NCBI RefSeq assembly: GCF_023973165.1
Contig: NZ_CP099547.1
Coordinates: forward strand, 1,736,001-1,800,000
Direction: 5' to 3'
Length of the DNA stretch: 64,000 nucleotides
Source of the DNA: Arcanobacterium pinnipediorum
Lineage (GTDB): Bacteria > Actinomycetota > Actinomycetes > Actinomycetales > Actinomycetaceae
Under the pieces are notes generated by a model that was given only the letters and a program-made list of their open reading frames with translations, made no database searches and was not told the origin of the DNA. Positions 1 through 64,000 of this stretch are shown piece by piece. A program made the translations under genes and the position numbers. Within the stretch, counting starts at the first letter, position 1, and each line of letters begins with the position of its first letter.

Positions 1-287
1 TCCGCAATTTTCCGCTCCAACTGGCGGTGAATATCTTGGGTTCCACAAATAAAACGCACCGAAGCCGTGCCATAGCCATAGTTATCCAACCCAGCATGCG
101 CCGCGGCGATAATCTCCGGATTGTTTGCCAAACCCAAATAGTTATTGGCACAAAAATTCAGTAGCTCCCCGTCAGCAGTGCGAATATGAGCCGACTGTGG
201 AGACAGGATCTCCCGCTCATTCTTAAACAGTCCACCAGCTCGAATCTCATCAAGCGTATTGGCCAATTCTTCTCGAATACTAAACAT
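1..287 (-). CDS. kbl: glycine C-acetyltransferase (2-amino-3-ketobutyrate CoA ligase), N-terminal part
   Basis: Only the first 95 or so codons are in the window; the gene runs off the left edge. The translation begins [16 protein letters not shown] and contains [16 protein letters not shown] and [14 protein letters not shown], typical of the N-terminal region of the PLP-dependent alpha-oxoamine synthase family, Kbl subgroup. Kbl cleaves 2-amino-3-ketobutyrate with CoA to glycine and acetyl-CoA. The ATG overlaps the tdh stop codon by one base (TAATG), so the two genes are translationally coupled and form the threonine degradation pair. The catalytic lysine lies outside the window. Confidence 0.9.
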
Positions 288-1345
288 TAGTCATTCCATT
301 CCAAAATAATCTTGCCCGCATGTCCACTACGTGCCGTTTCAAACGCTTCTTCCCAATTCTCGGGCGCAAACCGATGCGTAATCACCTTGCGAATTTGCTC
401 ACGCAACCGCTGCGAACCAGTCATCAGATAGGTCGCACGGAACCACGTATCATACATAGCTCGCCCATAAACACCCTTAATCGTCAGCATGTGTGAAATG
501 AGCGAATTCCAATCAATAGCATACTGCCGAGCCGGAAGCCCCAGCAAAGCAATCTTCGCACCGTGCGCACACAAATCAATCATTTGCGCCATCGCAACCG
601 GTGCACCCGAAATCTCCAAACCGACGTCGAAACCTTCAGTCATCCCCAACGACCCGAAGTAATTACGGATATCTTCGTATGCCGTATTAACTCCCACAAT
701 GCCGTCGATAGCTTTGGCGAGATCCAGACGTTCATCGTTAATATCAGTCAACACAACATTACGTGCCCCAGCATGACGCGCAATCGCCGCACACATGATG
801 CCGATCGGACCCGCGCCAGTTACTAAAACATCCTCAGCCGTCAACGGGAACTGAAATGCAGTGTGAACTGCATTACCAAAAGGATCAAATAGAGCGCCAA
901 GTTCTGGATCGATCTCATCGGGCTGAATCCACACATTGGTTACCGGAACTACCACGTAATCAGCAAAAGCACCATCACGATCCACCCCGATAGAAACCGT
1001 ATTAGGACACATGTGGCGGTTACCCGAGCGGCAATTGCGACAATTGCCACACACTACGTGACCCTCTACTGAAACACGCTGGCCGACATGGAACTGACCT
1101 TGCCCCTCACCTTCAACCACATCAGGACCAAGTTCAACAATTTCACCATAAAACTCATGTCCGATAGTTTGCCCTGCCTGCACATGCGCAGCCGCAAAAT
1201 CGTCCCACGACAAGATATGGAGATCAGTTCCGCACAGTCCTGCCCGCATGACTTTGATTTTTACTTCGCCATAGCCAGGTATCGGCTCAGGAACTTCACG
1301 TAACTCTAGGCCAGGGCCTTGGAGAGGTTTAACAAGCGCTCGCAT
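287..1345 (-). CDS. tdh: L-threonine 3-dehydrogenase
   Basis: A 352-residue zinc-dependent medium-chain dehydrogenase that oxidises L-threonine to 2-amino-3-ketobutyrate with NAD+, feeding the downstream kbl. Visible motifs are the catalytic zinc site [10 protein letters not shown] and [12 protein letters not shown], the structural zinc cluster [15 protein letters not shown] near residues 99-113, and the Rossmann segment [20 protein letters not shown]. Length matches the family. The ATG is preceded by an AAGGA ribosome site. The kbl ATG overlaps its stop, which strongly supports the Tdh assignment over other sorbitol/alcohol dehydrogenases. Confidence 0.93.
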
Positions 1346-1439
1346 AGATCATCCTTGGAAGGGAGTAGAGAAAATCTTTCACTACATACGATAACCCTTT
1401 GTGTTGTCTAACGTAACCCTGGGATCTAGAATCACTTAA

Positions 1440-2831
1440 GTGAACCGTCTGAGAAAGATGCGACCCACCTATATTTTAATATCGGCGTTCATTGTGACGC
1501 TGATAGTGGGGACATTCCTATTGATGCTCCCGGTCTCCGTAACCGGGCGGCCTCCTTGGCCATATCCACTCGAAACACCTCCTTTCGAGTATGGTCCACA
1601 GTTTGACGGCGGCGCCCCGTTTTCCGTCGCTTTTTTCACCGCAACCTCCGCGACAGCAGTGACCGGACTCGCCGTAGTTGATACGGCAACCTATTTTTCT
1701 CCTTTCGGCCAAACAATCATCGCAGTTCTGATCCAACTCGGCGGTATCGGCACAATGACAATCGTTACCCTGGTCGCAATGGTTTTGGCGCGACGCTCCG
1801 ACATGCGCACCCGCGTCGTTGCATCAGCCTCAGTTAGCGGAGTCGGCCTGGGAAATGTACGTCGGGTAGTGAGCGGCGTCGTGATCTTGACGGTAACCGT
1901 AGAAACTATCCTCGCCTTCACTTTGCTCTTGCGATACATCTTCCTAGGTGACTCTTTCAAAACCGCACTCGGTAAAGCGTCATTCCACGCCATATCGGCA
2001 TTTAACAATGCCGGATTTGCCTTGTCCACTAATTCACTGATGGACTTCGCTACCGATCCATGGATCATCTTGCCCATCTCAATCGGGATCATCATCGGCG
2101 GCTTGGGCTTCCCTGCTCTCCTCGCCTTTTACCGATGTGGCGCACACTGGTGGCGCTGGCCCATGACAACGCGCCTAGTTTTCGTTGGCACTATCAGTTT
2201 GCTCCTATCTGGCTGGCTCTTCTTCGCCGTCGCCGAATGGAATAACCCGAATACTTTGGGCACTGCGAAGGATTCGGCAGGCAAGATTCTGATGGCATTT
2301 TTTGCCTCCATCACTCCGCGCACCGCCGGATTCAACTCCATCGACGTCGGTTCCATGACAGATATTTCACGTGTTATGACCGACATGCTCATGTTTATCG
2401 GTGGTGGTCCGGGTGGCACCGCCGGCGGAGTTAAAATAACGACGGCGTTCGTCATCGGTTTCGTGGTGTGGTCAGAGATGCGCGGTGGGCGCGCTGTAAA
2501 CATTTTAGGGCTACGTCTACCACGCTCTGCTCAACGCCAAGCACTCACCGTAATGTCACTATCGTCGATAGCAGTAATGGCCGGAACCATGTTGATCATG
2601 GTGCAAACTACAGCCAATCTCGATCAAGCACTATTTGAATCAGTCTCGGCATTCGCAACTGTTGGCCTATCAACTGGAATTACACCAACATTGCCTGAAT
2701 CCAGCCAGATAGTGTTGATAGTATTAATGATTATTGGCCGGTTAGGACCTTTGACAATTGCCACGGCGTTAGCGTTACGGACAACCCCGCTGACCTACGA
2801 GCTTCCTAAAGATCGGCCATTAATCGGCTAG
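1440..2831 (+). CDS. trkH: Trk/Ktr-type potassium uptake channel subunit
   Basis: A 463-residue polytopic membrane protein of the TrkH/KtrB family, the K+-translocating subunit. The four pore-loop repeats carry the expected selectivity-filter glycines: TATSATAVTGLAV, FNNAGFAL, TPRTAGFNSI and FATVGLSTGI. GGGPGGTAGGVKITT is the characteristic loop after the third filter. The predicted start is a GTG. A regulatory NAD-binding partner follows after 15 bp, so the pair makes a complete two-gene system. Whether it is Na+-dependent (Ktr) or H+-coupled (Trk) cannot be read from the sequence; the short length favours the KtrB type. Confidence 0.92.
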   Translation: MNRLRKMRPTYILISAFIVTLIVGTFLLMLPVSVTGRPPWPYPLETPPFEYGPQFDGGAPFSVAFFTATSATAVTGLAVVDTATYFSPFGQTIIAVLIQLGGIGTMTIVTLVAMVLARRSDMRTRVVASASVSGVGLGNVRRVVSGVVILTVTVETILAFTLLLRYIFLGDSFKTALGKASFHAISAFNNAGFALSTNSLMDFATDPWIILPISIGIIIGGLGFPALLAFYRCGAHWWRWPMTTRLVFVGTISLLLSGWLFFAVAEWNNPNTLGTAKDSAGKILMAFFASITPRTAGFNSIDVGSMTDISRVMTDMLMFIGGGPGGTAGGVKITTAFVIGFVVWSEMRGGRAVNILGLRLPRSAQRQALTVMSLSSIAVMAGTMLIMVQTTANLDQALFESVSAFATVGLSTGITPTLPESSQIVLIVLMIIGRLGPLTIATALALRTTPLTYELPKDRPLIG

Positions 2832-2846
2832 GAAAGGAGATATGGT

Positions 2847-3515
2847 ATGCGTTTGCGCCATTCTGCTCATAAACACGACGTTGCTGTATTCGGTTTGGGT
2901 CGCTTTGGATCATCCTTGGCACTGGAATTGGTCTATGCCGGATACAGCGTCCTGGGTATCGACAAATCGCCCGCGGTTGTCCAGAGCCTAGCAAGCAAGC
3001 TCCCTCATGTTCTTGCTACTGATCCAACAAATGAAGAAACGCTCTACGAGTTAGGCATCCAAGACTTTTCTCGGGTTGTGGTGGCCATTGGCAATGATCT
3101 TGCATCCTCGATTTTGGTAACGTCAGCTTTACTGAAAATGAACGGACCTGAAGTGTGGGCAAAGGCCTCTACACCGCAACAAGGTCAGATTCTCGAACAA
3201 ATGGGAGTTAAACACATCTTCTACCCAGAATCTGATATGGGACGGCGAGCTGCACATATCGTCGCCCAGTCCTTCAACGACTACGTTGAGCTCGGTTACG
3301 GCTATGCGCTGGTTTCTACCACAGTTAACGACGATATGACCGGCAAACCGTTGGCAGAGCTCGGATTGCGCCGTTCCAAGGGTATTTCAATCATCGCAGT
3401 CAAAGGACCTACCGACGACTGGATCAATGCCTACGCCGAAACCATTCTCGAACCCGGTGATGAAATTTTGGCAGTTGGTCCGAGCAAAACAATCGCCTCA
3501 ATAGTTTCGGAATAG
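2847..3515 (+). CDS. trkA: TrkA/KtrA-type potassium uptake regulatory subunit
   Basis: A 222-residue cytosolic RCK protein with an N-terminal Rossmann RCK_N domain (VAVFGLGRFGSSLALELVYAG, the nucleotide-binding glycine motif) and a C-terminal RCK_C domain from about residue 140 (GKPLAELGLR...DEILAVGPS). A single copy of each domain matches KtrA/CeoB-type proteins, not the double-length E. coli TrkA. A strong AGGAAAGGAGA ribosome site precedes the ATG. It sits 15 bp after the channel gene and gates it by nucleotide binding. Confidence 0.92.
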   Translation: MRLRHSAHKHDVAVFGLGRFGSSLALELVYAGYSVLGIDKSPAVVQSLASKLPHVLATDPTNEETLYELGIQDFSRVVVAIGNDLASSILVTSALLKMNGPEVWAKASTPQQGQILEQMGVKHIFYPESDMGRRAAHIVAQSFNDYVELGYGYALVSTTVNDDMTGKPLAELGLRRSKGISIIAVKGPTDDWINAYAETILEPGDEILAVGPSKTIASIVSE

Positions 3516-3535
3516 AGCTCTAAGATACGTTTCGT

Positions 3536-4978
3536 TCAGTGCGCTGATCCGGCAGTTTCTTTCGTCCAGATCGTATCGGGAATATTGCCTGGCAGATAGC
3601 GGTTATCGTCTGCCACAAACGCACCTTCGCCCTTCGTCGATTCAAAATCACGAAGCACTCCAAACGCCCACGATCCCAAGAGAATAATGGCAACAAGATT
3701 GATTGTTGCCATGAAGAACATGGACGTATCAGCAATTGTCCACACTAGACCCAGCTTGGCTACTGCACCCACGAACGTTGCAATGACAACGACAATACGC
3801 AAAACGATGTTTCCTAGCTTCTTCGTTGGGAATAGGTAGTCCATGTTCACTTCTGCATAGGCGTAGTTTCCAATAAGGGTAGAGAAGCAGAAGACCATAA
3901 CTAAAATAATCATCACTGGCTGAACCCACGGACCAAGTGCAGCTGCGGCAGCATTCGTCGTTAGGGTTGCTCCTTCGACTTCTTGGCCCGGGGTGTAGAT
4001 ACCTGAGATAAGAATAATGAATGCTGTTGCCGAACAAATAAGCATAGTGTCAACAAAGACGCCCATGGCTTGGATGAGGCCTTGGCGAGCGGGGTGAATT
4101 GTGGTGGCGGTCGATGCTGCGTTTGGTGCCGAACCCATACCCGCTTCGTTGGAATACAAACCACGCTTGACGCCATTCATTATCGCCGCAGTAAAACCGC
4201 CTGCAGTTCCAGCGAATGCCTCATTGAGTCCAAAAGCTGACTCAAAAATCTCGGTGAAGACTGGGATGATATGTTCAAGATTCATCAAGATAACGATGAT
4301 GGCGATACCGATATATACCAACGCCATCGCTGGTGCCAGAATTTCTGTCACGCGGGCAACGGATTTTAGTCCACCAAGAATAACTGCACCGGTTAGTGCA
4401 GTAACGACTAGGCCAGTTGCCCACGTTGGCCAACCATAGGCCTCATATAGTGAATTGGACATAGTGTTGGACTGGACGAGTTCGAAAGCAATACCGTAAG
4501 TGAAAAGAAGAGAGACAGCAAAAACTGCACCCCAACGCCAAGATTTGAGACCTTTCCATATATAGTAGGCCGGACCGCCACGGTAAGTTCCATCGTGCCA
4601 GGGAACTTTAAATAACTGGGCTAAAGCAGCTTCGATGAACGCAGTTGCCATACCGAGTAACGCAACAACCCACATCCAAAATACGGCGCCAGCGCCACCA
4701 AGAGTAATCGCCACGGCCACTCCGGCAATGTTTCCGGTTCCTACTCGTGCTGCCAGACCGATGGCGAATGCTTGGAAAGAAGAAATCTGACCACGCTGAG
4801 CTTCTCGGCTGTGGCCAATAACCTTGATCATCTTGCCAAATAGCCGGAATTGAAGCCCCGCAGAACGAACCGTGAAATAGATTCCGGCTCCGATCAACAA
4901 TGGGATTAAAATCCATGTGTAAATGACGTCGTTAAAACCCGACAGAGCCGATTTCAGACTATCTACAAAATTCTGCAT
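3536..4978 (-). CDS. sodium:alanine/glycine symporter family protein (AGCS)
   Basis: An amino acid:cation symporter of about 480 residues with roughly eleven hydrophobic segments. Family signatures are visible: GTGNIAGVAVAITLGGAGAVFWMW near the N-terminus and YSNEAGMGSAPNAA in the middle. The start was placed at MQNFVDSLKS because AAAAGGAGAATATCCC precedes it, although an in-frame ATG lies 27 bp upstream. The gene is convergent with trkA, with only 20 bp between the two stop codons and no evident terminator. Substrate is probably alanine or glycine; this is family inference. Confidence 0.9.
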   Translation of the reverse strand: MQNFVDSLKSALSGFNDVIYTWILIPLLIGAGIYFTVRSAGLQFRLFGKMIKVIGHSREAQRGQISSFQAFAIGLAARVGTGNIAGVAVAITLGGAGAVFWMWVVALLGMATAFIEAALAQLFKVPWHDGTYRGGPAYYIWKGLKSWRWGAVFAVSLLFTYGIAFELVQSNTMSNSLYEAYGWPTWATGLVVTALTGAVILGGLKSVARVTEILAPAMALVYIGIAIIVILMNLEHIIPVFTEIFESAFGLNEAFAGTAGGFTAAIMNGVKRGLYSNEAGMGSAPNAASTATTIHPARQGLIQAMGVFVDTMLICSATAFIILISGIYTPGQEVEGATLTTNAAAAALGPWVQPVMIILVMVFCFSTLIGNYAYAEVNMDYLFPTKKLGNIVLRIVVVIATFVGAVAKLGLVWTIADTSMFFMATINLVAIILLGSWAFGVLRDFESTKGEGAFVADDNRYLPGNIPDTIWTKETAGSAH

Positions 4979-5075
4979 GGGATATTCTCCTTTTCTGGCA
5001 AGCACATCACTGCCGAAGTCACATCCTAGCGTAATTTACTAAAAACTTAACATCTAATCCATAATGTGAGAAGGC

Positions 5076-5237
5076 ATGCTTATGTTAGAAAACCGCAGGG
5101 TGTGGACTATCACCCGCACCGAAGGTAGTGCGCTACATGCAAATACCGTAGCGATCTGTTCGAGCGAATCGGCTCTAGCTAATGATTCACCAGTGAAGGA
5201 TATCTGTAGTTATCACCGCGAACAAGGATGTGAATAA
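5076..5237 (+). CDS. possible small protein of 51-53 residues
   Basis: A short plus-strand reading frame beginning MLMLENRRVWTITRTEG and ending SYHREQGCE. A GAGAAGG stretch lies just upstream of two in-frame ATGs (5076 and 5082), so a ribosome site is plausible. It lies divergently from the symporter gene and upstream of tRNA-Thr. No family is recognised; there are three cysteines and no signal peptide or membrane segment. It could equally be chance, since 51 codons without a stop is not compelling. Confidence 0.3.
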   Translation: MLMLENRRVWTITRTEGSALHANTVAICSSESALANDSPVKDICSYHREQGCE

Positions 5238-5258
5238 AGACTGGATCAAAATAAAAAG

Positions 5259-5331
5259 AGCCCCCTGTCAGACTCGAACTGACGACCTACGCTTTACAAG
5301 AGCGTCGCTCTACCAACTGAGCTAAGGAGGC
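5259..5331 (-). tRNA. tRNA-Thr (UGU anticodon)
   Basis: Reading the minus strand gives a 73-nt cloverleaf. The acceptor arms are GCCTCCT and AGGGGGC, the D-arm is TAGCTCAGTTGGTAGAGC, the anticodon stem ACGCT/AGCGT holds a CTTGTAA loop (anticodon TGT), and the T-arm contains GTTCGAGTC. The 3' CCA is not encoded. Confidence 0.95.
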
Positions 5332-5386
5332 GGGCACATCCGAATCTTTTATCGAACGGGCGTGCTTAACTATAATGACAGAGAAA

Positions 5387-5415
5387 ACCCGGTAATGCCA
5401 ATCGCATTACCGGGT
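5387..5415 (-). terminator. rho-independent terminator of the DsbA-like gene
   Basis: A perfect inverted repeat with arms ACCCGGTAATGC and GCATTACCGGGT and a five-base loop. On the minus strand it is followed by TTTTCTCT. It lies 35 bp downstream of the DsbA-like stop codon. Confidence 0.85.
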
Positions 5416-5449
5416 AATCTTCGACACGTTTAGTGTAGTGCAATCACTA

Positions 5450-6301
5450 TTACTGCTTTCCTGCAGCCTTCTTCAAGATTTCTGGCACAACCTCATCGGG
5501 GTTACCCTTGGTCCAAGAATCGTCTGCTTGACCATCGACGGTCAGGGTAGGTGTACCAGTGAAACCGTTGTCTCGGAAAGTGCCAACGGTCTTGGCAACG
5601 ACATCTTGCCACTTCGAATCAAGGATTGAAGCCGGCAGATCATTGACCACATCATCTGCAACACCAACGCTCTTGGCGATGTCAGCGATATCGGCGGCCG
5701 TCGGGACTGCTGGCACGGTTTGATCGTGGATCTTCTTTCCGTGTTCCATCATTGCGGTATTGAAGTCCCAGACCTTTTCTGGAGCATACTGCGCAAGATA
5801 GTAGAACGCTGTGGCACCCTTGGTTGAAAAATCAGTGCCGAGCGTATTGACCAAATGCAACGATACTTGAATATCGCCGTTTGTAGCGTGGTCCTTCATT
5901 AACGGAACATACTTAGCGTCAAAAACTTCACATGCTGGGCACATAAAATCAGACCACAGCCCAACAACTGACTTGCCGGATTCTTCGGAGGTTGCAACCT
6001 GGTTTTCATCAAACAACACTCCACCGTCTGCTGCAACGTTATCGGTTAGAACTTCGCGAGATGAGCCCGTGTAAGACCCGAGCTGTTTAGCATCTCCGCG
6101 ATCAGAAGAAATAATCTGCCACACAGCAAACACGACAAGAAGGAGAGCAACTGCACCCACGGCGATCATAATTACTTTCCGGCGTTGAGCTTGCTTAGCT
6201 TCAAGCTCTTTGAGCATCCGAGCTTTCTCGCGCGCAGCTTGGCGTCGTTCTTCTTTCGTCATCCGCTCTTGGGAAAGACCAGGAGTGTTCTTGGAAGCCA
6301 T
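5450..6301 (-). CDS. membrane-anchored DsbA-family thiol-disulfide protein
   Basis: A 283-residue protein. The N-terminus is charged and helix-forming (KEERRQAAREKARMLKELEAKQ), followed by one transmembrane segment (VIMIAVGAVALLLVVFAVW, about residues 43-61). An extracytoplasmic thioredoxin-like domain follows, with the redox motif CPAC in VGLWSDFMCPACEVFDAKY (about residues 116-134) and the cis-proline region GFTGTPTLTVDG. This architecture is common in actinobacterial exported oxidoreductases that form or isomerise disulfides. Upstream on the same strand, 80 bp away, is the protein kinase. A clear terminator follows. Confidence 0.88.
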   Translation of the reverse strand: MASKNTPGLSQERMTKEERRQAAREKARMLKELEAKQAQRRKVIMIAVGAVALLLVVFAVWQIISSDRGDAKQLGSYTGSSREVLTDNVAADGGVLFDENQVATSEESGKSVVGLWSDFMCPACEVFDAKYVPLMKDHATNGDIQVSLHLVNTLGTDFSTKGATAFYYLAQYAPEKVWDFNTAMMEHGKKIHDQTVPAVPTAADIADIAKSVGVADDVVNDLPASILDSKWQDVVAKTVGTFRDNGFTGTPTLTVDGQADDSWTKGNPDEVVPEILKKAAGKQ

Positions 6302-6381
6302 TATCGTCCTTTACGTTAATGAGTTAAATCTGTTTCGATCTTAGTGCGTTTCACTGAAAAACATATCACTGACAACTATAT

Positions 6382-8073
6382 TTATGCTGAAAGAATACTA
6401 TAAAAATAGTGCTGATTGATGCCAATATAGCCACTTTGCCCAACCACAAGTGCGGCCAGAAGAATCGCTAGTGCCACAACAATCCAAAAAACGTAGTAGC
6501 TCGGCGAGGGCGCTAACTCCCGCACGGTAAGTCGCCACCCGTTACGGGCGTGGATCGCCCAATCTGGCGTCCATAAAATCAACAAGGAAATGAAGGCCAC
6601 AACCGCTAAAATCACGCGAATATCAAGATCTAGCCAGCTACCAAGACCGTAAGTAGCCAACCATGCTCCGGCTCCACCCACGATCACCGCTAGTGTGCCA
6701 CCGACGACGAGGAGCACCCCAGCATGAAGAACCATCAACGGAAATCGCATAATCAGCGCGAAGCTCGCCTGTTTGCCACGTTGTTTGCGTATCGTGTAGC
6801 GCTGATGCAAGAGCCCGATAACGCAAAAAATTAAGAACGCGCCTCCAGCTATGCTTGCTGTGATCACAATATCCCAGCTAGCAGTAACTGATAAACCAAG
6901 CAATGCCAGTAACGCCAAGAGTCGGGCTCGCCCCATCGGGCGCGAACTGAGCTCGCCTGATTCTTCGGACTGCTCACCATAGGCACCAAGCCCCGACCCC
7001 GCCTCCTGATCACCGCTATACTCACGGTCATCAATATCAAAGGCAGTCCGATAACCCTCACTATCACCATCTTGATTGGCGATGATTGCCGAGTCTATGA
7101 ACGGCCCAGACGCAGGAGCTATGAGTGTTGGCACAGTTTGGTCCATCGTAATGACCTGAGTGCGCTCATCGCGATGCCCGCCTTCGTCGTCGCTAGCAAA
7201 CTCGTCGTCGTCACTGGCAAAATCGTCGTCGTCACTGGCAAACTCGTCGTCGTCGCTGGCAAACTCGCCTTCAGATCCTGCCTGCAGATCATTATCAAGA
7301 TCTGCTAACGCCTCTACCATCTGATCAAACGGTAGTCGCAAAGTTACATCCGCGAGGAGACTAGCTTTCAAAATCTTAGCAACACGCCAATCCATTCCAG
7401 TCATATCGGGCTGGCCCTCTAAAACTTGGCGCATGATCGCTGCCGGAGTGCCGTGAAATAATGGGTGCCCACACGCCGCAAAACCAACAACTGCAGCTAA
7501 GGCCCACCAATCGGCGTCTTGATCAGGATCACTGCCAGTAATAATACGAGGATCAACATAACCAGGCGTATGAGCAACCGAACCGACTTGGGTAAGACGC
7601 GTGGCACCCACTGCCTGCGAAATACCAAAATCAATCAACACCACCCCGGACTCGCCGATCATGACGTTGGACGGTTTTAAGTCACGATGCAACACCCCAA
7701 CGGCGTGAACTGCACGCAATGCTTGGGCTAATTCGGTAGCCAAATCAACTAAATCTTGGCCGCGAAATACGCCATTTTCATTCACATCAGCTTCAAGCGT
7801 TGGCCCGTCAACAAGTTCGGTGACGATAAAAACGTCGTCGTCTAGTTCGACGTCGAGAATCTGAGCAACGTGGGAACTAGAAACTCGTTGCAGCATCGAC
7901 ACCTCGCGAATGAAACGCTCCCGCATCGCAACGTCACCCACTAAACCTGGGCTCATTTGCTTTAACGCCACCCGCTCACCTGCCGGGCTCAACGCCTCGA
8001 ACACTGTGGACATGCCGCCCGAGCCTATCTGTTTAATCAACGTATAGCCCGATAATTGTGCACGTTCGCGCAT
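6382..8073 (-). CDS. membrane serine/threonine protein kinase with acidic FASDDDE repeat
   Basis: A 563-residue protein. The N-terminal Hanks-type kinase domain (about residues 8-260) has the glycine loop IGSGGMSTVF, an invariant lysine in VALKQM, catalytic HRDLKPSN and DFGIS. A linker contains four near-identical seven-residue units of the type FASDDDE, encoded by 21-bp tandem repeats. The C-terminus has about five hydrophobic segments. There are no PASTA domains, so it is not the canonical PknB; the multi-pass C-terminus with no extracellular sensor is less usual. GGAGGTGG sits just before the ATG. Substrates cannot be inferred. Confidence 0.9.
   Translation of the reverse strand: MRERAQLSGYTLIKQIGSGGMSTVFEALSPAGERVALKQMSPGLVGDVAMRERFIREVSMLQRVSSSHVAQILDVELDDDVFIVTELVDGPTLEADVNENGVFRGQDLVDLATELAQALRAVHAVGVLHRDLKPSNVMIGESGVVLIDFGISQAVGATRLTQVGSVAHTPGYVDPRIITGSDPDQDADWWALAAVVGFAACGHPLFHGTPAAIMRQVLEGQPDMTGMDWRVAKILKASLLADVTLRLPFDQMVEALADLDNDLQAGSEGEFASDDDEFASDDDDFASDDDEFASDDEGGHRDERTQVITMDQTVPTLIAPASGPFIDSAIIANQDGDSEGYRTAFDIDDREYSGDQEAGSGLGAYGEQSEESGELSSRPMGRARLLALLALLGLSVTASWDIVITASIAGGAFLIFCVIGLLHQRYTIRKQRGKQASFALIMRFPLMVLHAGVLLVVGGTLAVIVGGAGAWLATYGLGSWLDLDIRVILAVVAFISLLILWTPDWAIHARNGWRLTVRELAPSPSYYVFWIVVALAILLAALVVGQSGYIGINQHYFYSILSA
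7186..7272 (-). repeat. 21-bp tandem repeat inside the kinase gene
   Basis: Four consecutive 21-bp units encode FASDDDE-like heptads in the acidic linker of the kinase. The units differ by only a few bases. Every unit keeps the reading frame, so changes in copy number would lengthen or shorten the linker without disrupting the protein. Confidence 0.85.
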
Positions 8074-8212
8074 TCCACCTCCTGAGTTTTCCTACGATCT
8101 CCTGCATTTTCCAACGATCCCTAACCGCTTCAGCAATACAACTAGTCTACGACTGGAATGAGGTAACCGTACTCATAGAAAAATTTTCTCTAATGTGGGA
8201 CAATAAGTTCAG

Positions 8213-8230
8213 CTTTGCACCGATGCAAAG
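8213..8230. promoter_or_regulatory. candidate LacI-type operator upstream of the ABC ATPase
   Basis: TTTGCACCGATGCAAA is a near-perfect palindrome with a central CG, flanked by complementary C and G. This is the general form of LacI/GalR-family operators. It lies about 78 bp before the start of a sugar-type ABC ATPase gene and in the divergent gap to the kinase. The regulator is not in the window, so the assignment is inference. Confidence 0.4.
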
Positions 8231-8307
8231 TCTGTGTCAGAGTCGACACTCAGGCACCTTTCACAACGGATCGTCCGGCACGTACCTGCCGGTGAAGGGA
8301 TTTAGTA

Positions 8308-9435
8308 ATGGCTACCGTTACTTTCCAAAACGCAACACGCGTATATCCAGGCGCAGATAAGCCTGCAGTAGATAAGCTCAACCTTGACATCGCCGACGGC
8401 GAATTCCTCGTTCTCGTTGGACCATCGGGTTGTGGAAAATCCACCTCGCTGCGTATGCTTGCCGGCCTCGAAGATGTCAATGCTGGTCGTATTCTTATCG
8501 GCGATCGTGACGTAACTGACGTATCACCAAAAGATCGCGATATCGCTATGGTGTTCCAGAACTACGCACTCTACCCACACATGACCGTGGCCGATAACAT
8601 GGGATTCGCACTCAAGATCGCCGGCGTTGACAAAGCAGAAATTCGTAAGCGCGTTGAAGAAGCAGCTAAGATTCTCGATTTGACTGAATATCTTGAGCGC
8701 AAGCCAAAGGCACTCTCTGGTGGTCAGCGTCAGCGCGTGGCTATGGGCCGTGCAATCGTGCGTAAACCACAAGTGTTCTTGATGGACGAACCATTGTCTA
8801 ACCTAGATGCTAAGCTCCGCGTTCAAACCCGCACCCAGATCGCTTCCTTGCAGCGTGAGCTCGGTGTTACCACCGTTTACGTCACCCACGATCAGACCGA
8901 AGCACTGACCATGGGTGATCGCATCGCCGTCCTCAAAGATGGACTGCTCCAGCAGGTAGCATCTCCTGCAGAGATGTTTGCTCGCCCAGCTAACGCCTTC
9001 GTTGCCGGATTCATCGGTTCACCAGCGATGAACCTTGGAAATTGGCGAGTCGAAGGAACACAAGCAGTCTTCGGTGATGCTCGCCTAGAATTGCCGCACA
9101 ATGTTCTCGAGGCGATCAAGAGCGAGACAAAGAACGAATTGACCATCGGAATGCGTCCCGAAGCATTCGAAGTTATCGGTCAAGCTGAACAACACTCTAT
9201 TCCGCTGAAGGTAACCTTCGTCGAAGGCCTCGGATCAGACGCATACGTTTACGGCACAATCGTAGGCCAAACTGAAGAAACCCAGCGGTTTGGATCTGGC
9301 GATAGCTCCGAGACCATGGTGGTACGTATTCCGCCAGAGAATGTACCTGCTGCTAACGACGTCGTCTACTTACGTCCACGCGCAGACCGAGTTCACTACT
9401 TCTCAGCAGTGACCGGCAACCGTATTGGTGACTAA
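8308..9435 (+). CDS. sugar ABC transporter ATP-binding protein, MsmK/UgpC type
   Basis: A 375-residue ATPase of the MalK/MsmK/UgpC group. Walker A is GPSGCGKSTS, the Q-loop region QNYALYPHMTVADNMGFALK, signature LSGGQRQRVAMGRAIV, Walker B VFLMDEPLSNLDA, and the H-loop VTHDQTEA. A C-terminal TOBE/OB regulatory region of about 130 residues follows. No permease or binding-protein gene is nearby, so this is probably a shared energising ATPase for several carbohydrate importers, as described for MsmK in other Gram-positives. AAGGG precedes the ATG, and a strong terminator follows. Confidence 0.92.
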   Translation: MATVTFQNATRVYPGADKPAVDKLNLDIADGEFLVLVGPSGCGKSTSLRMLAGLEDVNAGRILIGDRDVTDVSPKDRDIAMVFQNYALYPHMTVADNMGFALKIAGVDKAEIRKRVEEAAKILDLTEYLERKPKALSGGQRQRVAMGRAIVRKPQVFLMDEPLSNLDAKLRVQTRTQIASLQRELGVTTVYVTHDQTEALTMGDRIAVLKDGLLQQVASPAEMFARPANAFVAGFIGSPAMNLGNWRVEGTQAVFGDARLELPHNVLEAIKSETKNELTIGMRPEAFEVIGQAEQHSIPLKVTFVEGLGSDAYVYGTIVGQTEETQRFGSGDSSETMVVRIPPENVPAANDVVYLRPRADRVHYFSAVTGNRIGD

Positions 9436-9446
9436 AACCCACTAAT

Positions 9447-9497
9447 CGAGGGTATGGTTGGAAATAACGAGATTTTTCAACCATACCCTCGTTTTTT
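9447..9497 (+). terminator. rho-independent terminator after the ABC ATPase gene
   Basis: Arms CGAGGGTATGGTTG and CAACCATACCCTCG form a long perfect stem, followed by TTTTTTATT on the plus strand. Confidence 0.9.
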
Positions 9498-9550
9498 ATT
9501 GACCCAGGTATTATGAACTTATTGCCCTAGGTATTATGAACTATTGCTAG
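9498..9550 (+). repeat. 23-bp tandem direct repeat before the DUF4032 gene
   Basis: Two copies of a 22-23 bp unit at 9498-9519 and 9521-9542 share CAGGTATTATGAACT or TAGGTATTATGAACT, and a partial third copy (ATTGCTAG) follows. They lie directly upstream of the DUF4032 gene and contain TATTAT -10-like hexamers. They could be regulator-binding sites or a local duplication. Confidence 0.6.
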
Positions 9551-9584
9551 ATACGTTCACACAAACTTGTCAGGATCTACGCTT

Positions 9585-10835
9585 ATGCCGAAAACTCTTC
9601 AAATCACATCCGCCACCGTCAGCCCTGCGCTGCTAGATTTACCGTGGAATATCGCGTTAGAAGAGTGGCCAGATGAGATCGTGACAAAGTTACCTCGCGG
9701 TATTTCTCGGCATATCGTGCGCTTCGTTCGCCTAGAAAACCAAATCATCGCCGTCAAAGAAATCGGGGAAAGCGTTGCTTATCGCGAATATGAAATGTTG
9801 CGCAACCTCGAACGTCTCGATGCGCCATGCGTTGAACCATTCGCTGTGGTTTCCGGGCGCACCTCAGATGACGGTGAGCCACTCAACGCCGTACTCGTCA
9901 CCAAACACCTACCATTTTCACTCCCCTACCGAGCCTTGTTTGGGCAACAAACTATGCGAGCTGAAACGGTAGACCGGCTCATCGATGCTTTAACCGTCCT
10001 CATGGTTCGTCTCCACCTACTCGGATTTTTCTGGGGCGACGTCTCACTATCCAACACGTTGTTTTTGCGCTCGGCAGGCGAATTTGCCGCCTACCTCGTG
10101 GACGCAGAAACCGGCGAAATTGAAGACAACCTATCCCAGCGCAAACGGTTTTACGATATCGACGTTGCTCGCACGAACATCATCGGCGAATTGATGGATC
10201 TGCAAGCTGGCGGCGTCCTCGGCGAAGACTTTAACGCAATCGCCGTCGGCGATCGTTTTGAGCGACGCTACCGCGAACTATGGACTGAACTGACCAGTGC
10301 CGAATCATTCTCACTCAACGAACGCTGGCGGGTAGATGCGCGCATCCGCCGTCTCAATGAGCTTGGCTTCGAGGTTGGCGAACTCGAAATGAAGACCGAT
10401 ATCGACGGCACTCACCTATCTATCCAACCGAAAGTGGTTGATGCTGGGCATTATTCACGTAAAATTATGCGGTTAACCGGCATGGACGTCGAAGAAGCCC
10501 AAGCGCGTCGAATGATGAATGATATTGACGGCTATCGGGCTATGAACAGGCAATGGAATGTGCCAGATTCTATTGTGGCCCATGAGTGGATGGCGAACGT
10601 CTATGAACCGGCGGTCAATGCGATCCCACATAATTTGCGCGGCAAGCTCCAGCCGGCTCAGTTATTCCATGAAATTCTCGAACATCGCTGGTATATCGCG
10701 GAACATGCCGGGCATGATATTCCGTTGTTGGACGCAGTGCGTTCCTACGTCCATAATGTTCTACCCTCACACCGTGAGGAAGTGGCGATTCTTGAGCGCG
10801 ATAACCCGCATGAGCCTGATGATTACTACATGTAA
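9585..10835 (+). CDS. DUF4032 protein with kinase-like fold
   Basis: A 416-residue protein of the actinobacterial DUF4032 family. The N-terminal half resembles lipopolysaccharide/aminoglycoside-type kinases: VKEIGESVAYREYEML, then LHLLGFFWGDVSLSNTLF with a catalytic-loop-like D and N, then YLVDAETGE in the place of the metal-binding DFG. The C-terminal half (about residues 210-400) is the DUF4032 region. I chose the ATG at MPKTLQITSA, preceded by AGGAT. A TTG 18 bp upstream in the same frame is an alternative. The biochemical role is unknown. Confidence 0.8.
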   Translation: MPKTLQITSATVSPALLDLPWNIALEEWPDEIVTKLPRGISRHIVRFVRLENQIIAVKEIGESVAYREYEMLRNLERLDAPCVEPFAVVSGRTSDDGEPLNAVLVTKHLPFSLPYRALFGQQTMRAETVDRLIDALTVLMVRLHLLGFFWGDVSLSNTLFLRSAGEFAAYLVDAETGEIEDNLSQRKRFYDIDVARTNIIGELMDLQAGGVLGEDFNAIAVGDRFERRYRELWTELTSAESFSLNERWRVDARIRRLNELGFEVGELEMKTDIDGTHLSIQPKVVDAGHYSRKIMRLTGMDVEEAQARRMMNDIDGYRAMNRQWNVPDSIVAHEWMANVYEPAVNAIPHNLRGKLQPAQLFHEILEHRWYIAEHAGHDIPLLDAVRSYVHNVLPSHREEVAILERDNPHEPDDYYM

Positions 10836-10870
10836 CAATCGTCTTCTGTAGTTTTTCTGCGATCTTCAGA

Positions 10871-10918
10871 CTTTCAACTGGTCTTTCAACTGGTCTTTCA
10901 ACCTGTCTTTCAACTGGC
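10871..10918. repeat. four 12-bp tandem repeats overlapping the recR stop codon
   Basis: Four copies of CTTTCAACTGGT-like units (third copy CTTTCAACCTGT). On the minus strand each unit carries TGA in the recR frame, so the recR stop is followed by three further in-frame stop copies at 12-bp spacing. Confidence 0.8.
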
Positions 10919-11527
10919 AGGGGTGTGGATACGTTGGCGGCCTTCGAGTGCGCGTGAGATAGTGACTTCATCGGCGTATTCAAGATCGCCACCCACTGGG
11001 AGTCCAGAGGCGAGTCGCGAAACTATCACACCCATGTGGGCTAAGTTGATGGCGAGATATGTTGCAGTGGCTTCACCTTCAACGTTAGGGTCCATTGCCA
11101 AAATGATTTCCTCAACACCGCCTTGTTGAATACGGGCATAGAGTTCGCGAATACGTAGATTATCTGGCCCGACTCCACCGATAGGATCGATCGCGCCGCC
11201 GAGCACATGATATTTTCCGCGATACTCGCGGGATCGTTCAATTGCGATGATGTCTTTAGCTTCTTCTACTACGCAGATCGTGGAGTCGATCCGGCGTAGG
11301 TCAGAACAGATTCGGCATAGGTCACCTTCGGCAATGTTGCCACATACCCGACAAAAATGTACTTTCGCCTTGACCGCTTGTAGGGAATCGATCAGCGCAA
11401 CGACGTCGTCGTCATCGGCTTCGAGGAGATGGAAGGCGATCCGTTGCGCACTTTTTGGACCAACGCCAGGCAGGCGGCCGAGTTCATCAATGAGTGATTG
11501 CAGCGCGCCATCATATACGCCAGCCAC
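10910..11527 (-). CDS. recR: recombination protein RecR
   Basis: A 205-residue protein. The N-terminal helix-hairpin-helix region [20 protein letters not shown] is followed by the zinc finger [16 protein letters not shown] (residues 58-73) and a Toprim domain ([14 protein letters not shown] and [14 protein letters not shown]). RecR works with RecF/RecO at gaps in daughter strands. The GTG start overlaps the dnaX stop by one base (TAGTG) with GGAGGTGA just upstream inside dnaX, so translation is coupled. The recR-dnaX neighbourhood is conserved across many bacteria. Confidence 0.95.
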
Positions 11528-14211
11528 TATTCACCTCCGTTATTGTCTGGAATTTCTTCTATTACTGTTGCGTGGAACGTATCCATGAGAACTCGTATTC
11601 CCACTAGTGGCGATTCGCTGATGTCGGGATCATCTTCGCTAACTTCTTCCCATTCGGAAAATTCTTCTGATTGGGAACCAGGATTATTTTCGACGACGTG
11701 GTGAGGCCGAGTATCCCAAGGTCGCTGCGGTTGCATGGCAGGAACTGGGTTTGGTGGTGGCATAGGTTGGGAGCTAACCGGAGGCATATTGTGTTCTACT
11801 GGCGTTTCTTTGGGAGTAGAAACCGAAACAGAGTGTTGTACCCACGAATGGGGTGTGGGAGTGGGTGCAGTATCGCCATAGTTGCCCGTATCTCCTGGAT
11901 ATTCAAGTGGAGGAATATCGGGCATCGGTTCGGCAAAAAATGGAATATCTGGCTCAGACCCAGCGGTTGCGGATATGGATTGGGACGATACCGGGGCATT
12001 TGGCACCGGGGCACTCAATTGCGGATCATTTGGCGCCGGAGTAGGTGCCGGTGAGGTGAGTATTGGCGTGGCAGCTAGCGGGGTTGCCGGTGCCATCGCC
12101 TCATCGTGATCTGCCGGTAGTTCCTGTGGCTGAGGCTGATCTACCTGAATATGGTCTTCTCCGTGCAGTTGAATTGTACGATCAACAACGCCAGCTAAGA
12201 CTCCCGATGGATCGACATCTGCTTCTTGCGGATCGGTACCTACAGCGGTTGCCAACTCCGCTGGCGGATTTTCAACGCCGACTGCTCTTTCATCCTCGTC
12301 GTTTTCGAAATCGGCCGTATATTCTTGAACTGGCGACGGTGTTTGGTCAAGAACGGCCTCGGCTTTTGGGGGTGTTGAGCCTTCGTCTGGAACAGCAGTA
12401 ACGGATATTTCAATATTGAGAATTTCTCTGATCACAGCAGCGACATGCGTACCAGAATTTCGTTGATTAAATCGTTGCGCAACCGCTGGCATAGCAAAGG
12501 CGATCTGTAGCGTGTTGTCTTGCACGATAAGCGGACGCGCTCCTGCATGAAGCTGGTTGCGAACCAAACCACCAAGATGTGGATGAGTGACAATGTTGTT
12601 CCACGCGCCAGCAATCTTATCGAAAACAGCTGATGCGGGACCAGCAGTTGCCACACGTGCCTGTACAGCTGCAGAATCAGGTAAATCTCGTGGGATCATG
12701 GGCGGAACAAGTGGTTTATTCTCCACATCAGCCACTTGTGTATCACGCGTTCGAGAATCATCCACACGTCCCGGACTACCTCCTGTTGATGGTTGGGATT
12801 GCGCCGGGATCGGTGCGTTAGATGGTGCCGGCATACCTGCAGTAGAAGCCGGCATCGAAGGAATTGGTGGGACCTGTGTTTCCGCTTTCGCTGAATCTGG
12901 TGACACTACCGGAGAAACTGGCGGCTGATGTCCCAAAGTTCCTTGCTCGCTTTGCGAAACTGGCGGCTGATAGGTTGCCCGAGCCGGCGAAGAATCAGCC
13001 GGAAGTTCAACTTGTGGCGTGGCTGGTTTCTTCCATTTTGCTAATTCGGGTGGCGGGCTAGAAACTCGCCCTCCTTCTGGCTCTGCAGATTCGGCCGACG
13101 TCTTTCGATCGCCTGCACTCTCTGCCTGAGCCACAACCAGACGGGCACATAGTAATTCGAGTTGTAGGCGTGGTGAAGTAGCACCCACCATCATGTTCAA
13201 GGCTTCGTGAGTAATATCAGCGCATCGCGAGGCTCGTGGAGCACCTAACGCTTTCGCCTGTTCATCCATGCGTGCGTACTGATCATCTGGAACTGAGACG
13301 AAAATATCCCGAGATGCTTGCCCAGTTAATGCAATAATCACCACATCACGTAAGCGTTGCAAAAGATCCTCAACGAAACGCCGTGGATCATGACCGGAGG
13401 TAACCACTGAGTCAACAACACCGAACAATGCCGCTCCGTCTCGTTGGGCAATAGCACTAACGGCGTCGTCGAGCAGATGTGCCGAAGTGTAACCTAGCAA
13501 CGCTACTGCTCTATCGTAATCTAAGGAATGAGAATCTGATCCACCAATGATTTGATCGAGAACAGAAAGCGTATCGCGCACCGATCCAGTGCCTGCACGG
13601 ATCACAAGATTGAGCACATCCTTTGATGCACTAACACCTTCCATTGCACACAATCGCGCCAAATATTTTTCCAAATCAACCGGCGGAACAAGACGGAAGG
13701 GATAATGGTGGGTACGTGATCGGATCGTACCAATCACTTTATCTGGTTCCGTAGTTGCGAAAATGAACTTCACATGCTCGGGCGGTTCTTCAACTAGTTT
13801 CAATAGTGCGTTAAAGCCTTGATTTGAGACCATATGAGCTTCGTCGATAATGAAGATCTTGAATCGGTCACGCACTGGCGCGAACCCGGCTTGCTCACGT
13901 AGATCACGAGCATCATCTACACCGCCATGCGATGCGGCATCCATCTCGACAACATCGAGTGATCCAGAACCATCACGTGCTAAATCACGACATGACTCAC
14001 ACTCCCCACACGGGGTATCAGTTGGATACTGGGCACAGTTCAAACACCGCGCCAAAATGCGAGCCGATGTGGTTTTCCCACATCCGCGAGGACCAGAAAA
14101 TAAGTACGCATGGGTAGTACGCCCCGCTGCCAACGCTGCTTTTAGCGGCGCGACAACGTGGTCTTGCCCAATGACTTCTTGGAAGGACTGTGGCCGGTAA
14201 CGGCGATACAT
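11527..14211 (-). CDS. dnaX: DNA polymerase III subunits gamma and tau
   Basis: Clamp-loader ATPase of about 894 residues. Starting at [19 protein letters not shown], it shows Walker [13 protein letters not shown], a zinc module ([19 protein letters not shown]), Walker B FIIDEAHM and sensor 1 FIFATTEP. After about residue 370 comes a long Pro/Ala-rich, poorly ordered linker and a tau-type C-terminal region. The start is ambiguous: an in-frame GTG lies 12 bp upstream (14223) and longer frames exist. No classic programmed-frameshift site for gamma was spotted. recR is coupled downstream. Confidence 0.93.
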
Positions 14212-14448
14212 GGCTACGCTCACAGATACTATCTTACTCGACTCTTCCCACACCTGACTCGTCGTATGCATAGCCTTACCCACACCGTGGATAACGCACT
14301 TTTATCCACTTTGGCGATAAGCAGGCTTGGCCCCTGCGATAACACGTTGTTACCTATCAGCCAAAATAATGAACCTACGAATCTCAAGTGATCGCTGTTG
14401 ATTGGGGAAACTGCACGCCGGAAAGATGATAGCCCAATAAAAATAAAA

Positions 14449-14537
14449 GGACTCCTCACGCACCCGCCAGAGCCCGGTCTCCTTGCTGCATTCCTGCCCT
14501 GGGGAATTAACCTAAGATGACGCCACGTGAGGAGTCG
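14449..14537 (-). ncRNA. ffs: signal recognition particle RNA, small bacterial type
   Basis: On the minus strand this is an 87-89 nt hairpin RNA closed by complementary ends (CGTGAGGAGT with ACTCCTCACG). It contains the SRP domain IV core GGGCAGGAATGCAGCAAGG followed by AGACCGGGCTCTGGC on the return strand, matching the 4.5S-type SRP RNA. Its position just upstream of dnaX, next to a tRNA-Ser, is common in bacteria. Confidence 0.9.
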
Positions 14538-14663
14538 ACTTTCAGTGTACGCGAAATTCTCTGATGATGCTAATTTATTGCCTAGGTAACATCCCACCGA
14601 TTCGCACCTACTTGTGTTTTCATATACGATTAACGGGTACGTCACCACTGGTGACGCGCACCA

Positions 14664-14751
14664 GGAGGATTCGCCTAGTGGCCTATGGCGCACGCTTGGA
14701 AAGCGTGTTGGGTGCAAGCCCTCGGGGGTTCGAATCCCCCATCCTCCGCCA
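14664..14751 (+). tRNA. tRNA-Ser (GGA anticodon)
   Basis: Class II tRNA with long variable arm. The acceptor arms are GGAGGAT and ATCCTCC, the anticodon stem holds CTTGGAAAG (anticodon GGA), and the variable arm is TGTTGGGTGCAAGCCCTCG. The T-arm is GGGGGTTCGAATCCCCC. The discriminator G is followed by an encoded CCA (14749-14751). Confidence 0.95.
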
Positions 14752-14752
14752 T

Positions 14753-14787
14753 TTCCCCCGATCAATACATTGCTCGGGGGAATTTTC
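14753..14787 (+). terminator. terminator of tRNA-Ser
   Basis: Arms TTCCCCCGA and CTCGGGGGAA followed by TTTTCATT on the plus strand, starting two bases after the CCA end. Confidence 0.85.
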
Positions 14788-15149
14788 ATTCCGATGGGCG
14801 CGATAAAAACGAGACTTCTAGCACGTTGGCGCAATACCGGGCATACATCGCCCCAAATACCCCAAGTGGATCTACTCCATGCGTCAAGAAGTCTTCTCAG
14901 CCTGCTACCACAGTCTTGTAGAGCGGCAGCACTTCACTACTGCCAGTTGTGACGCAATGAAATATGATATCGAACTTACGCTAGGTGCCGTCCGCCTTCT
15001 TGGTACATCCAAGTCCAACAACATAAGTTTTCTCCCCGTTACCCATTACATCTGTAAACACATAGAGGCGGTAGAAGACATCTTGACGTCTTCTACCACC
15101 TCTATATGTTTTATGAAACCGCTGGTTTCAATGAGTATCGGTTAGCCGA
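14788..15149. other. gene-free gap with possible coding remnants
   Basis: No convincing complete gene was found. On the minus strand a frame running into 14981 reads DVFYRLYVFTDVMGNGEK followed by TYVVGLGCTKKADGT and a stop, which looks coding-like. A second short frame just below it reads FDIIFHCVTTGSSEVLPLYK. They may be decayed gene fragments. A hairpin at 15063-15104 lies at the surface-protein end. Confidence 0.35.
15063..15104 (-). terminator. probable terminator of the large surface-protein gene
   Basis: Arms TAGAGGCGGTAGAAGAC and GTCTTCTACCACCTCTA, 17 bp with one mismatch, 45 bp downstream of the surface-protein stop. The following T-run is weak on both strands (TGTGTTT on the minus, TATGTTTTA on the plus), so direction is less certain. 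Confidence 0.6.
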
Positions 15150-18100
15150 TCAGCTTAGTTTGCGTCGGATTACCAACAATACGACACCCGCAGTAACTAG
15201 CAGACCAACCAAGCCGGCGCCAAACGCAATGCCTAGACCGGTCTTAGCCAATCCTGGTACAGGATTCTTTGTGTAGCTATTGACGAATTCAACTACTACC
15301 GTGTCACCTACTGCTACAACGTTTCCTGCCTTTTCTTTCGGCATGAGCAAATTGTAGCCATCAATCTCGTAACGCCCCTCAACCTCAGAGACTACACAAG
15401 TTGCGCCAGTAGGAATGTTCTCTACCAGAACAGAGTCGCCTGCCTTGGTGCGAACAGTTCCACTCATCGTTTCAGAATCCACACCGGTGGTGCAGGTATA
15501 AGCGAATTCAAACTGTAGATTCTTTGCCGATTCAGGGGCTTCAGGATTGAGCTTCTTCTCAATCATCAAGCGACCTACGTGGCGAGTGTATTCATTGGTG
15601 GCTTCCACGGCAATTTCTGCCTTGTCAGCTACGGTGAAAGTTACTTCGTTACCGTCGGTCTTCACACCATCAACAGAGACGGCGGTGGCCAAATCAGTAT
15701 CGGCAACCGAAGCATCCTGTTCAGTCAAAGTACAAGAACCAGTTGGAACATCAGCAACCGAAGCAGTCCAGTTATTAGCCTTGTTCAAGGTGAGACTACC
15801 AGCAGGAATAGATTCCACACCAGCTTCGTCAACACACTTGTAATCAAAAACAACCTCAGCCGGAGCCTTGTGCATACCAGTACCAGTGAAGGACTTAGCT
15901 ACAGTGAAACCACCAACCAAACGGGTGTAGTGGTTAGTCACCACAGCCTTAGCATCCCCATCCTTAGCGATGGTGACAACGGCACCGTCTTGACCATCAA
16001 CCGTGTAAGTGGTAGCCAAAGCAAAACCAGTCTTGTTAGCGCCGTCAAGCTCTTCGATAGTACAAGTGGTACCTACCGGCAAAACCGGGCCAGCAACCTC
16101 AGTACCATCAGCAGGAAGATCAACCTCTACAGCCGCGTCAGTACCACACTTGTAGCTAACCTTGAAACTCTCATCAGTAGCAGGAGTGTAATCACCAGTG
16201 ACCTTCTTAGCCAGCTTGAAAGTACCGGTGTACTGGGTATAGGTGTTAGTAACGGTGACAACCTGTGCCAAGTCTGGCGCTCCAGCAATTGTAATTTCAT
16301 TAGTTGGCACGCCTCCAACAGAGTAGGCGGTGGCAACACTATGGTTGTCACGAGCAGCTGAATCTGCAACCTCAGTTACAGTACAAACGGTGCCCACAGG
16401 AATGTTATCCACTGTCACAGCGTCACCATTGAACGGGAGCGCCACGGTCACCGGAGCAGCGGTACCGCAGGTGTACTGCACCTGGAAGTCGTCTTGGTCA
16501 GCTCCCTTGTAGCCTTCCACATCCTTCTTGATCTGGAAAGATCCAGACTTTTGTGCGTAATTATTGTCAAATACAAGGGCGGCAGCGGCGGTGCCATTGG
16601 AGGTGTCAGCGATCGTGACAGTTTGTTCTGCCGGCTTCGTCCAGGTGAAATGATCAGGATCGAAGTTAGCGGCATCAGTCTCAGTCACAGTACAGGTAGT
16701 ACCAACCGGCAAACTTACACCAGCAGCAACCTTAACTCCATCACCCTTCACGGTAACAGAACCAGTAGTCGCATCGACATCATCACAAATGTAATCAAAG
16801 ACGAAATCTCGAGTCACGAAATCAGCCGCATTATCACCCGAAACCGTCTTCGACACCATGAAATCAGCCTTCAAGGATTTCAACGTATTCGTTAAAGCGA
16901 CCTCAAGGATTTCCTGATCTTCAATTGTCAGCTCTAAGGTCTCCCCCTTTGTAAAACCTCGCTTAAACTCAGGCACATCCCAAACCATGCCATCAAGCGC
17001 GGGAGTATTAGAAAGATCCTCAGTCATAAAAACCTTCGTCCCCTTGGGGAAAGTTCCCGGGAAGTTACTCTTCTCACCCGAGGAAACGTCGAAGACGCTC
17101 ACACCACTTCGCTTATCGGCGTTCACAGTACCATAAGGAGTCCAATCAGGATATTCGTCGACCGTAGCGGTCCCAGGTAAAGTCCAATTCGCCGTCACCG
17201 GGAATTTTGAGCCAGCTGGCAATTCATGCGCTTTAGGACCAGCCACACCCTTAACCACACGGAAGCTTCCAAAACCAGGCTTCATCTCAATCGTCACTGA
17301 GGACTGATTAGCATAAGAAGTCTCAGTTCGAGCATTTAATTGCACCTCATCCAACGAGATATCATTCGCATAGATGAAGCCAGGAACCACTTGACCGTCA
17401 TGAGAAACCGGAGTGCTGATTGGATTAATGCGGTAGTTATGATCCTTCTTGAACGGACCAGTTACAGTAACTCGAGCTTGGGAACCAGAATCAGAATCAG
17501 TCAGAACGTCAACCTTAATCTCCCAGCCATTAGTAGCTCCTGGAGCGCTAACATCGAGAAGATATTCAGCACCGGTATAGTTCTCAGGATGATCCTTACC
17601 ATCAAACTGGATAAGCGCCCAGTCTTCGAGCTCTGCAAAACGCTGTCCGGGACCAAGATTCTCAGTGAAAACTAGAGTCTGAGGAGTGACTCCATCAAAA
17701 GTCTTATTGATCCCAGCCTTATCAAACACAGCTTGAAGTTTTTCGGTACCAAACAGAACCTTCCACACAAACTTGTTGCCGTTAGCTCGAGGCGTATCAA
17801 CAGCCTTAGTTAGAGCAACATACGGATTATATTTAGGAGGCACTACCACTGCACCATCAATGCCTCCACCACCGGGAAGCTCTACCATCTCAGTGTCATC
17901 ATCAGACAAAGTCAATTCCACAAAATTAGCTGTAGTCTCTAAGACTGCCTGAACCTGCAGCGTCGCAGTACCTTGAATATCGGCGGAACCGTTCGCGATC
18001 CTCTCATCAATACCGGCGTTAAAAGTACACTCCAGCTTGGTATAAGCAATCGCACATGAGCCAACACCACTACCCTGCAGTTCCAACGGCACGGTCGTAT

Positions 18101-18482
18101 CTTTATCCCAGAACCTAAACTCTGACGGTAAGGCTACGGTAAAGCCATCGCCCGCAGTCAACGGGTCCTTGGTCTGATCCGCGGCCCACTCGAACTTTAA
18201 ATTAGCCCAATTACCCTTGGTAAGTTTCTCACCAGGCCGTTCATTACCATTCGCGGCATTTAGTTTAGTTATAGAAAACTCACTAAACACAATCTTCTCA
18301 CTACCCCGCGGCGCTGCAATAGCGTTGGATATTGGGGCGAAAACAGCCCCAGCCACTACGAGGAAAACAACCGCGAATAGCGACACTACGCGATGTAGCA
18401 AACTAGCGGATCGGCTAGGGGTCTTCCCTATTTCTCGGCGGAAGCGATTACTCGTTCCTAGTTGTGCACTCTGATTTTGCAC
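15150..18482 (-). CDS. cell-wall-anchored surface protein with DUF5979-type repeats
   Basis: About 1110 residues. An N-terminal export signal (VVSLFAVVFLVVAGAVFA, then NAIAAP) precedes an adhesin-like N-terminal region of about 400 residues. About six repeats of roughly 100 residues follow, each starting with a KxVxG-like strand, holding a Cys pair (YKCGT ... GTTCTIEE) and ending TNxYT. This pattern fits DUF5979/CnaB-like pilin domains that can form internal isopeptide bonds. The C-terminus is LAKTG, a hydrophobic segment and RRK, a sortase signal. The GTG start was chosen because GGAG lies 8 bp upstream; an ATG 33 bp earlier is in frame. Possible roles are adhesion or a pilus-like fibre. No sortase gene is in the window. 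Confidence 0.85.
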   Translation of the reverse strand: MQNQSAQLGTSNRFRREIGKTPSRSASLLHRVVSLFAVVFLVVAGAVFAPISNAIAAPRGSEKIVFSEFSITKLNAANGNERPGEKLTKGNWANLKFEWAADQTKDPLTAGDGFTVALPSEFRFWDKDTTVPLELQGSGVGSCAIAYTKLECTFNAGIDERIANGSADIQGTATLQVQAVLETTANFVELTLSDDDTEMVELPGGGGIDGAVVVPPKYNPYVALTKAVDTPRANGNKFVWKVLFGTEKLQAVFDKAGINKTFDGVTPQTLVFTENLGPGQRFAELEDWALIQFDGKDHPENYTGAEYLLDVSAPGATNGWEIKVDVLTDSDSGSQARVTVTGPFKKDHNYRINPISTPVSHDGQVVPGFIYANDISLDEVQLNARTETSYANQSSVTIEMKPGFGSFRVVKGVAGPKAHELPAGSKFPVTANWTLPGTATVDEYPDWTPYGTVNADKRSGVSVFDVSSGEKSNFPGTFPKGTKVFMTEDLSNTPALDGMVWDVPEFKRGFTKGETLELTIEDQEILEVALTNTLKSLKADFMVSKTVSGDNAADFVTRDFVFDYICDDVDATTGSVTVKGDGVKVAAGVSLPVGTTCTVTETDAANFDPDHFTWTKPAEQTVTIADTSNGTAAAALVFDNNYAQKSGSFQIKKDVEGYKGADQDDFQVQYTCGTAAPVTVALPFNGDAVTVDNIPVGTVCTVTEVADSAARDNHSVATAYSVGGVPTNEITIAGAPDLAQVVTVTNTYTQYTGTFKLAKKVTGDYTPATDESFKVSYKCGTDAAVEVDLPADGTEVAGPVLPVGTTCTIEELDGANKTGFALATTYTVDGQDGAVVTIAKDGDAKAVVTNHYTRLVGGFTVAKSFTGTGMHKAPAEVVFDYKCVDEAGVESIPAGSLTLNKANNWTASVADVPTGSCTLTEQDASVADTDLATAVSVDGVKTDGNEVTFTVADKAEIAVEATNEYTRHVGRLMIEKKLNPEAPESAKNLQFEFAYTCTTGVDSETMSGTVRTKAGDSVLVENIPTGATCVVSEVEGRYEIDGYNLLMPKEKAGNVVAVGDTVVVEFVNSYTKNPVPGLAKTGLGIAFGAGLVGLLVTAGVVLLVIRRKLS

Positions 18483-18786
18483 TACATACACTCCAGTTAC
18501 TATGTATTCTCTCAACGAGAATTTATATATAAATACACTAGTAAGTATAGGCTGATAAGAACATCACCATTAGGAAGATGCGTAAAGTCACTTGAAAAAA
18601 AGATTTATTAGAATTTGTAATACTTTTAATAAATTTTTACAGAATCGCACAATTGATACAAAATGGAAAACTGCCTTAGGGTGTAGTGCGAAGCCCCTGG
18701 CGTCTCCCGTATTCAAACCGTTTCAACTCCCCCCGAGTGTCACTACTTTCCTGGTGTGCCGCAAACACCTAAATGCTCATGATGAA
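18483..18786. other. AT-rich intergenic region between the two surface-protein genes
   Basis: AT-rich sequence upstream of the large surface-protein gene, with runs such as AAAAAAAGATTTATTAG and TTTTAATAAATTTTTAC. It probably holds the promoter and leader of that gene. No additional open frame with a ribosome site was recognised. Confidence 0.4.
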
Positions 18787-18826
18787 AATAGGGTGTGAGT
18801 AGCCGTTGCCTGCTCACACCCTATTT
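18787..18826 (-). terminator. terminator of the smaller surface-protein gene
   Basis: Arms AATAGGGTGTGAG and CTCACACCCTATT. Read on the minus strand the stem is followed by TTCATC. It lies about 30 bp after the stop of the 362-residue surface protein. Confidence 0.75.
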
Positions 18827-18857
18827 CTCACGCTATAACGCGAGGATCTTTACTACC

Positions 18858-19946
18858 TCAAGAGTTATTCTGCTTACGCCCTGCCAGCAACATTCCAGAG
18901 CCAAGAACTAAGAACAGTCCAGCAAGACCTAAGTATCCTGCATTAGTGAAACCAGTTTTAGCAAGTTGACCCTTCTGCTCAGCGGCGGCAGGAGTAGGAT
19001 CGGCAGGAGTTTCTGGGGTTGCCGGAGTTTCTGGGGTTGCAGGAGTTTTCTCCGGAGCGTCTTCCTGATCATCTACAACCGGTTCATAAACATACTCGAT
19101 CCGTACATCAACGGGATCAGGGAATCCAACCTCGATGTCGAACATATCTCCTGCGACTTCCTTACCATCAACAAGCACTGTACGCTCCAATGTCGTACCC
19201 GCTACGGAATCATCCGAAAGCTTAATATGGCAAGTACCCGTAGGAATATTCTCCGCGTGTGCAATGCGAATCGGTTCAACCAGTGTTTCAACCATTGTGG
19301 AAGTTATTGTTTGCGGAGCACTCGTCTGCTCACTTACTTCGTCGTAACAAGTATATTCATAGCTGAATGCTTCTGGCGCGAGATCTTTAGCCGCTCCACG
19401 AACGATAGAGAAAACTCCAAATGCACCGGTATTGCGTAAGTACTCATTGTTAATCTTGAAAAAAGGAATATTCTCAGCATCATTGGTGACTCTAATGAGC
19501 GGGCCTAAGTTGGTTCTTTCAGTCTGCGGGACGGTTTCTGCATTTTGTGCTGCGATAGCATTCTGCGCATCGTCCTTGGTAATTGTTGCAAAATCTTGTT
19601 GTGCGGTGTTGAGAACATTGGAATATCCATCTTTAGGATTACCAAGGTGACCAAATACTGCACATGAAGTTCCGGTAGGAATATCTTTAACCTTGACTAA
19701 CTCGCCAGAAGTCGGGACATTAATGCGTACTGGAGCAGCCTCACCACATTTATATTCCACTACGATATTTTCACCTGGGTCAATAACGTTATCGGGGGTT
19801 GTTTCAACCTTCACAATAAACGAAATTGGATCTTCGTCAGCCATAGCAACTCCGCTGGAAAAACCAACGATACCGACGCTAAACAGCGTTACGGCAGCAA
19901 ATGTTCTGAGCACGCCAGACGAAAAATTAGGAGATGAAATTTTCAT
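18858..19946 (-). CDS. LAKTG-anchored surface protein with two DUF5979-like domains
   Basis: A 362-residue protein. The signal peptide (LRTFAAVTLFSVGIVGFSSG, then VAMADE) is followed by two DUF5979-like domains with Cys pairs (VEYKCGEAAPV...GTSCAV and YEYTCYDE...IPTGTCHI). A Pro/Thr/Glu wall-spanning segment (TPATPETPATPETPADPTP) leads to LAKTG, a hydrophobic stretch and GRKQ. It is a smaller relative of the downstream 1110-residue protein and may be a minor component of the same surface structure. The ATG is preceded by AAGAACGGAA, a weak ribosome site. Confidence 0.85.
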   Translation of the reverse strand: MKISSPNFSSGVLRTFAAVTLFSVGIVGFSSGVAMADEDPISFIVKVETTPDNVIDPGENIVVEYKCGEAAPVRINVPTSGELVKVKDIPTGTSCAVFGHLGNPKDGYSNVLNTAQQDFATITKDDAQNAIAAQNAETVPQTERTNLGPLIRVTNDAENIPFFKINNEYLRNTGAFGVFSIVRGAAKDLAPEAFSYEYTCYDEVSEQTSAPQTITSTMVETLVEPIRIAHAENIPTGTCHIKLSDDSVAGTTLERTVLVDGKEVAGDMFDIEVGFPDPVDVRIEYVYEPVVDDQEDAPEKTPATPETPATPETPADPTPAAAEQKGQLAKTGFTNAGYLGLAGLFLVLGSGMLLAGRKQNNS

Positions 19947-20278
19947 TAAGTTCCGTTCTTAGTATGTTATTACCAAATAATAAATTTAAAGAGTACGAGT
20001 AAATATACCCCACGTAAGAGATGTCGTAAATCTAACCCATGCCGGACGTGAAAACAACACAATTCAGTGATAATAAATGTGAACTGCGCTAACCTAGAAT
20101 CTTTTGAATTTCACAATACCTATGTCCGTGGCCACTGATCGAACAATGCGGATCGGCATCAATGCTTATTTGAATATCAAAAGAAGTCGTTAACGATAGT
20201 CCGTCCTCGGCGAGAACTCACCGAGTGAAACAAGATCCTCTCGCAACAAGCATGAGAAATTTTGAGGCGGCCCTACAA
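19947..20278. other. intergenic region without recognised gene
   Basis: 332 bp between the small surface-protein gene and the MFS gene. The end near 19950-20030 is AT-rich and should contain the surface-protein promoter. An imperfect CTCGG...CCGAG hairpin lies near 20205-20225. No ORF with a ribosome site is evident. Confidence 0.4.
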
Positions 20279-21580
20279 TCACCGTAACCCATCATCGATC
20301 TCGCGGAAATTATCCACATGACGCTCACGTGGACCATAGATACTCACAAATGGCCATCGTTTGAGATGATGCAACTCCACATCCCACGCGATCTTCGCCC
20401 AGATAAAAATTATGACAGCGATAAGAATGGAACCAATTCCACCAATCGCGATCGACCAGCGCGGGCCCCACATCTGACCGATCCAACCAATCAAAGGAGA
20501 ACCAATTGGGGTAATTCCTAAATTGACCGCAAAATATATTGCTAGAACTCGACCACGCAAGTGTGCCGGAGTACTTATCTGGACTAAAGTGTTGACGGCA
20601 ATCAAGAACGTCAACATTGTAAAACCGGTTGGAATCATCAAAATAGCGAACGACAAATACGTTGGAGCTAAGGAAGCCGCAATCGCAACCAGACCAAAAA
20701 CCGCCGCATAAAGAAGCAATAGTGAAAACCGCGGTGCTTTGCGCCGTGCAGAGAACAGCGCGCCACTAAGAGAACCAATTGCCAACATCGAACCAAGTAG
20801 ACCATACGAGCCAGCACCTTCGCCATAAACTTCGGTTGCCATTAACGCTTGGGTAACTTGAAAATTGAGCCCTAAACCGGAGACTACTGCGATCATTACT
20901 AAAATGGCGACGATGTCAGAGCGGGTGCGCACATATGCAAATCCTTCGCGTAACATTCCTTTGTGCCGTTCAGCCACCTTGTGTGCGAAAAAATGTTCCT
21001 CTTTCATGGCGGCAAGTGCCAGCACGGGCACTATAAATAGGGCAAAGTTTAAGATAAAAACCCAGCCCGGGCCGACCAGTTCAATGAGCAGACCCGCGAG
21101 TGCTGGCCCAAATAGTCGAGCAATATTGAACGACGTCGAATTCAGACTAATAGCATTCGGCAACGACGCCGTCGGTACGAGTTCGGATAAGAACGTGTTG
21201 CGGACTGCCGACGATAGCGCATCTGCTATCCCAGATAAAACTGCAGCTAAATAAACGTGGATAAGACCGGCAGTATGTGTCACGAGTAAGAGCCCCATAG
21301 CTAGACCAATAAAGGCAACTGCGAGCTGGGTAATTTGGATCAACCGGCGACGATTCACCCAGTCGGCAAGGACACCACCAAAGGGACCTAAGAACATCTG
21401 TGGCAAGAACTGAAATGCGGTGACTAAACCAACCGCAATCGCCGAATTGTTGGTTAGCACAGTCAAGACGACCCATATTTGACACACTCGTTGCATCCAC
21501 ATACCAGTTGCGGATACTAGGTTAGAAATGAACCACAGACGATAGTTTGGATAAGACAGCGAATGAAATGTTTTAGACAT
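20279..21580 (-). CDS. MFS transporter, EntS/MFS_3-like
   Basis: A 433-residue protein with about twelve hydrophobic segments. Family features are SYPNYRLWFISNLVSATGMWMQ at the N-terminus, the loop 2-3 motif GPFGGVLADWVNRRRLI and, at the second half, TPAHLRGRVLAIYFAVNLG. These match the group containing enterobactin exporter EntS and macrolide-efflux-like proteins. The substrate cannot be inferred. It is divergent from a LytR_C protein gene. Confidence 0.88.
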   Translation of the reverse strand: MSKTFHSLSYPNYRLWFISNLVSATGMWMQRVCQIWVVLTVLTNNSAIAVGLVTAFQFLPQMFLGPFGGVLADWVNRRRLIQITQLAVAFIGLAMGLLLVTHTAGLIHVYLAAVLSGIADALSSAVRNTFLSELVPTASLPNAISLNSTSFNIARLFGPALAGLLIELVGPGWVFILNFALFIVPVLALAAMKEEHFFAHKVAERHKGMLREGFAYVRTRSDIVAILVMIAVVSGLGLNFQVTQALMATEVYGEGAGSYGLLGSMLAIGSLSGALFSARRKAPRFSLLLLYAAVFGLVAIAASLAPTYLSFAILMIPTGFTMLTFLIAVNTLVQISTPAHLRGRVLAIYFAVNLGITPIGSPLIGWIGQMWGPRWSIAIGGIGSILIAVIIFIWAKIAWDVELHHLKRWPFVSIYGPRERHVDNFREIDDGLR

Positions 21581-21753
21581 AGATCGACCTCAACTCCAGT
21601 TTAACGGAGCGGAATTACGCGCTACAGCTGTATCTTCGTTTGGTGAACAATGGAACGAATATCGCCCTGTGTTACTCAACATTGGTTCACGCGTTTGGAG
21701 TTTTTCCCTCTAACTTTCGCCCAATTGACTCTAGTTGCGCTAAATTATATAAG

Positions 21754-22326
21754 GTGAGTACTCAGCATGATCCGCGCGCAGAATATCGCAGACGCCTTCA
21801 ACAACGGCAAACCGTTATCTTCGGTTCCATATCCGCCATTATGGCGTTTTTGTTTCTCCTCGGATTACTCGTGTGGACCGGGGTTGTTCCAGTGCCATTT
21901 CAACGAGAGTTTTCCAAAGAGGCTGAGCCTGAGTATCTCGTTCCCTGCCCTTCATCAGATATCCAACCACGTGAGCTTTCCACATTAACCGCACGCGTCT
22001 ACAACTCAACATCTATCAACGGAAAAGCCGGTGAAGTGGGGCAAAATCTGGCAACACTCGGAGTCACAATCACCGAAACTGCAAACTGGAATGGCAAAGC
22101 ATTGCCTGAATCAATCCGGATTATCGCTGGAAAAAATGGTGTTGACGCAGCATATACGCTCCGTGCATACTTCCCTGGCGCAACCATTCACTTCGATGAA
22201 ACCAACAACTCCGAGATCCTCGACGTCGTTGTTGGTAAAAAGTTTGACGGAATAAAAACCGGCCCCAATGAGGCAGATATCGCTGCCGCACTGGAGCCGA
22301 TCGAAGGCTGTAAGCCGGTTCAGTAA
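21754..22326 (+). CDS. LytR C-terminal domain (LytR_C) membrane protein
   Basis: About 190 residues: a short cytoplasmic basic stretch (RAEYRRRLQQRQ), one transmembrane helix (VIFGSISAIMAFLFLLGLLVW), then an extracytoplasmic LytR_C domain with ARVYNSTSINGKAGEVGQ and ESIRIIAGKNG. The catalytic LCP domain is absent, as in many actinobacterial accessory LytR_C proteins. I chose the GTG at VSTQHDPRAE. The upstream sequence is AT-rich with poor spacing for a ribosome site, so it may be leaderless; longer in-frame starts to 21640 exist. The stop is 3 bp from the stop of the convergent uracil permease. Confidence 0.75.
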   Translation: MSTQHDPRAEYRRRLQQRQTVIFGSISAIMAFLFLLGLLVWTGVVPVPFQREFSKEAEPEYLVPCPSSDIQPRELSTLTARVYNSTSINGKAGEVGQNLATLGVTITETANWNGKALPESIRIIAGKNGVDAAYTLRAYFPGATIHFDETNNSEILDVVVGKKFDGIKTGPNEADIAAALEPIEGCKPVQ

Positions 22327-22329
22327 ACC

Positions 22330-23700
22330 TTATTGGCGAGGTTCGCGGTGTAACGCGCCTTCTTCGAGTTCAGCGCCCGCCGGAGCTGAAGCTGGGGTCG
22401 CTGGTTCGATTGTTGTTCCCCGCCAACGCGAGATCGCGCGCATCACATGGTAGATGATAATTGCGCCAAAGGATCCCAGTGCGATACCAGAGAACTCTAA
22501 ATCACCGATGAATAGTGTGTAATTTGCAATCGCCATAACCATAGCAACAGCAGCAGTATTGAGATTAACCGGGTCCGAGAAATCAACTTTGTTCTGAACC
22601 CAAATACGGATGCCTAACATGCCAATCATGCCGTAGAGGACTGTCGCAGCGCCGCCTAGAACACCTGGTGGAATCGTAGCAATTGCGACACCAAACTTTG
22701 GCAACATAGATAAGCACAACGCCAATCCGGCAGCCACAATGTAGGCAATGGTTGAGTAGATCCGAGTTGCTGCCATAACACCGATATTTTCCGCATAAGT
22801 AGTTGTTGCTGAACCACCACCAGACCCTGCGATCATCGTGGCAAGACCGTCAGCAAATAGTGCGCGTCCGGTGTATTTATCCAGATTCTCCCCCGTCATT
22901 GCAGCAACCGACTTAACGTGACCAACATTTTCCGCAACTAGTACAAGAACCACTGGAATAAATAAGGCAAATAGTGAAAGGTCGAAGGCTGGTGCACGGA
23001 AATGTGGAATACCAACAAGATCTGCTGCAGCAACCGCATCAAAGTTCACCTCGCCACGAATGATTGCAGCAATATAGCCGATGATAACGCCGATCAAGAT
23101 AGACAACCGGCCCATAATGCCCTTAAAAAGGACGGTTGCTAACAAGATCGCTGCTATTGTTATCGATGCCGTCACCGGCGCAGCCTGAACATTGTTCCAC
23201 GCTGCAGGTGCAAGGTTGAAACCGATCAGTGAAACAATAGCCCCTGTAACAACCGGTGGCATGAGAACATCGATCCAGCGGGTACCCGCAAAATGGGCGG
23301 CGATGCCGATTAGGGCAAGCAGGCCACCAGTAGTGATGATGCCACCTTGTGCAAGAGCCGCAAGCTCATCATCAAGTGGCAGCCCATCTTTAGCTACATA
23401 TCCGGTCACAGCTCCAATGGGGGCAAGAAACGCGAACGACGAGCCTAGGTAGGATGGAATACGTCCCGAGGTGATCAGGATAAAAAGAATGGTTCCGATT
23501 CCGGTGAAGAATAACGTCGTTGCCGGATCGAAACCAGTGATGAGGGGAACGAGGAACGTCGCTCCAAACATGGCCACCATATGTTGGGCGCCAACCCCTA
23601 TTGTGATAGGCCACGAAAGGCGCTCATGCGGAGGAACAATTTCCCCCGGAGCAATTTTTGTTCCATCGCCATGGAGCTTCCAGGTAAACAGTTGCGACAT
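22330..23700 (-). CDS. uraA: uracil permease, NCS2 family
   Basis: A membrane transporter of about 456 residues in the nucleobase:cation symporter-2 family. The uracil branch is indicated by VGAQHMVAMFGATFLVPLITG, the region SYLGSSFAFLAPIGAVTGY, and ENVGHVKSVAAMTGE with the conserved Glu in the substrate-binding loop; GGSATTTYAENIGVMAATRI is also typical. The start MSQLFTWKLHGDG is preceded by CAGGAGAATCGG; an in-frame ATG 69 bp upstream lacks this support. Confidence 0.9.
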   Translation of the reverse strand: MSQLFTWKLHGDGTKIAPGEIVPPHERLSWPITIGVGAQHMVAMFGATFLVPLITGFDPATTLFFTGIGTILFILITSGRIPSYLGSSFAFLAPIGAVTGYVAKDGLPLDDELAALAQGGIITTGGLLALIGIAAHFAGTRWIDVLMPPVVTGAIVSLIGFNLAPAAWNNVQAAPVTASITIAAILLATVLFKGIMGRLSILIGVIIGYIAAIIRGEVNFDAVAAADLVGIPHFRAPAFDLSLFALFIPVVLVLVAENVGHVKSVAAMTGENLDKYTGRALFADGLATMIAGSGGGSATTTYAENIGVMAATRIYSTIAYIVAAGLALCLSMLPKFGVAIATIPPGVLGGAATVLYGMIGMLGIRIWVQNKVDFSDPVNLNTAAVAMVMAIANYTLFIGDLEFSGIALGSFGAIIIYHVMRAISRWRGTTIEPATPASAPAGAELEEGALHREPRQ

Positions 23701-23799
23701 CCGATTCTCCTGTAATAACGAGATACATAAACGTCCAGAACTATACGGAATAGAAGATAAGAATCGCAACCTTAGCTGGCAGGATAGTTCAAATGTGAG

Positions 23800-24321
23800 C
23801 TATGCGATATCAGTATCTACTCGATACATCACATCGAAATATTCAACAACAACATTGGCACTACGATCAAAGTCGATACCTACAGCATGAGCGTCTTCAG
23901 TAAATACTCGTTCGTGCGCTTCACGCCATTTTTCCAGATCTCCCTCGCCTTCTGCCTGGGCGACCTCTGAAGTGACTTCGTCAAAAGGAATGAGAACCAC
24001 TTCCCTATTGCGGATCAAAGCGACCGGCTTTGCATCCCCGTCAAGCAAAATCCCCAAATCTCCAACTTTCGGGTAGGCCAGTCCGGCACTGTCATAGGCA
24101 GGTGCGTAACTTGAGGTAGCGCTCTTTTGCCCACGAACAACTAATAACGCAAGTTTAGAGGCACAACTCCGCGTACCATCACCCAATGTGAAGGCTGGCG
24201 GCTCAACCGAAACAACATCAGTTACTCCCATCACTCCAGGGACTTCGGCAAGTTTAGAACGAACTTTTGCACGGGTCCAAAAGGCTGAGAGTTCTTCGGG
24301 TTGAGGTTCAGAGATATACAT
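23800..24321 (-). CDS. ASCH-domain-like protein (putative RNA-binding fold)
   Basis: About 173 residues starting MYISEPQPEELSAFW, with AAGGATAGGATC upstream. The central part, YPKVGDLGILLDGDAKPVA followed by LIRNREVVLIPFDEVTSEV and then GEGDLEKWREAHERVF, matches the ASCH/DUF984 fold. In such proteins a small beta-barrel binds RNA or nucleotides. Function in the cell is not known. It starts a few bases after the stop of the upstream 434-residue hypothetical gene, so the two are likely co-transcribed. Confidence 0.75.
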   Translation of the reverse strand: MYISEPQPEELSAFWTRAKVRSKLAEVPGVMGVTDVVSVEPPAFTLGDGTRSCASKLALLVVRGQKSATSSYAPAYDSAGLAYPKVGDLGILLDGDAKPVALIRNREVVLIPFDEVTSEVAQAEGEGDLEKWREAHERVFTEDAHAVGIDFDRSANVVVEYFDVMYRVDTDIA

Positions 24322-24328
24322 AAAGATC

Positions 24329-25633
24329 CTATCCTTGCCAGTTGCGCATATTGCGCCACATATCGATATCGGCTTGCTTACGGTCGAGAATATCACGCAT
24401 ATATGTTGTGGTACCGATACGAGTAAAAGCACTAAGCAATACCCCCACCCCGATCACACCAAGGGTCTTCCCGCCATAACCATGCCGGTGGCGGTGGAAC
24501 GCAGTAGCAAGCAAACCGCCAGCAATCGCTGACTGGAAAGCTGAGCCAACCGCCACTAGCCACGGACGGTCAAGATAGATCGAGTTAAGGGCTTTCATCA
24601 TCGCTGGTTCAATTATTCCTTCACCGGCAAATTCCCACGCGAGCACGTCTTCAAAAGACCAATCGTCGGGAGAAATAAGCTTAGCTGCAGGGATGTTGGA
24701 CAAGTTTCCCTCACCAGTTAAAGCCTCGCCGATTTCATGAGGTAATCCCAATACTCGGATAAGCGTACGCACTGCTGCTCGTGGCTCTACAAGCAAAGCA
24801 TGCCGCATCTCAGCAAACGTCACGTTGACCAAGTCTGCTGTAGCCAGGCGCGCAATAGCGCCAGCTCCCAACTCGTCATTAACAAATTCATGGGCGATCG
24901 AGCCATCGTCGATCCATCTAAATACGGGGAGCTCACCGCTCCAGTCCCAAGTAAAACGTACATTATCGCGTCGTACAAGGAGGGTCGGATGGAATTGTCC
25001 ATGGATAGTAACTGCGAAGGCCATCACATAATTTGGCCGAGGGAAAACTTTACGATAACCAGCTAAGGATCGCTCGGATGTTAAGACTCGTAAGGTGCCG
25101 AGTTTCGACACCATAATCGGAGCTTCTTGCGCATTAGCCAATGAAGGAACTTCTGCCAAAGCCATATCGGTCATCAACATCATCGGGCCATCATCAAAAT
25201 CTGGAAAATCTGCGCCTGTAACTCCAAAATCCAGATCCTCGCTAGCGCCAGATTCCAGTGCGTCATGAACTAAAGCACCTACCGCATCGCTTTCGTCGAC
25301 ATCAATATCAGCTTCAATATCAACGGCACCAATATCGAGTGGGCCGTGGACAACCTCGCCATCGAGTTCAACTGCGACTTTCCGAAGTTTATCCTGCATC
25401 TCTACCAGAAGATCACTCACGCTCAAGCCACGAATAACAGTGCCGGCATCATCGAGCATCGCAACGCGACGTCGCCTGCCACTGATAGCTACCTCAAACT
25501 CATAGCCATGTTCACCTGCTTGACCGCGACCCAAAATTCGTTGCTCAGCGAAGAACTCTTCGATGCGATCGATAGTAGTGAGATATGGGTCAAAAATATC
25601 AATATGCCCACGAACTGATCTCCACGATGTCAT
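24329..25633 (-). CDS. conserved hypothetical protein, 434 residues
   Basis: No family recognised. It is acidic in residues 90-160 (DIGAVDIEADIDVDESDAVG and DFPDFDDGP). The central part contains VMAFAVTIHGQFHPTLLVRR and FTWDWSGELPVFRWIDDG. A weakly hydrophobic, glycine-rich stretch lies near the C-terminus (LGVIGVGVLLSAF). It sits directly downstream of rlmB (2 bp gap) and upstream of the ASCH gene, suggesting one transcript cysS-rlmB-this gene-ASCH. The gene density and tight spacing argue that it is genuine. Confidence 0.8.
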   Translation of the reverse strand: MTSWRSVRGHIDIFDPYLTTIDRIEEFFAEQRILGRGQAGEHGYEFEVAISGRRRRVAMLDDAGTVIRGLSVSDLLVEMQDKLRKVAVELDGEVVHGPLDIGAVDIEADIDVDESDAVGALVHDALESGASEDLDFGVTGADFPDFDDGPMMLMTDMALAEVPSLANAQEAPIMVSKLGTLRVLTSERSLAGYRKVFPRPNYVMAFAVTIHGQFHPTLLVRRDNVRFTWDWSGELPVFRWIDDGSIAHEFVNDELGAGAIARLATADLVNVTFAEMRHALLVEPRAAVRTLIRVLGLPHEIGEALTGEGNLSNIPAAKLISPDDWSFEDVLAWEFAGEGIIEPAMMKALNSIYLDRPWLVAVGSAFQSAIAGGLLATAFHRHRHGYGGKTLGVIGVGVLLSAFTRIGTTTYMRDILDRKQADIDMWRNMRNWQG

Positions 25634-25635
25634 GA

Positions 25636-26619
25636 TTATGCCTTCTTCTGATGGAACTTCCGACGATTAACATCTAATTGATAGAGTGCAATTCCAGTTG
25701 CCACAGCAGCGTTAAGCGATTCCATATCTGAGGCGATCGCGATAGAAGCAATCACATCGCACGTCTGGCGCACTAGCCGCGATAATCCCTTACCTTCAGA
25801 ACCCGTCACCACTACCAGCGGCACATCTGCCATATCTAAGTTATCAATGGATTCTTGACCATCACCATCAAGCCCGATAACAAAATACCCTTGTTCTTTG
25901 AGTTCTTCTAGGGCGCGCACCAGATTGGTTTCGCGCGCAACTGGAACTCGAGCTGCCGCACCGGCAGAAACTTTCCATACGGTCGCGGTTACACCTGCGC
26001 TACGCCGTTCTGGAATCAGTACCCCATCGGCACGAAAAGCTGAAGCCGACCGCATCACTGCACCGAGATTATGTGGATCGGTTACCGAATCAAGAGCCAC
26101 AATCAAACCAGGCTCAAGGTGATCGTGACCACGAGCAACCAGTTCGTCAATATCAGCATATTCGTAAGGTAGCACTTCTAAAGCGATACCTTGGTGAACT
26201 TGACCGTCAGTCATCTTATCGAGTTCTTGACGGGTTACCTCAATTAAATCTGCACCAGATTCAGTTGCGGCACGCAACACAGTAGCAATCCGTTCGTCAT
26301 TGGCAAGAGAGCCAACAACGAACACACGCGAGAACGGGATACCCGAAGAGACGATCTCAACAACTGGGTTACGGCCACTAACCAGCTCATATCCTTCAGG
26401 AGTATGCAAATGACCGCGCAACTTCGGGCCCGCCGCCTTTTCCGCAGCAGCTTCACGCGCAATCTTCTTCTTATGAGCTGGATGATATGTGCGATCCTCA
26501 GCTTTGGGAGTGGGACCTTTACCTTCAAGGCCACGCCGACGCTGCCCGCCAGAACCTACCTTTGATCCTTTTTTCATGCCCTTGCGAACCGCACCGGGAC
26601 GCCCAAAGTGACCTGCCAT
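25636..26619 (-). CDS. rlmB: 23S rRNA (guanosine-2251-2'-O)-methyltransferase
   Basis: A 327-residue SpoU/TrmH-type enzyme. The first 75 residues are basic and low-complexity (GRPGAVRKGMKKGSKVGSGG), an actinobacterial extension. The substrate-binding domain follows (GYELVSGRNPVVEIVSSG). The catalytic knot domain has the three family motifs: DPHNLGAVMRSASAF, VVVTGSEGKGLSRLVRQTCD and IASDMESLNAAVATGIALYQ. Its ATG overlaps the cysS stop by one base, a conserved actinobacterial gene pair. Confidence 0.93.
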   Translation of the reverse strand: MAGHFGRPGAVRKGMKKGSKVGSGGQRRRGLEGKGPTPKAEDRTYHPAHKKKIAREAAAEKAAGPKLRGHLHTPEGYELVSGRNPVVEIVSSGIPFSRVFVVGSLANDERIATVLRAATESGADLIEVTRQELDKMTDGQVHQGIALEVLPYEYADIDELVARGHDHLEPGLIVALDSVTDPHNLGAVMRSASAFRADGVLIPERRSAGVTATVWKVSAGAAARVPVARETNLVRALEELKEQGYFVIGLDGDGQESIDNLDMADVPLVVVTGSEGKGLSRLVRQTCDVIASIAIASDMESLNAAVATGIALYQLDVNRRKFHQKKA

Positions 26620-28043
26620 TATTTTTCTCCGATCTTCCAGCGAGCCCCAGTAGCTGAATCTTCTACCTGGATCCCCGCAGCAAGCAATGAATCTCGTAAC
26701 GCGTCAGCACGCGCCCAATCCTTTGCAGCGCGCGCAGCTGCTCGTTCATCAAGAATCGTATGAACAAGCGCATCCAACGCATCATGGTAATTCGAACCCA
26801 ATGATCGCTCTTCCCGCCACGGTGACGCACACGGATCTAAACCGAGGACGTCCAGCATGGCACGCACATAAAGCTGCTCATTGCGAATATCTACCTCTTC
26901 TTCTGCAACTAACGCGTTATTACCTGCCGTGACATGCTCATGGATAACCGCTAGTGCAGCTGAAACATTGACATCGTCATCCATCGCCGCAACGAAATCT
27001 GCCGGAAAATCTTCCAGCCCAACACTGGCAACCTCATCTAGTGGCACTTCGCCAACGGCATCAATTGATCGTTGCACAAACCCCGAGAGCCGATCCCAAA
27101 TCGCACTCGCCTCAGCTAAGGTACGCTCCGAGTAGGCAACCGTAGAACGGTAGTGCACGGTTGCCAACGCAAGGCGAACAACCACTGCCGGATGCTGCTT
27201 GAGAATCGTAGAAACAACCAACGAATTACCCAATGACTTACTCATTTTTTCGCCGTCGATAGTCACCCAGGCATTGTGCATCCAATAGTTGGCAAAATCG
27301 TAGCCCGCTGCGTGTGACTGTGCCTGCTCATTTTCGTGATGGGGGAAGCGTAGATCGATTCCGCCTGCGTGGATATCAAACGCCTCACCTAGATATTTTC
27401 CAGCCATTGCCGAGCATTCGAGGTGCCAGCCGGGCCGTCCGCGCCCCCAAGGGGTATCCCACGCAGCCGTTGCCGGTTCACCTGGCTTTTCTGCCTTCCA
27501 CAGCGCGAAGTCGCGCGGGTTGCGTTTATCTGGCTCGACGTCGTCGTCAGAAAAATCATCTAAGGTTTGCCGGGTGAGCGAACCATAGTCCGGAAGCGAA
27601 GCCACATCAAAATAGACGTTGCCTGGATTTCCCGGATAAGCATGGCCTCTTTCAATCAGCCTAGCGATAAATGAAATCATCTCCGGGATGTGACCGGTTG
27701 CTCGTGGTTCATAGGTTGGTCGCAACACGCCAAGCGCGTCATAGGCTTGGTTGAATTCATTTTCATACTTATAAGCGTGCGCCCAATACTGGCGCCCCGC
27801 TTGGGCCGATTTTGCCAAAATCTTATCGTCAATATCAGTAACGTTACGCACCATCGTCGTCTCGTATCCACGACGGCGTAACCAGCGCACCAAAATATCG
27901 AAAGCTAGTGCCGAACGCATGTGGCCAATATGAGGCGAACCTTGAACTGTGGCACCACACAGATAGATACCGACTTTACCAGGGATAAGAGGGGTGAACT
28001 CACGCATCGAGCGTGTTGCTGAATCATAAATATGTAGTGCCAT
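26619..28043 (-). CDS. cysS: cysteinyl-tRNA synthetase
   Basis: A 474-residue class I synthetase. It has the HIGH motif in [20 protein letters not shown] with the zinc-ligand Cys, a second zinc-ligand region [14 protein letters not shown], and [18 protein letters not shown]. The KMSKS motif is [12 protein letters not shown]. The C-terminal anticodon-binding part ([19 protein letters not shown]) matches CysRS and distinguishes it from MshC. Translationally coupled to rlmB. Confidence 0.95.
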
Positions 28044-28245
28044 ACTTCGATTTTACACAGAAAATCCCACATATCTTGCACACTCGTAGCTGCCAGCGGA
28101 AAACACACTTTATCCACCGCGAGAAAACCTCTGTATCATCATCGCCTTCCTCGTGCAGAAATTATTCGCTTAATGCAATGAATCACACCTAAACCTCTTG
28201 AGAAAATTAACCCATTGGTCACCAAATAGCGATAGATTAACAAGT

Positions 28246-29658
28246 ATGAAACTTGAACCATCGTCACTTCCAAGCAACGACGCGCTCCCTTTTCCGACAA
28301 AAGTAGCGCCATTGGAAGAAACACCCAAAAAATCAAGCCTTTTTAGCAAAGCGATTATTTACTGGGGTTTGTGGGACTGGGGATCGGCGGCTTTCAACGC
28401 CATCGTCACCACATTCATTTTCGCGGTCTATATTTCTAATCCTAAATTCTTCGGCGACCAAGCCAACGCCAATCTTGGCTGGGCGTTAGGAATCGCCGGG
28501 ATTTTCATTGCGATTATTGCTCCTGCTCTCGGACAAGCCGTAGATCGTTCCGGCAAACGCGCCACAGTTTTACGTATCACCACCTTGGGCACTGCCAGCA
28601 TTATTGCCCTACTTTTCTTCGTGCGTCCCGAGCAGCAATACCTCACTCTCGGTTTGGCACTAGTAGCCGTGGGCAATATTTTGTTTGAGACCGGATCGGT
28701 CGTCTACAACTCGCTACTGTCAGACCTAACTGAACGGGAAAACTACGGTCGCGTCTCGGGTTTCGGCTGGGGACTAGGCTACCTTGGCGGAATTGTCCTT
28801 CTCCTTATACTATTCTTCGGTTTCATCAATCCCGACGTCGGCTTGTTCGGCGTTTCGGCCGACGACGGCTTAAATGTTCGCGTCTCGATGCTCTTAGCCG
28901 GTTTGTGGTTCGGTGGTTTCTCATTGCCGTTACTCCTGACCTTGAAGAACAAGCCAAAAGCCGAGCAGTCCGCAGTTGACGGTTTCTTTGACTCCTACCG
29001 GGAGCTCTTCCGCTCTATCGCTGAGCTGTGGCGCAATGACCGCATCATCTTATGGTTCTTGGTTTCTTCGGCAATCTACCGCGATGGCTTAGCCGGAATT
29101 TTCTCCTTCGGGGCAATTATCGCCGGAGTGGCCTTTGGTTTTTCCACCTCCGAAGTGATCGTCTTTGGTATCGCCACCAACGTTGTGGCAGGCATTTTCA
29201 CGATCGCATTCGGCTGGCTCGAAGATTGGATCGGCGCAGCGAAAGTCATCATCTTCTCCGTTGGCGCGATGGTCTTGCTCGGTCTAGGTGTTTTCTTCTT
29301 CCACGATGGGCTATTGGGTCTATCTGGCCATGAGATCTACTGGATTTTCGGCCTAGCACTCACCGTCTTCGTCGGCCCCACCCAGTCCGCATCCCGTACC
29401 TATTTGACCAGACTCGCCCCCGAAGGTGAAGAAGCAGAAATCTTCGGACTCTACGCCACCACTGGCCGAGCTGCCTCACCGATTGCGCCGCTGCTCTATG
29501 CAACTGCTATCTCCGTTGGAGCATGGTATTTAGACATTGCTCGTCAAGATGCTGCCTATTTTGGGATCTTGGGAATCAGCGCGGTTTTGATCGTTGGTCT
29601 GATTTCCTTTATCCCGGTTGCGCGGCACGCTCGACGTCGGCAACACAATGTGGCCTAA
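28246..29658 (+). CDS. UMF1-family MFS transporter
   Basis: About 470 residues and twelve hydrophobic segments, of the UMF1/Atg22-like family. IYWGLWDWGSAAFNAIVTTF is the characteristic first-helix motif, followed by PALGQAVDRSGKR and YNSLLSDLTERENYGRVSGF. GPTQSASRTYLTRLAP and EIFGLYATTGRAASPIAP mark the second half. The ATG was chosen over a TTG 48 bp upstream; neither has a strong ribosome site. Substrate unknown; yeast relatives export amino acids. It separates ispF from cysS on the opposite strand. Confidence 0.88.
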   Translation: MKLEPSSLPSNDALPFPTKVAPLEETPKKSSLFSKAIIYWGLWDWGSAAFNAIVTTFIFAVYISNPKFFGDQANANLGWALGIAGIFIAIIAPALGQAVDRSGKRATVLRITTLGTASIIALLFFVRPEQQYLTLGLALVAVGNILFETGSVVYNSLLSDLTERENYGRVSGFGWGLGYLGGIVLLLILFFGFINPDVGLFGVSADDGLNVRVSMLLAGLWFGGFSLPLLLTLKNKPKAEQSAVDGFFDSYRELFRSIAELWRNDRIILWFLVSSAIYRDGLAGIFSFGAIIAGVAFGFSTSEVIVFGIATNVVAGIFTIAFGWLEDWIGAAKVIIFSVGAMVLLGLGVFFFHDGLLGLSGHEIYWIFGLALTVFVGPTQSASRTYLTRLAPEGEEAEIFGLYATTGRAASPIAPLLYATAISVGAWYLDIARQDAAYFGILGISAVLIVGLISFIPVARHARRRQHNVA

Positions 29659-29721
29659 CCATCGAAGCGGGTTCGTCGGATATCGTGACGCTGAGAGTCG
29701 CTAGCCGTCTCACAATCGCTA

Positions 29722-30204
29722 TTATTGCTTGATAACCAGTGCGGTAGCGATCGCAGCCAGTCCTTCTTTACGTCCGATAAAACCAAGGTGGTCCGACGTC
29801 GATGCGGAAACTGATACCGGCGCGCCAACTATCTGGGTCATCACCGTTTCGGCTTCGGATTTTCGGGGTGCAAACCGTGGTTTTTGCCCTAAAAGTTGGA
29901 CACTAATATTCATGATCGTCCAGCCAGCTTCCCTGACGAGGTTTACGGCTTGGGTGAGCAGGGTTTGGCCCGAGGCGCCAGCCCACTGTGGCTGGTCTAC
30001 TCCGAAGACGGTACCTAATTCCCCTATTCCGCTCGCAATAAGCACGGCATCGGCCGCTGCATGGGCGACGACGTCGGCATCTGAGTGCCCCTCAAGGCCC
30101 TGTTCGCCTGGCCACGATAAGCAAGCTAGATAGAGGTTACGGTGTGGATCACTGGAAAAGGCGTGTATATCTACCGCGGTGCCAACTCGCATATCACTGA
30201 CCAT
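29722..30204 (-). CDS. ispF: 2-C-methyl-D-erythritol 2,4-cyclodiphosphate synthase
   Basis: A 160-residue enzyme of the MEP isoprenoid pathway, forming the cyclodiphosphate from the CDP-ME 2-phosphate. Metal-binding residues sit in VGTAVDIHAF and EGHSDADVVAHAAADAVL. The substrate loop is LGFIGRKEGLAAIATALV. AAAGGA precedes the ATG by 7 bp. It follows ispD by 68 bp on the same strand. Confidence 0.94.
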   Translation of the reverse strand: MVSDMRVGTAVDIHAFSSDPHRNLYLACLSWPGEQGLEGHSDADVVAHAAADAVLIASGIGELGTVFGVDQPQWAGASGQTLLTQAVNLVREAGWTIMNISVQLLGQKPRFAPRKSEAETVMTQIVGAPVSVSASTSDHLGFIGRKEGLAAIATALVIKQ

Positions 30205-30272
30205 GTGTGTTTCCTTTACAGCTAAGGGTTTGGGGAAGTTACCAGATATGGAAAGTTTTTAGATCTAGGAAG

Positions 30273-30959
30273 CTACCGGCTTTGAGTCAAGAGAAGTTCA
30301 GCAACGCTAAGATCAAACGGCGTGGTGATCTTCAACGCTTCGTATGCCCCTGGAACAACAACGACCTCTTCGCCAATCAGTTCCACTAGGGCCGCATCAT
30401 CTGGCGCAGCGTTGGCCTCAAAATGGTGTGGTTGGTTGCCAAGGTCATGCGCCCGGCGAAGCGTGGGAGTTAAAAATCCTTGAGGGGTTTGAACTGCTTG
30501 CAATTCGTGACGCAAGAGAGTTTCACTAACTCTACCCTGCTTAGAAACTCGTTTAATTGTATCGACAACCGGCAGTGCTGGTATCGCACTTTGCGCACCG
30601 GCGTCGATAGCCTGTATAACTCGTTGGATCATCGAAACGGGAGTCAAAGCGCGCGCCGCATCGTGAACTAGCACCGCATCGGTTGTCACTAACGCCAAAC
30701 CTAACGCAACAGATTCTTGACGGGTCGATCCGCCTAAAGTCAAACGAACTTCAAGGCCGGCGTCGTTAAAGACGCGGCGAAATTCGTCCAAGTATCCATC
30801 CGGTACGGTGACAATACAATCGGCAATCCCTGCGTTGTTCATTGCCTGGACTGCGTGGACAATCAACGGCGTCCCGCCGAGATGAACAAGTGCTTTAGGG
30901 ATGTTTGCCCCTAACCGAGTCCCTGATCCGGCTCCAGCAATAATTGCACTCCACGTCAT
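30273..30959 (-). CDS. ispD: 2-C-methyl-D-erythritol 4-phosphate cytidylyltransferase
   Basis: About 228 residues. The glycine-rich CTP-binding start AIIAGAGSGTRLGANIPKAL lacks nothing essential. VLVHDAARALTP, IPALPVVDTIKRV and LQAVQTPQGF are the other family motifs, and PDDAALVELIG is near the C-terminus. The start MTWSAIIAG was preferred because GAGGG lies just upstream; a longer frame exists. The enzyme makes CDP-ME, two steps before IspF. Confidence 0.94.
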   Translation of the reverse strand: MTWSAIIAGAGSGTRLGANIPKALVHLGGTPLIVHAVQAMNNAGIADCIVTVPDGYLDEFRRVFNDAGLEVRLTLGGSTRQESVALGLALVTTDAVLVHDAARALTPVSMIQRVIQAIDAGAQSAIPALPVVDTIKRVSKQGRVSETLLRHELQAVQTPQGFLTPTLRRAHDLGNQPHHFEANAAPDDAALVELIGEEVVVVPGAYEALKITTPFDLSVAELLLTQSR

Positions 30960-31021
30960 GTTACCCTCATCTAACGAAATGGGCCGCACCTTGCCGGTAC
31001 GACCCACCTTCATCATAAAAA

Positions 31022-31567
31022 TTATTCAGCCGACTGCGCAGAAAGTGGTGTATCTACGGTGTCGGTTGAGTCGAGAGGAAGGACGAACTCCCCCAAAATC
31101 TCGTTTAATAGCTCGGTTGCTTCATCTTCACTAATTCCACGACCCAAAGCTACCTCCGAACCGAGAATTGCATGTGCCTGCGCAAGCATTCGTTTCTCAC
31201 CGGCAGATAAGCCACGGTCGGAATTGCGCCGAGTAAGATCGCGCACAACCTCAGCAACTTTCTTCACATCGCCCGATGTCAGCTTTTCGCCATTCGCCTT
31301 GTAGCGACGCGACCAGTTCGATGGTTCCTCAACGTTTTCTTCTCGTAAAACAGCAAAGACTTGCTCTAACTGTTCATCGTTAGATACATCGCGCAGACCA
31401 ACTTGTTCGATCGAATCTGCCGGAACCTGAATGACCATATCGCCTTGAATAATACGCAAGGTAAGATACAGCCGCTTTTCGCCACGCATGATTTTTTCTG
31501 AAATATCTTCAATGTACGCAGCCCCGTGATGTGGGTAAACGACAGTTTCTCCGACTTTGAAGCTCAT
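31022..31567 (-). CDS. carD: CarD-family transcription regulator
   Basis: About 181 residues. The N-terminal RNA-polymerase-interacting domain begins [20 protein letters not shown], and a helical DNA-binding domain contains [12 protein letters not shown] and [19 protein letters not shown]. CarD stabilises open complexes at rRNA and housekeeping promoters in actinobacteria. The C-terminal tail is acidic. The start at MSFKVGE follows GAGAGACACCAC; an ATG 36 bp upstream is less likely. carD-ispD-ispF is a typical actinobacterial order. Confidence 0.93.
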
Positions 31568-31681
31568 GTGGTGTCTCTCTATCTTTGCGAACAATGAATA
31601 CACCTAGTCTACCAAAAATACACCATCTCCCGTCATACCCCTACGCTTATGGCGTGATAACACAATATTTAGCGATAAGAA

Positions 31682-31713
31682 TTAGGGAGCACACCTTTTG
31701 GTATGCTCCCTAA
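31682..31713 (-). terminator. terminator of gpmA
   Basis: Arms TTAGGGAGCACACC and GGTATGCTCCCTAA (one mismatch) with a TTTTG loop. It lies 20 bp after the gpmA stop on the minus strand. Confidence 0.75.
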
Positions 31714-31732
31714 TATCTATGCTCTCAGCGGT

Positions 31733-32473
31733 TTACTTACCCTGATTTGCTACAGCTTCAATAGCAGCCTTTGCAGCTTCAGGATCAAGATAGGTGCCAC
31801 CCTTGGTAACTGGCTTGAGGGTTTCTTCATCCAATTCGTAGTAGAGCGGAATAGCAGTTGGGATGTTCAAACCGGAGATTTCATCGTCAGAAATACCATC
31901 GAGGTGCTTTACGATTGCACGCAAGGAATTGCCGTGAGCGGCGATCATGACGGTCTTGCCGGACTTGAGTTCTGGTACGATCTCTTCGTCCCAGTATGGC
32001 AAGAGACGTTCGAGAACATCTTGCAAGCATTCGGTTGCTGGAATTGGCTCACCAGCGTAGCGTGGGTCAGAATCCTGAGAGAACTCCGAGCCAGCTTCGA
32101 TTGCTGGTGGTGGAACATCGTATGAACGGCGCCACTGCATAAACAGTTCTTCACCGTATTCATCACGAATTTCTTTCTTGTTCTTTCCTTGGAGCGCACC
32201 GTAGTGACGCTCGTTGAGACGCCAGTTGCGCTTGACTGGAATCCAGTGGCGATCGGCAGCATCTAGGGAAAGATTTGCGGTCATAATAGCGCGGCGAAGC
32301 AAGGATGTGAATAGCAGATCTGGCAAGACGTTTGCATCCTTGAGGAGCTTACCTGCACGCTTTGCTTCTTCAGTTCCCTTCTCTGAGAGTGGGACATCAA
32401 CCCAGCCAGTGAAGAGGTTCTTGGCATTCCATTCACTTTCGCCGTGACGGACGAGAACGAGTTTGTAAGTCAT
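31733..32473 (-). CDS. gpmA: 2,3-bisphosphoglycerate-dependent phosphoglycerate mutase
   Basis: A 246-residue glycolytic enzyme interconverting 3- and 2-phosphoglycerate. The catalytic phosphohistidine motif is [30 protein letters not shown] holds substrate contacts, and the second histidine is in [37 protein letters not shown] is also typical of the dPGM family. Confidence 0.95.
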
Positions 32474-32626
32474 CTGTGTTTTACTTCCATGATCGGTAAC
32501 ACTTTATGATGCGCGAGCGCGCACTACTTCTAGTCTACTTGTGTTCACTCGATTTTAGTTAGGTCGTAGTGCCTGAGATTTTTGGTGTTACGAAACTGTG
32601 TCGGAAGGAGGCTATATATTGGGATT

Positions 32627-33037
32627 ATGAAAACTTTGCTCAATATTATCTGGCTGATATTCGGTGGGCTTGGCATGTTTTTGGGATATCTGGGCGCTGG
32701 CGTTATAGCAGCTATTTTCATTATCACTTTGCCAATAAGCGTGGTGTCGTTTCGCATTGCCAAATTCGTTATTTGGCCGTTTGGGCAAAGCATAGTTCGC
32801 CAACCGGGCGCTGGTGCCGGGTCTACCTTGATGAATATCGTATGGTTCTTCATCGCCGGTATCTGGCTTGCGGTTGGGCATCTGCTTAGTGCGGTAGCGT
32901 TGACGTTGACGATTATCGGGATACCGCTGGCTATTGTCCACATCAAGCTTATTCCTGTTTCATGTTTCCCCTTTGGGAAAATGGTCGTGCCGTCGACTAT
33001 CGCTGGCAGCTACGACGTCGTTGTCACTGTGAACTAG
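32627..33037 (+). CDS. yccF: YccF-domain inner membrane protein
   Basis: About 136 residues with two YccF (DUF307) repeats: LLNIIWLIFGGLGMFLGYLG ... KFVIWPFGQSIV and LMNIVWFFIAGIWLAVGHLL ... KLIPVSCFPFGKMVV. Four or so hydrophobic segments. Function of the family is unknown. The ATG at 32627 matches homologue starts, but the strong GGAAGGAGG lies about 15 bp upstream. Unusual spacing or a non-ATG start therefore remains possible. Confidence 0.85.
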   Translation: MKTLLNIIWLIFGGLGMFLGYLGAGVIAAIFIITLPISVVSFRIAKFVIWPFGQSIVRQPGAGAGSTLMNIVWFFIAGIWLAVGHLLSAVALTLTIIGIPLAIVHIKLIPVSCFPFGKMVVPSTIAGSYDVVVTVN

Positions 33038-33163
33038 CTAAAGGCGCGTTCGGTGATGGGAGCCTCGCGCGGCGCTGGGGTAGCGTGTTTTAGTAACGAC
33101 GGCGGATATTGCCTGCCACGAGCACGCCAAACCACCTTACTGGAGTAGTGCACGCACGAGATT

Positions 33164-33216
33164 TGCCCGGTGAATTTTCCCGTTAGCACAGGTTGCTTGC
33201 CGGGCACATTTTATTT
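33164..33216 (+). terminator. possible terminator of yccF
   Basis: TGCCCGG and CCGGGCA separated by 29 bp, followed by CATTTTATTTTA. A further copy of CCGGGCA lies 20 bp on. The loop is long, so this is only a candidate. Confidence 0.4.
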
Positions 33217-33266
33217 TACTTACCGGGCAAACTTTAGGCGTATCCGCGCGAATTACGTTGTTTGCC

Positions 33267-33300
33267 TTGCCTTCAATATACCCCTAGGGGTATATTGAAG
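33267..33300 (+). promoter_or_regulatory. promoter with 30-bp palindromic CstR/CsoR-type operator
   Basis: Positions 33271-33300 form a perfect 30-bp palindrome centred on ATACCCCTAGGGGTAT, the form of operator bound by CsoR/CstR-family repressors. A TTGCCT -35 (33267-33272) and a TATATT -10 (33291-33296) with an 18-bp spacer overlap it, so repressor binding would cover the promoter. A CstR-type repressor gene lies at the end of the same cluster, giving likely autoregulation. Binding is inference. Confidence 0.75.
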
Positions 33301-33342
33301 CTATCGTAGCTAAATCGAACATATAACACCAAGGAGAATATA

Positions 33343-33513
33343 ATGTGCTATCCAGTTACCTGCAAAAATTGTGGCAAAACAACATGGGGCGGTTGCGGCC
33401 AGCATGTTGCTTCGGTAAAAGCTAAGGTACCTGCTGGGCAGTGGTGCACCTGCACCGAAGAAGAAAAAGCTCAAGCAAAAGGCGGCGGATTCTTCCGCTC
33501 TCTATTTAGCTAG
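33343..33513 (+). CDS. small cysteine-rich protein, 56 residues, first gene of the CstR-type locus
   Basis: ATG preceded by CAAGGAGAATATA, an excellent ribosome site. The protein begins MCYPVTCKNCGKTTWGGCGQ and contains WCTCTEEEK. Cysteines are at residues 2, 7, 10, 18, 35 and 37, suggesting a zinc-ribbon-like or thiol-active small protein. It ends with a glycine/phenylalanine-rich tail. Similar MCYPxxC small proteins occur beside sulfur-metabolism genes, but I know no assigned function. It is the first gene after the operator, so it probably takes part in persulfide or metal handling. Confidence 0.8.
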   Translation: MCYPVTCKNCGKTTWGGCGQHVASVKAKVPAGQWCTCTEEEKAQAKGGGFFRSLFS

Positions 33514-33697
33514 GAATCGGTATCCGTCTAGCCTCACGTGCAAAAGGCAGTCAGCCTCACGTACGAAATCCACCCCAGCTCACGATCGAAATCTCCCAGC
33601 TCGGGTGAAAACATCACCAGCTGAAACCTCAAACTGGACTTGGCTGCGCACAACACTTAGCCCTTAACCCCACTCACAACAAAATACAAGGAATCAC

Positions 33698-35320
33698 ATG
33701 ACCACTACGGTAATTATTGGCGGTGTAGCTGGTGGAATGTCCACCGCAACACGACTTCGTCGTAATGATGAACAGATGGAGATAATCGTTTTAGAATCTT
33801 CAGGATACGTCTCATTCGCGAACTGCGGACTACCCTATTTTATCGGCGGAGAAATTACCGAAAGGTCGAACTTACTCCTGCAAACACCACAGTCACTCAA
33901 AGCGCGATTCAATCTCGACGTACGAACCAACACCACAGCCACCGAGATTAACCGCGCAGCGAAAACTGTTGCAGTTACGAGTCCAGAAGGTAACTACGAG
34001 ATCGCCTACGATTATCTCGTGTTATCCCCAGGAGCTCGCCCACTTACTCCCCCGATTCCTGGCATCGACAAGGCGCTGACTTTGCGCACAGTAGAAGATA
34101 CCGATCGTATCGTCGCTGCTATCTCGCACACCACTGTGGAGCGTGCAGTTATCATCGGTGGCGGTTTTATCGGACTGGAATTGGCAGAAAACCTTGCCAA
34201 GCGTTCAATCAGCGTCACCGTAGTGGAGCAAGCTCCACACATTATGGCTCCCCTCGATGCTGAGATGGCGGCAATCGTCACTAAGCACTTGGAAGAAAAT
34301 GGCATCACTATTTTGGCCAACACCCAAGTCACAGCAATTGAAGATGGATACGTAGTAGCCGGCGATCAGCATCTACCTGCAGATACCGTTATCGCCGCAC
34401 TCGGGGTAGAACCAGCCACTGATCTTGCACGCACTGCAGGGATAGAACTCAACGAACGTGGTGGTATCGTCGTCGATGCCCGCCAACAAACCTCCGATCC
34501 AGCAATCTTCGCTCTCGGTGACGCAGCACAGAAAACTGATGCCATCTCTGGAGAAGGAACCATGGTCCCGCTCGCCCAAACCGCAAACCGCCATGGGCGC
34601 CTTGTGGCCGATATTATTACCGGACGCGCCACCAACGCCCAACCTGTTCTGGGCACCGCCATTATCGGACTCTTTGGTTTAGCGATCGCCACAACCGGAT
34701 GGAATGAACGTCGCGCACGTAGCGCAGGGAAAAATGTTCGGGTTATTCACACCCATCCCGTCAATCATGCCGGATACTATCCGGGCGCAACTGGTTTGAA
34801 CCTCAAACTTATAGTCGATGCCGACGACGACTCCATCCTCGGCGCACAAGCAATAGGATATGACGGCGTCGACAAGCGCATTGACGTGATTGCCACAGCT
34901 ATGCGCGCACATGTGAAAGCCGCAGACCTAGCCGATCTTGAATTAGCTTATGCTCCGCAATTCGGCTCGGCAAAAGACCCAATCAATATGCTTGGATTTA
35001 TCGATGACAACGCACTAGCAGGTGAAAAAACTTTCCAGTGGCACGAACTCCAATCAGCACTAGACGAAGGTTGGACGCTCGTTGATGTGCGCACACCACA
35101 AGAATATGATCGCGGAAATATCCCTGGAGCTATCAACATCCCAGTCGATGAACTCCGCCAACGTCTTACCGAGCTGAAGGATAAAAAGGTCCTCGTCCAT
35201 TGCCAAGTCGGACTGCGTGGCCATGTCGCATGCACCTTGCTGTCGAACAACGCCATCGAATGCGCAAACCTCGACGGCGGATATACGACGTGGAAGTTTG
35301 GCCAGACCACCCGCGTCTAA
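33698..35320 (+). CDS. CoA-disulfide reductase fused to a C-terminal rhodanese domain
   Basis: 540 residues. The FAD-binding start TVIIGGVAGGMSTATRLRR is followed by the active-site Cys43 in SFANCGLPYF, as in CoA-disulfide reductases. An NAD(P)H-binding fold (AVIIGGGFIGLELAENLAK) and dimerisation domain come next. A rhodanese domain occupies about residues 445-535, with Cys502 in VLVHCQVGLRG. CoADR-rhodanese fusions reduce CoA disulfide/persulfide or polysulfide and move sulfane sulfur, linked to sulfide detoxification in cst-type operons. The ATG follows AAGGAATCAC. Confidence 0.92.
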   Translation: MTTTVIIGGVAGGMSTATRLRRNDEQMEIIVLESSGYVSFANCGLPYFIGGEITERSNLLLQTPQSLKARFNLDVRTNTTATEINRAAKTVAVTSPEGNYEIAYDYLVLSPGARPLTPPIPGIDKALTLRTVEDTDRIVAAISHTTVERAVIIGGGFIGLELAENLAKRSISVTVVEQAPHIMAPLDAEMAAIVTKHLEENGITILANTQVTAIEDGYVVAGDQHLPADTVIAALGVEPATDLARTAGIELNERGGIVVDARQQTSDPAIFALGDAAQKTDAISGEGTMVPLAQTANRHGRLVADIITGRATNAQPVLGTAIIGLFGLAIATTGWNERRARSAGKNVRVIHTHPVNHAGYYPGATGLNLKLIVDADDDSILGAQAIGYDGVDKRIDVIATAMRAHVKAADLADLELAYAPQFGSAKDPINMLGFIDDNALAGEKTFQWHELQSALDEGWTLVDVRTPQEYDRGNIPGAINIPVDELRQRLTELKDKKVLVHCQVGLRGHVACTLLSNNAIECANLDGGYTTWKFGQTTRV

Positions 35321-35372
35321 CCGCACTACGCACCTGTCACATCTGCCCATCTCTTCCAAAGGAATACCACTC

Positions 35373-35627
35373 ATGCATCTACCGGCACAGGACGTCAAAC
35401 CCGCCATTACGCGACTAAAACGCGCCCGCGGACAACTCGATGCAGTCATCGCCGCCCTAGAAAGTGAACAAGACTGCCACGAAATCATTCCGCAGCTAGC
35501 AGCCGTTGCTAAAGCAATTGACCGGGCCGGATACCTGGTTATCTCTACCGGAATGAAAAAGTGTTATACCGATGGGCACGATATCGAAGAAGAACATCTG
35601 GAAAAAATGTTTCTCTCCCTCGCCTAG
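35373..35627 (+). CDS. CsoR/CstR-family repressor, CstR-like
   Basis: 84 residues, all-helical CsoR family (ITRLKRARGQLDAVIAAL). Cys35 and Cys64 are 29 residues apart, the spacing of the reactive pair in CstR and of two copper ligands in CsoR. The copper-ligand His expected four residues before the second Cys is Gly60 here (STGMKKC), so Cu(I) sensing is unlikely and a thiol/persulfide switch is favoured. AAAGGA precedes the ATG. It lies 52 bp after the reductase gene, whose substrates fit that signal. The cstR symbol is withheld because the family assignment needs a phylogeny. Confidence 0.88.
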   Translation: MHLPAQDVKPAITRLKRARGQLDAVIAALESEQDCHEIIPQLAAVAKAIDRAGYLVISTGMKKCYTDGHDIEEEHLEKMFLSLA

Positions 35628-35718
35628 CAGCATCTAAGCTCGTTCAGATCGGCTCCGAAAGATCGAACATTGCGGGAGCTAGATGATATAGAGCACCACT
35701 TCCCTATATTTCAATCGA

Positions 35719-35752
35719 AGGCGGGCTGGTACGTTTAAGTACCAGCCCGCCT
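35719..35752. terminator. bidirectional terminator between the CstR locus and the NCS1 permease
   Basis: Perfect 14-bp arms AGGCGGGCTGGTAC and GTACCAGCCCGCCT with a six-base loop. It lies between two convergent genes. The T-runs are weak on both sides. Confidence 0.75.
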
Positions 35753-35779
35753 CGAGCATCATATTCGCAACATATCGCC

Positions 35780-37246
35780 TTAGCGCTTTTCTTGCCGAGC
35801 CACCTTAGCAGAGCGCAACACGTAGCCAGCCACAAAGGACAAAATCAGGGCGAAGAGCACACCGAGATTGGCCCAAGCCCACTCCCCGTCACGGCCACCT
35901 AAGCCAAGTGGGCCGAGCAAATAGCCTTGCCAATTATTCCATGCTGCTTCTTCAGCGAAATTGTTGATAACTAGACCCCAGCCGACGAACGAGGCCAGCG
36001 CCATCGTCGTCAACGACGTCCAATCCCAGGCGCCATAAATCCCTTTTGGATCAAACAACGCCTGCTCATCATATTCCCGCCGGCGCAACGCAATATCGGC
36101 AATCATCAAACCAGCCCACGACGCAATCGGAACACCCAACGTAATCAAAAACGACTGGAATGGCCCTAGGAAGTCTTGGGCAAAAAAGACCACCCAAATA
36201 GTACCCGTTGTCAAGATCAATCCATCAATACCTGCCGCCGCCGGACGCGGGATCCGCACACCTAAACTCAGCAACGTCAAACCAGAGGAATAGATACCCA
36301 GCACGGCGCCCGAAACCAGGCCCAGCACTGCGGTAATCAAGAATGGCAACAATACCCACGTCGGCAAAATCGTGGCCAAAGTACCAATCGGATCACTGGC
36401 AATGCCCGCATCCAATTCCGGATTCGACCCGACGATTAATAGACCCGCGATCAACAAAAATACGGGCGAGATAGCGCCACCGAAAGTATTCCACGCCACG
36501 ATCTTCCACGCCGATACATCGCGAGACTGGTAGCGCGACCAGTCAGCGGCGATATTAATCCATCCCAAGCCAAAACCGGTCAGGAGCATCACGAGGGCAC
36601 CGATCACCGCCGTCGTCGAACCTGATGGGCGTGCCATGACTGCCGAAAAATCAACTTGCGGCAACGTCAAAATGAGGTAGACAATCGTCAACGCACCCGT
36701 CACCCATGTTAATACCGACTGAATCTTCATAATGATGTGGTACCCAGCCACCGAGGCTACAACAATCATCGTTGCAATAACTACGCAGGCAATTATTTTG
36801 GTGAGCGTTCCACCACTCCAGCCCATCTGAGCCAAAACAGTCGCAGTGGCCAAAGTTGCCAAGATAGCGAGGAACGTCTCCCAGCCGATCGAGATCAACC
36901 ATGAGAATACTCCCGGTACCCGTTGCCCATACACGCCAAACGCCGCTCGAGACAAAATCATGGTCGGCGCGGAACCGCGTTTACCGGCAATAGCTATCAC
37001 GCCACACAAGGCAAACGAGATTGTCACACCTATCACACCGATGATCAGTGCTTGGATAAACGAGACGCCGAAACCGTACACAAAGGATGCGTACGAGATT
37101 CCGAAAACTGAAACATTGGCCGCGAACCATGGCCAGAAAAGATCGCTCGGCTTTGCGGTGCGTTCATGCTCGGCGATAATGTCGATGCCGTTGCTTTCAA
37201 TCGTTAAACCTACAGAATCGGGAGATTTACTGGCTTTGTTCGCCAT
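35780..37246 (-). CDS. NCS1-family nucleobase/thiamine-type permease
   Basis: About 488 residues with around twelve hydrophobic segments. The first-helix motif FWPWFAANVSVFGISYASFVYG and RAAFGVYGQRVPGVFSWLISIGWE mark the NCS1 (cytosine, allantoin, hydantoin, purine, thiamine) family. NIAADWSRYQ is the usual helix 6 motif. The start MANKASKS follows GAGGTCC; an ATG 114 bp upstream is in frame but lacks a ribosome site. It is divergent from an NCS2 permease, suggesting shared purine-related physiology. Confidence 0.88.
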   Translation of the reverse strand: MANKASKSPDSVGLTIESNGIDIIAEHERTAKPSDLFWPWFAANVSVFGISYASFVYGFGVSFIQALIIGVIGVTISFALCGVIAIAGKRGSAPTMILSRAAFGVYGQRVPGVFSWLISIGWETFLAILATLATATVLAQMGWSGGTLTKIIACVVIATMIVVASVAGYHIIMKIQSVLTWVTGALTIVYLILTLPQVDFSAVMARPSGSTTAVIGALVMLLTGFGLGWINIAADWSRYQSRDVSAWKIVAWNTFGGAISPVFLLIAGLLIVGSNPELDAGIASDPIGTLATILPTWVLLPFLITAVLGLVSGAVLGIYSSGLTLLSLGVRIPRPAAAGIDGLILTTGTIWVVFFAQDFLGPFQSFLITLGVPIASWAGLMIADIALRRREYDEQALFDPKGIYGAWDWTSLTTMALASFVGWGLVINNFAEEAAWNNWQGYLLGPLGLGGRDGEWAWANLGVLFALILSFVAGYVLRSAKVARQEKR

Positions 37247-37473
37247 GGACCTCAAACCAACTTTCGTATCAAAATATTTTGCTTGGTTGGTAACAGTATG
37301 CCCGATATCGCAGGCGAGTGCGGGGAGAAATTTTGTGATCTCGGCAAAGCGCTGGCGCATGACTTAGTGCTCGGTAATACCGTAAGAATATGGCCTTCCA
37401 TAGAATGGACAAGAGAATTTCACATATTAGACATCAGTTTTTGGCGGTTTCCTGTGCTCGGTAGGCTTTTGCC

Positions 37474-39360
37474 ATGAACCAGAAAAATTCGGTAGACGCC
37501 GTGCCAAAGGCGCCCAAGCTTGTTCTTTTGTCCCTCCAACATCTTCTTGCGTTCTATGCTGGCGCAGTCATTGTTCCACTGCTGATCGCCTCGTCACTAC
37601 ACTTAGATTCTGCGACGACGATCCATCTCATTAACGCTGACCTGTTCACCTGCGGTTTAGCTACGTTGATTCAAAGCGTAGGTGTGACGAATAAAGTCGG
37701 TGTTCGCTTGCCGATCATTCAAGGCGTCACAACAACTGCGGTTGCCCCGATTATCGCCATCGGCTTGGCGGCCACGGACGGCGCAGGCGGTGAGGCATCA
37801 CTACCCGTCATTTACGGTTCGATTATCGTTGCTGGCTTGTTTACATTCTTTGCCGCACCGTTCTTTGCCAAGCTTCTTCGTTTCTTCCCCCATCACGTCA
37901 CCGGTACGGTTTTATTAGTGATGGGAACCTCTTTGTTAGCGGTTTCAGCTAACGACTTCGTCAACTACGCTGACGGCGTTCCAGCGGTTCGCGATCTAGC
38001 CTATGGCTTTGGCACGCTGCTCGCCATCGTTTTAGTCCAGCGATTCTTCCGCGGATTTTTGGGAACAATTTCGGTATTGATTGGATTGATCGGCGGCACC
38101 ACAATCGCTCTTGTTATGGACCATATTCAACCAGAAAAGCTCGAAGCAATCACGAACTCTCCAGCACTAGGTGTCACGACGCCGTTCTATTTCGGATGGC
38201 CAGTATTTTCGTTCACCGCTATTATTTCGATGATTATCGTCATGTTGATTACGATGGTGGAAACTACCGGTGACGTTTTTGCTACCGGTGAGATTGTTGG
38301 TAAGCGCATTACTTCTGCCGACGTGGCTGCCGCGATTCGTGCTGACGGTGCATCAACAACCTTAGGTGGTATTCTCAATTCCTTCCCATACACCATGTTT
38401 GCTCAAAACGTCGGGTTGGTGCGACTAACTGGTATCAAATCGCGATGGGTTGCTGCCGGCGCTGGCGTGTTGATGATCATCGTTGGCTTACTGCCAAAGG
38501 TGGGAGCGCTCGTTGCCTCAATCCCTTCTCCGGTGCTCGGAGGCGCTTCGCTGGCGTTGTTCGCTAACGTGGCGTGGGTTGGTTTGCAAACGATTGCGAA
38601 ATCCGATCTGGGTGACTTCCGTATCGCAGCGATCGTGACGACGTCGTTGGGCTTGGCGATGCTCGTAACTTTCCGTCCCGAAGTTGCTCAAGTATTCCCA
38701 CAGTGGGCACAGGTCTTTTTCTCTTCCGGAATGTCAATCGGTTCAATTACCGCTATCTTGCTAAATCTGGTGTTCTTCCACATGCCATTTTCAGCGAAGC
38801 GTTCTGAACAACATATCGCCTCCGGTGTCAGCCTTGTGGACGTCAACGCAATGGATCAGCAATCCTTTGTATCAACATTGCGTCCGCTCTTTAATTCAGA
38901 AATCTGGCCACTTGAGAACGCCTGGCAGACTCGTCCGTTCGACTCCGTGACCCAACTTCGTGATGCGCTACTTGTAGGGGTGGTTCAAGCTGATGCAGCG
39001 CAACGTATGTCACTAGTATCTTCCTATCCAGATATGTATGAGATCGTAACCGCACCCGACAACGATGAAAACACTCAGGTCATTGGTTCGTTTGCCTTGG
39101 GCACTGCGAGCCAAGCGCAGCTAACAGAACTCAAGGAACTGTGTGATAGCTATCGGGCGAAGTTCGGTATTCCGTATGTGGCATTTTTGACTACGGATGC
39201 ATCTATGGAAGGAATCTTAGATGATGCCCGCCGCAGATTAGCTCACGCTCCCGAAGTTGAACATATTGTTGCGGTGACACAAGTGGTTGATATTGCAGAC
39301 GACCGCCTCGGTATTCTGATCCGTGGCGCCAATCAGCGAGCTCACGAATATCAAGGCTAA
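37474..39360 (+). CDS. NCS2 purine permease fused to an OHCU-decarboxylase-like domain
   Basis: 628 residues. Residues 1-450 are an NCS2 xanthine/urate-type permease (LLSLQHLLAFYAGAVIVPLL; FPYTMFAQNVGLVRLTGIKS). From about residue 455 a cytosolic domain resembles OHCU decarboxylase: FVSTLRPLFNSEIWPLENAW, RPFDSVTQLRDAL, SYRAKFGIPYV. In that family this enzyme acts after uricase in urate breakdown. The catalytic His of the HPDL motif is replaced by Tyr518 (SYPDM) and the SxxEQ glutamate motif is lost. It therefore probably does not decarboxylate and may be a regulatory or binding module. A strong terminator follows. Confidence 0.9.
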   Translation: MNQKNSVDAVPKAPKLVLLSLQHLLAFYAGAVIVPLLIASSLHLDSATTIHLINADLFTCGLATLIQSVGVTNKVGVRLPIIQGVTTTAVAPIIAIGLAATDGAGGEASLPVIYGSIIVAGLFTFFAAPFFAKLLRFFPHHVTGTVLLVMGTSLLAVSANDFVNYADGVPAVRDLAYGFGTLLAIVLVQRFFRGFLGTISVLIGLIGGTTIALVMDHIQPEKLEAITNSPALGVTTPFYFGWPVFSFTAIISMIIVMLITMVETTGDVFATGEIVGKRITSADVAAAIRADGASTTLGGILNSFPYTMFAQNVGLVRLTGIKSRWVAAGAGVLMIIVGLLPKVGALVASIPSPVLGGASLALFANVAWVGLQTIAKSDLGDFRIAAIVTTSLGLAMLVTFRPEVAQVFPQWAQVFFSSGMSIGSITAILLNLVFFHMPFSAKRSEQHIASGVSLVDVNAMDQQSFVSTLRPLFNSEIWPLENAWQTRPFDSVTQLRDALLVGVVQADAAQRMSLVSSYPDMYEIVTAPDNDENTQVIGSFALGTASQAQLTELKELCDSYRAKFGIPYVAFLTTDASMEGILDDARRRLAHAPEVEHIVAVTQVVDIADDRLGILIRGANQRAHEYQG

Positions 39361-39380
39361 TCGTTAAGATAGATTCTCAC

Positions 39381-39411
39381 GTGGGAGGACTCCGGATCGG
39401 AGTCCTCCCAC
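39381..39411 (+). terminator. terminator of the NCS2 fusion gene
   Basis: Perfect 14-bp arms GTGGGAGGACTCCG and CGGAGTCCTCCCAC with a GAT loop, followed by TCATTTGT, 20 bp after the stop codon. Confidence 0.85.
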
Positions 39412-39618
39412 TCATTTGTACGATAATGTTTTCCGCCAAGTATGCCAGATTCCGATACTGCACAACAGTGAGCATAATTAATCAAGGATCACGCGAAGTA
39501 ACGAGTTGACCGGCGGTAGTTATAAGTCTAATAGCTAGCTATCAATAATTTTGTGGGTGTGTGTTTGTGGTTGGGAGGGGTGCGGGTGTTTACTGGTTTA
39601 TTCTATATACACGAAAAT
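39412..39618. other. gap between the NCS2 gene and the rRNA terminator
   Basis: No gene seen. The stretch 39553-39590 is GT-rich on the plus strand and resembles the AC-rich leader and spacer sequence of the rRNA operon. Confidence 0.4.
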
Positions 39619-39669
39619 GGTAGGAGACACAACCACAATAGTTTAACCTACTGGGTGGTGTCTCCTACC
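39619..39669 (-). terminator. rRNA operon terminator
   Basis: Arms GGTAGGAGACACAACC and GGGTGGTGTCTCCTACC flank a 19-bp loop. Read on the minus strand, the stem is followed by ATTTTCGTG. It starts 15 bp after the 5S 3' end. Confidence 0.8.
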
Positions 39670-39683
39670 TTGTCAATAATGTG

Positions 39684-39804
39684 TTGACGGCGGTGTCCTA
39701 CTCTCCCACACTCCCTCGAGTGCAGTACCATCGGCGCTGGTAGGCTTAGCTATCCGGGTTCGGAATGGAGCCGGGCGTTTCCCTACCGCTATGACCACCG
39801 TCAA
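39684..39804 (-). rRNA. rrf: 5S ribosomal RNA
   Basis: Minus strand, about 120 nt. It begins TTGACGGTGGTCATAGCGGT, contains GGGAAACGCCCGGCTCCATT and CCGAACCCGGATAGCTAAG, and ends GGACACCGCCGTCAA. The two ends pair, as in 5S helix I. Last gene of the 16S-23S-5S operon. Confidence 0.95.
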
Positions 39805-39892
39805 AAATCTTGGAGTTTAATACCACCACCACTGTATTTTAGTGTGGGGGTTGGGAATCGTATAGTGAACGCGAAACATGTTAATATCGTGT

Positions 39893-44759
<4,867 letters not shown>

Positions 44760-45098
44760 AAAACCAAACACCCCACAAAAGAGGCATCCAATCAATACAC
44801 GTCCGAAAAGCCCAAACAGGCTCAACAAAACAGACAAACCAAAAACTAGCTCATCCAAAAAAATCAAAAACAAACCACAAAAGCTCGCCCTTGAAAAAAC
44901 ATAAGAGCAAACACACCAACCACAAAGGCCAGCACGCAAACCCTTACAAAACAATCATTATAAAAAGCTGACACACTATTGAGATATCAAACAACACACC
45001 CACACCCAACAACCACCCACAACAGGCAACCATCAAGAAGGATAACCGCGAAAAACACCAGCCCAGAAAACCAAACCAGTCATTCGCAACGAATAAAA
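44760..45098 (-). other. rRNA operon leader with boxA-like element
   Basis: Transcribed leader of about 330 nt between the promoter and 16S. On the minus strand GTTTGATATCTCAATAGTGTG (44972-44992) matches the form of actinobacterial rrn boxA/nut elements. The rest is GT-rich on the minus strand with no gene. Confidence 0.55.
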
Positions 45099-45128
45099 AC
45101 TATACCCACCCACCCACACAACCGTCAA
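45099..45128 (-). promoter_or_regulatory. rRNA operon promoter
   Basis: On the minus strand, TTGACG (45123-45128) and TATAGT (45099-45104) are separated by 18 bp, a strong sigma-70-type promoter pointing at the 16S gene. No other promoter this close to consensus was noticed in the leader. Confidence 0.6.
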
Positions 45129-45236
45129 ACCAAAACAACGTAACCCCCACCACACATTTTCTCGGCTACGAAAACTCAGGCTCCCTCGTCGTTAACAATG
45201 AAAATTCGCCCTAAACTGTTTGCCGGCAGGCACAAT

Positions 45237-45567
45237 CTAATCTTGCACATCAGCCCCAGCCTCCACACTTACCGCCACGATAGCCGCTAACGCACTCTTA
45301 TGCGCCTTATGCACCTTCCTAACTACGCTAGTGTTAAGTCCTTCGCGGCTCGCCCATCCACGCAACTGGTAAAGCGGGATCTCCGCTGACTAGTTCTCGC
45401 TACATCGGTTACCCGCTTGCACATTCATTATCTGCCCTTGTGCATTGCGAGGCTGCTTTCCCTACGTCACCATAACCGTCTGCAATGACGTGACATGCAC
45501 ACCAGCGGTCAATCTGCTCAATGTCGTGCGCATAAACCTCACCAATGCGGGCAATGGAGTTACTCAT
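45237..45567 (-). pseudogene. broken partner gene downstream of the DUF4375 gene
   Basis: The start ATG overlaps the DUF4375 stop (ATGA), a sign of translational coupling. The frame runs 52 codons (MSNSIARIGEVYAHDIEQID ... ADNECASG) to a TAA at 45409. A different frame then continues with coding-like sequence, SAEIPLYQLRGWASREGLN then TSVVRKVHKAHKSALAA, to a stop at 45237, with an in-frame TAG just before it. This looks like a protein of about 105-110 residues broken by a frameshift and a nonsense change. No family is recognised. Confidence 0.55.
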
Positions 45568-46109
45568 AGAACAATCTCCCCATCAAAAACAAACTTTTCC
45601 GCATGTTTCGCTACCCAGTCGCGCGCCTTTTGATTGCGTTTTAACTCAATATCTTCATCTGCGAATAATTCATCAAAAATATCGAGACTACCCGCAGTAT
45701 CAGCTTCAATTAACTGGGCAAGGTAGGTGCGGCGTGCAGCCCAGTCGTTGGCTGGAATTCCACCCCACCACAGAAGAATTTCATCGAGTATAGCTACCGT
45801 GTCATCATCGCCAATAATCTGAAACCCCGCGTAAGCATCTGACCATACTTGACCAGTGGGATTATCGAAGAATTGATAAAACCCGCCATTAAATACTTCC
45901 GACTCTAACCAATTCATCGCATAAAGCAGTCGTTGTTCTGCAGTGAAGTGACTCAGCGACTCCTCATATTGAGCATAGTTACCCCATAAATTACCCTTCC
46001 AATGGAGTGGCTCAATCACCGTCCATAAATCATCTTCTAACGCACTTCGCTGTACGCTTTGAACTGTAAGTGCAATATGCTTACTTGCGTGCGATAAGGA
46101 TTTAGGCAT
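45564..46109 (-). CDS. DUF4375 domain-containing protein
   Basis: 181 residues. The central segment YAMNWLESEVFNGGFYQFFDN with a short acidic C-terminal half matches DUF4375 (DMP19-like), a family of unknown function scattered in bacterial genomes and often in variable regions. GAGGGACAA precedes the ATG. It overlaps a broken downstream reading frame by four bases. It lies between the rRNA operon and an integrated element, a variable chromosomal position. Confidence 0.82.
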   Translation of the reverse strand: MPKSLSHASKHIALTVQSVQRSALEDDLWTVIEPLHWKGNLWGNYAQYEESLSHFTAEQRLLYAMNWLESEVFNGGFYQFFDNPTGQVWSDAYAGFQIIGDDDTVAILDEILLWWGGIPANDWAARRTYLAQLIEADTAGSLDIFDELFADEDIELKRNQKARDWVAKHAEKFVFDGEIVL

Positions 46110-46345
46110 TTGTCCCTCATATCTACTCTGTCAAGAACTGCATAGCTTCATATTCCAGAACTTTTATGCCGGCAAGAATCTGGGACTAACAACGTCTTTG
46201 CTATTGCCAAGTGTAGTACATGAGTAACTGAGACAAAATAAGTGTTCGAAGTGAACATCAACAGCGTTTAACCAGCACAGTTAAATTTGCTAGGTATTAA
46301 CTGAGTATTGGTTTTTGTGGTTGGCGGATCGGTTTGCCTGTTGCA
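46110..46345. other. gap upstream of the DUF4375 gene
   Basis: No gene recognised. The sequence next to 46110 is expected to carry the DUF4375 promoter. Confidence 0.35.
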
Positions 46346-46407
46346 AAACCGGGGTATACGGGGTGATGTCCTCATATACGGGCCTATCGCCCCATATACC
46401 CCGGTTT
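46346..46407. repeat. 62-bp imperfect palindrome
   Basis: The left arm begins AAACCGGGGTATACGGGG and the right arm ends CCCCATATACCCCGGTTT. The arms reach about 25 bp with a few mismatches around a 12-bp centre. No T-run follows on either strand. It lies in the gap between attL and the DUF4375 gene; role unknown. Confidence 0.7.
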
Positions 46408-46520
46408 CGGAACAAATTAAGGTCTTATCCGAGGCGGAAGCAGGTTAGATAGTAGTTGAGCTGGGATTTTGGGCGGATTGATTGATGGTCGAATACCTGC
46501 GCCATTTAGTGGATATGCGA

Positions 46521-46543
46521 AAGCCCCCGCTTTGGCAGGGGCT
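46521..46543 (-). terminator. original terminator of tRNA-Thr(CGU), displaced by integration
   Basis: AAGCCCC and GGGGCTT arms form a short GC-rich stem; on the minus strand it is followed by TTTCGC. It lies just outside the left att repeat, in the position expected for the tRNA terminator before insertion of the element. Confidence 0.6.
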
Positions 46544-46551
46544 TCGGCTGA

Positions 46552-46577
46552 GAGCCGCCTGTGGGAATCGAACCCAC
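46552..46577. repeat. attL, 26-bp copy of the tRNA-Thr 3' end
   Basis: Identical over 26 bp to 54200-54225, the 3' part of the intact tRNA-Thr(CGU) gene (GAGCCGCCTGTGGGAATC and onward). It covers the acceptor and T-arm. The next base differs (A here, G in the tRNA), which marks the crossover limit. Confidence 0.85.
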
Positions 46578-46670
46578 AGGGGTCATTTTTATGCCCTGTT
46601 GAGTTAGTGCCGTTTTCCCGTGTTTTCATTGATAGGGCAGTGTTTAACCCTTTTCACTATGTGCGCTTAA

Positions 46671-46724
46671 ATATGCTGTAGTATGCTTGTAAATGTGTTC
46701 CTTGGTATGCATAGAGTATGCAAA
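46671..46724. repeat. left arm-type GTATGC repeats
   Basis: ATATGCTGTAGTATGC (46671-46685 region) and GGTATGCATAGAGTATGC (46705-46721). The 23-bp block at 46702-46724 matches 21 of 23 bases at 54118-54140 by the right end. Paired hexamers near both ends are typical of tyrosine-integrase arm or Xis sites; here they lie 18 bp upstream of the integrase start. Confidence 0.6.
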
Positions 46725-46741
46725 ATTATTAGGGGGAAACG

Positions 46742-48022
46742 TTGGCACGGAGCGACTTTGGGAAGATTCAACGGCAACGATCTGGCAAATATCAAGCCAA
46801 ATATTTACACCCACACGCTAAATACACCGATGAGGGAAAGCCTAACTACATAACAGCCCCCACCACATTCACCACTAAAACCGCGGCGCGCTCATGGCTC
46901 GCACAGGTAAAAGCAGATATAGACCGTGGCGTGTGGAAGTCACCCGAACAGTTAGACCGCGAGCGCATAGAAGCCGAACAGCAGGCGAAGAAAAACGCAT
47001 ACACGTTTGGGGAGTTCGCGCAACGGTGGATAGATAGTAGAGAGTTACGACCGACGACGAAACATAAATATGAATCGTTACTTAATCTGCATATCCTGCC
47101 GGCGTTTAAGCACATGCCGATACGGTCTATTACTCGTGCCGATGTGCGGGCATGGTTGGAGGTAGTGGCACCGGGCAGGCCACGCACGCGCAAAGGCGCG
47201 GCAGACTTATTGGGCACTATCTTTCGTAGTGCCGTGCTATTTGAAGTGGTCGCTGTGTCGCCTTATGTTGCTGGAATGTTCCAAGAAGTTCGCCCACCGA
47301 AACCGCCTAAAGGCATGAAAGTACAGACGCGGCCACGGCAAGCATTAACACTCAAACAGTTAGACGATTTAGCCAACACGGTTGCCCCATACTTATCGTT
47401 ACTAGTGCGATTGTCTGGACTAGTAGGGTTGCGATCTGGTGAGGCGCGCGCATTACGGGCAAGCGACGTAGAAGTATTGACTACCGACCGTAAAGGCAAA
47501 CCAACCAGCATGGCTATTCATGTACGCCGCAACGTTACCGGAGAGGGTAACGCGCTACATTTTGGCGAACCGAAAACCGCCGCAGGCGTGCGGAGTTTCA
47601 TTGTGCCCCCTGTGCTGATACCTGAACTATGGGAGCTAATACAAACACGAAAGACTGACGGCCTGTTATTCCATTCCGTAGGCAAACCCACCACGGTCAT
47701 ACCTGACACCACATATAGACATTGCGTGGAGCGTGCCGCGGAAAGCCTCGGACTAGGAAAAGTCCACCCCCACGATCTACGCCGCACAGCAATCACAGCT
47801 ATGAGCGAGCAACAAATACCGCCACATATTTCCCAAACCATTTCCGGCCACACTGATGAAGCAATGCAGGAACGCTACAGACTAGCCAACCTTGACGGGT
47901 TGAACGCCGCAGCGCTCGCGATAAGTAAAGCCTATGAGGAACGGGACAAGGTGGCCTCACTGGACGCTAAACGCAGAGAACACGAAAACCAGAACAACAC
48001 CACTAGCCAGCAGGCTAAATGA
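46742..48022 (+). CDS. int: tyrosine-type site-specific integrase
   Basis: 426 residues. The N-terminal arm-binding domain (GKYQAKYLHPHAKYTDEGKP), SAM-like core-binding domain (TFGEFAQRWIDSRELRPTT) and catalytic domain are present. Catalytic residues are visible: Arg231 in GLRSGEARAL, Lys278, His344 and Arg347 in HPHDLRRTA, His370 in SGHTDEAMQ and Tyr379. The start is TTG with AGGGGG 7 bp upstream. It is adjacent to attL, as usual for tRNA-integrating elements, and is expected to catalyse recombination at the tRNA-Thr repeat. Confidence 0.95.
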   Translation: MARSDFGKIQRQRSGKYQAKYLHPHAKYTDEGKPNYITAPTTFTTKTAARSWLAQVKADIDRGVWKSPEQLDRERIEAEQQAKKNAYTFGEFAQRWIDSRELRPTTKHKYESLLNLHILPAFKHMPIRSITRADVRAWLEVVAPGRPRTRKGAADLLGTIFRSAVLFEVVAVSPYVAGMFQEVRPPKPPKGMKVQTRPRQALTLKQLDDLANTVAPYLSLLVRLSGLVGLRSGEARALRASDVEVLTTDRKGKPTSMAIHVRRNVTGEGNALHFGEPKTAAGVRSFIVPPVLIPELWELIQTRKTDGLLFHSVGKPTTVIPDTTYRHCVERAAESLGLGKVHPHDLRRTAITAMSEQQIPPHISQTISGHTDEAMQERYRLANLDGLNAAALAISKAYEERDKVASLDAKRREHENQNNTTSQQAK

Positions 48023-48037
48023 GAAAGGAACCCTATT

Positions 48038-48364
48038 ATGACGACGACAGAACCAACACAGCCAGTCGAGGAATTACGCGCGCTACTGCCTGATAACCTT
48101 GACGAATACAGTTATGACGTGAACACTCATTGCCCTGACGGCCATGCGTTCGCGAGTTTTGGGTACAAAAACTATGGCTTATTGTCGATAGGATACTGGG
48201 CTATCGCAACCAAAAACGGCGGACGACTAGAAGAGCCTGAGGTCTTGCTTGAAAGCGCTACGGGGTTCACAGCCAATGAGTTGTTAGAACTCGCTCGCAA
48301 CGCTACCAAAGCCGCTATGTTCCTCAAAGCCACAACAGCCAACACAGCAGGGGCACGCGCATGA
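48038..48364 (+). CDS. hypothetical protein, 108 residues, in the integrative element
   Basis: Starts 15 bp after the integrase stop, with AGAAAGGA upstream. It begins MTTTEPTQPVEELRALLPDN and contains FASFGYKNYGLLSIGYWAIA and a helical C-terminus (ANELLELARNATKAAMFLK). No family recognised. Overlaps the next gene by four bases (ATGA), so the two are translationally coupled and may act together. Confidence 0.75.
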   Translation: MTTTEPTQPVEELRALLPDNLDEYSYDVNTHCPDGHAFASFGYKNYGLLSIGYWAIATKNGGRLEEPEVLLESATGFTANELLELARNATKAAMFLKATTANTAGARA

Positions 48365-49302
48365 GCATTACAGAAAATTGCGTTACCCTATATTGCTCCA
48401 ATCCCTGCCATGGAAAGAAGAAGCTCAAGCCGCGCTATTACCTTGCCAACGCATTGTTCGACATTGAAGAAACACCCATAACCTACGAGCAGGTGGAATA
48501 TCTAAATGCTGATGGCGAATTAGCGATGCCATACGATGATGTCGTTAGAGAATATAAGGACGAACGCAACTTTACTTTGTTCAAAGGCGGGCTAGAGTGT
48601 GTGCTAGTCCCCTTTATCCCAGATAGCGCACAACCCCCTAGATGGAGATTAGAGCATATTAATACTGAACGTCTAAGCACGCTAAGCCCTCAGGCGCAAA
48701 AGTATGTTAAAACAGTTGTCACACCAACAAAAGGAATGCATAACGCGATAACACTAACTATCACCGCTAGGGGAGCTAAACCGGCAACTGAACAGACACA
48801 AGAACTTTTCACGTCTTTAGAATTCCTTAACAATTTCCTTAACAATTTCCCTGATTCCATTTTCAATGACCGTTTTAATTACCCAGAAGAAACCGAGATG
48901 TATGGTGAGAACTTGCCACATAACTACAATGATGATCTAAACGGCCTTACCTTTTCATTTTCACCTAACGAAAATAGTTACGGCCTTTTCCGGCGAATAC
49001 ACCTAATAAAACCAGCGAGCGACGTAAAGATATGCGGATTCAACTCACCTGTACTGTTTATGCGACAGAATGAAAATACCCCCCGAAACAACACGTATAT
49101 TTTTGGGCAGCTTGACAGCTCCCCCGAACTAACAGAAGTGTATGAACTCGATGTTACAAGCCGCCTTGTCACATTCCACTGCCCCTACCAGCACAACCAC
49201 CGACCACTACGAGTTGAGGATATTGTCCAAGCCGTCACCGTGGCGAGGGATGCGGGAATAACCGAGTTAGACATAGCCAGCCTTGAAAAATATTGCGTAT
49301 GA
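48361..49302 (+). CDS. hypothetical protein, 313 residues, in the integrative element
   Basis: Starts at an ATGA overlap with the 108-residue gene. The N-terminus has LYCSNPCHGKKKLKPRYYLA, and the centre a duplicated stretch FLNNFLNNFPD arising from a 15-bp direct repeat near 48828-48850. It carries several aromatic-rich strands, no signal peptide and no membrane segment. No family recognised. Position behind the integrase in the cargo slot, together with its partner, makes an accessory role such as defence or interference possible, but nothing in the sequence shows it. Confidence 0.75.
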   Translation: MSITENCVTLYCSNPCHGKKKLKPRYYLANALFDIEETPITYEQVEYLNADGELAMPYDDVVREYKDERNFTLFKGGLECVLVPFIPDSAQPPRWRLEHINTERLSTLSPQAQKYVKTVVTPTKGMHNAITLTITARGAKPATEQTQELFTSLEFLNNFLNNFPDSIFNDRFNYPEETEMYGENLPHNYNDDLNGLTFSFSPNENSYGLFRRIHLIKPASDVKICGFNSPVLFMRQNENTPRNNTYIFGQLDSSPELTEVYELDVTSRLVTFHCPYQHNHRPLRVEDIVQAVTVARDAGITELDIASLEKYCV

Positions 49303-49330
49303 AACTTAACCAGACTATATTTGTGCGTAG

Positions 49331-49455
49331 ATGGGCACATGTTCCCATTTAGCCTTATCACGCTATGTGATCGTTAGGTGCTTGACTACCAGCCGGTAGC
49401 GTTCAAGTTTTCTAGCAGGCCATTCCTATGGCCGTAATAGTCGTGCTTTCACGAC
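49331..49455 (+). promoter_or_regulatory. cluster of five inverted repeats upstream of the excisionase gene
   Basis: Five short palindromes lie in 125 bp: 49331-49348 (ATGGGCACATGTTCCCAT), 49357-49371 (ATCAC/GTGAT arms), 49386-49399 (CTACC/GGTAG), 49418-49433 (GGCCAT/ATGGCC) and 49440-49455 (GTCGTG/CACGAC). They fill the gap before the xis-rep module. They could be operators, a structured leader or part of an origin. Confidence 0.55.
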
Positions 49456-49472
49456 AGTTAGGAAACTTGACA

Positions 49473-49671
49473 ATGACTACGGTTATTGAACACCCAAACG
49501 TCTCATACACAACAATTAACGGTGCTGCGCACTATCTCAACGTGCACCCTGACACGATCCGGCGCATGATCTACGCTAACAAGCTCCCCCCACGTCAAAG
49601 TAGGCCGCGTTATCCGCATACCACTAGACGCACTCACCCCTGAGGCACTCAACGGCAAGGAGGTGAACTAA
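49473..49671 (+). CDS. xis: excisionase-like HTH protein with a frameshift at a C6 run
   Basis: MTTVIEHPNVSYTTINGAAH starts after AGGAAACTTGACA and continues YLNVHPDTIRRMIYANKL, a MerR/excisionase-type winged helix. The frame as read then goes to PPRQSRPRYP and ends early at 49643. Skipping one base in the C-run at 49586-49591 instead gives PHVKVGRVIRIPLDALTPEA and a stop at 49671. That stop overlaps the next ATG (TAATG), and GGAGGTGAAC sits in this reading. So the 65-residue shifted product is the ancestral form. The cause may be mutation, sequencing error or +1 ribosomal frameshifting. Confidence 0.75.
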
Positions 49672-49862
49672 TGAGCCTCACACTAGTACCAGACAACAAC
49701 ACCACCCGTGAAGTAGCGTCCGCGACCGCGAGCGCGCAAGGCGTGCTGATTGAAGCGCGTAACCGGCGTATAGGTTTAACGTGGGAAGAGACACGCGCCA
49801 CACACACTATGTTGGCTGATCTGCTGAACACTTACCCGGCGTTGGGTGGTGATGTGGCATGA
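49671..49862 (+). CDS. small hypothetical protein, 63 residues
   Basis: Starts at MSLTLVPDNNTTREVASATA, coupled to the xis stop by a one-base overlap and using GGAGGTGAAC inside xis. It is predicted to be helical (ARNRRIGLTWEETRATHTML). No family recognised. Followed by another overlapping small gene (ATGA). Confidence 0.65.
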   Translation: MSLTLVPDNNTTREVASATASAQGVLIEARNRRIGLTWEETRATHTMLADLLNTYPALGGDVA

Positions 49863-50110
49863 AAAAAGACCATCTAGGGGGTGCTAAACGGTCTGCCCAT
49901 ATTCTACCTCATGCGCTCGCGAATAATGCACCTATAGACCCGACATGTACGCCTCATGGGTTGGTTGCGATCACGTCGAACCAGTACGCGCCGATAAGGG
50001 TGCGGGTTAATGGTGTCGTCGTCGATCTTGACCCGGCCACCGGGCGCAGCCTTGGACACGCACTACTTGACGCGGTAGCCACCTGGTACGGGTGGGAGGT
50101 GCAGGCATGA
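49859..50110 (+). CDS. small hypothetical protein, 83 residues
   Basis: Starts MKKDHLGGAKRSAHILPHAL at a four-base overlap with the previous gene and ends at a four-base overlap with the RepA-like ATPase. It contains VRVNGVVVDLDPATGRSLGH. No family recognised. The unbroken chain of start-stop overlaps supports it as a real gene of the replication/excision module. Confidence 0.65.
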   Translation: MKKDHLGGAKRSAHILPHALANNAPIDPTCTPHGLVAITSNQYAPIRVRVNGVVVDLDPATGRSLGHALLDAVATWYGWEVQA

Positions 50111-51915
50111 GCGCTAGTAATGACATGCTTGAGCACCTAAAAGACATTGAGCAGGGTTTAATAGGTGCGGCTTTATCGAGTGGCAACTGGAAACACTTAC
50201 ATGAGGTTCAACCGCAATGGTTCAACGATCCACGACACCAACATATCTGGCACGTGTTCAGTGAGCTAGATCAGTCTGGTACACAGTTCGACAATGTAAC
50301 CTCATGGTCGATCATTGAAACTATCAACGAACAAGACCGCAGGGGAATAGACCGACCCTATATAGGCGATTGTGTGCATAAGGCACCCTCAGTGCCACTT
50401 ATCCCTGATTACATAAAGCAACTCAAAGACGCTTATGTTGATAGGGAACTTGGTAGCCGCATAGAGCGGTTAAGTCAGTTACGCGATGGTAAGGCAGACC
50501 GTGATGTGATTCTTAGTGAGATAGAGGCAACTAAACAGTTCCTTAACACCGAATCTTCCACTAAAGGAACTAGCAAGCGTCTTGTCCTGACCCCCTACAG
50601 CCAGATAGAAGAAGAACCAAGCTACATGCTGTGGGAGGGCTACATACCCGCAAGATCAATAACCATGCTCGGAGGTGGTGGCGGTAGTGGTAAAACCACG
50701 CTAGCGCTACAAATAGCCGGACAAGTCATTAAAGGCACTTTAGAGGGTGACTACTATGGCAAACCCGGGAAAGTTGCCTATCTTGGACTAGACGACTCTA
50801 AAGAATCCATTACCCGGCCGCGAGCGCGCGCCGCTGGTGTAGACCTGAACGAGTTTTACGACATGAGCGCTAGAGACGGGGATAAGGAATTAACCGCCAC
50901 TAGCGTGATTGATGTTCTCGGAGACCTTAAAGACACGGGCGTGACCCTTGTTATTCTCGATCCCGTTAGTGCATTATTCCAAGGCGATAACGATAACCCT
51001 CTACAAGTGGAACGGTTCGTACAAGGATTGACCCGTGTTGCTGAGCAAACCGGTGTCACATTCTTGTGTTTAAGTCACGTGAAAAAAGGCGGCGGGCGCG
51101 GCGCAGACGCGTTACTTGGTTCTACCAAATGGCGTGATAGTGCCCGCAGTCTTTTACTCATGGCAAAAAAGCCTGACGCTAAAGAATCTGTAGTATCGGC
51201 AATAAAGTTTAACCACGGAGAAGCCGGTAAGCACAGGTTGTATATGTTCGATTCAGTGCCCTTAACGATAGCCGGGGTACAGCATAAAGACGTGGGGGTA
51301 TTGCGCTACGTTGGAGAATCTGATGTATCTGCTGAGTCAGTAACTAATTACTCCCCAACGTCTTACGAGGACGCACAAGAAACAGAGGACAAAGCCCAAT
51401 GGCTATTAGAACAATTCACCGGGCAAACCACCTCTATTCCAGATAGCGAACTATCCAACAGGTTCAGAGCTGCGGGGCTTGGGGCTAAATCTACTTACCA
51501 GCGTGCTAAGAATAGAGCTGGTCTAGTAACTGAACGCGTGAAAGGTTTTCAAGGCGGTTCTATCGTGTACTCACCCGGACATGTTCCGCCAAGCATGGAC
51601 ACAGGAGACACTATTAAGGTCACACAGTCCGCTCAACCTAACCACAGTGACCACAATGGGGAAACAGTTGCCACTTTTCCGCACTCTAGCAACGTTTCTA
51701 CAATGCGGTCACATTCAGGTCAAACAAGCCCTGATGACCACATTGTGACCACAATGGCAAACCCCCTTGATAGCAACGAAAACAAGCCGTTAGAACCCCA
51801 TTCAGGTCACGATTCACCCGTTAAGCAAGCAAGCGAACCCAAAGGCACATGCCCACTGCACCAAACGCCATTAGACAAAAAAGGAGGGTGCGATCAATGC
51901 AAAGAAGAACTATAA
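50107..51915 (+). CDS. RepA/DnaB-like replicative ATPase of the element
   Basis: 602 residues. The N-terminal part (EQGLIGAALSSGNWKHLHEV ... WHVF) resembles the DnaB helicase N-terminal domain. An AAA_25/RepA-type RecA-fold ATPase follows, with Walker A GGGGGSGKTT (residues 189-198) and Walker B VTLVILDPVSALF. A region (AQWLLEQFTGQTTSIPDSEL) resembles winged-helix primase-associated segments. The C-terminus is a zinc-finger-like CPLH...CDQC (Cys582, His585, Cys595, Cys598). Likely role: replication of the excised element. The start is preceded by GGGAGGTGCAGGC. Confidence 0.82.
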   Translation: MSASNDMLEHLKDIEQGLIGAALSSGNWKHLHEVQPQWFNDPRHQHIWHVFSELDQSGTQFDNVTSWSIIETINEQDRRGIDRPYIGDCVHKAPSVPLIPDYIKQLKDAYVDRELGSRIERLSQLRDGKADRDVILSEIEATKQFLNTESSTKGTSKRLVLTPYSQIEEEPSYMLWEGYIPARSITMLGGGGGSGKTTLALQIAGQVIKGTLEGDYYGKPGKVAYLGLDDSKESITRPRARAAGVDLNEFYDMSARDGDKELTATSVIDVLGDLKDTGVTLVILDPVSALFQGDNDNPLQVERFVQGLTRVAEQTGVTFLCLSHVKKGGGRGADALLGSTKWRDSARSLLLMAKKPDAKESVVSAIKFNHGEAGKHRLYMFDSVPLTIAGVQHKDVGVLRYVGESDVSAESVTNYSPTSYEDAQETEDKAQWLLEQFTGQTTSIPDSELSNRFRAAGLGAKSTYQRAKNRAGLVTERVKGFQGGSIVYSPGHVPPSMDTGDTIKVTQSAQPNHSDHNGETVATFPHSSNVSTMRSHSGQTSPDDHIVTTMANPLDSNENKPLEPHSGHDSPVKQASEPKGTCPLHQTPLDKKGGCDQCKEEL

Positions 51916-52057
51916 CCATTGAGAACCACACCTACCCATTACCGGCTACTGGTGTACGTGGTGCAGACTGCCACGAGTTCCACTCAACGGCTTAACCCTC
52001 CACCCATGGTGTCAATGGGAACAAGAACAAGCCCAACACCAACAGCAAGCAGCCTAA
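51897..52057 (+). pseudogene. small gene after the RepA-like ATPase, probably frameshifted
   Basis: ATG at 51897 has AAGGAGGG about 10 bp upstream, a very strong ribosome site. The frame reads MQRRTITIENHTYPLPATGV then RGADCHEFHSTA and stops at 51995. Directly after, in another frame, GLTLHPWCQWEQEQAQHQQ continues to a stop at 52057. Together this suggests a protein of about 53 residues that has lost one base near 51987. No family recognised; the Cys/His content hints at metal binding. Confidence 0.45.
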
Positions 52058-52066
52058 AACAAACTA

Positions 52067-52103
52067 GCCGGGGAACCAGCCACACGCGCACAGGTTCCCC
52101 GGC
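52067..52103 (+). terminator. terminator of the xis-rep module
   Basis: Arms GCCGGGGAACC and GGTTCCCCGGC, perfect over 11 bp, followed by CATTCATTT on the plus strand. Confidence 0.75.
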
Positions 52104-52256
52104 CATTCATTTACCGAAATCCGCTCAACCCTCAACATGGACACATGGCGCGAGATCAAAAGGAAAGCCCACCCCACACACCGAAAAATGGAAACTGGCA
52201 CGCTCGCTCGCACACGACCACTATCCGGCGGTTAAGCAGTGTAAAAGGTTAGAACT

Positions 52257-52370
52257 ATGAACAATGAAACACGGCTAAACATGAACCTGATCGAGTTTCT
52301 CACGTGGTGTGAACAAAACCAGCAAGACCCAACCACGCTACTCCTACAACTCACGGACACAGACGACTAG
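52257..52370 (+). CDS. small hypothetical protein, 37 residues
   Basis: Reads MNNETRLNMNLIEFLTWCEQ then NQQDPTTLLLQLTDTDD. The ATG overlaps the stop of a preceding open frame ending KQCKRLEL (ATGA), which suggests that frame may also be translated, but no credible start was found for it. The codon pattern looks natural, but no family is known. Confidence 0.4.
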   Translation: MNNETRLNMNLIEFLTWCEQNQQDPTTLLLQLTDTDD

Positions 52371-52763
52371 CTCAGGGAGTTTGTGAGCATTGACCCTAGC
52401 ACCCCTTGGAACGTGCCACAATCGAGCTAATAGCACGCTTAGACAGTTCACAGGCAACGGAAGCTAGTGACCGCAAATGCGTGTGTTAAATCAGCGTTGA
52501 ACATCTCTGAAAGCCCATGAGTTTGTGGCCTGACCGCGAGCGCATACCCATGGGGTGCATTACCCTACCCCTCCCAGTTCGCACCCTAGGCACAGCGTAG
52601 CGATATATCCCCCCGCCGAAAACACAACGAAAACTCTAAAACCCGTACAGCCTGTCAGCTCCTAAACGCGTAGCGGTCATACCAACAAGGTTAGGGGTAT
52701 AGGGGTGGGGTGGTGTTTCGCCACCTCATAGGGTCATGGCTGTGGGAGTATTTTCGGGTTATA
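52371..52763. other. gap between the small ORF and the IS
   Basis: No gene with a ribosome site was recognised. The stretch 52690-52735 is G-rich (GGTTAGGGGTATAGGGGTGG). This is a plausible place for the element's origin of replication, but no iterons were identified. Confidence 0.35.
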
Positions 52764-54008
52764 GGACAAAAGTTATTGATTTTGGGTTAGTAGTCGTTGC
52801 GGTAGGGTGTGTGGGTGTGGAGTTCGTTCCAGTCAAGGCCGTTGCCCCAGCGATGGTTGTTGTGGTCGGCTCGGTGTCGGGCTGCGGCTTGCTGGTAAGC
52901 GCGCATGATGTCCGTGTTGGTGGGCATGATACGCAGGATTTCGGCTGGGTTGGCAGGGTTCTCGGTGTGTAGGTAGCACCACCATGACACTGCACGGATC
53001 CGGTGATCGATACTCATACCCCGATGACGGCGCAGCAGTTCACGTAAAGGCGAGTTGATACCTCCCTCGATCTGGTTATTCATCGCTGGTAGAGAACCGA
53101 TTATTTCTCCGTCATCGTAAAGATCGGGATTGAGAAACGTGAACAAATGGCCACTATCGACCAGCCTAGACAGACTATTGCCAGCCTTGACGAGCCGCTC
53201 GTGTTTATCGACTAGTTTTCCTTTCTCGTTACGGGTTTTCTCGGCCAGGAACCCAGCCCAACGGTGACGCCAAGCATAGAAGCTATCGATCCATGCGTGC
53301 GCGTGTGCGGGAGTTTTCACATGCAATAGATCAACACCGATCCGGTAGAGCTGTCTGCCACATTCAGTTCGTGAGCGTGTGGTCGTGTAGCGTTTGACCT
53401 GTTGATAGGCGTGGAACGTGCAGCGTTGGACACGCGTGGAGGGCCACAATCGTGCCCGAGCTGTTGTGAAACCTGTGCCCCCGTCAGCCACGACCATACC
53501 GGGTGGTGGGATTTTCGCGAGCAGGTCCAGCCAGGCTTGGGTCGATTCACGTCTGGCCACATGCCAGGCAATCACATATTCGGGGCTGCAGGCGATCAGA
53601 ATGACAGCATCGCGGCCTAAATGGATACCATCAACATGGATCACGCGGTGGTCTTGCCCATCGGGTTCGCATATCGGCCAGATCTCCCACAACACAGCGC
53701 TCCTGCGTCGGAAGGTCCGGCCCTGTCCAGGAAGTTCTCGCTGCGTGGTTTTCCCAGTCAGAACGTCTAAGAACGCGCGCAAATCCCGCGAAGTGACGTC
53801 GTTATGCCAACGCGAGGTTACCTTGCATGAGCAGCAGATCCAGCGTTGGTGGCCGCATTTGTCTTTACCGTTTTTGACCATGCCTTCACCACAAGTAGGG
53901 CAGTGTTTCTTGTTCGATCTCATACCCACTAGTATGCAACCGACTTTCACCACAATTTTTCCCTGCTATCACGCGGATAACTGGCAACAAAATCAATAAC
54001 TATTGTCC
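52764..54008 (-). mobile_element. IS1249-like insertion sequence (IS256-type)
   Basis: About 1245 bp. Terminal inverted repeats are GGACAAAAGTTATTGATTTT at 52764 and the complement of 53988-54008, matching at 20 of 21 positions. It encodes a single DDE transposase. No 8-9 bp target duplication was found at the immediate borders (GGGTTATA versus AACCAAAA), so the insertion may be old, or one end may have been rearranged. Confidence 0.85.
52787..53923 (-). CDS. IS1249-family transposase
   Basis: About 378 residues starting MRSNKKHCPTCGEGMVKNGK. The N-terminal zinc ribbon (CPTCG ... CCSC) is followed by an HTH-like region and the catalytic core with DDE residues in IHVDGIHLGRD, VVADGGTGF and NNQIEGGINSPLRELLR. 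This matches IS1249-type transposases of corynebacteria and relatives. The frame could begin 30 bp earlier (53953). It is full length and apparently intact. Confidence 0.88.
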   Translation of the reverse strand: MRSNKKHCPTCGEGMVKNGKDKCGHQRWICCSCKVTSRWHNDVTSRDLRAFLDVLTGKTTQRELPGQGRTFRRRSAVLWEIWPICEPDGQDHRVIHVDGIHLGRDAVILIACSPEYVIAWHVARRESTQAWLDLLAKIPPPGMVVADGGTGFTTARARLWPSTRVQRCTFHAYQQVKRYTTTRSRTECGRQLYRIGVDLLHVKTPAHAHAWIDSFYAWRHRWAGFLAEKTRNEKGKLVDKHERLVKAGNSLSRLVDSGHLFTFLNPDLYDDGEIIGSLPAMNNQIEGGINSPLRELLRRHRGMSIDHRIRAVSWWCYLHTENPANPAEILRIMPTNTDIMRAYQQAAARHRADHNNHRWGNGLDWNELHTHTPYRNDY

Positions 54009-54079
54009 AACCAAAAACTCGAGTCGAAACGAGTTTCTTTCCAGAAAACCCCACCCTAGCAACGAAAAACAGCAAAACC

Positions 54080-54096
54080 ATCAATAACAATTGTCC
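54080..54096. repeat. third IS-end-like sequence
   Basis: ATCAATAACAATTGTCC repeats the right IS end (ATCAATAACTATTGTCC) with one difference, 88 bp beyond it. It is probably a remnant of another IS copy end or of an earlier insertion. Confidence 0.6.
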
Positions 54097-54117
54097 GCTA
54101 GCCCGTATTTCATTTCA

Positions 54118-54140
54118 TTGGTATGCATACGGTATGCAAA
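54118..54140. repeat. right arm-type GTATGC repeat
   Basis: TTGGTATGCATACGGTATGC and three more bases match the 46702-46724 block at 21 of 23 positions in the same orientation, about 60 bp inside attR. Confidence 0.6.
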
Positions 54141-54197
54141 GCCCTAAAACAGAACCCCCTGTTTTCAACTTTTCGTTGATATAACAGGGGGAACTAG

Positions 54198-54273
54198 TGG
54201 AGCCGCCTGTGGGAATCGAACCCACGACCTTCTCATTACGAGTGAGACGCTCTACCGACTGAGCTAAGGCGGC
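54198..54273 (-). tRNA. tRNA-Thr (CGU anticodon), integration target
   Basis: On the minus strand GCCGCCT and AGGCGGC form the acceptor arms. The anticodon stem holds CTCGTAA (anticodon CGT) and the T-arm GTGGGTTCGATTCCCAC. Discriminator T at 54201 is followed by CCA (54200-54198). The 3' 26 bases (54200-54225) are repeated at 46552-46577, so the present 3' end was rebuilt from the element's attP. Confidence 0.95.
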
Positions 54274-54449
54274 GGATTGAAGAACTTACATCCTACAAAC
54301 CTTGTGCCATTACAGCTCTAATAATCTATCTGATACATTGCTTCGATGACAAATGGTTACAGAGGAACATCGAGTATTCCGTCATAAATCACACGATAAT
54401 TATTCGAAATTGTGCGCTCGTCTAACGCTTTGGCGCCATAACCAAAGCG

Positions 54450-54479
54450 AAGGGCGGAACGCATAGCGTTCCGCCCTTC
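54450..54479 (-). terminator. terminator of the TAP-like lipoprotein gene
   Basis: Arms AAGGGCGGAACGC and GCGTTCCGCCCTT with a four-base loop, about 23 bp after the stop of the hydrolase gene on the minus strand. Confidence 0.8.
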
Positions 54480-54501
54480 CATTATTGAGTTGTAGGACCC
54501 T

Positions 54502-56076
54502 CTACTGCGCCGGGCAGCGCAAGCCATCTTCTGGCACAGTTCCGTTGAGCAGGTATGCATCAAGGGAATCCTTCACACACGAACCTGATGGGCGACCATA
54601 TGCAGTATGTCCCTCACCTTCCCAGGTCACGAGCACTGCGTTATCAAATGCCTTTTCAAAGGCAACAGCCCACTCGTATGGGGTTGCCGGATCGCCAACC
54701 GTTCCTACTACCACGATCGGATCAGACCCGGTAGCAGTGAATCGTTTGATGATTTCGTGATCTGGCTTCGGCAGAGCTTGGCAAGTTCCTTGCGAGAAGC
54801 CCATCAAGTCACCGAAGAGTGGAGATTCATTTTTGAGTTCATCACTGAGCCGTTCCCAATCAGCAGGCGTTCCCTCAATGATGGAATCTGCACAGTTAAT
54901 CACGATATTTGCTTCTGTAGAGTTATTTTCAAACTCACCAGTTTGGGTGCGACCAGTATAGGCATCGAAGAAGAGCTGGAAGAGGTTTCCAGTTCCATCA
55001 TTTTGATATTCGTCGATTGCCTGGGAAAGGAACGGCCACGACGCATCATCATATAGTGGTGTGATGAATCCGAAAAGCAAACCTGACTGAGTTAGTGGGC
55101 GCTCTTGATCGGCTGTTGGAAGTGGTTGTTCACCAGCTTTATCAAACATTTGCCGAATTTCGGCACGCGCCTCATCGCGAGTCCCATTGAACGGACAATC
55201 CTCACGTGTCAAACAATCATCAATGTAGTTGTTTGTGGCTAACTCAAATCCCTTCATCTGCGCTTTTTGCTGCTCATATTGCGAGACGTCAGAATCAACA
55301 GCACCGTCAAGGATTACGCGACCAACATTGTTGGGGAATAATTCGCTATACATTCCACCAAGTGAGGTGCCGTATGAAAATCCGACATAGTACAGCTTCG
55401 GGTCACCGACGAGATGGCGGATAACATCCATATCTCGGGCTGCTTCCTCAGTTCCGGCATACTTGACAAGTTCACCAGTATTTTGCACACACTTATTAGC
55501 AAACTCGATCTCTGAGGCACGTGACTGTTCTCGGCCTTCAGGAGTATCTGGGAACGTAGTGGCAAGATAAACATCGAGTTCTGCATCAGAGACGCAGTCA
55601 ATTGGGCTAGATTCTCCCACACCACGAGGATCGAATCCAATGACATCAAAACTGTTGGTGATCCGCTCGGTGAAGAACTGTTCGGCACTTTCTGCCATTT
55701 CTTGACCGCCACCACCAGGACCACCGGGATTTGCCAGCAAGGAACCGATTTTATCGCTGTCTGCATGACGCCGCTTGATCTTTAATTCGATCGTCGCCCC
55801 ATCCGGATCAGCATAATTGAGCGGAACCATCATAGTTGTACAGTCCAAACCGGCTCCACACTCTTCCCACGTCAACTCTTGGGTGTAGAACTTCTCTAAA
55901 CCCGCGGGAATTTCTGGCATCGGTGCATCGATAGCTTTGACCTGAATTGAGGAGGATTCTTTCGCGATTGACTTCGTTTCCGAAGAATCCTTACTCGATT
56001 TGACCTCTGCAGTTCCCGAACAGCTCGCCAAAACAAGCGCAAGGCTACCTAGCACGGCAAATATACGTTTTTTCAT
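54502..56076 (-). CDS. secreted tripeptidyl-aminopeptidase-like alpha/beta hydrolase lipoprotein
   Basis: About 524 residues. Signal peptide MKKRIFAVLGSLALVLASCS ends in a lipobox (LASC). The alpha/beta hydrolase core has the oxyanion segment LANPGGPGGGGQ, nucleophile Ser in VGFSYGTSLGG, and FDPRGVGESSP. The C-terminal TAP-like domain carries Asp in VVGTVGDPATPYEWA and His in WEGEGHTAYG. Such enzymes release tripeptides from extracellular proteins in actinomycetes. The start follows AGGAACCAG. Cysteines in DCLTREDCPF may form a disulfide. Confidence 0.9.
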   Translation of the reverse strand: MKKRIFAVLGSLALVLASCSGTAEVKSSKDSSETKSIAKESSSIQVKAIDAPMPEIPAGLEKFYTQELTWEECGAGLDCTTMMVPLNYADPDGATIELKIKRRHADSDKIGSLLANPGGPGGGGQEMAESAEQFFTERITNSFDVIGFDPRGVGESSPIDCVSDAELDVYLATTFPDTPEGREQSRASEIEFANKCVQNTGELVKYAGTEEAARDMDVIRHLVGDPKLYYVGFSYGTSLGGMYSELFPNNVGRVILDGAVDSDVSQYEQQKAQMKGFELATNNYIDDCLTREDCPFNGTRDEARAEIRQMFDKAGEQPLPTADQERPLTQSGLLFGFITPLYDDASWPFLSQAIDEYQNDGTGNLFQLFFDAYTGRTQTGEFENNSTEANIVINCADSIIEGTPADWERLSDELKNESPLFGDLMGFSQGTCQALPKPDHEIIKRFTATGSDPIVVVGTVGDPATPYEWAVAFEKAFDNAVLVTWEGEGHTAYGRPSGSCVKDSLDAYLLNGTVPEDGLRCPAQ

Positions 56077-56103
56077 CTGGTTCCTAACCTTCTCAAACAC
56101 CGA

Positions 56104-57318
56104 TTATCGGAGTTGAACTAAAACACTTTCCATAACGAGTTGTGCAGGCACATTTGCACGTAACCGCTCACGTCCTTGACTAATACGATCCAATTTCTCC
56201 AATGTATCATGCGTTGTGGACCCAGCAGCGATCCGATCGATCGCTTGCTCATAATCAACATTAATCAACTCCACGCGCCCACCCATCTGCCGGACCAAAA
56301 CATCGCGGTAGAAAGACAACATGTAGACCATTTCCCGATCAAGTACGTCTCGTTCTTGCCGGGTTTGACGACGGCGTGCTGCTTCTGCACTTTCTTTAAC
56401 TTGACTGCGAACAGCAGCTGGAACTTTTGCGTTTTCATCTAAACCAAAAGCAGCCATTCGTTGTGCTTGAATCGCTTGCGTATCTTCGTCGAGTGCTTCT
56501 TTCCTCGTCACTCCATCTCCACGCATGGCGATCGTATCTGCCAATAAATGGGCACCGAGTGCCGCATCTCCTACGCCTTTGAGCTTGGCTAATACGTTCA
56601 GGGTTTTACTGCGAATTGAGGCAGCATGTGGATCGGTTGCAAGCGCTCGCGCCAAACCAATATGCGACTGCGCTGCCCGTGCAGCAACGAGAGCTGCTCG
56701 CGGTTCTACCCCATCACGCTTGACAAGCAAATCCGCAACTTGTTGGGCTTGCGGAGTCACCAAGTTAATATTGCGGCATCGGGAGCGAATCGTGGGAAGC
56801 ACATCAGCTACCGCTGCCGTGCACAACATCCACACAGTTCGTGCACCTGGTTCTTCAATGGCTTTCAATAACACATTAGTGGTGCGGGTCAGCATCCGAT
56901 CGGCATCTTCAATAATAATGATTCGCCATGCCCCGCTCGTAGGAGCAACATAGGAACTGGCAACATACTGGCGTACTTGTTCTGCGCTAATCGTAACGTG
57001 GTCAGTAGTAACAAGGGTGACATCGCGATGATTTCGTTCCATCACTGCAATACACTGCGGGCACACTCCACATCCGGGAGTTGGTCCGGTACACAGCAAT
57101 GCGCCAGCTAAGCTTAGCGCCGCTAGGGACCGCCCCGATCCGGGAGGTCCGGTAAATAACCACGCTTGGCTCATTGCCTGGGCAGCAACATCAGAGCTGG
57201 AACTTTGACCCGTCACATCTATAGCTGAACGCTGATTGACTGCACGCGCGGCATCAGCTGCTCGTTGTAATTCATAAACAGCAGCTTCTTGCCCGACCAG
57301 ATCGTCAAAGATGCTCAT
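56104..57318 (-). CDS. holB: DNA polymerase III subunit delta prime
   Basis: 404 residues. The AAA+ clamp-loader fold has FTGPPGSGRSLAALSLAGAL in place of a canonical Walker A. Zinc-binding Cys are in CTGPTPGCGVCPQC, and the sensor-like segment is EEPGARTVWMLCTA with an SRC motif (TIRSRCRNI). Its ATG overlaps the tmk stop (ATGA). The topA-tmk-holB order is a conserved actinobacterial arrangement linking nucleotide supply and replication. Confidence 0.92.
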   Translation of the reverse strand: MSIFDDLVGQEAAVYELQRAADAARAVNQRSAIDVTGQSSSSDVAAQAMSQAWLFTGPPGSGRSLAALSLAGALLCTGPTPGCGVCPQCIAVMERNHRDVTLVTTDHVTISAEQVRQYVASSYVAPTSGAWRIIIIEDADRMLTRTTNVLLKAIEEPGARTVWMLCTAAVADVLPTIRSRCRNINLVTPQAQQVADLLVKRDGVEPRAALVAARAAQSHIGLARALATDPHAASIRSKTLNVLAKLKGVGDAALGAHLLADTIAMRGDGVTRKEALDEDTQAIQAQRMAAFGLDENAKVPAAVRSQVKESAEAARRRQTRQERDVLDREMVYMLSFYRDVLVRQMGGRVELINVDYEQAIDRIAAGSTTHDTLEKLDRISQGRERLRANVPAQLVMESVLVQLR

Positions 57319-57983
57319 AGTCCAAGACTACCGGCTACATCAACCATTGAGCGAGTGAGTGTTCCAGCCTCCACATTTTTAAGCAAATCGGCAACAACTG
57401 TTCGGATTTCCTGCTCGATATGTGCAATATCTGCGGTTGCATCGATCGTATGCCAGCGCCGGGGATCGTCTTTGGCTAACTGACAAAATTCTTCGCGTAC
57501 TCGTTGATGGAATTCCATCCCGGCAGCCTCGAGCCGATCTTTTTCAGCACCAACCCGCTCCCGCCCGATTTCTACTGGAACATCAAGGAGAAAAGTTACT
57601 GCAGGCATCAAGTGGTTAACTGCCCACAGCGACAAGTCTCGAACTTCTTGCTTACCCAACAAGCGCGCAGCACCCTGATAGGCAACAGAAGAATCCAAGA
57701 ACCGATCGGTGATGACTATCTCGCCGCGCTTAAGTGCCGGCAGGATTTTAGTTTCCATATGATGGGCACGATCAGCGGCATACAACAAGGCTTCTGCGCG
57801 TGGGCTCACGTCACCGCCATGGAGGAGAAGGTGGCGAATATGTTCACCTAATTCAGTACCGCCAGGCTCACGGGTGACCACAACGCTATATCCTTGGTTG
57901 GTCAGCCATGCCGCCAGCCGTTTGACCTGAGTCGATTTCCCGGACCCATCGCCACCTTCAAACGAAATAAACAAACCTGACAT
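57315..57983 (-). CDS. tmk: thymidylate kinase
   Basis: 222 residues. P-loop FISFEGGDGSGKSTQVKRL, the DR(Y/F/H) motif in VITDRFLDSSVAYQGAAR, and the TREPGGT segment (VVVTREPGGTELGEHIR). It phosphorylates dTMP to dTDP. It starts 2 bp after the topA stop and overlaps holB. Confidence 0.95.
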   Translation of the reverse strand: MSGLFISFEGGDGSGKSTQVKRLAAWLTNQGYSVVVTREPGGTELGEHIRHLLLHGGDVSPRAEALLYAADRAHHMETKILPALKRGEIVITDRFLDSSVAYQGAARLLGKQEVRDLSLWAVNHLMPAVTFLLDVPVEIGRERVGAEKDRLEAAGMEFHQRVREEFCQLAKDDPRRWHTIDATADIAHIEQEIRTVVADLLKNVEAGTLTRSMVDVAGSLGL

Positions 57984-57985
57984 CG

Positions 57986-60718
57986 CTACGCCTTCTTGTC
58001 AGAATCTGCCTTTTTCGTAGCAGGCTTCTTCGCCGACGTCGACTTCTTCGCAGTCGCTTTCTTCTTGCCGGCACCCTTCACGGTACGCTTGGTCGCGTTG
58101 CGTTTCTTTGGCCCGCCTTGCTCAGCAATCTTCAACCGACGTTGTACCAACAGATCTTGGGCGCGCTCGGCAGTAATCTGATTTGGATCCTCAGATCGCG
58201 GCAATGATGCATTGGTTTCACCATCAGTGACGTACAATCCGAAACGGCCATCTTTTAGTAGAATCGTGCCGCCCGAAACCGGATCTTTTCCAAGTTCCGC
58301 CAACGGTGGCTGGGCTTGACGTTTGCCACGCTGCTTAGGTTGAGCAAAAATTTCTTTCGCTTCCTCCAACGTAATTGTGAAGATTTGTTCTTCGGATTCG
58401 AGGGATCGCGAATCTGAACCTTTACGCATGTAGGGACCAAATCGTCCGTTGTGAACCGTTACAAGTTCCGCATCAATTTCGCCAAGTTCGCGCGGCAGCG
58501 ACAATAACTGCACTGCCTGCTCGATCGTCACCGTATCTGGATTCATCGACTTAAATAGCGAAGCAGTTGCGGGCTTTGGTTTAACCTTCGAAACTTTGCC
58601 CGTTGGGGTTAGTTGAACCGCATCGTCTGGGACGACTTCGGAAACGTAAGGACCGAATCGACCATCTTTGACGACGACGTCCCATCCCTTCTCGTTTTGC
58701 CCCAATACGCGATCTTCTTCCATGGCAGCATCTAGGAGTTCATGGGCTTTGGCTATCGTGAGTTCATCGGGGGCAACCTCAGGTGGAACAGAGGCACGTT
58801 TGCCTGCGGTACCATCGGCGTTTGTTTGCTCCAAATATGGTCCGTAGCGGCCAACTCGAACCGCAATATTATCACCAATATCAATGGTATTAACTGCCCG
58901 CGCATCAATATCGCCTAGCCCATCGACTTGGTCTCGTAGCCCCTTCTTATCGCCGTCACCACGGTAAAAACCACCCAAATATTGAACTGGATTTTCTTCA
59001 CCGGCAGCGATCCTATCGAGATCTTCTTCCATATCTGCCGTGAAATCGTAATCGACAAGATCGGGCAGATTCTCCTCAAGCAAACGGATCACAGCGAAGG
59101 CGAGCCAGGTTGGCACAAGTGCTTGACCTTTGCGATCAACATATCCACGATCAGTGATGGTTGAGATCGTTGCGGCGTAGGTAGATGGCCGCCCAATACC
59201 CTTTTCTTCCATCGTCTTAACCAACGAGGCTTCAGTGTAGCGTGGCGGCGGCGCAGTCTCATGCCCACCTGCCTGAGATTGAACGTGTGCGATCTTCTCA
59301 CCCGCAACGAGTTCGGGCAATCGCGATTCAGCTTGTTCTTCGTAACGCTTCTTATCTTTACCTTCTTCATAAGCAGCCATAAAGCCTGGAAAGGTAATAA
59401 TCGTTCCCGAAGCACCCAACCGCGCCTGCATACCTCCAGCGATACCTAAGTCTGCCACCAGACGTACCGACGCAGTAGACCCGGTAGCATCTGCCATCTG
59501 TGAGGCAACCGTGCGTTTCCAAATCAACTCATATAAGTCAAACTCGCGCCCACGCAACTGGGTTGAGACTTGAGCTGGAGTACGGAAAGAATCACCGGCA
59601 GGCCGAATAGCCTCATGGGCTTCTTGTGCACCCTTAGATTTCGTAGCGTAAATTCGTGGCTTGTCTGGCAACGACTGTACGCCGTACATGTCTTTAATTT
59701 GCGAACGCGCAGCAGCAATAGCTTGGCTGGAAAGATTAACTGAATCGGTACGCATATAGGTGATAAAACCGTTTTCGTATAGCGACTGCGCTACTCGCAT
59801 CGTGTCTCGCGAATTCATGTGCAGTTTACGCGAGGCTTCTTGCTGCAAAGTCGAAGTAGTAAACGGCGCAGCTGGACGACGTCGATACGGTTTAGTCTCC
59901 ACACTTGCAACGGTGGATTGTCCAGAATTAAGCGCGGCTGAAACTGCGTGAGCATCAGCCTCGGTGAGAACTCTAACCCCTTCTTTGGCTGACTTAGCAG
60001 TGAGCTGACCATCGTCGTCAAAATCTTTTCCAACCGCGATACGCGCCCCATCAATCTCGAGCAATTTCGCGGTGAAGGTCTCAGCATTTTTTGTTAAATC
60101 GACGCTAACATCCCAGTATCCGGCAGGCACAAAGGCCATGCGTTCGCGTTCGCGTTCAACAACTAGGCGGGTGGTAACTGACTGAACTCGGCCAGCTGAC
60201 AAGCTCGGGGCAACTTTGCGCCACAGCAGCGGCGAAACCTCATAGCCAACAAGGCGATCAAGAATACGACGAGTTTCTTGAGCGTCAACTAGTTTGGTAT
60301 CCAGATCGCGGGTGGCATCCAACGCGCGCTGGATCGCTTCCTTGGTGATTTCATGGAACACCATACGCTTAACTGGGATCTTTGGTTGTAAAACTTCGAG
60401 CAGATGCCACGCGATGGCCTCCCCCTCGCGATCCTCATCTGTTGCCAACCACAGCTCGTCTGCTTTCTTCAACGCAGCCTTAAGTTCACTGACTTTCTTC
60501 TTCTTATCCGCATTAACGACGTAGTAGGGCTCAAAGTTGTGCTCCACATCAACAGCAAACTTGCCAAAGGGACCTTTTTTCATATCTGCAGGCAAATCCG
60601 AAGGCTTAGGCAAGTCACGAATATGACCAATACTGGCCGTCACATCGTACTCATCACCAAGAAAGTTGGCGACAGTGCGCGCCTTAGCAGGAGACTCTAC
60701 AATCACTAGCTTTGTCAC
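57986..60718 (-). CDS. topA: DNA topoisomerase I
   Basis: 910 residues, type IA topoisomerase. The Toprim domain begins LVIVESPAKARTVANFLG and includes LATDEDREGEAIAWHL. The active-site tyrosine is in ENGFITYMRTDSVNLS. Three or so C-terminal repeats (VVVKDGRFGPYVSEV; VTVHNGRFGPYMRKGSD; LLKDGRFGLYVTDGE) replace zinc fingers, typical of actinobacteria. The tail is lysine/alanine-rich (KGAGKKKATAKKSTSAKK), as in mycobacterial enzymes. GTG start with AAGGACGTAAC upstream. Confidence 0.95.
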   Translation of the reverse strand: MTKLVIVESPAKARTVANFLGDEYDVTASIGHIRDLPKPSDLPADMKKGPFGKFAVDVEHNFEPYYVVNADKKKKVSELKAALKKADELWLATDEDREGEAIAWHLLEVLQPKIPVKRMVFHEITKEAIQRALDATRDLDTKLVDAQETRRILDRLVGYEVSPLLWRKVAPSLSAGRVQSVTTRLVVERERERMAFVPAGYWDVSVDLTKNAETFTAKLLEIDGARIAVGKDFDDDGQLTAKSAKEGVRVLTEADAHAVSAALNSGQSTVASVETKPYRRRPAAPFTTSTLQQEASRKLHMNSRDTMRVAQSLYENGFITYMRTDSVNLSSQAIAAARSQIKDMYGVQSLPDKPRIYATKSKGAQEAHEAIRPAGDSFRTPAQVSTQLRGREFDLYELIWKRTVASQMADATGSTASVRLVADLGIAGGMQARLGASGTIITFPGFMAAYEEGKDKKRYEEQAESRLPELVAGEKIAHVQSQAGGHETAPPPRYTEASLVKTMEEKGIGRPSTYAATISTITDRGYVDRKGQALVPTWLAFAVIRLLEENLPDLVDYDFTADMEEDLDRIAAGEENPVQYLGGFYRGDGDKKGLRDQVDGLGDIDARAVNTIDIGDNIAVRVGRYGPYLEQTNADGTAGKRASVPPEVAPDELTIAKAHELLDAAMEEDRVLGQNEKGWDVVVKDGRFGPYVSEVVPDDAVQLTPTGKVSKVKPKPATASLFKSMNPDTVTIEQAVQLLSLPRELGEIDAELVTVHNGRFGPYMRKGSDSRSLESEEQIFTITLEEAKEIFAQPKQRGKRQAQPPLAELGKDPVSGGTILLKDGRFGLYVTDGETNASLPRSEDPNQITAERAQDLLVQRRLKIAEQGGPKKRNATKRTVKGAGKKKATAKKSTSAKKPATKKADSDKKA

Positions 60719-60785
60719 GTTACGTCCTTATATATAGGAGGGTTCTGGTTGTAAACATACCTCATCTGTGCCACCCAAACACAAA

Positions 60786-62297
60786 TCAATCCACATCTTC
60801 GGCGTTTTCCACTATCTCAAGCATGCCTAATTCAAGCATGTGGACAACCTGTGGGAGGAGGTCTTCACGCAATCGACCACTATCTACTTCTAAGACTTGT
60901 GCCAAGGCTTCGATGATCTGCCCTACCGTTAATTGCCCGTCGCAAACCGAGACAAAACCAGCCAAAACTGTATCTGCCTGAATCTGATCCGAAAACGTCC
61001 GATTCGACGTAAACGAGATCAGCCACGGATCAGACGCTCCCGGATGATAGTACCGATGTTCTTCGATCCCCTCATTCACTAAACGTAATGAAGACAACGT
61101 TTCATCGTCCAGATTCGGAACCAGTCCCATCGTGCGGATAACACTGTGCATATCCTGGGGTGGCGCGCCACGTAAGTCAAAAAACTTACGCGCCGGAACC
61201 GATTCCATACCGCCAGCCACGCTGCCCGCTAGCAGATAACCGAACCCGATGTGTGACACGTTGCGCCTAGCAAAGTCTTCCAGCCAGGCCCGATATGCTG
61301 GCGCATAATCCGCATTGCCCGCACGCAAACCGCCGTCGTGTAACCACATTTCAATATATTGATCGACGGCGATCACCTCGCGTTGGACCACCAACGCAGC
61401 TAAATCGCTGTGCGCAAACCACGCGCGCGGATGGGAATCCCAAAGCGGTTGCCTACCACCACTAATCTCCCAATTAGCCAACATATAGACTGAGCCAACC
61501 GGCGACAAATAATCTTCGACCGCATCCACAATCTGCGCCGCCAATGTATCGCCAGGCACACCGGCGTCACGATATTCCATCGTTCCTAGATTTTCGCGCA
61601 CTTGGCTTGGGGTAATCACAAATGGCGGATTAGAGACGACGACGTCGAACTTCTCACCTGCAACCGGATCGAACAGCGACCCTTCCCGCACCTGGATATC
61701 AACCTCGTTGAGCGCCGCATTAAACCGGGCATAGGCTAAGGCTCTGGCTGATATGTCGGTTGCAACCACAACCGCGCCAGCTTTGGCTGCCAAAATCGCG
61801 TGAATGCCACACCCGGTTCCCAAATCCAACACGCGCTGGCCTGGTTCATAGTGGGCTAGTCCAGCCAGTGTGCGCGTCGCACCTCCAACGCCCATAACAT
61901 GGTCAGTTTTATGCCGGGCGCCTTGAAGGGAACCGCGATCCGAAGCTATCCATAGCAATTCCTCACCTATCCCAATCGGAACAAGCTGGAATCGAGAACG
62001 CACCCCACCGGCGTCGTCAGTAAAAATTTCTCCCAACCCTGGCATTCCACCGGTGGCGCGATATGTGTTCGGGATCGCGCGCGCGACCTCTTCAACCGAG
62101 AGCGGATCGCCGATCCACCACAGACGTAGCATTAAACCCAGCTGACCACCGGCCGCTTGCGCGGCAACCTGGGCAGGGACGGCTTCGTCGCGTGCCAAGG
62201 CCGCGAGCGCGCTATCACCTATTAGTTCCGCGATTTTCGCTGGGGTGTAGTCGCGGAGATCGCCGCGTAGGGCGTCAAAAAACTGAAAACTCATCAT
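60786..62297 (-). CDS. class I SAM-dependent methyltransferase (DUF7059/DUF7782-type)
   Basis: About 503 residues. An N-terminal helical domain leads to a Rossmann methyltransferase with motif I VLDLGTGCGIHAILAAKAGA and the NPPF motif in VVVSNPPFVIT, which points to N-methylation of a planar amide or base, as in HemK/RsmC relatives. An additional C-terminal domain of about 200 residues is typical of the actinobacterial subgroup. The substrate is unknown. Start is uncertain: tandem ATGs at 62297 and 62294 lack a good ribosome site, and the frame is open to 62420 but would overlap nrdG. Confidence 0.85.
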   Translation of the reverse strand: MMSFQFFDALRGDLRDYTPAKIAELIGDSALAALARDEAVPAQVAAQAAGGQLGLMLRLWWIGDPLSVEEVARAIPNTYRATGGMPGLGEIFTDDAGGVRSRFQLVPIGIGEELLWIASDRGSLQGARHKTDHVMGVGGATRTLAGLAHYEPGQRVLDLGTGCGIHAILAAKAGAVVVATDISARALAYARFNAALNEVDIQVREGSLFDPVAGEKFDVVVSNPPFVITPSQVRENLGTMEYRDAGVPGDTLAAQIVDAVEDYLSPVGSVYMLANWEISGGRQPLWDSHPRAWFAHSDLAALVVQREVIAVDQYIEMWLHDGGLRAGNADYAPAYRAWLEDFARRNVSHIGFGYLLAGSVAGGMESVPARKFFDLRGAPPQDMHSVIRTMGLVPNLDDETLSSLRLVNEGIEEHRYYHPGASDPWLISFTSNRTFSDQIQADTVLAGFVSVCDGQLTVGQIIEALAQVLEVDSGRLREDLLPQVVHMLELGMLEIVENAEDVD

Positions 62298-62326
62298 GGA
62301 ACTATTATGCCGGGCTGATTGCGAAA

Positions 62327-63088
62327 TTACGCCGGGCGAATCGCCACCGTGGAAAAGCCGGCGTTTTCCACCATCGCTACGAGTTGAGTCCACGTTTGTT
62401 GCCAGGCAGATAGATCCCACGAACGCGCTTGTTTTTGGAATTGCGGCGAGGTGCCGCGCTCGCGTGCTTCTTGGAGCGCAAAGTTCTCCACTCCGCGCGT
62501 GCGTAGTTCTTCGACGATACGCGGCAGGTCGTGGGCAACTGTTGAGTTCGGATAGATGGTGGTGCGTACCTCGTAGGTTAGTGGGCGCTCGCTACCGGCT
62601 CGCTCGGCTACCTGTGCCAATAACAGATCTAGGCAATGCCAGGCTTTTGCGCCGGCATCGGCGCCAATAATTGGGCGATAGCCATCTGGTAGTGCCTTAA
62701 TATCGAGGCCTACCCAATCGACGTCGGGAAGTAGATGAGCAAACCGTGCCGGATATGCTCCTGCAGTGTGCAACCCGATCGCAAAACCTAGCTCACGGGT
62801 GTGTTTGATTGCGGGTGCTAACGCCAACTGCCGGGTAGCTTCACCGCCACTAAATACGACGCCGTCAAGCAATCCTTGGCGTCGTTGTAAAAAGGCATCG
62901 AATTCTTCCCAGGTCACTGTTCCGTTCGCGCGCGGATCGATCAGCTCAGTGTTTTGACAATACACGCATCGCCACGGGCAGCCTTGCAAGAAAACTGAAG
63001 CACACAGTGCGCCTGGCCAGTCGATCGTAGATAGTGGAACGTATCCTGCGATGGCTAGGTCAGACGCACTGGCAAGTGGTGTGCTCAT
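62327..63088 (-). CDS. nrdG: anaerobic ribonucleotide reductase activating protein
   Basis: 253 residues, radical SAM. The cluster motif is CPWRCVYC in VFLQGCPWRCVYCQNTELI, followed by VFSGGEATRQLAL and a DVDWVGLDIKALPDGY segment. This is the longer NrdG form found in actinobacteria and firmicutes. It installs the glycyl radical on NrdD. The ATG follows the nrdD stop directly (TAAATG), so translation is coupled. Confidence 0.92.
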   Translation of the reverse strand: MSTPLASASDLAIAGYVPLSTIDWPGALCASVFLQGCPWRCVYCQNTELIDPRANGTVTWEEFDAFLQRRQGLLDGVVFSGGEATRQLALAPAIKHTRELGFAIGLHTAGAYPARFAHLLPDVDWVGLDIKALPDGYRPIIGADAGAKAWHCLDLLLAQVAERAGSERPLTYEVRTTIYPNSTVAHDLPRIVEELRTRGVENFALQEARERGTSPQFQKQARSWDLSAWQQTWTQLVAMVENAGFSTVAIRPA

Positions 63089-64000
63089 TTATGACAGTGC
63101 TTTCTCCACAAACATCTGCCGCTCTGCGTATTCGCCCTTCTTTCCGATGTTGAAGGACTGAACTGGGCGGAAGTATCCCATGACGCGAGTCCACACTTCA
63201 CATTCTTGGGGTTGGCTTGGGTTCATTTCAGCGCATGTTGGGCAGGTTTCATGTTCACCTTTGAGATAGCCGTGGACTGGGCATATAGAGAAGGTTGGGG
63301 TGATGGTGATGTATGGCAGGGAGAATCGGGTTAGGGCACGACGAATGATTTCCTTGCACGCATCGGGGGAGGAGATTGCTTCGTTCATATATAGATGGAG
63401 CACAGTTCCGCCGGTGTACTTGCATTGAAGTTCGTCTTGAAGTTCGAGGGCTTCAAAAGCGTCATCTGTGAATCCGACGGGGAGTTGGGAGGAATTGGTG
63501 TAGTAGGGCTGATCTGGGGTTCCAGCTTGGATGATATTCGGGAAACGCTTTGCGTCTTCCTTTGCCAGCCGGTAGGTGGTGCCTTCGGCTGGGGTGGCTT
63601 CGAGGTTGTAGAGGTTTCCGGTGCGCTCTTGGAAATCGACGAGGCGAGCGTTGATGTGGTCGAGCATGTCGGCAACCATGGCGTGCCCGCGTTGGTCGGT
63701 GATGTCGTAGTCGTCGAGGGTGAAGTTGCGAACCATTTCGTTCATGCCGTTGACCCCGATGGTTGAGAAATGGTTGTTGAGCGTGCCCAAGTAGCGTTGG
63801 GAGTATGGGTAGAGTCCACCATCCATAAATCCTTGGACTGCGTTTCGACGGCGTTCGAGCGTATCGCAAGCCATGTCCAGTAGCGTATCGAGACGTTCGT
63901 AAAGGCGCTCAAGGTCACCGGCATACAGATAGCCCAGCCGAGCCATATTCATAGTGACGACGCCGATGGATCCGGTTAGTTCGGCTGAACCGAAGAGTCC
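63089..64000 (-). CDS. nrdD: anaerobic ribonucleoside-triphosphate reductase, C-terminal part
   Basis: About 303 C-terminal residues; the gene continues beyond the right edge, since the frame is open to position 64000. It has TVLHLYMNEAISSPDACKEI, a zinc site (CPVHGYLKGEHETCPTC) and the glycyl-radical region RVMGYFRPVQSFNIGKKGE near the C-terminus. It reduces NTPs to dNTPs without oxygen and is activated by NrdG. This indicates a capacity for anaerobic growth. Confidence 0.95.
   Translation of the reverse strand, partial: GLFGSAELTGSIGVVTMNMARLGYLYAGDLERLYERLDTLLDMACDTLERRRNAVQGFMDGGLYPYSQRYLGTLNNHFSTIGVNGMNEMVRNFTLDDYDITDQRGHAMVADMLDHINARLVDFQERTGNLYNLEATPAEGTTYRLAKEDAKRFPNIIQAGTPDQPYYTNSSQLPVGFTDDAFEALELQDELQCKYTGGTVLHLYMNEAISSPDACKEIIRRALTRFSLPYITITPTFSICPVHGYLKGEHETCPTCAEMNPSQPQECEVWTRVMGYFRPVQSFNIGKKGEYAERQMFVEKALS

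Follow-up and report, generated by a model that had tools for sequence, protein, structure and literature searches.

The principal finding at this locus is an unnamed family of small Cys/His-rich proteins with an operator-level link to persulfide sensing. In Arcanobacterium pinnipediorum the family is represented by a 56-residue protein, the first gene of a three-gene locus that also codes for a CoADR-rhodanese fusion and a CsoR-family repressor, within the 64-kb stretch of DNA analysed here (the window). The promoter-operator, the gene order, the type of repressor and the small gene's association with the operator across actinobacteria are established at the level of sequence comparison, and genomic context makes it very likely that the small protein belongs to the persulfide-repressor regulon.

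Rhodaneses, dioxygenases and CoA-persulfide reductases are known targets of persulfide-sensing repressors. If the reading given below is correct, then among the most consistent actinobacterial targets of such repressors is an unnamed protein of ~40–65 residues that also occurs in flowering plants, and for whose family neither Pfam nor NCBIfam holds a model. Reactive-sulfur handling would gain a directly testable step, and a plant protein family its first functional hint.

Layout of the locus and its operator

The features of the locus are as follows.

33267–33296, forward strand: putative sigma-70-type promoter with -35 TTGCCT (33267–33272), an 18-bp spacer and -10 TATATT (33291–33296), matching the consensus at 9 of 12 positions
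33271–33300, no strand assigned: perfect 30-bp palindromic operator spanning the spacer and the -10, with the conserved core ATACCCCTAGGGGTAT at 33278–33293
33343–33513, forward strand: unnamed Cys/His mini-protein of 56 residues, with C2, C7, C10, C18, H21, C35 and C37
33698–35320, forward strand: CoADR-rhodanese fusion of 540 residues, of the CoA-persulfide-reductase type, with Cys43 and Cys502
35373–35627, forward strand: CsoR-family (PF02583) repressor of 84 residues, Cys-x-Cys clade, with Cys35, Gly60 and Cys64
35719–35752, no strand assigned: perfect 14-bp inverted repeat between the repressor gene and a convergent permease gene, a probable terminator

A preliminary description of this DNA had reported a perfect 30-bp palindrome at the promoter and a six-cysteine protein of 56 residues as the first gene, and both observations hold. 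The palindrome is the sole zero-spacer perfect palindrome with arms of at least 9 in the 64-kb window, and in 50 mononucleotide shuffles the longest arms were 10 (6 palindromes), next to 7 palindromes of arm length 9. Comparison with other loci reveals that the general part of the operator is only the 16-bp core, ATACCCC-N2-GGGGTAT. Across 80 listed sites the outer pairs match beyond the core at a mean of 2.9 of 9 positions, against ~2.25 by chance, and long palindromy is restricted to Arcanobacterium lineages plus a handful of loci elsewhere. The core ATACCCCTAGGGGTAT matches the published site ATACCn6GGTAT, which places it with the ScCsoR type. It occurs once in the window’s own genome, where the six other listed sites all carry three mismatches and a reversed-pattern control gives two sites; a small regulon served by a single operator fits this, in line with the minimal regulon proposed in the preliminary description. 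Among 49 distinct sites upstream of small genes, the right operator edge carries TAnnnT, a possible -10, in 36, and TTG stands at a fitting -35 distance in only 16.

Several further observations concern the layout. One operator elsewhere (L155, at -62 relative to its small gene, which lies at 5979) extends to a 34-bp palindrome that is perfect apart from the context of the two middle bases, with 9 of 9 outer pairs matching, independently of the Arcanobacterium case. The small gene and the CoADR gene lie 184 bp apart in the window (33514–33697) and roughly 10–50 bp apart in four Arcanobacterium relatives (L001, L050, L053, L054); the spacer in the window contains degenerate 23-nt repeats, which do not make up a genome-wide element. 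Elsewhere in the window, at 37474–39360, an OHCU decarboxylase domain is fused to a xanthine/uracil-type permease.

The repressor and the CoADR-rhodanese

The repressor falls within the CsoR/DUF156 family, scoring 65.1 bits against PF02583 (curated Pfam cut-off 22.8), and no other gene of the family was found in the 1.95-Mb genome. Its only cysteines are Cys35 and Cys64, and Gly60 stands where the copper-binding His would be, just as had been read beforehand. The Cys-His-Cys (CHC) copper ligands that mark copper CsoR are absent from this protein, and two Cys without the copper His are what characterizes CstR. Across 46 Actinomycetaceae genomes, 51 CsoR-family matches form two score groups: all 26 above 90 bits read CHC, and 24 of the 25 below 90 bits could be read, all as CxC, the remaining one being a partial gene that was left out. 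A check of 30 loci in the class sample gave 29 CHC repressors, all above 90 bits, and one CAC below. Repressor type was assigned to whole genomes by Pfam score at this 90-bit boundary, the residues of the other low scorers in the class sample being read only where they lie inside retrieved loci; in two loci (L012 and L057) the repressor beside the small gene is unreadable at the ligand positions.

In a tree of 96 rows, from which identical rows and those below 50 bits had been removed beforehand, a split at 99/97 separates 65 CxC rows and the window repressor from the CHC rows and four PDB fragments, and the CHC rows themselves come together in a single group at 95/93. One Firmicute CstR fragment is placed across the 99/97 split with the CHC rows and the other PDB fragments, on few columns, with an open fork and a long branch; long branches and few columns make the tree positions of the PDB fragments unsure in general. 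Because of its ligand residues and its separation from the CHC rows, the repressor is judged not to be of the copper type; the preliminary description would have counted clustering with copper CsoR proteins against its reading, and no such clustering was seen. That description had called it CstR-type; the label suits the residues, two Cys and no copper His, and finds no clear support in descent, the protein falling in an actinobacterial clade. It is named CstR-like or ScCsoR-type here rather than CstR, and its best described relative by operator and regulon is ScCsoR of Streptomyces coelicolor.

The enzyme combines an FAD/NAD reductase with a C-terminal rhodanese, as seen in its Pfam domains, and carries both active cysteines expected of a CoA-persulfide reductase (CoAPR); the domains and residues bear out the fusion with Cys43 and Cys502 that had been described earlier. 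Its cysteines are at 43, 502, 512 and 522, and the nearest entries in the PDB are the CoA-disulfide reductase 3icr and the CoA-persulfide reductase 8a56. Against the NCBIfam model TIGR03385 (CoADR) it scores 437.2 bits, under the curated cut-off of 578.8.

The small-protein family and its regulon

The window small protein has no match in Pfam, NCBIfam, PADLOC or the PDB, and a search of 17 family members against Pfam returned a weak match to DUF5651 for one member (E 0.007) and nothing else. Its closest named relatives belong to Arcanobacterium, with 85% for A. haemolyticum and 89% for A. phocae. All 149 listed bacterial proteins keep the candidate ligands C2, C7, C10, C18, H21 and C35, as do 96 of the 97 locus sequences. 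A seventh follows in varying form: CxC in 25, CxxH in 60 and CxxxH in 64 of the listed proteins, and CxC in 37, CxxH in 28, CxxxH in 16 and CxH in 2 of the locus sequences, the pattern failing in 14 short ones that, as printed, have CxC within the last few residues. Since Cys and His replace each other at this position, a metal ligand is more likely than a sulfur shuttle, and the protein probably contains a metal site. The predicted model (mean pLDDT 78.7, pTM 0.47) consists of a strand, a CxxC turn, a second strand and a helix that begins around C18 and H21; a fold search with this model gave no significant structural match.

The ends of the protein are more variable. A loose hydrophobic tail pattern is found in 141 of the 149 listed bacterial proteins and in only 53 of the 97 locus copies, with 29 showing other ends and 15 copies, of at most 42 residues, having no tail. 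Because of this count in the locus copies, the estimate for membrane association was lowered from an even chance to something we consider possible and somewhat doubtful. A short form of 37–42 residues stops just past the last cysteines (e.g., L127, L138, L141, L142, L148), and several short-form genes sit alone behind an operator. The proteins begin with Met-Cys in 147 of the 149 listed bacterial and 36 of the 39 plant-search proteins. Removal of the Met would leave an N-terminal Cys, which could serve as a ligand or, in plants, as an oxygen-dependent degron.

Homologs were gathered by the small protein alone and their neighborhoods were inspected afterwards. Sulfur genes were recognized with profiles for CsoR-type, rhodanese, CoADR, persulfide dioxygenase and TauE that were built from the ORFs of the studied loci themselves, and operators were counted at up to one mismatch within 300 bp of the small gene. 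Among 42 loci on named contigs, 37 have sulfur genes, 18 an operator, 40 either and 2 neither. The class sample comprises 45 loci of 4–12 kb, one genome per genus, hand-picked from the 101 of 246 genomes that were positive, usually for the genus's strongest match and with the window’s own genus left out; sulfur genes are present at 23, an operator at 23, either at 37, the operator alone at 14 and neither at 8. Three of these eight genomes do carry a CxC-type repressor. The association with sulfur genes elsewhere, which the preliminary description had named as a check, is thus found in both sets. The 20 control loci (242,719 bp), hand-placed in 20 of the 45 class genomes, retrieved beforehand and searched in the same set as the loci, contain no sulfur-gene match and no operator at up to two mismatches, with one site at three. 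Of 30 family loci, a set biased in that it consists of top scorers, 24 have an operator.

The link follows the type of repressor. In the 46 Actinomycetaceae genomes, a small gene lies within 3 kb of 16 of the 25 CxC repressors versus none of the 26 CHC repressors, and 21 of the 24 genomes that have a CxC repressor contain it versus 5 of 22 without (p 1.6e-5); the CHC type has no link to the small gene in these genomes (12/20 versus 14/26, p 0.77). The 26 copper-type CsoR loci (92,883 bp) contain no operator at up to two mismatches. Related loci are not independent, so that all p-values given here are guides. For the class loci, Fisher tests rest on hand-assembled counts: at the 22 loci without nearby sulfur genes an operator is present in 14 of 17 with a CxC repressor in the genome and in 0 of 5 without (p 0.002), and in all 45 genomes in 22 of 38 with one and 1 of 7 without (p 0.047).

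Individual neighborhoods give a varied picture. On pRHL3 of R. jostii RHA1 the small gene is annotated amid an MBL-fold hydrolase, thioredoxin, rhodanese, a metal-sensitive regulator and TauE, and on a Microbacterium plasmid an annotated regulator adjoins it; the stretch examined around the small gene on a Paenarthrobacter plasmid contains no such sulfur or regulator genes. Dioxygenase, TauE and rhodanese genes beside relatives, together with the CoADR-rhodanese here, make up a recognizable sulfane-sulfur regulon. At two loci (L148, 6043–6335; L145, 393–592) two divergent small-gene copies face away from each other with an operator between them.

Searches detected the small gene in 98 of 151 family genomes, 101 of 246 class genomes and 15 of 149 phylum genomes, totals that each include the window’s own genome. 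Of ten genomes with the gene examined outside the class, two show the link: one carries a pair of small genes together with CoADR, rhodanese, CsoR and a perfect operator, and in the other the small gene stands beside dioxygenase, TauE and CsoR. It is missing in the other eight, which indicates that the small protein also acts outside the regulon. A profile search matched 2,896 proteins at E ≤0.001, 120 of them among the matches listed. A plant search, with a probe modeled on plant proteins, gave 39 proteins, and the 32 with an organism name are all from flowering plants; a profile from the bacterial alignment (A1) alone recovers all 39 at E ≤1.5e-6, calculated for the full database size. All 39 have CxC as the seventh ligand and 38 keep the first three Cys. 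A CaaX box forms the end of 26, in 21 cases as CxxL.

A broader reading is that actinobacteria and flowering plants share one unnamed family, a Met-Cys-starting, seven-ligand zinc-thiolate mini-domain, often membrane-tethered, that acts on reactive sulfur or else, by way of the N-terminal Cys, on the redox or oxygen state. The tether would be the hydrophobic tail in many bacteria and a CaaX lipid anchor in many plants. We regard this as speculative and unlikely; if true, actinomycetes have put the family under a persulfide repressor, and the plant version is an untouched reactive-sulfur or redox factor.

Proposed mechanism, alternatives and known systems

On balance, the locus is probably a self-regulated sulfane-sulfur (persulfide) detoxification operon with a zinc-thiolate mini-protein. 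The reduced repressor would occupy the operator over the -10, persulfide would modify Cys35 together with Cys64 to release it, and the three genes would then be expressed. The CoADR-rhodanese may reduce CoA persulfide to CoA and H2S, like its Enterococcus faecalis relative. The small protein, very probably a member of the regulon and often the sole gene behind the operator, is predicted to form a strand-strand-helix module for a metal, probably zinc, bound by C7, C10, C18 and H21 with C2, C35 and C37 or His, and to carry a hydrophobic tail in many species. Such a module might buffer sulfane sulfur or shield a target while the enzymes clear the sulfur; this is the most likely role for the protein, and it is put forward tentatively.

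The preliminary description had suggested a component such as a sulfane-sulfur carrier. In that reading a Cys of the small protein would take sulfur from small persulfides and pass it to Cys502 of the rhodanese. Its six Cys among 56 residues and the co-regulation and adjacency of its gene with the rhodanese and CoADR genes would suit that role. However, alternation between Cys (25) and His (124) at the seventh position of the 149 listed proteins, the C7/C10/C18/H21 spacing and predicted model, which resemble a metal module, and the many standalone copies without a rhodanese in the examined stretch all argue against it, and the carrier now appears rather unlikely. The same Cys/His richness could also signal a metallothionein-like copper or zinc buffer under a copper CsoR, and a similar operator type is used by copper CsoR/RicR in the part of the literature consulted (PMC7533328). 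The window’s sole CsoR-family gene lacks the His ligand, though, none of the 26 CHC genes has the small gene within 3 kb, and no such operator lies near them, which makes this buffer highly improbable.

A different kind of role is that of an adaptor whose Cys/His module and tail, under persulfide stress, dock an enzyme (either the CoADR-rhodanese or some membrane sulfide enzyme) to the membrane or a partner. Many members have a short conserved tail behind a linker whose length varies, and this and the CaaX ends of 26 of the 39 plant-search proteins are in keeping with such a role; yet the tail is missing in 15 of 97 locus copies, and no partner family recurs beside the standalone copies, where any one family is shared by at most 2 of 17 loci, and we consider an adaptor quite improbable.

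The unnamed plant proteins share the Cys/His core with the bacterial family and differ in that their seventh ligand is always Cys, in their frequent CaaX ends and in having no operon context. Copper CsoR of M. tuberculosis (PDB 2hh7) has the Pfam family and two conserved Cys in common with the window repressor; unlike the latter it has Cys-His-Cys in place of the arrangement with Gly60, belongs to a separate clade and is found away from the small gene. In E. faecalis, CoAPR reduces CoA persulfide and is controlled by CstR (PMC9405070). That system resembles the present one in its two-Cys repressor without the copper His and in its enzyme, with C42 and C508 versus Cys43 and Cys502 here; the repressor clade differs as far as the fragments resolve, and a small Cys/His protein is not mentioned in the part of the description available (PMC9405070). 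The available part of the ScCsoR description likewise makes no mention of such a protein, and the enzyme there is a dioxygenase whereas here it is a CoADR-rhodanese (PMC7533328). The likeness to ScCsoR (SCO0620) is drawn from the published operator and regulon, as described in the part consulted: polysulfide releases the repressor, for which both Cys are needed, and the 16-bp site ATACCn6GGTAT controls a dioxygenase, TauE and rhodanese that clear sulfane sulfur (PMC7533328). A two-Cys CsoR-family repressor, the 16-bp type of site and a sulfane-sulfur regulon are thus common to that circuit and the locus described here (PMC7533328).
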